Virus record (IMG/VR): IMGVR_UViG_3300043803_000262
Span: 1 to 30,642 of that record
Length of the DNA stretch: 30,642 nt
Source: a virus
Direction: 5' to 3' (one strand)
Shown here: in pieces, positions 1 through 30,642 of the stretch
Position numbering within the stretch: position 1 is the first letter of the stretch
Layout: the number at the start of each line of letters is the position of its first letter
Translations under genes and position numbers: made by a program
The notes under the pieces: model-generated
Told to the model about the DNA's origin: nothing
Databases searched by the model: none
The model's input: only the letters and a program-made list of their open reading frames with translations

Positions 1-1
1 T

Positions 2-1273
2 CAAAGAACATACGAGTCGCTAGATAACTACTTGTTTACTGGATACAATGACTACGAAGATTTAAAAAATAAAATATCAAAAGATTATCGTTATGATACG
101 GACGGAGCAAATATAAAAACATATGTAACATTTCAGTACACAGAGTTGGGAGCAAATCAAACTTATTTTTATTTTACAAAAACAGAAAGACCATCAAGGA
201 ATGGGGTGCTAATCCCTGGCTCAGACTGGATGACAACAAAATACGAAGTTGTAGACAACATGATTATATATCCGCCATCAGGTGTAGATTTTAATGATTT
301 GTCAATTGTTACACATATAGAGATGAATGTTAAAAACTCAGAAACAAACAACGTTTCAATTAAAAAACTTTCATATGCCTCACAAGCACTTAACGAATCT
401 GATGCAAGCCCTATTGGAACAAGATTTGGAACATCGATTTATCCATATACAAAGACTGGAATTTATTATGATTTTAAAAGAAATAATCCTTTTGCAATCT
501 ATACTGGATCATCTCCATATTTATATCTAACCAAAACCAGCGGAATTCAATTAAAGGGAAAGTATGACCCTCTAATAAATAGAGGGCTTATGATTCCAGT
601 AAACGAAAGTAGGTCTGAAGGATTTAAGGTTATAGCAATGCAAATGGCTGTTAGGTTTGATGGAGACTATTTCCCTTATGCCCCAACTCAAATATTTGAG
701 GTGCAAAGCAAAGACTCTTACATAAAATTTTATATGGTAGCAAGTGACCCTTCTGGACGAAGAGCAAAAATATATGCAATAGATGCAAACACAGGACTTA
801 TTCAAAATGGTATTGGATTTTATTGGAATGGAAAGGTAGTAAAAGAGCCAGTAATAACTCTTCAGGAGTGGGGATTCCTTGGAATCAATTTCTCAAGCAG
901 TCTAAACTTTTCATTTTTTGAAGGAGCCGTAAGATTAACAGGACCACTATTATTTAATAGCATTTCTTACTATCAATCTACCAACCTGCAAGAAGTTCAG
1001 AACATAGCAGAAAGACCATGGTTCAGAGTAAAGGTTTTGGGATCTTATGAACTTGACTGGGAGTTCTGGGATAGTGGGTCGTTTAACTGGAATAAAGTCT
1101 TAGTTTTGTCAGAAACAAGTTATTATGGTGTCAATCCTTCAGACGTATACAAGAGTTATACGGGAACAAATAAGATAATTGTGGATGATGATAGGCCTAT
1201 TAGTTTTGGAGAATACGCATATACCATCTTTACAGATGTAAATTGGAACCAGTTCGTACAAGATCCAGTGTAA
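2..1273 (+). CDS. Lectin-like minor tail protein / adhesin (5' end outside window)
   Basis: The reading frame is open from base 2, so the gene begins upstream of the window; the TTG at 32 is an internal leucine codon, not a start. At least 423 residues are visible. A beta-rich middle part (roughly from nt 600 to 980, with FKVIAMQMAVRF, KIYAIDANTG, WNGKVV and GINFSSSLNFSF) reads like a concanavalin A/LamG-type jelly roll. The C-terminal part (ERPWFRVKVLG, LDWEFWDSG, VSETSYYGVNPSDVYKSYTG) resembles, from memory, C-terminal regions of actinophage minor tail proteins. I infer a receptor-binding or fibre protein. Its place just before the portal is odd, since the other tail-tip genes lie 17 kb downstream. 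A capsid-attached fibre is an alternative. Fold assignment is by eye and moderately certain. Confidence 0.6.
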   Translation, partial: QRTYESLDNYLFTGYNDYEDLKNKISKDYRYDTDGANIKTYVTFQYTELGANQTYFYFTKTERPSRNGVLIPGSDWMTTKYEVVDNMIIYPPSGVDFNDLSIVTHIEMNVKNSETNNVSIKKLSYASQALNESDASPIGTRFGTSIYPYTKTGIYYDFKRNNPFAIYTGSSPYLYLTKTSGIQLKGKYDPLINRGLMIPVNESRSEGFKVIAMQMAVRFDGDYFPYAPTQIFEVQSKDSYIKFYMVASDPSGRRAKIYAIDANTGLIQNGIGFYWNGKVVKEPVITLQEWGFLGINFSSSLNFSFFEGAVRLTGPLLFNSISYYQSTNLQEVQNIAERPWFRVKVLGSYELDWEFWDSGSFNWNKVLVLSETSYYGVNPSDVYKSYTGTNKIIVDDDRPISFGEYAYTIFTDVNWNQFVQDPV

Positions 1274-1275
1274 TA

Positions 1276-1284
1276 TGGTATACT
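1276..1284 (+). promoter_or_regulatory. Extended -10 promoter, predicted leaderless start
   Basis: TGGTATACT (TG at 1276-1277, TATACT at 1279-1284) lies 7 nt before the ATG at 1292, so transcription should begin at 1291-1292, on or next to the start codon. No Shine-Dalgarno is present. No convincing -35 element is seen, as expected for an extended -10 promoter. The same box recurs at 9671 and 25911. Confidence 0.6.
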
Positions 1285-1291
1285 TATAGTT

Positions 1292-1678
1292 ATGGATTCG
1301 CTAATAGACCCAAAAACTGGTCAACCAATTGTAAAAAATGTTAGAAGACAAGTCATTGAAAAGAACTATGACTGGGGACTTTACGTATATAAGAAAGCAA
1401 ACGGCAAGTGGTTTACAGATGGTAATGGCTCAGTTCTTAATATTCCATCAGACAAAAACGATATTTCTAGAATTGCGGAATTAAAGAAGACTGCCATGTA
1501 TTATGGAGATCCAGGCGATGGTACTTGTGTATTTGTTCCAGGGCTAACAAGAGTAACAGAAGAAGAATATTCAGAGCAAGTTGATCGCTTAAAGGCTGGA
1601 CTTATTCCTTCCCTTAACGACCTTGGCGCTGTTCAAGCAGCAAAGGATACAATTGCTAAGTATGGAGACGAGGAGTAA
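1292..1678 (+). CDS. Unknown protein upstream of portal
   Basis: A 128-residue soluble protein with no signal peptide or membrane segment and no motif I can assign. The N-terminal half is basic and aromatic (RRQVIEKNYDWGLYVYKK). The middle carries a Gly/Asp-rich turn (YYGDPGDGTC) and the end is a charged helix ending in DEE. It appears leaderless: an extended -10 box ends 7 nt before its ATG and there is no ribosome site. It lies 2 nt before the portal gene, whose GAGGAG ribosome site overlaps this gene's last codons, so the two are probably co-transcribed. The position suggests a head-assembly or packaging-vertex role, but that rests on context alone. Confidence 0.75.
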   Translation: MDSLIDPKTGQPIVKNVRRQVIEKNYDWGLYVYKKANGKWFTDGNGSVLNIPSDKNDISRIAELKKTAMYYGDPGDGTCVFVPGLTRVTEEEYSEQVDRLKAGLIPSLNDLGAVQAAKDTIAKYGDEE

Positions 1679-1680
1679 TC

Positions 1681-3273
1681 ATGCAAGATAATGAATATGA
1701 AATCGGCGCAAGAATTGATGATGCACCAAAGAAAGATGATACTTTTTCAAAATCAGACCCATTTAATGGTAATTGGGATACACTAAAATCTCTTGATGGA
1801 TTAGATGCAAATTTTAAAAGACGGACAAATAGACTTTCAAGCAAAATGGTTGAGCCAACAACTCAATACACAACAGCAGCACTTGCTGGAAAAAGCGGTA
1901 TTGATGGAGCACAGTCAAAAGAGATAAACCCAGGGCTAGTATATGTAAATGGGTATGGAATGTTTGATGTTATTACACCACCATGGAATCTATATGAATT
2001 AGCAAACTACTACGACACATCATTTGCTAACCACGCAGCAATTGATGCAAAGGTTGAGAACATTGTTGGACTTGGTTATGAGTTCAAGGTTTCTCCAAGA
2101 ACAATGATGAGACTTGAAGCATCGGAAGACAACAGTGCAACACAGAAGGCACGAAAGAGAATTGAACGAGCAAAGATTGAAATGCGTGACTGGCTAGAGT
2201 CTCTTAATGATGACGACTCTTTTACCGCAACAATGGAAAAGGTTTACACAGATCTTCAGTCAACAGGAAATGGCTACTTAGAAATTGGAAGAACAACTCG
2301 TGGAGAAATTGGATACGTTGGACATATACCAGCAACGACAATGCGAGTGAGAAGAATCAAGGATGGATATGTACAGATCATTGGAAACAAGATCGTATAC
2401 TTCCGTAACTTTGGAGCAAAGAACCAAAACCCACTAACAACAGATGCTAGACCAAACGAGATTATTCACTTTAAGCAATACTCACCTCTTAATACATTCT
2501 ATGGAGTGCCAGACATTATGTCGGCTATTAACTCATTACATGGAGACTCATTAGCCTCACAATACAATATTGATTATTTTGCAAACAAGGCAGTGCCACG
2601 TTATGTTGTAACGTTGAAGGGTGCTAAACTTTCTGGAGATGCAGAAGACAAGATGTTTAGATTTTTACAGACAAGTCTCAGAGGGCAATCGCACAGAACG
2701 CTATATATTCCACTTCCAGGTGATAGCGAAAACAACAAAGTTGAATTTAAGATGGAGCCCATCGAAGACGGTATACAGGACGGCTCATTTAAAGAGTATC
2801 GTAAACAAAACCGTGATGATATCCTGGTAGCACATCAAGTGCCACTATCAAAACTTGGGGGTGGCGATTCTGGATCTATAGCAGCAGCACTTGCACAGGA
2901 TCGTACCTTTAAGGAGCAGGTTGCACGACCAGCACAAAGACAATTAGAAAAAATGATCAACAAAATAATTCGTGAAAAGACAGATATTATTGAGTTCGTA
3001 TTTAATGAACTTACACTAACAGATGAAATAGCACAGTCTCAAATCCTTGAAAGATATGTTAAGAATCAGATAATGACTCCTAACGAGGCAAGAGTTGTTT
3101 TGGATATGCCACAAAGAGACGGTGGAGATGAGGTTCTAGACTTAAGTCCAGCAGCATCATCCGAAGCAAGAACGACAAGATCTAGAGATGCAGAAAGAAC
3201 AAATAACAATTCCGACAGCACTTCAACAGTTGCTGGAAGAGCCCCAAAGGGAGAGGGAAGAAAAACCCCATAA
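1681..3273 (+). CDS. Portal protein
   Basis: A 530-residue protein matching the siphophage portal family (HK97/PBSX-like), which forms the dodecameric DNA gateway at one capsid vertex and binds terminase and the neck adaptor. Supporting stretches include NHAAIDAKVENIVG, the wing/stem-like TGNGYLEIGRTTRGEIGYV, PATTMRVRRIKDGYVQI, and the characteristic IIHFKQYSPLNTFYGVPDI followed by a helix-rich C-terminal half. The length is typical. The last 45 or so residues are a low-complexity Ser/Thr/Arg/Asn tail, probably disordered. The ATG has a good ribosome site (GAGGAG at 1670-1675, 5 nt away). It is followed by the protease-scaffold and capsid genes in the classical head-module order. Confidence 0.9.
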   Translation: MQDNEYEIGARIDDAPKKDDTFSKSDPFNGNWDTLKSLDGLDANFKRRTNRLSSKMVEPTTQYTTAALAGKSGIDGAQSKEINPGLVYVNGYGMFDVITPPWNLYELANYYDTSFANHAAIDAKVENIVGLGYEFKVSPRTMMRLEASEDNSATQKARKRIERAKIEMRDWLESLNDDDSFTATMEKVYTDLQSTGNGYLEIGRTTRGEIGYVGHIPATTMRVRRIKDGYVQIIGNKIVYFRNFGAKNQNPLTTDARPNEIIHFKQYSPLNTFYGVPDIMSAINSLHGDSLASQYNIDYFANKAVPRYVVTLKGAKLSGDAEDKMFRFLQTSLRGQSHRTLYIPLPGDSENNKVEFKMEPIEDGIQDGSFKEYRKQNRDDILVAHQVPLSKLGGGDSGSIAAALAQDRTFKEQVARPAQRQLEKMINKIIREKTDIIEFVFNELTLTDEIAQSQILERYVKNQIMTPNEARVVLDMPQRDGGDEVLDLSPAASSEARTTRSRDAERTNNNSDSTSTVAGRAPKGEGRKTP

Positions 3274-3299
3274 TGTCCAATATGTCCAATATGTGATAT
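3273..3299 (+). repeat. 9-bp tandem repeat between portal and protease
   Basis: Two perfect copies of ATGTCCAAT (3273-3281 and 3282-3290) are followed by a degenerate third (ATGTGATAT, 3291-3299). They sit in the 52-nt gap after the portal stop and directly upstream of the -10 box at 3317. A weak inverted repeat (CCCCAT 3266-3271 with ATGGGG 3309-3314) brackets them. This could be an operator or a slippage product. Confidence 0.6.
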
Positions 3300-3316
3300 A
3301 TGTATAAAATGGGGCT

Positions 3317-3322
3317 TATAAT
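3317..3322 (+). promoter_or_regulatory. -10 box before protease-scaffold gene
   Basis: TATAAT at 3317-3322 lies 3 nt before the ATG at 3326 and 6 nt before the in-frame GTG at 3329. The 6-nt spacing equals that at the other predicted leaderless starts (9686, 25926), so the GTG is the better match for a leaderless mRNA. No good -35 or Shine-Dalgarno is visible; GGGG at 3311-3314 is 11 nt from the ATG. Confidence 0.45.
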
Positions 3323-3325
3323 ATA

Positions 3326-4663
3326 ATGGTGAGCAATGTATCCAAAGCCCATTGGAATTCAGATGGGGAAAATCTTCGTCTTTCGATGCCTTTTAATAAG
3401 GTAGACAAAGAACGTCGTATCGTTTCAGGTTTTGCGTCACTAGACAACCTTGATAAGCAGATGGACATCGTTACATCAGAAGCATCAATGAATGCCTTCG
3501 CAAAATTTCGTGGGAACATTAGAGAAATGCATCAGCCATTAGCAGTAGGCAAGATGATTAACTTTAAAGAAGATAAGTATTTCGATCCAGATACAAAGAA
3601 GTTCTACAAGGGTGTTTTTGTATCTGCATATGTTTCAAAGGGTGCACAGGATACTTGGGAAAAGGTTCTTGATGGAACACTAACAGGTTTTTCTATTGGC
3701 GGAAGAATGAACAAGTGGGATGACGGATACGATGAGAAGTCAGATTCACAAATTAGAATTATTAAGGATTATGATTTAGTTGAGTTGAGTCTTGTAGATT
3801 CCCCAGCAAATCAATTTGCAAATATTGTATCAGTTGAAAAGGTTGATGGCGTAGATGTTATCAAAGCAGATTCAACAGTGCTAGAAAATGTTTTTTACGA
3901 TAAAGAAAGTGGAATTGTTATATCATCTGAAAACGATTCAGAAGTTAGCCCCGTTACTGGAGAGCAGATGGAAAATATAGGGTTCGTTGAAAAAACGGAT
4001 GATGAAAAAACAACAATGATAAAATTCTTAGTTGATAGTGCTAAAGGCATTAATACTTCTAAGATTAACAAGGAGGTACAACCTATGACAAAATCAAAAA
4101 CACAAGTTGAAAAGACAGATGTAGTTGAAGATGTTGTGGTCGCTCCAGAGGCAGATGCATCAGTTGCAGAAGTTACTGAGGAAGTTGCTAAGGCAGAAGA
4201 GGTTGAGACAGCAGATGTTGTCAAGACTGATGAAGTTGTAGCAGAAGAGATTGTAAAAGCAGAAGATGCTGAAGCAGTCGAGGCAGTAACAGAAGCAGTT
4301 GTAGAAGTATCTAAGTCAGAAGAGGTAATTGCAGAAGCAGTTACTGAAATGAAAAATACTCTAGAATCAGCCTTTAGCGATCTAGTGTCAACAGTAAAGT
4401 CTTTGCAAGCAGAAGTAGAACTTCTTAAGTCTTCAAAGGTCGATGTTGATACAGTAAAGGATTCATTTGCAGCAGTTGCAAAAGATATTGCAGCAGTATC
4501 AAATGAGTTTAATGAATTTGGAAAACGAGTAGACGCTGTGGAAGCAGACACCGCATTCCGAAAGTCTGGAGATATCGGCGATATCTTTCAGAATCAACCT
4601 GAAACGGTTGAAAAATCCCTATGGGGCGGTAGTTTCCTCAAAACAGCCGATCTATTCAAATGA
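3326..4663 (+). CDS. Prohead protease fused to scaffold domain
   Basis: A 445-residue protein. Residues about 15-171 resemble S78/XkdF-like prohead serine proteases, which cut scaffold and capsid tails during maturation. Family-like positions are H69 in MHQPLAVG, S123 in GFSIGG, and acidic D150/E153 in DYDLVELSLVDSPAN; H69-S123-acid is my proposed catalytic set. A linker (about 172-253) leads to an acidic Val/Glu/Ala-rich region and a probable coiled coil (about 335-400), typical of scaffolds. The C-terminal part can also be made alone from an internal start (see 4085). The start is uncertain: ATG 3326 or, if leaderless, GTG 3329. The stop overlaps ATGA at 4660, and the capsid start lies 23 nt further on. 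Confidence 0.85.
   Translation: MVSNVSKAHWNSDGENLRLSMPFNKVDKERRIVSGFASLDNLDKQMDIVTSEASMNAFAKFRGNIREMHQPLAVGKMINFKEDKYFDPDTKKFYKGVFVSAYVSKGAQDTWEKVLDGTLTGFSIGGRMNKWDDGYDEKSDSQIRIIKDYDLVELSLVDSPANQFANIVSVEKVDGVDVIKADSTVLENVFYDKESGIVISSENDSEVSPVTGEQMENIGFVEKTDDEKTTMIKFLVDSAKGINTSKINKEVQPMTKSKTQVEKTDVVEDVVVAPEADASVAEVTEEVAKAEEVETADVVKTDEVVAEEIVKAEDAEAVEAVTEAVVEVSKSEEVIAEAVTEMKNTLESAFSDLVSTVKSLQAEVELLKSSKVDVDTVKDSFAAVAKDIAAVSNEFNEFGKRVDAVEADTAFRKSGDIGDIFQNQPETVEKSLWGGSFLKTADLFK
4070..4077 (+). promoter_or_regulatory. Internal ribosome binding site for nested scaffold
   Basis: AAGGAGGT at 4070-4077 is a near-perfect Shine-Dalgarno placed 7 nt before an in-frame ATG at 4085, inside the protease-scaffold gene. 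It lies exactly at the domain boundary and is as strong as the capsid gene's site. Confidence 0.7.
4085..4663 (+). CDS. Nested scaffold protein (internal start in the protease gene)
   Basis: A 192-residue product in the same frame as the protease, corresponding to its residues 254-445. It begins MTKSKTQVEKTDVV after a strong Shine-Dalgarno. It is acidic, rich in Val/Glu/Ala with repeated AEEV-like units, and then has a probable coiled coil (MKNTLESAFSDLVSTVKSLQ onward) and a short C-terminal segment that may bind capsid protein. Lambda C/Nu3 is the established precedent: a scaffold made from an internal start within the protease gene and sharing its C-terminus. Independent expression is inferred from the ribosome site alone. 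Confidence 0.65.
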   Translation: MTKSKTQVEKTDVVEDVVVAPEADASVAEVTEEVAKAEEVETADVVKTDEVVAEEIVKAEDAEAVEAVTEAVVEVSKSEEVIAEAVTEMKNTLESAFSDLVSTVKSLQAEVELLKSSKVDVDTVKDSFAAVAKDIAAVSNEFNEFGKRVDAVEADTAFRKSGDIGDIFQNQPETVEKSLWGGSFLKTADLFK

Positions 4664-4686
4664 ACAAATCACTAGGAGGTGACAAT

Positions 4687-5817
4687 ATGTCAGAAGAAAT
4701 AATCAAAAACCAGCCAGGCGCTGCGGGAGATCTAGGTGGAACAACACCAGGACTTTACCAGGGTCAAGGTGCTTTCGCATCAGGTGGAATTGGTGGAGTA
4801 AGTAACCCAGGTGCAGATACACTTGGAAACATTCCAACAGCAACTCTTGGATCTACAAGCGGAGCAAACGCTGTTAACCCTAGTGGTTCAGCGGCTTCTG
4901 GAATTTTGCGCCCTGAGCAGGCACGTCGTTTTATCGACTATGTTTGGGATGCAACAGTATTAGCAAAGGATGGCCGTCGTGTAACAATGAGAGCCAATTC
5001 TATGGAACTTGAGAAGGTAAACGTCGGTGAGCGTGTAATTCGTGCAGCAGCGCAAGCAGTTGGTACATACACAAACACAGGTGCAACTTTCACCAAGGTC
5101 GAACTTACTACCAAGAAGATTCGTCTTGATTGGGAAGTAACAGCAGAATCATTGGAAGATGGTATCGAAGGTGACGCTCTAGAAGATCACTTGGTACGTC
5201 TAATGACCAATGCATTCGCAAACGATATCGAAGATCTCGCAATCAACGGTGATGGTTCTACAGGAGCATTCTTGTCAATCATGCCAGGCTTCGTAAAGAA
5301 GGCTAAAGATGGAGATGCACATGAGTCAGTAGTAACCGTAGCAGATAATGCTTGGACACCTGATGTAATGCAGGGCATCATCAACGCAATGCCACGTAAG
5401 TACCGTGCACTTAAGAACAATCTTAAGTTCTACGCAGGTACAGATGCATTCGGTGGAATCGTTAAGAACAACGGTACACTTGCTGATGCAGTTGCAGAAG
5501 CGTTTGCAGGCCAGATGCCAGGATCAACCCAGGCAAACCGCCAGTCATACCTTGATGGTATCGGACAGACATTCGGTGGAGCACGTACAACTCGTGTTCT
5601 CGGAATTGAAGTTCAGGAAGTTCCTTACTACCCAGCAGGCTATATCGACTTGACATTCCCTGCAAACCGTGTATGGGGATTCCAGCGCGATATCACAGTA
5701 AACCGTGAGTACGTAGCAAAGAAGGACACAATTGAGTACACAGTATTCGTCCGCTTTGGTATTCAGTGGGAAGAAGAGGATGCAATTGCATTCGCTGACG
5801 CTGCTTCAGATTCATAA
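4687..5817 (+). CDS. Major capsid protein
   Basis: A 376-residue protein with the HK97-type capsid pattern: LRPEQARRFIDYVWD, an E-loop-like stretch (NSMELEKVNVGERVIRAA), TKKIRLDWEVTAESLEDG, a spine helix (LEDHLVRLMTNAFANDIEDL), the A-domain FYAGTDAFGGIVK, and a hydrophobic C-terminus (DTIEYTVFVRFGIQW). The first 75 or so residues are a flexible Gly/Ser/Ala-rich arm that the upstream protease may trim. I chose ATG 4687 over ATG 4660 because AGGAGGT (4674-4680) sits 6 nt before it. Codons are strongly adapted (CGT for Arg, ATC for Ile), unlike the minor structural genes, fitting high expression. A strong terminator follows. Confidence 0.93.
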   Translation: MSEEIIKNQPGAAGDLGGTTPGLYQGQGAFASGGIGGVSNPGADTLGNIPTATLGSTSGANAVNPSGSAASGILRPEQARRFIDYVWDATVLAKDGRRVTMRANSMELEKVNVGERVIRAAAQAVGTYTNTGATFTKVELTTKKIRLDWEVTAESLEDGIEGDALEDHLVRLMTNAFANDIEDLAINGDGSTGAFLSIMPGFVKKAKDGDAHESVVTVADNAWTPDVMQGIINAMPRKYRALKNNLKFYAGTDAFGGIVKNNGTLADAVAEAFAGQMPGSTQANRQSYLDGIGQTFGGARTTRVLGIEVQEVPYYPAGYIDLTFPANRVWGFQRDITVNREYVAKKDTIEYTVFVRFGIQWEEEDAIAFADAASDS

Positions 5818-5838
5818 TCTGTAAACAGTACCTTTAAT

Positions 5839-5878
5839 GGGGGGCGGGAGTTCACTCTCCTGTCCCCCTTAATACTTT
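5839..5878 (+). terminator. Intrinsic terminator after major capsid gene
   Basis: A 12-bp stem, GGGGGGCGGGAG (5839-5850) with CTCCTGTCCCCC (5857-5868), containing two G-U pairs and a TTCACT loop, is followed by TTAATACTTT. It closes the head transcript 22 nt after the capsid stop and directly precedes a new promoter. Confidence 0.8.
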
Positions 5879-5880
5879 AA

Positions 5881-5889
5881 TGATATAAT
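5881..5889 (+). promoter_or_regulatory. Extended -10 promoter for neck module
   Basis: TGATATAAT (TATAAT at 5884-5889) comes just after the capsid terminator. The predicted start near 5896 gives a leader of about 12 nt carrying AAGGAGG (5896-5902) before ATG 5908. No clear -35 element is present. Confidence 0.6.
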
Positions 5890-5907
5890 ACAAACAAGGA
5901 GGATACA

Positions 5908-6342
5908 ATGGAAAACAATAATTACAATCATCCGTTTTCAGCAGATAATGCAGAAGAGCAGGCACATGTCGAAGCCCCAGTGGTTGAGGCACCAGTAGAG
6001 CATGTAGAAGAGCCAGTAGCAGAGCCAGTTGTAGAAGCACCAGTAGTTGAGGCACCAGTTGTCGAAGCACCTGCAGCAGAAGAACCAGTTCAGTCATTAG
6101 GATTTACAGAAACAGGCGCTATTGGATCAATGGCAGCAGACGGCCCAAGCAAGACAATTAAGTCACACGTAGATCTTTCAGAAAAGGTAGCAGTTCACTC
6201 AACAAAGAGCGTTCGTTGGGAAGAAGTTGGTGCAATTTCTAGAGGATACAACATTGTTACAAAAGCACAAGCAGACAAGTGGCTAACTCGTAGCCATGTT
6301 CGCATTGCTACACCAGAAGAAGTCAAGAAGGCTTTCGGTTAA
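5908..6342 (+). CDS. Acidic Pro/Val/Glu/Ala-repeat protein, possible capsid decoration
   Basis: A 144-residue protein in two parts. Residues about 20-62 are an imperfect repeat of EAPVV-type pentamers (VEAPVVEAPVEHVEEPVAEP and onward), acidic and probably extended like a stalk. Residues about 90-144 form a compact domain with STKSVRWEEVGAISRGYNIV, then KWLTRSHVRIATPEEVKKAFG, which I remember from actinophage proteins encoded just after the capsid gene. It has its own promoter and a strong ribosome site (AAGGAGG), so it should be abundant. A head decoration or fibre protein would fit a repeat stalk plus globular anchor, but the function is inferred from position and composition. There is no signal peptide. 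Confidence 0.7.
   Translation: MENNNYNHPFSADNAEEQAHVEAPVVEAPVEHVEEPVAEPVVEAPVVEAPVVEAPAAEEPVQSLGFTETGAIGSMAADGPSKTIKSHVDLSEKVAVHSTKSVRWEEVGAISRGYNIVTKAQADKWLTRSHVRIATPEEVKKAFG
5968..6090 (+). repeat. EAPVV-type pentapeptide repeat region
   Basis: Imperfect tandem 15-bp units encode E-A-P-V-V and variants (E-E-P-V-A, E-P-V-V) over residues 21-61 of the protein at 5908. Near-identical codon runs (GTTGAGGCACCAGT) occur more than once, pointing to recent unit duplication and likely length variation between relatives. Confidence 0.75.
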
Positions 6343-6348
6343 TTAAAG

Positions 6349-7245
6349 ATGGAGATATTGAGAGTTTCGCCATATGCAGAAATACCTGTTAATTTTGTCA
6401 TTCCTGCGGGAATAACAAATTCAGATATAACTGTTACTATAACAGATATGGCGGATCTTTCAGTATCCACATCTACATTTGCTGATTCATCTTCGTCAGA
6501 AGTTTTAGAAATTTTACTACCAGGAAAGTACGACTCATCATATAGAGTTGAAATAGTCGCAGACCCAGGAACATCAAATGAGCAGATTTTGCAGGACGAA
6601 ACATATGAGATATTTAGGCCATATGTAGACCCTGCAACAAAAGCATCAACGGCAAGTGACATAGCAGCATATGCATTAAATGAAGAAATCGCAAGAGCAA
6701 TCATTGACTCAATAGTTCCAGATGGATTCTATTACAGAAAAAAGGTTTTAAATTTTACAGGAACTGGATCAGACTACCTACCTATCTGGGATGATGTAAA
6801 AAAGATTTTGAGTGTTTATGAAAACAATAAGTTAGTAGAAGATAGACAGTTTGAGGTAACATCAGACAAAACAGCAATTGTTGAAAAGTCTACAGACAAT
6901 ATTAATCGTGCAGAGTCTGCACCACTGGTTTTACCAGCAGCATCCTCAGACTCTTTAGACCCACAGTTTGTGTATAGAGGATTTGGAATTACTTGGGACT
7001 ACAGGATCACAGTAGAGCATGGATATACAACAGTACCATCAGATATTGTTAGAGCAACAGAGATGCTAATTCACGACATTGAGTGTGGAAAGTTAGACTA
7101 CTACAAGAGATTTATTTCTTCTTATAATACAGATCAGTTTAGAATTCAGTTTGACAAGGGTCTTTTCGAAGGAACAGGAAATATAATCGTAGACAAGATA
7201 CTTTCTAAGTATGTAAAGTCTATTACAAAAATTGGGGTGTTGTAA
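6349..7245 (+). CDS. Head-tail connector / neck adaptor protein
   Basis: A 298-residue protein at the place where siphophages encode the adaptor that binds the portal underside. The first 95 or so residues are beta-rich (EILRVSPYAEIPVNFVIPAG, then ITVTITD) and may be an Ig-like domain. The C-terminal half has the mixed helix pattern of neck adaptors (FGITWDYRITVEHGYTTVPS, then DIVRATEMLIHDIECGKLDYY). It lies 6 nt after the previous stop without a clear Shine-Dalgarno, so translation is probably coupled. It overlaps the next gene by TAATG. The adaptor call rests on gene order more than on motifs. Confidence 0.65.
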   Translation: MEILRVSPYAEIPVNFVIPAGITNSDITVTITDMADLSVSTSTFADSSSSEVLEILLPGKYDSSYRVEIVADPGTSNEQILQDETYEIFRPYVDPATKASTASDIAAYALNEEIARAIIDSIVPDGFYYRKKVLNFTGTGSDYLPIWDDVKKILSVYENNKLVEDRQFEVTSDKTAIVEKSTDNINRAESAPLVLPAASSDSLDPQFVYRGFGITWDYRITVEHGYTTVPSDIVRATEMLIHDIECGKLDYYKRFISSYNTDQFRIQFDKGLFEGTGNIIVDKILSKYVKSITKIGVL

Positions 7246-7694
7246 TGACAGTTTGTGAGACACCAGATTTTATGTTTCCAATGCAGGCATCTGTATATCA
7301 TCCAATAGTTGAGCAAGGGCAATATGGAGCAATTAAAAAGCAATGGGTTTTGGACAGAATCTTTGCCTGCAGTTTTACCTCTGGTGGATCTGCTTTTAAA
7401 GAAGACGTAAAGCCAAATGTAAATATTACGCAGCACTCTATTCTTGTTGGCAGAGCAAAGTCTGATATCAGAATATCATCACTTGATAGTAAAAATGCAC
7501 TAACAAACATACTTATTACAGACATAAAGGATCAAGAAGGAAATCTTATTTATATGGAGACCTCTGGTCCTAGATCTGGAAGAGGAACTTTATTTGAAAT
7601 AGCAACCTACGAACCTTTTACAGGACCGTTTGGAACTATAGAGTCTTATAAGATCGTTATTAGAAGATCAGAAAATCAAACAGGTGATGTATGA
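7245..7694 (+). CDS. Head-closure / stopper-like protein
   Basis: A 149-residue beta-rich protein lying between the adaptor and the gp10-like neck gene, the usual place of the head-closure (stopper) protein that seals DNA in the filled head. The sequence shows alternating strands (NITQHSILVGRAKSDIRISS, ALTNILITDIKDQEGNLIYM) and a flexible Gly/Arg stretch (SGPRSGRG), consistent with a small beta-barrel. It starts in a TAATG overlap and ends in an ATGA overlap, so it is translationally coupled on both sides. Identification is from synteny and secondary-structure impression. Confidence 0.55.
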   Translation: MTVCETPDFMFPMQASVYHPIVEQGQYGAIKKQWVLDRIFACSFTSGGSAFKEDVKPNVNITQHSILVGRAKSDIRISSLDSKNALTNILITDIKDQEGNLIYMETSGPRSGRGTLFEIATYEPFTGPFGTIESYKIVIRRSENQTGDV

Positions 7695-8365
7695 GAGCCG
7701 TATTTAGTTCTAATCAGTTTAAAAAAGAAATGAATAATATTGTGGAATACTCAGTAGGATTTTTAGAGGGCATTCAAAAGGGGAAAACTTTATTCTTAAA
7801 GACAGTGGGGCTAGAAACAGTAGAGTTGATGAAAGAGTTTATAGACTCAAATGCAAGGGTAAACCCAGAAATGCTTCACCACATATATGAGTGGAATCAA
7901 ACAGGAAGCCCAAAGGCAAGGTTGTACAACATTTCATATACAACGAGTAACCTTGGACTATCCTTTAAGTCATCCTTTCGTCAGTCAGCATCAATTAAGA
8001 ATGGATCACGAACACCTTTTTATGATAAGGCAAGAATTATGGAAGAAGGAATTCCAGTTACAATTAGACCAAGGGTTGCAGAGGTTTTAGCATTTGATGA
8101 AAACGGTGAGACTGTATTCACAAAAGGTCCAGTAAGGATTGATAATCCTGGAGGATCACAAGTAGAAGGTGGTTTTGAAAAGGTGTTTGACATGTTTTTT
8201 AATAGATATTTTTCACAAGCATTCTTAAGGGTAAGTGGCATTGCCAAGTATCTTGAAAATCCAGAGGTCTATAGAAGAGACATGAATGCTGGCAAATCTC
8301 TTGGCAGATCTAAGGGAGTGTCAACTGGGTATCGCTGGATTGCTAACGCAGGGGTGGTTGCATAA
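7691..8365 (+). CDS. Neck / tail-completion protein (HK97 gp10-like)
   Basis: A 224-residue protein. The N-terminal helices (FLEGIQKGKTLFLKTVGLET, VELMKEFIDSNARVNP) followed by a beta-rich centre (ARLYNISYTTSNLGLSFKSS, GIPVTIRPRVAEVLAFDENG) give the overall look of the gp10-like neck family that joins head and tail. The C-terminus is basic (RRDMNAGKSLGRSKG) and helical. The ATGA overlap at the start and TAATG at the end couple it to its neighbours. Position between stopper and tail terminator supports the call, but no diagnostic motif is visible. Confidence 0.6.
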   Translation: MRAVFSSNQFKKEMNNIVEYSVGFLEGIQKGKTLFLKTVGLETVELMKEFIDSNARVNPEMLHHIYEWNQTGSPKARLYNISYTTSNLGLSFKSSFRQSASIKNGSRTPFYDKARIMEEGIPVTIRPRVAEVLAFDENGETVFTKGPVRIDNPGGSQVEGGFEKVFDMFFNRYFSQAFLRVSGIAKYLENPEVYRRDMNAGKSLGRSKGVSTGYRWIANAGVVA

Positions 8366-8892
8366 TGACAGCAACAATTCACCATCCACCATCAATAATA
8401 AATAAGTACCTTGGTGCAAAAGTAGATGAGCGTTTTGATTCAGGAACAACATACTTTTTCCCAACACTTCCAACAGATATTGAAAATCTAACAACAACAT
8501 TTCCACAGTCAAATGGACTTTTCGGTGTTTATGACAGAATGTTTAAAATGAGAAGAACACCTTTCCCATACATCAAGTGTGAGCAGGTTTTATATTATTT
8601 TTATGCGACTGGCGATTCTGAGAAAGGTTGGGGCCCAACAGAGCAGATGGTTCACATTCAGCAACTCGTTAGCGAACTACTTGATAATGGTGATGACTCA
8701 GCAAAAGATATTAATGATTGGGCAGCAGCAAATACAGGTAAATGGGATACAGAGTCTAAGCCAATTTTCTTCCATAACTTTAAGATATACCAACTAGAAG
8801 AAACTAGAGATATTGTAGACTTTGGTACAGCCCGTACCTATGCGGGTAATAAGATCATCATAGACTACGACTGGCACCCAGTAACTCCATAA
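8365..8892 (+). CDS. Tail terminator protein
   Basis: A 175-residue protein directly before the tube gene, the canonical position of the tail terminator, a ring-forming protein that stops tube polymerisation. It has helices early (IINKYLGAKVDERF), a beta-strand stretch (FPYIKCEQVLYYFYATGD), an amphipathic helix (TEQMVHIQQLVSELLDNGDD) and C-terminal strands (FHNFKIYQLEETRDIVDFGT, NKIIIDYDWHPV), resembling the alpha/beta fold of gpU-like terminators. It starts in a TAATG overlap and is followed by a promoter for the tube gene. The assignment is mostly synteny. Confidence 0.65.
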   Translation: MTATIHHPPSIINKYLGAKVDERFDSGTTYFFPTLPTDIENLTTTFPQSNGLFGVYDRMFKMRRTPFPYIKCEQVLYYFYATGDSEKGWGPTEQMVHIQQLVSELLDNGDDSAKDINDWAAANTGKWDTESKPIFFHNFKIYQLEETRDIVDFGTARTYAGNKIIIDYDWHPVTP

Positions 8893-8903
8893 TAAATGGC
8901 ATG

Positions 8904-8909
8904 TATAAT
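8904..8909 (+). promoter_or_regulatory. -10 box for major tail protein
   Basis: TATAAT at 8904-8909, with TG immediately upstream, lies in the 67-nt gap before the tube gene. The predicted start near 8916 gives a leader of about 44 nt ending in AAAGAGGTGA (8944-8953). The -35 region is poor (GTAACT at 17-bp spacing). Confidence 0.5.
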
Positions 8910-8959
8910 TAAAGCGAGGAAACAAGCCCTTTTAATAAAAATGAAAGAGGTGAGAATAT

Positions 8960-9619
8960 ATGGCATATAGCCGTGGTTCAAGCAGTAACATCATCGTGGG
9001 TGCAGCAGCACTATTTACACATGATGCAGGTCCAATCGGACTAGACGAAGATGGTAAGATCACCGATGCTCAAGCAGCATTAGATCTCCCATCGTTTTCA
9101 CAATCAGTAACATCGATCAGAGAAACACTGACACTTGATGATGAGAACTACACAAACGTAGGATACACATCAAATGGTTTGGAACTTGCTTTCCAGCCAG
9201 ACTTCGGTGAGGTAGCAGTAGATCAACTTCTAGACGTTGCTCGTTTATTCAAGCAGGGTATGACAGTTAATCTAAACACAGCCTTTGCAGAAGCAACACT
9301 AGAAAATCTTCTAGTCGCTATTGCAGCAGATGACACAGACAAGACAACCGCAAATGGTGCAACTACTCTGAAGATGTCTGCTGGAGATATTGGTGACGTA
9401 CCACTAGAGCGTGGTCTCGTAGCAGTAGGACCAGGATCTGGTTCTTCTTCAACACCAAAGGAAAGAATCTATGTTGCATACCGTGCACTCTCAATTGAGA
9501 ATGTTACAGTATCAGCAAAGCGTGATGAGGCTTCAATGTTTGAAGTATCATTCCGTCTTCTTCCAAATGACGACGCATCATACGGTAAGATCGTAGATCG
9601 TTCACTAACAGCAGCATAA
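8960..9619 (+). CDS. Major tail tube protein
   Basis: A 219-residue protein that would polymerise into the tail tube. The N-terminus (SRGSSSNIIVGAAALFTHDA), the Gly-linked strands (TNVGYTSNGLELAFQPDFGE), and the C-terminus (MFEVSFRLLPNDDASYGKIV) fit actinophage tube proteins as I know them; the YGKIVDR ending is characteristic. AAAGAGGTGA gives a good ribosome site. Codons are adapted (ATC, CGT, CTT), like the capsid gene and unlike the minor tail genes. It is isolated by its own promoter and a hairpin terminator, consistent with hundreds of copies per virion. It precedes the tail chaperones and tape measure as usual. Confidence 0.88.
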   Translation: MAYSRGSSSNIIVGAAALFTHDAGPIGLDEDGKITDAQAALDLPSFSQSVTSIRETLTLDDENYTNVGYTSNGLELAFQPDFGEVAVDQLLDVARLFKQGMTVNLNTAFAEATLENLLVAIAADDTDKTTANGATTLKMSAGDIGDVPLERGLVAVGPGSGSSSTPKERIYVAYRALSIENVTVSAKRDEASMFEVSFRLLPNDDASYGKIVDRSLTAA

Positions 9620-9635
9620 TACAACTTAATATATG

Positions 9636-9670
9636 AGAGGCTCAATCCTTCGGGGTTGGGCCTTTCTGTT
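9636..9670 (+). terminator. UUCG-loop intrinsic terminator after tube gene
   Basis: GGCTCAATCC (9639-9648), TTCG loop, GGGTTGGGCC (9653-9662): 10 pairs with two G-U, extendable by a few A-T/G-T pairs, then TTTCTGTTT. The C(UUCG)G tetraloop is exceptionally stable. It sits 16 nt after the tube stop and directly before the promoter of the long chaperone gene. Confidence 0.85.
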
Positions 9671-9679
9671 TGGTATACT
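9671..9679 (+). promoter_or_regulatory. Extended -10 promoter, leaderless start of long chaperone
   Basis: TGGTATACT with TATACT at 9674-9679 and a 6-nt spacer to ATG 9686, so +1 should be the A of the start codon. The terminator stem occupies the -35 region, so recognition would have to rely on the TG extension. There is no Shine-Dalgarno. Confidence 0.6.
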
Positions 9680-9685
9680 TATATA

Positions 9686-10366
9686 ATGGCAACAAGAGTT
9701 TATGATAAAAAACAGTTTAGTTTAGTAGACGGTACTGTCATTTCTGCATCCCCTCTCAAAATAAAGTATCTTAGAGAGTTTTTAGATGAGTTCGAAACAA
9801 TTAAAAAGGCTACAACAGATGACGAATCAATATCTGTGTTAGTTAACTGTGCACTAATATCAATGCAACAGTATGCTCCACACATTAAGACAGTGGATGA
9901 GTTAGAAGATAATTTAGACCTTCCTACTATATATGAGGTAATAGATATTGCAGCAGGAATTAAGATTAATGAAAAATCTGAAGATACTGTAAAGTCTCAG
10001 GCAGTTGATAGCGGAGCATCCTGGGACACATTAGACTTGGCAAAACTTGAAGCAGAGGCATTTCTCATTGGTATATGGAAAGACTATGAAGAACTAGAAC
10101 AGTCTTTGTCAATGGCAGAACTAACTGCAACAATTAAGATAAAAAGAGAACTAGACTATAGTGATAAAAAGTTTGCTGCTGCTATGCAGGGTGTAGATTT
10201 AGATAAAAACTCTGGTAATAAAAACGCTTGGGAAGATATGAAGGCGAGAGTTTTTAGTAAGGGAACTGCAACTGACGGCAATGATATTCTGGCCCTTCAA
10301 GGCAAAAATGCAGAAATGGCTGGATTCGGTATTGGCATGGGACTAGATTACGAATCATACGAATAG
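9686..10366 (+). CDS. Tail assembly chaperone, long form (G-T fused in one frame)
   Basis: A 226-residue protein. Residues 1-95 form the G-like domain (SLVDGTVISASPLKIKYLRE ... ELEDNLDLPTIYEVIDIAAG), homologous to the whole of the next gene. Residues about 110-226 form the T-like domain (SWDTLDLAKLEAEAFLIGIW, IKIKRELDYSDKKFAAAMQG, ending AGFGIGMGLDYESYE), which in many actinophages is reached only by ribosomal frameshifting. Here both are in one uninterrupted frame. GT-type proteins coat the tape measure and recruit tube subunits. ATG 9686 is preferred to ATG 9656, which lies inside the terminator. Ile codons in the G-like part are ATT/ATA only (0 of 11 ATC), suggesting modest expression. Confidence 0.88.
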   Translation: MATRVYDKKQFSLVDGTVISASPLKIKYLREFLDEFETIKKATTDDESISVLVNCALISMQQYAPHIKTVDELEDNLDLPTIYEVIDIAAGIKINEKSEDTVKSQAVDSGASWDTLDLAKLEAEAFLIGIWKDYEELEQSLSMAELTATIKIKRELDYSDKKFAAAMQGVDLDKNSGNKNAWEDMKARVFSKGTATDGNDILALQGKNAEMAGFGIGMGLDYESYE

Positions 10367-10385
10367 AAAAAATAAGCCTGCGCTA

Positions 10386-10394
10386 TGGTATAAT
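10386..10394 (+). promoter_or_regulatory. Extended -10 promoter for short chaperone
   Basis: TGGTATAAT (TATAAT at 10389-10394) is a perfect extended -10. Start near 10401 gives a leader of about 20 nt containing AAGGAGG (10409-10415) 5 nt before ATG 10421. The short chaperone and tape measure can thus be transcribed apart from the long chaperone. Confidence 0.65.
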
Positions 10395-10420
10395 TGACTA
10401 AACCTTATAAGGAGGAATAA

Positions 10421-10744
10421 ATGGCAACCGCCACTGAAGAAAAAACAGTAACTCTGATCGACGGAACAAAGATCAAGGTAAGACCACTAAAGATATCGCT
10501 ACTTCGTCCATTTATGAAGAAGTTTGAGGATATCGCAAAGGTAGCAGAAGATAACGAAAAGTCTATGGACCTACTTATCGATTGTGTTCAAATCGCTATG
10601 AAGCAATACAAGCCAGAATTGGCGGAAGACAAGGAAGCCCTAGAAGAAAATCTAGACCTTCCAACAGTATACAAGATCGTCGAAGAGGCATCTGGAATTA
10701 GACTTTCAGACGCTTCACTACTTGGCAACCTTGTAAATAACTAA
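10421..10744 (+). CDS. Tail assembly chaperone, short form (G-like paralogue)
   Basis: A 107-residue protein collinear with residues 1-95 of the preceding gene (TLIDGTKIKVRPLKISLLRP; LEENLDLPTVYKIVEEASGI against LEDNLDLPTIYEVIDIAAGI). It ends SLLGNLVNN with a normal stop and lacks the T-like half. It corresponds to the abundant gpG-type chaperone. It has a perfect extended -10 promoter, strong AAGGAGG ribosome site and adapted Ile codons (6 ATC, 1 ATA, 1 ATT), all unlike its paralogue. The tape measure starts 18 nt later. The two genes look like a duplication that replaces the usual frameshift arrangement. Confidence 0.85.
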   Translation: MATATEEKTVTLIDGTKIKVRPLKISLLRPFMKKFEDIAKVAEDNEKSMDLLIDCVQIAMKQYKPELAEDKEALEENLDLPTVYKIVEEASGIRLSDASLLGNLVNN

Positions 10745-10762
10745 ATAAAGAGGTGTTAATGG

Positions 10763-13700
10763 ATGGCTGATGTTCAATCCAATATTAATGTAAATATTGA
10801 TACGTCTGATGCTTTAGCAAGTCTAAAACTTCTGCAACGTCAAATATCAGCCTTCCATACACAGATGTCAAAGTCTGGTGCAGCAGCATCAGCAGTTTCA
10901 GCAAATCAAGCACAGAACTTGATGAATAGTATAAATGCTACTGGAAAATTCCAAGCATCAATGCGCTCAGTCAAGTCAAGCACAGAGTCTTTTACTGATG
11001 CACTAGAAAAAAATAAATTAACTTCACGAGAGTATTTCAGATATACTGGCGCAGCCACAAAAACTTTTGGCAGATTATTTAAGTCCGAGTTTGAAACAAT
11101 AAATAAGGTAGCCCGTGAACGTGTAAAGGATGTACAAACCCAGTACATCAAGATGGGCCGTGGAGCAAACGGAGCCATTCAGTCAATTGCTGTAAGACCA
11201 CTAGCGCTTGATATGAAAAACCTTGGCACACAAACGGCCATGGCAGCACAAAGACAACAACTTTTAAATCAACTTCTTAAGCAGGGATCTACTAATCTCC
11301 TAAACTTTGGTAAGAATACTCAGTGGGCTGGTCGCCAGTTAATGGTTGGTTTTACAGTACCACTTGCAATGCTAGGCTCTGCAGCAGCAAAAACATTCAT
11401 GGCTATGGAAGAGCAGGCAATTAGATTTAAGCGTGTATATGGAGACATGTTCACAACCAAAGAACAAACACAGGAGATGGTTGAGCAAATCCAAACTTTG
11501 GCAAAAGAATACACAAAGTATGGTGTTGCAGTAGAAGAGACGATGAAGATGGCAGCAGATGCTGCAGCACAAGGTAAGGTTGGAGCAGAACTAACTGCAC
11601 AAGTTTCACAAGCAACAAGGCTTGCAGTGCTTGGCGGTGTAGAACAAGAGCAGGCACTTGAGACAACAATATCAATTACAAACGCTTTTGGTGTTGCTGC
11701 AGAAGATCTAACTAAAAAGATTGACTTCCTTAACGCAGTAGAAAACCAGACTGTAGTATCAATTGAAGATTTAACTATTGCAATCCCAAAGGCTGGACCA
11801 GTTGTTCAGCAACTTGGTGGAGATGTAGAAGATCTTGCATTCTTCCTTACAGCAATGAAAGAAGGTGGAATTAATGCATCAGAAGGTGCTAACGCACTCA
11901 AGTCTGGTCTTGCTTCTTTAATTAATCCATCTGAAAAAGCAGCAGGATTCCTTGCAGATCTTGGCATAAATATTAAGGGAATTGTAGAAGCAAATAAGGG
12001 CGATGTAAAGTCAACAGTTGTTGAATTCTCTAAAGCACTTGATACACTAGATCCACTAAACCGTGCAAGAGCAATCGAGCAGTTGTTCGGCAAGTTCCAG
12101 TTCTCTCGTCTTTCAACACTGTTCCAAAATGTAACAGCAGAAGGAACACAGGCAGCAAGAGTTCTAGAACTTACAAAGAACACAACAGAAGAACTAGCAA
12201 TCTTGTCTGAACGAGAATTAGGAAAGATTGAAGAAACAACAACATACAAGTTTAAAAAAGCAATTGAAGACCTAAAGGTAACCCTTGCTCCAGTTGGAGA
12301 GCAGTTCTTAAAAGCACTAACACCAATTGTTGAATTTGCTGCAAAGATACTAGATAAGTTTAATGATCTTGGGGACGGTAGCAAAAGGTTTATAACTATA
12401 CTAACTGTAGCACTTGGAGCAGTTGGACCAATTGCGCTTATGTCTTTTGGTTTGCTTGCTAACGGTATTGCAAATATAATTAAACTATTTGCAACGCTAA
12501 GAGGTGGATTTCAGAAGGCAGGATCTTCTACCCAGATTCTTGGAGAGCAGACAAACTATTTAACTAAAGAACAACTAGAAGCATCTGCAGTAGCAGCATC
12601 TCTTGATCAGGTTCATCAAAGATTACGGCAAACATTTACATCTGAGGCATCAGCAGTGGGGGCACTTGCTTTGGCGTATCAAAGGGCAATGGCAGCACAG
12701 AGAGCATTTGGAATGCCAGGCGCAGCACGACCTGGAGCAGTTCCTAAGAAGTTTGCAGAGGGCGGAATCATTTCTGGTCCTGGTGGTCCTAAGTCTGACT
12801 CAGTTCCAATCATGGCATCTAATGGCGAAGCAATTATATCTGCAGAAGTTGTTAAAAAGTATCCTGGACTTGTTCAGGGTTTAATTGCAGACAATATCCC
12901 TGGCTACAAGAACGCTGGAGTTGTTGGTTCTAAATCCGTAAAGTTTGGTGGCAGCGATTATGAACTTCCCGCAGGATCACAAACTATTAATGCAATTCAG
13001 GCAAAAGTAAATGGAAGCATTGGAGTAGTTGATGACATAATTGCTCAGGCACTACAAAATCTTGCATCAGAAACAAAGATAAGCACAAAGATGTTTGTTA
13101 AAGAAGTTAGAAGAATTGCTCAAGAACAAGGCAGAAGAGTTGCAGATCTAGGCAAAGAGTTTGCATCTAAGTCTGAAAAAAGAGTAGGTGGCGGAGGTGC
13201 ATATGCTGCACCTAAGTCTCTAGGAAGCCCAGCAGATCAACTAAGAAGAGAGCGTGGTGCAGTCGCTGCAGCAGCAGAAATGGCTCCTGCAAGAGCATCA
13301 GCAAAAGCGATAAGACGTACAATGGAACAGTATGGCGCAACGCAGTCACAGATTGCTAATGCTACACAGATAGACAGATCACACACTGTTGCTGTTTCAA
13401 AGGAACAAAAGGGAGTAAAGACAGGCGCAAAGACTGGTATGAAGTCTCCAGCATGGAATAGTGCGGTATGGACTCCACAAACTGGTGCAGAAAACAACTC
13501 AATCCTTGAAAGCCTTAAGAAGTCCGAAAGATATAGAAAGTTGTATCAAGAGTATTTAGTAAAAACTGGAGCAACAGAAGCACAGATTACATCCATTATG
13601 ACAAATATCAATAATGGTGTTGCATTAACAGAAGAGCAGTTATCTATTCAGGGCAAGGCTCTTAGACAGATTGCTGTTGACTCAAGAACAAATGCTGAGA

Positions 13701-16700
13701 TTGAAAAAAGAACAAGCAAGAACTTTATAATGTATGCAGACGCAGTTGGCCAGGGAGCATTAGCAAGAGAAAAGGTTCTTGCAAGACAGCCTAAGCAATT
13801 GAGAGAATTGACAATAAGAAATCAAAAGGCTATTCAGGCTATTGCAGAAGAGTTGCCAAACGCAGCAGCACTAGCACTACAAACACAATCTCCATCACGA
13901 AAAATGCGTAAGGTAGGACAGGATGCAGGCGCTGGACTAATTCTTGGAGCAAGAGAATATATTGACGATGCAAAAGCAACAGGGCAAGCACTTGGGGCAG
14001 CAACTGTTCAGGGATCACAGTCAAAGGCTGCAGCATCAAGAACAGCACTTTATGGCACGGGACCAATTGATGCTAATCAAAAGTCATTAAGAAGACAACT
14101 AGAAAGACAGCAAAAGAAAAGTGCTCTTGCACAAAAGTCAGGATACCCAGCATCAGTAATTACGTCTGGCGCAGCAGACTCCGCTAAAAATCAAACACCA
14201 TCTTCAAGAATGTCAACACTTTCTCAAAAGATAAAAGATAGAAGAGCAGAAAGAAAAAATTCAGGAACTGGAATGGGTGCAGGTGGCAAGATGATGGCTG
14301 CTTCTGGAGTCATGATGGGTGCTTCCATGATACCTGGGGCTGTAGGAGATGCAGCACAAAAACTAATGATGCCAATGATGGCTCTTTCAATGATTATGCC
14401 TTTGTTGACAAGCGGTATAGGTATTGCAGTTGTTGCACTTGGAGCAATTGCTGGAGCAATATACTTCTTCAATCAAAGTATTAAAAAAGCAAGACAAGCA
14501 GGAATTGATCTTGCACAGTCAATGACTATGACATCTGAAAAACTTCAAAACCTTTCAGAGATAACTGGAAAAGTTAGTGCAACAGAGGCAGCAGATAGAA
14601 AGCGTCAAAATACATTAACTGGAGCAAGCGGAGTACAAAGAAAGTTTGGCCAGAATGTTCTTGAAAGCGATTTTGGTAAAACACTTTTAGGAGATATTGA
14701 AAAGCAGGCAGCATCTGGTCAAGGAATACAGCAAATTGGAACAAACATTTCTAACAGTCTTGCATACGCAATTGTACAGGGCATCATCACAACAGATCAA
14801 GCACGGAGTATATCTTCAGCCCTTGGTGAGGAATTAAAGAGTTACGAAATACCAGCAATTGTCAGTGGAAAACTTACAACACTTCTTGGACCAAATGGTG
14901 AAAACCTTGCATCAGACCCATTAAAAATTACTCTTGCAATTCAAAAGGAGTCAATGCAAAGACAGGCAGACTTTTTTAAGACTGCGTTAGAGCAATCGGT
15001 TAGTACAACAACATTTACAAATGTTGGACAAGTTATAGGTGGAGGAATTCTTGCAGCAGCAGGAGGTCTAACTGCTGCCCTAACAGGATTTACTGGAATA
15101 GGCGCAGTTGCAGGCGTTGGAATGACAGCAGCAGGGGCCAACTCAGTTCGTGCTGGAATGTCTGATCAAAACAAGAGAACTCAGGTAAATGAAAAACTTG
15201 GATCAGCAGCAATTCAACTTGGACTAGAACAGGTAACCATGAATAATGGTCTCGTAGACTCTTTAAACAAACAGTATGACATCAAAGTTTCTATGGCAAA
15301 AACTGATAAAGAAATTCAAGGCATAGAAAGAGAAAGAGAAGCAGCACTAGTAAAACTTAATGCCAAAAATGCAGAAGCCTTAAATCTTCTTATTGCACAG
15401 AAGGATGCATTTGGCCCAGACGTATTTACAAATGCAATTAACGCATCAATTGATGCAATGTATAAAGAAGGACCAATGAAGGTTTTTGCAGAAGAGGCAA
15501 AGAAAGAACTTAAGGATATTGAAGATGAAGACTTTAGGGCAATGCTTCAACTTCAGTTTGCAAGTGGAGCGCTTGACCCTATAACTGTTACAAAGTTAGC
15601 AAATAATAAAGAAATACAAAGTAAATTTAAGATTTTAGTTGAAACTCAGGGTGCTGAAGATGCAAACGTAGTTATGCAACTTTTAATGAAGGCTGGAGTC
15701 TCAGATCAAAATATTCCAATCTTTATGGATATTCTAAATAAAGATCCAAAGAATTTTGATAAAAACATGAATGCTATATCTGTTCTTTCAAATATGCAAC
15801 AAAAATATGGAATCACCGTTGATGTTAATGATGATGGCGCATCTCAGGTTAAAGAAGTTGTTGCTATAACTGAGAGACTAAAGGGTATAAAAGGCGAAGA
15901 ACTAACAAAGCAAGCATTTCTTGATTTGGGAATAACTGGAGACATGACTTCAGACGAGTTTAATAAGTTGTGGACAACCTTGGTGGGAACATCTAAGACA
16001 ATTAATAAGAGCGTTGTTGTTGATTTTGTCGCTGCTGGAGACAAGAATGTCCTCTCTGCCTATCTTGCCTCAGAAGGAATTCCACAACTTAAGGGTCGTG
16101 GCGCAGCAAATCAAAAGAAAAGGCTTCAGAAAAAAGCAAACGCCTGGCTTGTTGGAAGACAAGGAAAGATTGTCGATGACAAAAAGACAACTGGAGTTGT
16201 TCCTGGCACTGGAGACAAAGACAAGGTAGACTCTTCTCCTCTGGACGATTTGGTCAAGAGACTTAGAGATGTAAGAAAAAATCAAATTAAGGTTACTGAA
16301 GGATGGATGGCATCATCTAAGACACTAAATAAACTGTTTGGTGGAAAAAAGACTATTGGAATATTTAGCGGTATTGAAAATGATATGAGAAAACTGGGAG
16401 CGGGAGAAGACCTAATTGATCTTATAACAGGTATGGATCCAGCAGAGTATGAAGAACAAAAAGATAAATTATTTAACTTTGATGAAAATGGAAACATTTC
16501 AGGATTAAAAGATAATGCTCAAAGTATTCAAGACGCACTACAATCAATCAAACTTGGAGAGTTTGTAAGTGACCAAGAAAAGATGGCTAAGCAAATTGGA
16601 AATCAGGTTACAGCATTAGGTAGACTAAAGGCAGCAGGCATTGACGGGTCTGTTGCTCTAGAAGCAGTAGCAGATGCAACTTTTGCAGCAGCAATTGCAA

Positions 16701-18745
16701 ATAAAGATTTAGATGATAAGCAAATAAAACAGATTGCTGATGCTTGGAAAATAGCAACTGCAGAAAAAAGAAACTACCTTGCTCTTGAAGCATTACAGGC
16801 TGAAGAAACAATGCTAGATGATAATGTTGCACTTTTGCAAAGACTGACCGAAGTAATGGGTGTGTTTACACAGGAGCAACTTAATGCAATTATGCAAAGC
16901 GAAAACCTTAAAAAAGCATTAATTAACTTGTCAAGTGTAAAACCAGGAACTGAAGGATACCAAAGGTTCTTGGATGTTCTTAAGAAGGCATTAAACAAAG
17001 AAAAAATTCAGTTGCAGATTGATGCTGTTTCTATTGAAGGAATGCAAAAGATATTTGATCAAGGTTTTTCAACAGCAATGGAGAGAGTTGACGTTGAAGA
17101 AAAAAGACTAACATTAAAATTTGATGCAGAGACAGAGGGTTTGCAAGCAACAATTGACGCTGCACAAGATAAAATTGATGAGGCTCAGTATAAAATTGAT
17201 GACAAAGAAGCAGCATTAAGAGCAATTGAAAAGCAAGAAGAAAAAATTAATGAAAAATATGACGACAGAATTAAGGCCTTGGACGAAGTTGAAAAGGCTA
17301 ACGCTGCAATTTCGCAACAGCAAAAGGGTCAATTAAGTCTTGCAGAGGCATTAACTTCTGGAGACATTGCAGCAGCAGCAAAGGCTGCTCAAGAAATGAG
17401 AGCACAAGCAGCAGAAGATGCAGTGACAAAAGAAAGAGAAGCATTAGAAAAGGCTAGAGAAAATGAACTATCAAAAGTAACATCAGGTGGAAAAACTAGA
17501 AAAGTTTTAGAGCAAGAAATTAAGGCTTTAGAAGATTATATCTTTGACTTAGAAGAAAAAGATATTGAAAAGCCAGAAGAAGAAATCAGAAAAAAGAACA
17601 TAGTTCTTAGAGATCAAATTAAGGAACTTGACAAGGTTAGAAGAAAATGGGAAGAATACCAACAAAGAATTGATGAGGCACGAGTTAACAATGCTAGGTC
17701 TCAGCAAGCAATAGACAATGCAGAAAAAATTATTCAGCCTCTTATTGATGCATATAAAAATGAAAAGGTAGATATTATATTACCAGCAGGAGGCTTTGAA
17801 GACCCAGTACCAGCAGATCCTACTCCTATCCCAGGACCAGGAAATGAACTAACATACTGCCCGTCACTTGGCAGAAATGTTCCAACAGTTGGTTTTCCAG
17901 GCAACTGTCCAGGAGCAGAGTCTTCAGGAAATCCAAACCCAGAAGCCTTGGTTTTCTGTCCTTCGTTAGGAAGAAACGTTCCATCAAGTGGTTTCCCAGG
18001 AAACTGTCCAGGTGGAGATTCAGCCACAACACCTACAAAAAAGGGTAATGCTGATCCAACCCCACCACCAACATCAAAGCCAACCCTGGCAGAGATACAA
18101 AAGAAAGATCCTTTCTATAACAGTTCTCTTTTGCACAGAGAGGAGTTAGACAAAATTGCTCAAGATGCTAAAAAGAATTTGATGCTATTTAATCAAAACA
18201 TGAATGTTAGAGAAGTAACAAAGAATGCTGGAACAACACCAGGGCTTCACCTAAAGAGTTTGTATGACCAGCAAAATGCAGCAGCAATTCAAAATGCACT
18301 AAAGCCAACACCAGGAATGCTTGCACAAGAGAAGGCTGTTAGAGATGCAGCAGAAAAAGCAGCAGCACAAAAGAAAGCAGCAGCCGCTCCAAAGTCGCTG
18401 TTCTCAATGCCTAAAGGAATAGGAAAGGGCTACTCTATGGGTGGTCTAATACCTAAGTACTTTGCTGTTGGTGGTTTTGCAAAGGGTACAGATACAGTGC
18501 CAGCAATGCTAACCCCAGGAGAATTTATTATGAGCAAGTATGCAGTAGACTCATATGGAGTAGACAATATGAGAAAGATTAATAATGGTGACTCAATTGG
18601 CGGTACAGTGTATAATAATACATATACATTAACAGTTAATGCTAAGACAGACGCAAATCCAAACGATATTGCACAGGCAGTAATGTCAACTATTAAGCGT
18701 GTTGATGATAGAAGAATTAGAGGAGTGTCATTAAATGGCCGATGA
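10763..18745 (+). CDS. Tape measure protein
   Basis: A 2660-residue protein, by far the longest gene, right after the tail chaperones. It sets tail length and is probably ejected with the DNA. The N-terminal third is helical with a TP901-type core (ALETTISITNAFGVAAEDLT, GLASLINPSEKAAGFLADLG). Hydrophobic, possibly membrane-active segments lie at about 196-214, 542-580, 1174-1236 and 1420-1462. Two family-typical Gly-rich motifs occur: GGIISGPGGPKSDSVPIMAS (about 667) and VGGFAKGTDTVPAMLTPGEF (near 2568). A long charged coiled coil spans about 2090-2350, followed by a twin cysteine repeat (2366-2415) holding the only cysteines I can find. AAAGAGGTG provides the ribosome site; ATG 10763 is chosen over the out-of-frame ATG at 10759. 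Confidence 0.95.
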   Translation: MADVQSNINVNIDTSDALASLKLLQRQISAFHTQMSKSGAAASAVSANQAQNLMNSINATGKFQASMRSVKSSTESFTDALEKNKLTSREYFRYTGAATKTFGRLFKSEFETINKVARERVKDVQTQYIKMGRGANGAIQSIAVRPLALDMKNLGTQTAMAAQRQQLLNQLLKQGSTNLLNFGKNTQWAGRQLMVGFTVPLAMLGSAAAKTFMAMEEQAIRFKRVYGDMFTTKEQTQEMVEQIQTLAKEYTKYGVAVEETMKMAADAAAQGKVGAELTAQVSQATRLAVLGGVEQEQALETTISITNAFGVAAEDLTKKIDFLNAVENQTVVSIEDLTIAIPKAGPVVQQLGGDVEDLAFFLTAMKEGGINASEGANALKSGLASLINPSEKAAGFLADLGINIKGIVEANKGDVKSTVVEFSKALDTLDPLNRARAIEQLFGKFQFSRLSTLFQNVTAEGTQAARVLELTKNTTEELAILSERELGKIEETTTYKFKKAIEDLKVTLAPVGEQFLKALTPIVEFAAKILDKFNDLGDGSKRFITILTVALGAVGPIALMSFGLLANGIANIIKLFATLRGGFQKAGSSTQILGEQTNYLTKEQLEASAVAASLDQVHQRLRQTFTSEASAVGALALAYQRAMAAQRAFGMPGAARPGAVPKKFAEGGIISGPGGPKSDSVPIMASNGEAIISAEVVKKYPGLVQGLIADNIPGYKNAGVVGSKSVKFGGSDYELPAGSQTINAIQAKVNGSIGVVDDIIAQALQNLASETKISTKMFVKEVRRIAQEQGRRVADLGKEFASKSEKRVGGGGAYAAPKSLGSPADQLRRERGAVAAAAEMAPARASAKAIRRTMEQYGATQSQIANATQIDRSHTVAVSKEQKGVKTGAKTGMKSPAWNSAVWTPQTGAENNSILESLKKSERYRKLYQEYLVKTGATEAQITSIMTNINNGVALTEEQLSIQGKALRQIAVDSRTNAEIEKRTSKNFIMYADAVGQGALAREKVLARQPKQLRELTIRNQKAIQAIAEELPNAAALALQTQSPSRKMRKVGQDAGAGLILGAREYIDDAKATGQALGAATVQGSQSKAAASRTALYGTGPIDANQKSLRRQLERQQKKSALAQKSGYPASVITSGAADSAKNQTPSSRMSTLSQKIKDRRAERKNSGTGMGAGGKMMAASGVMMGASMIPGAVGDAAQKLMMPMMALSMIMPLLTSGIGIAVVALGAIAGAIYFFNQSIKKARQAGIDLAQSMTMTSEKLQNLSEITGKVSATEAADRKRQNTLTGASGVQRKFGQNVLESDFGKTLLGDIEKQAASGQGIQQIGTNISNSLAYAIVQGIITTDQARSISSALGEELKSYEIPAIVSGKLTTLLGPNGENLASDPLKITLAIQKESMQRQADFFKTALEQSVSTTTFTNVGQVIGGGILAAAGGLTAALTGFTGIGAVAGVGMTAAGANSVRAGMSDQNKRTQVNEKLGSAAIQLGLEQVTMNNGLVDSLNKQYDIKVSMAKTDKEIQGIEREREAALVKLNAKNAEALNLLIAQKDAFGPDVFTNAINASIDAMYKEGPMKVFAEEAKKELKDIEDEDFRAMLQLQFASGALDPITVTKLANNKEIQSKFKILVETQGAEDANVVMQLLMKAGVSDQNIPIFMDILNKDPKNFDKNMNAISVLSNMQQKYGITVDVNDDGASQVKEVVAITERLKGIKGEELTKQAFLDLGITGDMTSDEFNKLWTTLVGTSKTINKSVVVDFVAAGDKNVLSAYLASEGIPQLKGRGAANQKKRLQKKANAWLVGRQGKIVDDKKTTGVVPGTGDKDKVDSSPLDDLVKRLRDVRKNQIKVTEGWMASSKTLNKLFGGKKTIGIFSGIENDMRKLGAGEDLIDLITGMDPAEYEEQKDKLFNFDENGNISGLKDNAQSIQDALQSIKLGEFVSDQEKMAKQIGNQVTALGRLKAAGIDGSVALEAVADATFAAAIANKDLDDKQIKQIADAWKIATAEKRNYLALEALQAEETMLDDNVALLQRLTEVMGVFTQEQLNAIMQSENLKKALINLSSVKPGTEGYQRFLDVLKKALNKEKIQLQIDAVSIEGMQKIFDQGFSTAMERVDVEEKRLTLKFDAETEGLQATIDAAQDKIDEAQYKIDDKEAALRAIEKQEEKINEKYDDRIKALDEVEKANAAISQQQKGQLSLAEALTSGDIAAAAKAAQEMRAQAAEDAVTKEREALEKARENELSKVTSGGKTRKVLEQEIKALEDYIFDLEEKDIEKPEEEIRKKNIVLRDQIKELDKVRRKWEEYQQRIDEARVNNARSQQAIDNAEKIIQPLIDAYKNEKVDIILPAGGFEDPVPADPTPIPGPGNELTYCPSLGRNVPTVGFPGNCPGAESSGNPNPEALVFCPSLGRNVPSSGFPGNCPGGDSATTPTKKGNADPTPPPTSKPTLAEIQKKDPFYNSSLLHREELDKIAQDAKKNLMLFNQNMNVREVTKNAGTTPGLHLKSLYDQQNAAAIQNALKPTPGMLAQEKAVRDAAEKAAAQKKAAAAPKSLFSMPKGIGKGYSMGGLIPKYFAVGGFAKGTDTVPAMLTPGEFIMSKYAVDSYGVDNMRKINNGDSIGGTVYNNTYTLTVNAKTDANPNDIAQAVMSTIKRVDDRRIRGVSLNGR
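17852..18014 (+). repeat. Twin cysteine-containing repeat in the tape measure gene
   Basis: Two copies, 99 bp apart, encode CPSLGRNVPTVGFPGNCPG and CPSLGRNVPSSGFPGNCPG. Cysteines fall at residues 2366, 2382, 2399 and 2415, giving C-x15-C, x16, C-x15-C. Pro/Gly-rich linkers surround both copies, between the coiled coil and the C-terminal Gly motif. Confidence 0.85.
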
Positions 18746-19376
18746 AGAGATAGACCCTAGGGTAACGTATATACGTGGTCGTAAAAAATACAACAGGCCT
18801 AACGGAATGCTTTGGTCTGAAAATTCTGGCACCCTTAAAAATGGATTGTATGTGCCAAATGGTTATGAAATTGGTGTTGACCCAGAAAGCGTTGAAGATC
18901 AAACATTACTAGATCAATTTTTGTTGATTACTGACGATAATAGGCAGCCAATTGAATTTTCACAAGAAAGAATTGAGAAGCGAGAAAGAATGATCAATGG
19001 CCGTATGAGATCATATCATATTGCAGATAAACTCACATTAAGCACAAGTTGGAACATGATTCCATCTAGATCTCACGCAGACGTTCCTTCGTTTGATGTT
19101 GTAACTGGACTATCTCCATACAAGTCTTATACAACAGATGGCGGAGCAGGTGGAGCAGATATGCTTGAGTGGTACGACTCACACAAAGGCTCTTTCTGGG
19201 TATTTCTTGCATATGATAGAAAAGGTATTTTTAAAGGAACACCAGACCCGTACGACCACCTTGGACAATACAACCAACTTGTTGAAATGTTTATCAGTGA
19301 TTTTTCATACTCTGTTGAAAAACGAGGAAGTAGTTTTGACTACTGGAATGTCTCAATAAGTCTGGAAGAGGTATAA
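18735..19376 (+). CDS. Distal tail (Dit-like) minor tail protein
   Basis: A 213-residue protein directly after the tape measure gene, overlapping it by 11 nt. This is the canonical place of Dit, the hexameric ring joining tube and hub. Visible features are a basic start (RVTYIRGRKKYNRPNGMLWS), a central strand-rich part (ADKLTLSTSWNMIPSRSHAD), an aromatic loop (EWYDSHKGSFWVFLAYDRKG) and a C-terminal strand set typical of tube-like folds (EMFISDFSYSVEKRGSSFDY). The ribosome site is GAGGAG at 18720-18725. The stop forms TAATG with the hub gene. The Dit call is by synteny and fold impression; the minor tail role is more certain. Confidence 0.65.
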   Translation: MADEEIDPRVTYIRGRKKYNRPNGMLWSENSGTLKNGLYVPNGYEIGVDPESVEDQTLLDQFLLITDDNRQPIEFSQERIEKRERMINGRMRSYHIADKLTLSTSWNMIPSRSHADVPSFDVVTGLSPYKSYTTDGGAGGADMLEWYDSHKGSFWVFLAYDRKGIFKGTPDPYDHLGQYNQLVEMFISDFSYSVEKRGSSFDYWNVSISLEEV

Positions 19377-22300
19377 TGTTTGAAGATAAAGACCTGCAAA
19401 CATTTTTGGAGACTTCTTCGACGGTACGTAACAAGTCAATAATTACAGCAGAATGGAATATGAATATACCAACCAATATAAAGCATATTGGAAACTATAG
19501 GTATAGACCAACACAGTCTGATTCAATATATTCATCACTTCCAACAAGTTTTGATATTAATGATGCTGGCAACTTTTACACTGGTGCAACTGACGCAGAC
19601 GTATTGGTTGATGGCGTTTTTGATAACGATGATATACCAACAACATTTTTAACTAAGAAAGAAAAGTTAAAGACTCTATATTCTTTAGAGGCATGCTTTG
19701 AGCAGTTTAGACCAAGATCTGGAATCAATAAGGCTGTATTTTTTAAAGATGGCTCGCTGCATCACCCTAACCTTTTCATGGCAGACAGACCAAGATATTA
19801 CATGGCAGATAAAAATGATAAGTTTAAATATTGGACTTCTTATAGAAGCGAGGTAACATATAAGTATACATACAATAATGGGTCACTAGGATATGGTTCT
19901 TCTCAAATATTTGTAGATAGAGATAATAAATCAAAACTCGGATCTATTGATAGTATTTCAGAGTATGGAATTGCATCTAAGGTAAGAGGATCTCAAAACT
20001 CTATTGAAGATGCTTGTCCATTTGTAGTCTATAAAGAAAGAGTTCCAACAAATAGGATTGTTGTTAAGATGCAAACTCACACTGGAACAGAAAATTTAGG
20101 TCCGTTTTCTTCAGCAACTGGTTCTAAGGATGACCCATTTTTTGGAGACTTAAAGAAAAAAGTTCCAAGCAGATGGAAAATTCAATTTTTAAAAGATAAC
20201 AATTGGGAAGACGTTTTATCATTTAATCCTTCTATAGTTAGATCAGATGGATCACCAATTATAAAAAGCGATGGGTATGTTGAAATTGCCTATGGATTAA
20301 TTGTTCCTGATGAGTGGAGATCGACTTTTGTTTTTGCAGAAACATATGCAAGTATATCGCTTCTTCCAGAGCAATCAGTGATTGGTTACGCTTATCTTAT
20401 AAAAGAAAATGAAAACTCTTTAGGTAAATTTTATATTTGGAATGGCGAAGACTATACTGAAATAACTCCAAAGTATGGTTGGTATGTGCAGGATGAGACT
20501 GTTAATAGACTTACTAACTTTGTGACAGATGCAACTTCTCCAAGCGTATTTACAAGAGCATTAGACGGAAGAACACAGTATAGAGAGTTTGAATATATTT
20601 CTGGAATTAGAATTGTTGTAGATTCAATGAATGCAAAAGACGCAACATTCGATCTTATAGAAATATCTCCAAGATTAGTTGTTAATGTTTCTGATAAGAC
20701 CTTGGACTACTCAATCAACAAGAGCGCATCAGATCTTGGTCTAAGTGGTTTGCCAGTTGGACAGTTGATTGCTTCAAACGGAAACATTAATATTTTTGAT
20801 TATGATCAGGCATTTAATGAAAACAATTCATCAAGCATTATTGCCAAATATATAAATAGGCATGTTCAGTTTAAATTTTATGAAGTAATTGTAGATGTTG
20901 CTGGCTGGGACTACTACGTTCCAATAAAGACACTGTACTCAGATGCATTTCCAAAACAAGATCTTATGAGTAAAACCGTCTCTCTTTCATTGCGAGATCT
21001 GTACTGGTATCTAGAGTCTATAACAGCGCCTCAGATATTGATGACAGAAGTTTCTGTCAGTTCGGCAGTTTCCCTGTTGCTAGACCATATTGGGTTTTCT
21101 AACTATACATTCAAAAGAGTTGAAAATGAAAAAGAAATAATAATTCCATATTTCTTTGTTGCTCCAGATAAAAGCGTTGCACAGATTTTGCAGGACTTAG
21201 CAATATCAACTCAAACGGCAATGTTCTTTGATGAATATAATAACTTTGTGATGATGAGCAAAGACTACATTATGCCAACCAAAGATCAAAGACCAACTAC
21301 TTTTGAACTAAAAGGAACTAATGACTTGTTTGAAGAAAGAGAAATTAAAAATAAAACTGCTGATAAAGCAAAGATTGCCAATATTATATCTGTCTCCACA
21401 CAAGCAAACAATGTCTACAATGGCGGTGTAATTAACTATACTGTCAGACACATACAAAGGTCTGTTGGCTCTATAAGACAAGCAAGCCTTTTAGATGATG
21501 AAAGAATTTATACATACAAACCTGCTCTTTTATGGGAAGTATCTGGAACAGAAAATACAAAATCGATTAATAATGAGGTAAATACACAATCATCATATGT
21601 GCTTAGTGCAATTCCACTTAACTCTGATCTTTCTGCAGATGTTCCAGTTGTCAAGAATAACATTGTTACAAATAATACATTTAGTCTTGGTGAGGCAGCA
21701 TACTGGATTACAAGATATAATGGTTACTTTTATTCGCAAGGAGAAATAATCCGATATGATGCAGTTCAGTATAACGTTACTGGTTTTGGAAATGTATGGA
21801 TAACTTCTACAGAAGACTATCAAAATTATTTTTCTAAATTACCATTTAATGGAAAAATATATCCTACTGGTCTTGTAAGAATTTATTCTGAACCAAAATA
21901 TTTTGAGCAGTCTGGAGTTATTAAACTACAAAATGGTCCAGTAGTAAAGCATGGTCGTGGACAATTTGGCACTACAGTAGTTGCACACCCTGCTGGAATA
22001 TCTGAATATTGGAAGTCTGATGATAATGTCAAGGGTTGTTATATGGCTGCAGAATATATGTTTGAAAAGAAAACCCCACTGCCCACAACAACGCTTGGCT
22101 CAGCAGGAAAGACAACAGATGCCAATATATCTTCTGACGCACTTTCAAGAACATCTTCTAGAACTGGTCTAATTAAAAATTTTATGTCTACAGTAATGGC
22201 TGGTGAAATAACAACTAACACACAGCCAAGGCCAGGTTCTGTTCAGGCTTCTGCGCTTTCTATAACTGGTCCAAACTTTACAACAAAAGAAAAACCAAGA

Positions 22301-23767
22301 AATTTTATATCATATGTTCATAAGTCATTACCAGATACAAAGTATAAGCACTTTGGAACAAGGTTAAGAATTATTGGCAAGATAGAGAGCAGTAAGGACT
22401 CAGGACAAACTGCAAACGGAGCGTTTAACCTTTACGTAGTTAATGGATCTACTCCAGATAAAAATATTAACGTTACTGGCGGATCTGCTGGCATAGCAGT
22501 AATGCTAAATACGTCTACAAATGTAGGGTATTATTTTGAAATTTCTGCACTTGGCTTAGACAGTTTGTCAGAAGAAGATAGACAAAGCGTTAGCAATGTT
22601 TTCTTTTATAAAATAAAATCAAACAATGGAAAAGCCGTGCCAATTGTTTTGTATGATGGTCTTGCAAAAATTACAGTAGACGATGGAAGGTTTACTGGTC
22701 AATCAAGAATGTTTGCTGAAGAAAATCCAACGGTATATGATTTAGCAGTTGAGTATGAAGACATAGGAAATGTGCGTAGATTCTATTTATATATCAATGG
22801 AAAGATGATAAAAACAGTTGATGACATAGAGCCTCTGCCAGTATACAACAGTCTTGCATTATTTACAAGAGGCTCTTCAAGAGCAATGTTTGAAAATGTT
22901 TATGCGTTATCAAATAACTATTCTCAGAACACAGCGTTTTCTTTAGATGCACCAGTAAACTCAGTATTTGGTGATCAAGATATAGATGTAAATGAGTCAT
23001 TTAGAAAATATGCCATAAGTGGTTTAGTACAGAATACCTACCTATCTGGTATTGGTTCATCAGAAGCACCAAAGTATAAGATATACTTTGAGGAGTTTGG
23101 AAGCATAATGAGAGAAGCAGCAGCGTTTAATTTTAAATATGATAAAGCATATCCAGCATTGACTGCAAAAATTTCTCCAACTTTTAATAAGACAAAGGGT
23201 TATGTTGTTTCTGGATTTCGTGCAGGATCTTACGGTGCAGAGTTTTTAATATTTAACGCAACAGACACCGCATTAAACCTAGATGAGACAGGTGGTAACT
23301 ATTTAAGAATTCAAGGAATTACCTTTACTCAGCAATCCAATAACAACTTAACAGTTGACGAATATTTTAAAAATAATAGCACAGAGTCAAATCCACAGTT
23401 TGTTGCAGACAAATTAATTTCAAATCCTTTCAAATTTAAGCAAGACTACCAGGACATCAAACTTAGTAGGATGACTTATGGCAAAAAAGACTTTACACTA
23501 GAAACACCGTACATTCAGTCACAAGATGAGGCATCAAGACTAATGAAGTGGATGATTGAAAAAACTTCTAAGCCAAGAAAATCTGTTGGTGTTAAAATAT
23601 TTTCAATACCAACAATACAACTTGGAGATATAGTTACTTTAGATTATAAAGAAAATGAAATAAGTATGGCATCAAATACAGCAAGTAGATTTGTTGTATA
23701 TAATATTGAGTTTTCAAGAAGTTCTGATGGTCCAGAAATGACCGTATTCTTAAGTGAGGTATTGTAA
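19376..23767 (+). CDS. Large tail hub (Tal-like) protein with lectin-like insertion
   Basis: A 1463-residue minor tail protein following the Dit-like gene, the expected order for the tail hub (Tal). Residues about 433-640 (SKTVSLSLRDLYWYLESITA; SVSSAVSLLLDHIGFSNYTF; AQILQDLAISTQTAMFFDEY) resemble the phage tail hub fold. The C-terminus, about 1375-1463 (ETPYIQSQDEASRLMKWMIE, PTIQLGDIVTLDYKE), looks like the end of the same hub. Between them, residues about 974-1183 read as a concanavalin A/LamG-like module (GTRLRIIGKIESS, RRFYLYINGKMIKTVDDIEP), so a carbohydrate-binding domain seems inserted in the hub. No peptidase motif was recognised. Codons are AGA- and ATT/ATA-rich, as expected for a low-copy protein. 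Confidence 0.75.
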   Translation: MFEDKDLQTFLETSSTVRNKSIITAEWNMNIPTNIKHIGNYRYRPTQSDSIYSSLPTSFDINDAGNFYTGATDADVLVDGVFDNDDIPTTFLTKKEKLKTLYSLEACFEQFRPRSGINKAVFFKDGSLHHPNLFMADRPRYYMADKNDKFKYWTSYRSEVTYKYTYNNGSLGYGSSQIFVDRDNKSKLGSIDSISEYGIASKVRGSQNSIEDACPFVVYKERVPTNRIVVKMQTHTGTENLGPFSSATGSKDDPFFGDLKKKVPSRWKIQFLKDNNWEDVLSFNPSIVRSDGSPIIKSDGYVEIAYGLIVPDEWRSTFVFAETYASISLLPEQSVIGYAYLIKENENSLGKFYIWNGEDYTEITPKYGWYVQDETVNRLTNFVTDATSPSVFTRALDGRTQYREFEYISGIRIVVDSMNAKDATFDLIEISPRLVVNVSDKTLDYSINKSASDLGLSGLPVGQLIASNGNINIFDYDQAFNENNSSSIIAKYINRHVQFKFYEVIVDVAGWDYYVPIKTLYSDAFPKQDLMSKTVSLSLRDLYWYLESITAPQILMTEVSVSSAVSLLLDHIGFSNYTFKRVENEKEIIIPYFFVAPDKSVAQILQDLAISTQTAMFFDEYNNFVMMSKDYIMPTKDQRPTTFELKGTNDLFEEREIKNKTADKAKIANIISVSTQANNVYNGGVINYTVRHIQRSVGSIRQASLLDDERIYTYKPALLWEVSGTENTKSINNEVNTQSSYVLSAIPLNSDLSADVPVVKNNIVTNNTFSLGEAAYWITRYNGYFYSQGEIIRYDAVQYNVTGFGNVWITSTEDYQNYFSKLPFNGKIYPTGLVRIYSEPKYFEQSGVIKLQNGPVVKHGRGQFGTTVVAHPAGISEYWKSDDNVKGCYMAAEYMFEKKTPLPTTTLGSAGKTTDANISSDALSRTSSRTGLIKNFMSTVMAGEITTNTQPRPGSVQASALSITGPNFTTKEKPRNFISYVHKSLPDTKYKHFGTRLRIIGKIESSKDSGQTANGAFNLYVVNGSTPDKNINVTGGSAGIAVMLNTSTNVGYYFEISALGLDSLSEEDRQSVSNVFFYKIKSNNGKAVPIVLYDGLAKITVDDGRFTGQSRMFAEENPTVYDLAVEYEDIGNVRRFYLYINGKMIKTVDDIEPLPVYNSLALFTRGSSRAMFENVYALSNNYSQNTAFSLDAPVNSVFGDQDIDVNESFRKYAISGLVQNTYLSGIGSSEAPKYKIYFEEFGSIMREAAAFNFKYDKAYPALTAKISPTFNKTKGYVVSGFRAGSYGAEFLIFNATDTALNLDETGGNYLRIQGITFTQQSNNNLTVDEYFKNNSTESNPQFVADKLISNPFKFKQDYQDIKLSRMTYGKKDFTLETPYIQSQDEASRLMKWMIEKTSKPRKSVGVKIFSIPTIQLGDIVTLDYKENEISMASNTASRFVVYNIEFSRSSDGPEMTVFLSEVL

Positions 23768-24339
23768 TGTCAATTCCAATTAATGGCGGAGTAGATGCAA
23801 AAGCAGCATTGCCAGACCCAACAGTACAAGCAGATAACTCTTCGATAAAAATTGCAACTCCAGATCTAATTATTTTTGATGAAGAGGTTATGTCTATTGA
23901 GACAATGACAGATCTGGTTTTTGAAGATATAGGTGGATACGAACTCGCCGTCATATCAAGACACGATTTAGTCAATGGTCAAAAAGTAATTTACTCACCA
24001 ATTAAAAACTTGACAGATCTATATTTGCAATATAACCCAAACAACGTTTTAAGGCTACAGTCATCCGACTCATACTTTAAGTCTTTATCTTTGTCTATTT
24101 TTGACCATCTTCCAGTTTGTGGAACTGGATACGACATATCTCCACCAGCAAATAACCCAGGTGAGCAAGATAAAACAAAGTGGACAAAAACTCCAAACTG
24201 TAAGTCGGTCTACATAGACCCCATAACTGGAGATTTGGTTATTAATTTAGTCAATGTTAAAGAAAATGAGCAGGCAGAGGTTCAGGTTCTTTCTAGTGGA
24301 GATATTTTTAATGATACAATATATACTGGGAGCAATTAA
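23767..24339 (+). CDS. Tail-tip protein, function unknown
   Basis: A 190-residue protein linked to the hub gene by TAATG and to the next gene by another TAATG. The N-terminus is extended and polar (MSIPINGGVDAKAALPDPTV). The middle is strand-rich (PDLIIFDEEVMSIETMTDLV; KNLTDLYLQYNPNNVLRLQS). Two cysteines (VCGTGYD and PNCKSVY) flank a Pro/Asn-rich loop near residues 118-145. The C-terminus has strands (DLVINLVNVKENEQAEVQVL). I do not recognise the family. Position and coupling point to a baseplate or tail-tip structural component. Confidence 0.7.
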   Translation: MSIPINGGVDAKAALPDPTVQADNSSIKIATPDLIIFDEEVMSIETMTDLVFEDIGGYELAVISRHDLVNGQKVIYSPIKNLTDLYLQYNPNNVLRLQSSDSYFKSLSLSIFDHLPVCGTGYDISPPANNPGEQDKTKWTKTPNCKSVYIDPITGDLVINLVNVKENEQAEVQVLSSGDIFNDTIYTGSN

Positions 24340-25490
24340 TGATAACTAATATAGGTAAAAATCTTTTAGCCAAGTATCTTGTTGGACAGACACAATCATA
24401 TGCGTCACACATTGCTGTGGGCTGTGGGCCCAACCCTGTGGCTTCTGATGGGCAGTTGGGTAACTACTCACTAAAACAGTCTTTAGATTTTGAGATGTTC
24501 CGTGTACCCATTATTTCCAGAGGCTTTGTAAATGAAGACGGTATTGACAAGGTAGTATTGACAGCAGAATTGCCAACAGAAGAGAGATACGAGATAACTG
24601 AGGTAGGAGTTTTTTCTGCTGCAAGAAACCCAGTTGCTGGTTCATTTGATAGTAGAAATATATATTCTTTTGCAGAAACAGATAATTGGCTATATCAGGC
24701 TGTTGGGTCACCCGCTGTAGAGATAGAGCCAGTCTATACGCCTTTAGATGGAGACTCTGACAATGGAGTGATAAATCAAACTTTGGGTGTTTTTGCAACA
24801 AATGCAGACAACAGAATATTTACTCAGTCCGATAGAATAGCAAGAAATGAAAGGTGTAGATTCCTAAATAACATAATCGCAATGGTTGGAAACTCTTCTA
24901 CACTTACGCTTGATCAATCAGGAAGCATTCATGTTGGGCCTGGGTCAAACTATATAAGGCTAAACGACACCGCTGTAGACTTCACAAAAAATAGCCCTCT
25001 TGACGAATTAAGGTTTGCATTTTCTGTTGTTAATAAAGTTGCCAACTCAAACACAGTTCCAGACAATGTAAAAATATTGCTAGAGTTTTCTCACCCTGGA
25101 ATAGGGTCAAGTCTAGAATATGCCAGACTAGAAATTGATATTGATGATCAGGCATACTCTGCTGGAACTGCATCAGAAACAATAAATTTTGCTTTAAATA
25201 GATATGTTGTTTCAAAAAAAGCATTAAAGGATTTAAAAAAGACAGATGGGTTTGACTGGAGAGAAGTTGCCACAGCAAAGATATATTCTTGTGTTACCGA
25301 GGCTGGATCTCCATCAGATTTATTTTATGTATGCTTAGATGGTGTAAGACTAGAAAATATAACATCCACAAACTCTCTCTATGGGCTAACTGGATACTCT
25401 GTTATTAAGAGTGTAGGATCAAAGCCAATCATAAAGTCGGCAAACACAACAAACTATATTGAGTTTAGATTTTCTTTGGATGTTGGATAA
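24339..25490 (+). CDS. Minor tail / baseplate structural protein
   Basis: A 383-residue protein in the TAATG-coupled tail-tip run. The N-terminus, ITNIGKNLLAKYLVGQTQSY followed by ASHIAVGCGPNP, resembles N-terminal modules of phage tail and baseplate proteins as I remember them, with EITEVGVFSAA near residue 85. The C-terminal two thirds are beta-rich (SIHVGPGSNYIRLND; DNVKILLEFSHPGIGSSLEY; WREVATAKIYSCVTEAGSPS; DLFYVCLDGVRLEN) and look like a jelly-roll or carbohydrate-binding module. I infer a peripheral tail-tip protein with an anchoring N-terminal part and a binding C-terminal part. The specific ligand cannot be judged. Confidence 0.7.
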   Translation: MITNIGKNLLAKYLVGQTQSYASHIAVGCGPNPVASDGQLGNYSLKQSLDFEMFRVPIISRGFVNEDGIDKVVLTAELPTEERYEITEVGVFSAARNPVAGSFDSRNIYSFAETDNWLYQAVGSPAVEIEPVYTPLDGDSDNGVINQTLGVFATNADNRIFTQSDRIARNERCRFLNNIIAMVGNSSTLTLDQSGSIHVGPGSNYIRLNDTAVDFTKNSPLDELRFAFSVVNKVANSNTVPDNVKILLEFSHPGIGSSLEYARLEIDIDDQAYSAGTASETINFALNRYVVSKKALKDLKKTDGFDWREVATAKIYSCVTEAGSPSDLFYVCLDGVRLENITSTNSLYGLTGYSVIKSVGSKPIIKSANTTNYIEFRFSLDVG

Positions 25491-25918
25491 TGGCAGACAA
25501 AGGAATAAAAAATGTTATTATTAAAAAAGAATTGCTTGGAAAAGTAACATCGTCGAATGCAAGAGTGGTTCGATTTAGAATTGTTTCAGAAGACAAAAAC
25601 AGAAAGTCAGCATACTCAAAAATATTTATTACAGGTTCAGAGGCTGTTTTGGTTGGTCCAGGAGATGTAAATGTTATTGGAAATAGCATATTTGTAAACT
25701 GGTCTACTAGTGAAATTTCAACACAGATATTATACGATGTTTTTGCGGGTTTTGATGGAGCAGTTCCAACCTATGTAGGTTCGACTGGATCACAAAGTTA
25801 TTCGTTTTTAAAAAACGGCACACAGTCCGTTAGGGTAATTGCTCAGAGATCATCGATCAATCCAAAACTTAACAGTGATATAGAGGTTTATGATTCTGGA
25901 ATCGTGAGTCTGGTATAA
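25490..25918 (+). CDS. Ig/FN3-like tail protein
   Basis: A 142-residue protein starting in a TAATG overlap. After a basic N-terminal stretch (KNVIIKKELLGKVTSSNARV) it has the strand rhythm of an immunoglobulin or fibronectin III domain: FRIVSEDKNRKSAYSKIFI, NVIGNSIFVNWSTSEISTQI with the Trp core, then YDVFAGFDGAVPTYVGSTGS and SVRVIAQRSSINPK. Such domains are common accessory modules on phage tails and often bind surfaces weakly. Its last codons double as the extended -10 box for the next gene. The fold is suggested by pattern only. Confidence 0.65.
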   Translation: MADKGIKNVIIKKELLGKVTSSNARVVRFRIVSEDKNRKSAYSKIFITGSEAVLVGPGDVNVIGNSIFVNWSTSEISTQILYDVFAGFDGAVPTYVGSTGSQSYSFLKNGTQSVRVIAQRSSINPKLNSDIEVYDSGIVSLV

Positions 25919-25919
25919 T
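25911..25919 (+). promoter_or_regulatory. Extended -10 promoter, predicted leaderless start
   Basis: TGGTATAAT with TATAAT at 25914-25919 and a 6-nt spacer to ATG 25926, the same geometry as at 9671. It overlaps the stop codon of the previous gene. No Shine-Dalgarno precedes the ATG and no -35 is seen. Confidence 0.55.
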
Positions 25920-25925
25920 TATAGT

Positions 25926-26372
25926 ATGTCAATTTTACCTTTACCAGAGCGTGGTCAACCGCTAGATGTAACATATATTTATCAAATTGTTCAATCTATT
26001 AACGAGTTGTACACTCAGGTTGCACCTTCTAAAATAGGATATCTTGTCGTTGACACAGAAAGAAATGGCCCACAAACTACAAAGACATCCGCAGCAAATG
26101 TAATTGGTGGGTATGAACTGGTTTCTCCTTCTTCTTTGCAAGCAGCAGGAAGTTCTCTGCCTTGGTCACATTCTTTTGAAAAAGAATTTCAATATCCTCC
26201 AATTGTGACAGCAACAGCATTTAACAAAGGTGTTAATGATTCTGGAAAAGATGTTACAGTAACTATTAACAGCATAACAACATCAAAGGTAGAAGGAACC
26301 GTCAAGTTTAATCTTGGAGGAGAAACAACAATGGGTATCAACATAATAGCAGTTGGAATAGCAAACTCGTGA
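25926..26372 (+). CDS. Tail-tip / fibre protein, last tail gene
   Basis: A 148-residue protein ending the tail module. The N-terminal helix region (PLDVTYIYQIVQSINELYTQ) could trimerise. The C-terminal region is beta-rich with an aromatic core (LPWSHSFEKEFQYPPIVTAT; KDVTVTINSITTSKVEGTVK; INIIAVGIA), in the style of small phage fibre heads or H-type-lectin-like domains. It seems leaderless (extended -10 box 6 nt before ATG, no ribosome site), so it could be transcribed apart from the genes above. The stop TGA overlaps the GTG start of the zinc-ribbon gene. The receptor-binding role is inferred. Confidence 0.65.
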   Translation: MSILPLPERGQPLDVTYIYQIVQSINELYTQVAPSKIGYLVVDTERNGPQTTKTSAANVIGGYELVSPSSLQAAGSSLPWSHSFEKEFQYPPIVTATAFNKGVNDSGKDVTVTINSITTSKVEGTVKFNLGGETTMGINIIAVGIANS

Positions 26373-26560
26373 TTAAATGTATAAAATGTAATGGAAGAAT
26401 GTTTATAGATCGTCAGTACACAGAAATAAATAATCTAGAACTATACTGCATTCTCTGTGGAATGAGAAAATTCTTTCATCCACCTAGTAATTCTCAGGAG
26501 GGCCAATGGCTATTAAAAAGGGAACAGTTGAGAGCGAAAAGTACAATGAGTCACCTGTAA
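26369..26560 (+). CDS. Small zinc-ribbon protein
   Basis: A 63-residue protein starting at GTG (GTGA overlap with the previous stop). It carries C4-x2-C7 and C27-x2-C30 (CIKC and CILC), a classical four-cysteine zinc ribbon with a 19-residue loop, then a basic tail (KREQLRAK). Proteins of this size with one zinc ribbon often bind nucleic acids or RNA polymerase. Here it sits at the junction of late (tail) and replication genes, overlapping the HTH gene by 55 nt, so a regulatory role is attractive but unproven. The overlap start and the conserved cysteine spacing argue that it is a real gene. Confidence 0.7.
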   Translation: MIKCIKCNGRMFIDRQYTEINNLELYCILCGMRKFFHPPSNSQEGQWLLKREQLRAKSTMSHL

Positions 26561-27048
26561 TACAGGGCAATAAAAAGGTTTGGTTTCTTAATGGGGACCT
26601 AGTTAGAGTTCATCACTACAATCATTCTAACGGTATAATGTCTGTTTACAATATTAATAAAGATCAGATTGAAAGTTGTTTAATTAGTGATTTTAAAAAT
26701 AAAAGAGAAAGAGCATACACTGTTGGGCAGACTGCTGATTTAGTTAATCGTCACAAGAAATATATGCCATCACTAATGAAACGGGGAATCATTCCTTTTC
26801 CAACGGGATCTCAAAAGGGTGGAGCAAGAGGTTTTCAGGTAAGGTCATATTATTCGGAATCGCAGGTAAGAGAGATTCGTGATATACTTGCTTCATACCA
26901 TATTGGTAGACCAAGAAAAGACAAATTAATAACTAATGATATTACGCCAAGCAAACAAGAGTTGACACGCAGAATGGGCGATGGTATACTTACTTATAGA
27001 AGAACTGAAGATGGACGATTTGTTCCAATTTGGAATGAGTCTATTTAA
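26506..27048 (+). CDS. MerR-like helix-turn-helix protein with AT-hook-like motif
   Basis: A 180-residue probable DNA-binding protein. Residues 71-95 (YTVGQTADLVNRHKKYMPSL, then MKRGIIP) match the start of a MerR-type winged helix, with a wing-like stretch to about 115 (GARGFQVRSYYSESQVREIR). GRPRK at 134-138 resembles an AT-hook core. The N-terminal 65 residues have a small strand-rich part (KVWFLNGDLVRVHHYN). The ribosome site AGGAGGG (26496-26502) is close to ATG 26506. A consensus promoter lies inside its 3' end, so it may control its own downstream replication genes. MerR-like folds also occur in excisionases and terminase small subunits; a regulator is my first choice. Confidence 0.7.
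   Translation: MAIKKGTVESEKYNESPVIQGNKKVWFLNGDLVRVHHYNHSNGIMSVYNINKDQIESCLISDFKNKRERAYTVGQTADLVNRHKKYMPSLMKRGIIPFPTGSQKGGARGFQVRSYYSESQVREIRDILASYHIGRPRKDKLITNDITPSKQELTRRMGDGILTYRRTEDGRFVPIWNESI
26962..26990 (+). promoter_or_regulatory. Consensus sigma70-type promoter for replication module
   Basis: TTGACA at 26962-26967, exactly 17 nt, then TATACT at 26985-26990 with a TGG extension (26982-26984). This is the best -35/-10 pair in the window. Predicted start is near 26997, giving a leader of about 65 nt to ATG 27062. It lies within the coding sequence of the HTH gene. Confidence 0.7.
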
Positions 27049-27061
27049 CGAAGGGTATAAA

Positions 27062-27292
27062 ATGTCAGACAGCAATTATGTAGTAACAAATGAACCAACC
27101 AAGGTATCCGTAACACTAGGGTACACACTTAACCTAGGAAACTTTCAATCACTAAGATTAGACCTTGGCGTAGTAGATAGTTCACGCAATGGAGAGACAG
27201 TGGATCAGTCTTTTGAGCGTGTATACAAGTTTGTTGAAGACAAACTAACAGCAAAGATTCTAGAAGCCCAGTCTGAGGCTGCTGAAGGATAA
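27062..27292 (+). CDS. Small conserved-looking protein of replication module
   Basis: A 76-residue protein; start ATG 27062 has AAGGG (27051-27055) 6 nt upstream, and the longer upstream frame from 26981 is rejected because it runs inside the HTH gene. The sequence has strands (VSVTLGYTLNLGNFQSLRLD) and a C-terminal helix (SFERVYKFVEDKLTAKILEA). The LGNFQSLRLDLG core recalls a family of small phage proteins of unknown function near replication genes. It is the first gene after the consensus promoter and ends in a TAATG overlap. I do not assign a function. Confidence 0.7.
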   Translation: MSDSNYVVTNEPTKVSVTLGYTLNLGNFQSLRLDLGVVDSSRNGETVDQSFERVYKFVEDKLTAKILEAQSEAAEG

Positions 27293-27600
27293 TGGCAGAA
27301 CGCAAAGACCGCATGGCTTTGCTTTCAAGATACAGCAAGTATCATACCGCAAGGTACGAATCAAAGCCATCTCTTAACTTAAATGTAGAGCAGTGGGCTT
27401 CTGATGCGCTTGTAGAGTCGTACACTCTTCCAGGATGTTACGATATACTTGAGTACTATTTTTCTGTTGCAGAAAATCCTTCCTGGAACTACTTTGTATA
27501 TAACGCAGAAAAAATATTGCAGGCACAAAAAGATAAAGTTAAAGATGACCAAGAAAGAGCAGAGCGTAGACGGATGGCAAAGGAGTGGCTAAATGAATAA
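27292..27600 (+). CDS. Small protein before helicase, possible helicase loader
   Basis: A 102-residue protein. The N-terminal part is basic and aromatic (RMALLSRYSKYHTARYESKP), with NLNVEQWASDALVESYTLPG and YDILEYYFSVAENPSWNYFV in the middle and a highly charged C-terminal helix (KDKVKDDQERAERRRMAKEW). It overlaps the helicase gene by 8 nt (ATGAATAA), so the two are translated in concert. Small proteins encoded directly before phage DnaB-like helicases are sometimes loaders, which makes this a candidate; no sequence motif proves it. Confidence 0.7.
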   Translation: MAERKDRMALLSRYSKYHTARYESKPSLNLNVEQWASDALVESYTLPGCYDILEYYFSVAENPSWNYFVYNAEKILQAQKDKVKDDQERAERRRMAKEWLNE

Positions 27601-28813
27601 CACAGAGGCAAAACTACTTACGGCTGTTCTAAACGACAAGCAAATTCACGTACTCCTTCAAGCAAACGTTGACAATCTTCTTAGAACCCATGCCGATATT
27701 TGGAATTTTATAAGACTTTATTTTGAAAACAATTCATCACTTCCTCCAGCAGAACTTGTTACTGAAAAGTTTAGAGACTTTGAGCCAGTTGCTGGGGTTG
27801 GTGCAACTAAGCATCACCTTGAAGAGTTACAAGGTGAGTATCTCACAGACAGTTTGAAAGACATTATTAGGTCTGCAGCAAGTGAGATCCAAAACAACAA
27901 TGGAACTGGCGCTCTTAATGAGTTAATTACAAAGACATCAGAATTAAAAAAGAATACTGCAGCAATTCGTGACATTGATGTCACAGATCTTGAGTCTGCT
28001 ATTGCATATTTTGAAAATGTAAAGAAGCAGCAGGCGTTAGGTTTATCTGGAATTAAGACAGGACTTCCAGGGTTTGATAACTATCTTCCTTCAGGAATTA
28101 TGCCAGGACAACTTGGGGTCTTCCTTGCATATCCAGGAATTGGTAAGTCATGGCTTGCCCTTTACTTTGCAGTTCAGGCTTGGAAGCAGGGAAAGTCTCC
28201 AATGGTAATCTCTCTTGAAATGAGCGAGACAGAAGTTCGTAATCGTGTGTTTACAATTATGGGAGAAGGTCGTTGGTCACACCGCAAGATTAGTAATGGA
28301 GAGATTGAGATTGATATGTTAAAGGACTGGCATGCAAAAAATCTTGCAGGAAAGCCAGAGTTTCATATCATATCAAACGATCAAGGCGGAGAAATTAATC
28401 CTTCGGTTCTTCGTGGAAAGATTGATCAATACAAGCCTGACTTTGTAATTGTTGACTATTTACAATTGATGGCTCCTAATCAGAAGTCAGATAATGAAAC
28501 GGTACGAATGAAGAACCTTTCACGAGAACTTAAACTTATGGCTATTGGTGAAGAGGTTCCTATCATTGCCATCTCGTCCGCTACACCAGATGATGTTAAC
28601 GATCTGTCTACAGTACCTACGCTGGGTCAAACAGCCTGGTCTAGACAGATTGCTTATGATGCCGACTGGGTTCTGGCATTGGGCCGTGGTACTAATAGCG
28701 ATATTATTGAATGTGCATTTAGAAAGAACCGTAATGGATTTATGGGAGACTTCTTGGTACAGTGTGACTTTGACAAGGGATATTACAGGTATAAAGACTT
28801 TGAAGATAAGTAG
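27593..28813 (+). CDS. DnaB-like replicative helicase
   Basis: A 406-residue protein of the DnaB/RecA-fold helicase family, the hexameric enzyme that unwinds DNA at the fork with ATP. The N-terminal domain (about 1-140) is helical. The Walker A motif is AYPGIGKS (residues 179-186, K185) and Walker B is FVIVDYLQLM (D288). VISLEMSETEVRNRV follows the family pattern after the P-loop, and the C-terminus has the conserved arginine-containing RKNRNG. The length is slightly below bacterial DnaB (about 470), with a shorter N-terminal region. It is coupled to the small protein before it and followed by primase and SSB genes. Confidence 0.93.
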   Translation: MNNTEAKLLTAVLNDKQIHVLLQANVDNLLRTHADIWNFIRLYFENNSSLPPAELVTEKFRDFEPVAGVGATKHHLEELQGEYLTDSLKDIIRSAASEIQNNNGTGALNELITKTSELKKNTAAIRDIDVTDLESAIAYFENVKKQQALGLSGIKTGLPGFDNYLPSGIMPGQLGVFLAYPGIGKSWLALYFAVQAWKQGKSPMVISLEMSETEVRNRVFTIMGEGRWSHRKISNGEIEIDMLKDWHAKNLAGKPEFHIISNDQGGEINPSVLRGKIDQYKPDFVIVDYLQLMAPNQKSDNETVRMKNLSRELKLMAIGEEVPIIAISSATPDDVNDLSTVPTLGQTAWSRQIAYDADWVLALGRGTNSDIIECAFRKNRNGFMGDFLVQCDFDKGYYRYKDFEDK

Positions 28814-28814
28814 T

Positions 28815-28820
28815 TATAAT
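28815..28820 (+). promoter_or_regulatory. -10 box, possible leaderless start of gene at 28826
   Basis: TATAAT at 28815-28820, 5 nt before ATG 28826, lies just after the helicase stop. There is no TG extension, convincing -35 or Shine-Dalgarno. It is weaker than the boxes at 9671 and 25911. Confidence 0.4.
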
Positions 28821-28825
28821 ATGGT

Positions 28826-29179
28826 ATGTCAAAAACTGGGGAGAACTTACCACCAACGTTCTATCATCATAAGCCTATCAAAAGGTTTTATCTTGATGGA
28901 ATAATTCACGACGATTCGATGATCGGAAGACTTAAGGATGAGTATATACGATTGTTGATATCAGAAATGAAACTTAGTGGGTATGTTCCAAGAATTGATC
29001 TTGACCCAGATTTCACTATAAGGTATAATGAGATTAAGAACTTTTTTGAATTTGAATTATCAGTACAGGCAGTCTACGCAGGGAAAAGGAAAAGCACATG
29101 GATAGCAGGAATAGACGGAACCAATCCAATCTTTATTCCGCAGAACAAGTCAAGCGAGTCCTTACAGGATCAGGTATAA
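28826..29179 (+). CDS. Unknown protein between helicase and primase
   Basis: A 117-residue protein: an N-terminal Pro/His-rich stretch (NLPPTFYHHKPIKRFYLDGI), a helix (RLKDEYIRLLISEMKLSGYV), then strands (PRIDLDPDFTIRYNEIKNFF, EFELSVQAVYAGKRKSTWIA) ending in a polar tail. I do not recognise a domain; similar proteins seem to occur next to phage primases. It has no ribosome site and may be leaderless. Its last 82 nt overlap the primase gene in another frame, an unusually long overlap for this genome. Function unknown; replication context only. Confidence 0.7.
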   Translation: MSKTGENLPPTFYHHKPIKRFYLDGIIHDDSMIGRLKDEYIRLLISEMKLSGYVPRIDLDPDFTIRYNEIKNFFEFELSVQAVYAGKRKSTWIAGIDGTNPIFIPQNKSSESLQDQV

Positions 29180-30042
29180 CTGTAGAGTCTGAACTTGATG
29201 CAGATTTCATGATCTTTTGCCCATTTCACAACAACCATAGAACTCCAGCAGGCGAAGTCCAAAAAGATAGCGGAATGTTCTTTTGTTTTTCTTGTCAAAA
29301 ATCTGCAGACCTAATTGAACTAGTTATGCATACATCTGGTAGAACATATTTTGAGTCTGCTAGATTTATTAAGAGCAAAGAAAAAGTAACAAATCTTGCT
29401 GTAGAAATAGACAAGGCTCTTGTAAAAGAAGAGCAGTATAAAACTTTTGACGAACTAATTATTAAAAGACTACACAACAACCTGATTGCTTCTGAAAGAG
29501 CAAAAAATTATTTTACATATAGAAAAATTCAAAAGCCTTCTTGTATAAAGTTTTCACTAGGCTATTCAGAAAAACAAGATATGGTTACTGTTCCAGTGCA
29601 TAGTCCAGATGGTATACCACTTGGGTTTGTCGGTAGATCTATTGAAGGAAAAGATTTTAAGAATACGCCAGGTCTTCCAAAAAGCAAAACACTTTTTAAC
29701 TTGCACAGAGTCAAGAAATCTGATAGAGTATATGTAGTGGAATCATCATTTGATGCCATTAGACTTGACCAGGTAGGACTTCCAGCAGTCGCAACACTTG
29801 GTGCAAACGTATCAAGCAAACAAATAGAATTGCTTCAGAAGTATTTCAATAACATTATTGTTATTGCTGATAATGATGAGGCGGGAGGAAACATGAAAGA
29901 TAGAATAGTTGAAAAACTTTCTAGTCGTGTTTCCGTTATTAAACTAAACAATCAGTATAAAGATATTGGCGATATGCCAGACGAAGAACTTAAGAATTTA
30001 GAGTTCCAGTTTGACAAATCAATATCACTTATGCTAAACTAA
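29098..30042 (+). CDS. DnaG-like primase (CHC2 zinc finger plus Toprim)
   Basis: A 314-residue primase that makes RNA primers for lagging-strand synthesis. The zinc-binding motif is C41-P-F-H44 with C63-F-S-C66 (CHC2 type). The Toprim domain shows the catalytic Glu in VYVVESSFDAIRL and the DxD-type IVIADNDEAGGN. Between them lies the primase core (VTVPVHSPDGIPLGFVGRS). It is shorter than bacterial DnaG (about 580) because the helicase-binding C-terminal domain is absent, as in many phages. The ATG has AAAGGA 7 nt upstream (29085-29090); no later start keeps the sequence leading into the zinc finger. It pairs with the helicase gene upstream and the SSB gene downstream. Confidence 0.92.
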   Translation: MDSRNRRNQSNLYSAEQVKRVLTGSGITVESELDADFMIFCPFHNNHRTPAGEVQKDSGMFFCFSCQKSADLIELVMHTSGRTYFESARFIKSKEKVTNLAVEIDKALVKEEQYKTFDELIIKRLHNNLIASERAKNYFTYRKIQKPSCIKFSLGYSEKQDMVTVPVHSPDGIPLGFVGRSIEGKDFKNTPGLPKSKTLFNLHRVKKSDRVYVVESSFDAIRLDQVGLPAVATLGANVSSKQIELLQKYFNNIIVIADNDEAGGNMKDRIVEKLSSRVSVIKLNNQYKDIGDMPDEELKNLEFQFDKSISLMLN

Positions 30043-30065
30043 TACAACAAACAAAGGAGAATAAT

Positions 30066-30642
30066 ATGAGCGTAGTAAAGGGACTAAAGAACATCAATGC
30101 CCTGCTCGACAAGCCAAAGTATGAAAACGACGGGCCAAAGGTAAAGTGGCTAAAACTTGCAGACGGTCAGTCCGTAAAGATCCGATTTATTGAAGAACTC
30201 GATGAAGATTCTGCAAACTATAATGAAAAGCGTGGACTAGCACTTGTTGTTAAGGAGCACGTAAATCCAAAGGACTACAAGCGCAAGGCTGTAGACACAA
30301 TGGAATCAGAAGGCCGTGACTGGGCAGAAGAAATGCACCGTAAGGATCCAAAGGCAGGATGGCGTGGCCGTCTTCGCTTCTACTGCAACGTACTAGTTGA
30401 CGATGGAATCGAAGCACCATATGTTGCTATCTGGTCAATGGGTATCAGCAAACAGTCATCATTTAATACAATTCGTGAGTATGCACTTGAAACAGGTAGC
30501 ATCTCAAATGTGATCTGGAAGTTAAAGCGTAATGGTCAGGGAACTGAAACTAATTACACACTTATTCCATCAGCACCAGACAAGGAACCATTTGATTGGA
30601 AGGACATTGAGCCTTATCCTCTTGAGTCAGCACTTAAGAAGA
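30066..30642 (+). CDS. gp32-like single-stranded DNA-binding protein (3' end outside window)
   Basis: At least 192 residues, running off the right edge. ATG 30066 has AAGGAGA 5 nt upstream (30054-30060). The sequence has the phage gp32-type OB-fold pattern: KVKWLKLADGQSVKIRFIEE near the start, WRGRLRFYCNVLVDDG in the middle, and VIWKLKRNGQGTETNYTLIP later. Such proteins coat and protect single-stranded DNA at forks. Codon choice (CGT, ATC, AAG) is adapted, fitting high copy number. No terminator separates it from the primase. The C-terminal acidic tail expected for the family cannot be seen here. Confidence 0.8.
   Translation, partial: MSVVKGLKNINALLDKPKYENDGPKVKWLKLADGQSVKIRFIEELDEDSANYNEKRGLALVVKEHVNPKDYKRKAVDTMESEGRDWAEEMHRKDPKAGWRGRLRFYCNVLVDDGIEAPYVAIWSMGISKQSSFNTIREYALETGSISNVIWKLKRNGQGTETNYTLIPSAPDKEPFDWKDIEPYPLESALKK

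Follow-up and report, generated by a model that had tools for sequence, protein, structure and literature searches.

The window, by which the whole analysed stretch of 30,642 nucleotides is meant (IMG/VR virus record IMGVR_UViG_3300043803_000262, positions 1 to 30,642), carries two neighbouring genes homologous to phage tail assembly chaperone genes, a long one (GT) followed after a spacer of 54 nt by a short one (G). Both lie in the interval between the genes of the major tail protein and the tape measure protein, which is the place of chaperone genes of the G/GT type (Table 1). An earlier note, made from the sequence of this DNA without database searches, had described the long protein as the product of one uninterrupted frame and the second gene as encoding a G-like domain only; both descriptions agree with the present analysis, and the two peptides quoted in that note occur in the translations. 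A longer alternative GT reading frame from TTG at 9656, upstream of the -10 element, was considered unlikely. The C-terminal part of the tape measure protein contains, in translation, two copies of a cysteine-bearing motif (CPSLGRNVPxxGFPGNCPG).

Table 1. Features of the tail assembly chaperone locus and its flanking genes in the window.
Feature	Position	Strand	Remarks
Major tail protein gene (context)	8960..9619	+	PHROG 2175 'protein with Ig domain', E 7e-32; position matches annotated Streptomyces phage gene
Terminator-like hairpin	9635..9666	+	3' of the major tail gene, just 5' of the GT promoter
Extended -10 of the GT gene, TGGTATACT	9671..9679	+	Ends 6 nt 5' of the GT ATG; leaderless transcript predicted
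Long tail assembly chaperone gene, GT	9686..10366	+	226 aa, single frame; ATG at 9686, stop codon 10364-10366, 226 codons
G-like domain of GT	~9686-9985	+	
T-like domain of GT	~10010-10363	+	
Extended -10 of the short gene, TGGTATAAT	10386..10394	+	
Shine-Dalgarno sequence of the short gene, AAGGAGG	10409..10415	+	
Short tail assembly chaperone gene, G	10421..10744	+	107 aa; paralogous to the G-like part of GT and not followed by a T domain
Tape measure protein gene (context)	10763..18745	+	2660 aa; Pfam PF10145 PhageMin_Tail, E 9e-26

Alignment of the two chaperones demonstrated their homology, with identity at 44 of 100 residues (BLASTP, E 2e-26). Both proteins matched PHROG 10504 (E 4e-20 for GT and 2e-20 for short G), and PHROG 10474 was matched by GT only, through its C-terminal half (E 6e-17). 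Both were also homologous to annotated tail assembly chaperones of Streptomyces phages in tblastn searches, with E values down to 3e-34 for the long and 1e-14 for the short protein. At the sequence level, the two products known from chaperones of this type, G and G plus T, are thus present as two reading frames.

Sequence searches of Pfam and the PDB revealed no chaperone family above threshold. Near-matches to Rubis-subs-bind (17 of the 57 members scanned), SGTA_dimer (8 of 57) and, for GT, DUF2577 were taken as chance, and GP24_25, a family of Mycobacteriophage tail assembly proteins, was matched weakly in one of the 57 members scanned (E 0.039). The structural model of short G (mean pLDDT 78.5) comprises a beta hairpin and helices; the first domain of the GT model (mean pLDDT 69.6) has the same form, and its end is poorly defined. 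The HK97 tail assembly chaperone (2ob9) was the first-ranked but weak PDB match of the short-G model (Foldseek, E 0.16), and the best match among viral models was a protein from an uncultured phage, bearing the name tail assembly chaperone (E 3.7e-7). In VIA-align comparisons with 2ob9, short G reached Z 4.1 (rmsd 4.8, 86 residues aligned, rank 4, tied with unrelated bundles) and GT reached Z 4.2 (rmsd 4.7, 86 aligned, rank 10, tied with unrelated proteins). Since unrelated helical bundles scored the same Z, the fold serves as supporting evidence only.

Relatives of the locus were sorted by G and T profile HMMs, which gave 197 distinct sequences among the matches listed (a first pass of the classification had comprised 316 records, 194 of them distinct). 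The same pair, a fused GT with a short G downstream, was found in 160 of the 197, and such sharing indicates that the pair is more than a chance arrangement; the order noted earlier for the window, long copy first, is conserved among these relatives. Two further sequences have GT on contigs that end 63 and 109 nt past the T match, and T is in frame with G in all 162 fused sequences. The remaining 35, including the Streptomyces phages of Stanwilliamsviridae, have only one G gene, and T follows it in the -1 frame. No intermediate with both arrangements occurs among the 197 distinct sequences. Likewise, among the matches listed, no fused GT lacking a short G was seen on contigs long enough to tell, and the loci listed from scans of viral contigs (at most 80 in each of three scans) and of genome contigs included no transitional phage combining frameshifting with a second G. 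Carriers of the fused pair are mostly uncultured phages, and IMG/VR scans yielded hundreds of uncultured relatives.

In the annotated phage collection, GT matched 127 Streptomyces and three Rhodococcus records at E 0.01. Among the matches listed there (60 of 139 records), all 55 Streptomyces rows consisted of two joined pieces, which a change of frame would produce. In the 14 phage regions examined, T follows G in the -1 frame and a second G gene was not found; the G match of the two Rhodococcus regions is weak (15-25 bits) and split within one frame. Stanwilliamsviridae such as Patelgo, MulchMansion and Wakanda resemble the window in having homologous G and T domains and an identical succession of genes between major tail and tape measure proteins, with about 38% identity over GT for the best records and 43-47% in the T domain for three that were compared. 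Unlike the window, they have one gene, in which CCCAAAT or CCCGGAA precedes a T domain read in the -1 frame, and a second G was not found.

Few recoding events of phages are as widely conserved as frameshifting in the tail chaperone gene, and its probable site can be recognized in the single-gene relatives. The overlap between G and T contains a canonical slippery heptamer in 28 of the 35 frameshift sequences and CCCGGAA in the other seven. Of the first 32 distinct frameshift sequences examined, 25 had an in-frame canonical X XXY YYZ heptamer inside the interval to which the shift is restricted, comprising CCCAAAT or CCCAAAC in 22, GGGAAAA in two Rhodococcus phages and AAACCCA in one (L298); three further frameshift sequences have CCCAAAT or CCCAAAC in frame. 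The CCCGGAA motif occupies the same place but falls outside the strict XXXYYYZ pattern, and its seven carriers (L083, L088, L091, L092, L093, L095 and L096) are all Streptomyces phages annotated as members of the subfamily Boydwoodruffvirinae. A stop codon of the -1 frame lies directly 5' of the CCC or GGG of the site in 14 of the 32, which would confine the shift to that place or later.

No conserved heptamer was detected at the corresponding place in the fused group (162 GT genes). It is conceivable that one of the two genes is still frameshifted in a part, at least, of the group, the second copy then being an addition to frameshifting and no substitute for it. In-frame heptamers do occur somewhere in 112 of the 162 GT genes, the commonest being T-runs in the T domain (34 occurrences), which are not conserved. 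At the GT junction itself they are present in 14 of 162, all as A-runs (AAAAAAA, AAAAAAG and the like; for example in L199, L228 and L244), where a -1 slip would meet a stop 5-16 codons on, the product being a short protein like G. The short gene has TTTAAAC or TTTAAAT in frame close to its 3' end in 18 of 155 cases (for example in L194, L230 and L079), with an identical distance to the stop in 15 of the 18. Slippage there would add only 4-20 residues, ending no more than 35 nt past the normal stop and never reaching a T domain, and GT is in any case already encoded in one frame. The junction heptamer is absent from 148 of 162 GT genes and the end heptamer from 137 of 155 short genes, the window being among both, so that these minority heptamers do not explain the pair. 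Residual frameshifting could occur in some members of the fused group, but that it operates there beside the duplicate is regarded as very improbable.

The ends of the proteins suggest how the two products may have been shared out. By eye, the tail of short G resembles the 0-frame tail of the single-gene relatives (LSDASLL in the window against LNDPNLL, or LDDAS in L304); over a longer stretch, the window reads GIRLSDASLLGNLVNN and the relatives read GIKLNDPNLLAAA, or GIVLDDASPNR in L304, the slippery codons being altered in the short gene. The linker of GT resembles, also by eye, the linker of the -1-frame product (SGxSW against GSGSTW), as represented by SGASWDTLDLAKLEAE in the window GT and SGSTWEELDLASLEAE in the -1-frame product of Patelgo.

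The starts of the two genes differ in a conserved manner. The short copy has the extended -10 and the AAGGAGG ascribed to it in the earlier note, and the impression given there that the long copy is leaderless is in keeping with the -10 placed just before its ATG and with the finding of no Shine-Dalgarno sequence 5' of it in the window. Among the 160 fused loci in which the sequence 5' of GT was long enough, the best -10 ends exactly 6 nt 5' of the GT start in 143, and a Shine-Dalgarno-like motif occurs in none within the last 18 nt. The match to the -10 suggests that the GT transcript is leaderless. Short G has a Shine-Dalgarno-like motif in 157 of 160 and a -10 at 24-28 nt upstream in 151 of 160, and the corresponding figures for the frameshift genes are 27 of 32 and, for a -10 at 22-28 nt upstream, 26 of 32. 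It follows from this comparison that the short gene resembles the ancestral gene start, whereas the GT start appears derived and of the leaderless type. The scan for two-hexamer sigma-70 promoters did not list the -10 sites of either gene, both of which are extended -10 sites.

The hairpin upstream of GT is also shared by the group, with a median of -23.4 kcal/mol in the stretch 16-62 nt 5' of the GT start (160 fused loci), as against -7.1 kcal/mol when that stretch was shuffled and -3.1 kcal/mol 5' of the short gene. The frameshift genes have -24.5 kcal/mol at 40-95 nt upstream, a stretch that differs in length from the 16-62 nt used for GT.

Within the window, an extended -10 at 5-7 nt before an ATG was found for five of 685 plus-strand ATGs, three of which are gene starts, versus none of 389 on the minus strand. 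At the starts at 1292, 25926, 28826 and 3326, a -10 hexamer lies 3-7 nt before the ATG and a Shine-Dalgarno sequence was not found; the -10 is of the extended type at 1292 and 25926. Leaderless starts may thus be common in this phage, and predicted leaderless transcripts have been described for Cluster O mycobacteriophages (PMC4351075).

The history of the two copies was examined with representatives below 85% identity (72 of 194 distinct sequences). The G-domain tree contained 49 fused representatives and 21 single genes, with L086 and L087 left out for their weak, split G match; the T tree used 24 of the 49 fused representatives, with L086 left out. The G-domain tree separates the two kinds of copy, uniting the GT copies in a clade with support 99/96 and the short copies in a clade with 96/89. 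As first found, this tree groups the single genes of L298 and L304 with the short copies (99/86), so that the two kinds of copy are not sisters. These two are single-gene frameshift phages with an overlap of 19-22 nt, whose T and major tail proteins are nearest to those of the fused group. However, a tree with both copies in one clade was 11.8 log units better than the first (p-AU 0.72), and one grouping the GT copies with L298 and L304 was 9.1 log units better (p-AU 0.64), indicating that the first search was not optimal and that its supports need caution. The T tree nests L298 and L304 inside the fused group, not significantly (p-AU 0.47), and the tree of the major tail protein requires one change of architecture, with weak support (64/32). 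Compared within loci, the two copies share a mean identity of 38.9%, and compared between loci one of 39.7%, which gives no sign of gene conversion and implies that the duplication is old.

Another possible origin of the pair is that the second copy came from another phage, either the fused GT or the short G having been acquired beside a resident chaperone gene. The separate clades of the two copies, the position of L298 and L304 in the first tree and the equal identities within and between loci would all fit such an acquisition. Nevertheless, the likelihood improves when both copies are held together, an old duplication yields the same identities, and a fused GT without short G was not found on the listed contigs long enough to tell; a foreign origin of one copy is therefore regarded as quite unlikely. 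The simplest reading of the trees is a single duplication after L298 and L304 had split off, in which case these two phages possibly represent the state nearest to that before duplication, or else a reversal. It may also be that L298 and L304 lost one copy and returned to frameshifting, or that one copy of the pair was acquired from another phage.

The two copies also differ in rate. From 3000 sampled pairs, those with 0.15<dS<1.5 were kept, and median dN/dS was 0.26 for the G domain of GT (1050 pairs), 0.14 for the T domain (671) and 0.12 for short G (1104); none of the kept pairs exceeded 1. The rate for the G domain of GT is thus about double that for short G, which would suit a minority partner under weaker constraint. 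Both this difference in rate and the divergence of the copies to about 40% identity could also be expected if short G were no longer the partner of GT and had taken up a new role, for example as a chaperone for one region of the tape measure protein, with GT alone acting as in lambda. On the other hand, the two genes are linked in 160 of 160 distinct loci long enough to tell and are sited between the major tail and tape measure genes, the short copy is the more strongly conserved one, and its ancestral-type promoter and Shine-Dalgarno sequence fit the role of an abundant G, which makes a new role unlikely.

The preferred reading, to which a probability of about 0.82 may be assigned, is that short (G) and long (GT) chaperones are the products of the two genes and that a duplication split the two products of a frameshifting gene between two genes. 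The proposal of the earlier note that duplication replaces frameshifting is supported, as far as sequence comparison can indicate, by the homology and architecture of the two genes, their conservation, the long-first order, the slippery site of the relatives and its absence from both copies, the contrast of start types, and the single-gene -1 frameshift relatives, which provide an outgroup that the earlier note lacked. According to this reading, the ancestor would have had one gene in which a -1 slip of the ribosome late in G, at a site like C CCA AAY, gave GT as the minor product, and the single-gene relatives still appear to make GT by slippage. After duplication of the gene, the upstream copy would have been fixed in the shifted reading, with G and T in one frame and a leaderless start, and the downstream copy would have kept the unshifted product with a promoter and Shine-Dalgarno sequence of ancestral type, losing T and the slippery site. 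Both proteins are presumably made, and many G and few GT would coat the tape measure protein as in lambda. The ratio of G to GT would now be set by transcription and translation initiation, leaderless in one gene and led by a Shine-Dalgarno sequence in the other, and not by slippage. That frameshifting was replaced once and long ago, and that control of the ratio moved to initiation, with a leaderless start for scarce GT and a Shine-Dalgarno-led start for abundant G, is held with more reserve, as a probable scenario.

In lambda, many gpG and few gpGT bind the tape measure protein at about 30:1, with T binding the tail tube protein (PMC5009743). Lambda makes GT by -1 slippage, whereas a separate gene encodes it here, and by analogy with that account a lambda-like function would be expected. 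Some T4-like phages were reported to have separate genes for a short and for a fused long chaperone, with no frameshifting involved, according to the authors of PRFect, who cite Vladimirov et al. 2022 (PMC10885494), and poly-T frameshift signals in T4-like chaperone genes were attributed to the same work in another article (PMC12846349). Going by these accounts, this kind of arrangement was already known. The T4-like pair is like the present one in its separate short gene, a long gene that is a fusion, and the absence of frameshifting, a likeness that concerns the architecture as described there; it can be contrasted with the present case, as far as that description extends, in that a slippery site persists in the relatives here, a leaderless long gene is predicted, and the short gene has a Shine-Dalgarno sequence. 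What is new here is the occurrence in an actinophage-related lineage with homologous frameshifting relatives, the long-then-short order and the conserved difference between the starts. In the parts of the literature searched, neither such a pair nor a leaderless chaperone gene was seen to be described.

As a recoded single gene and a split pair occur in one homologous tail module, recoding and duplication become directly comparable, and a switch from slipping to gene duplication would be visible inside one virus lineage. The contrast between leaderless and Shine-Dalgarno-led starts suggests how a needed protein ratio could persist without slippage. For annotators, a missing slippery site does not imply a missing chaperone. 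The chaperone is annotated as a two-piece join in Patelgo, Yaboi and Francesca, and in the Streptomyces records among the matches listed the T part is often annotated as a separate hypothetical protein or chaperone gene without a frameshift. One sequence of the frameshift type (L267, CAINGU010000031.1) sits in a metagenome-assembled genome labelled as an uncultured cyanobacterium, which may be a misbinned phage contig or a clue to the host.
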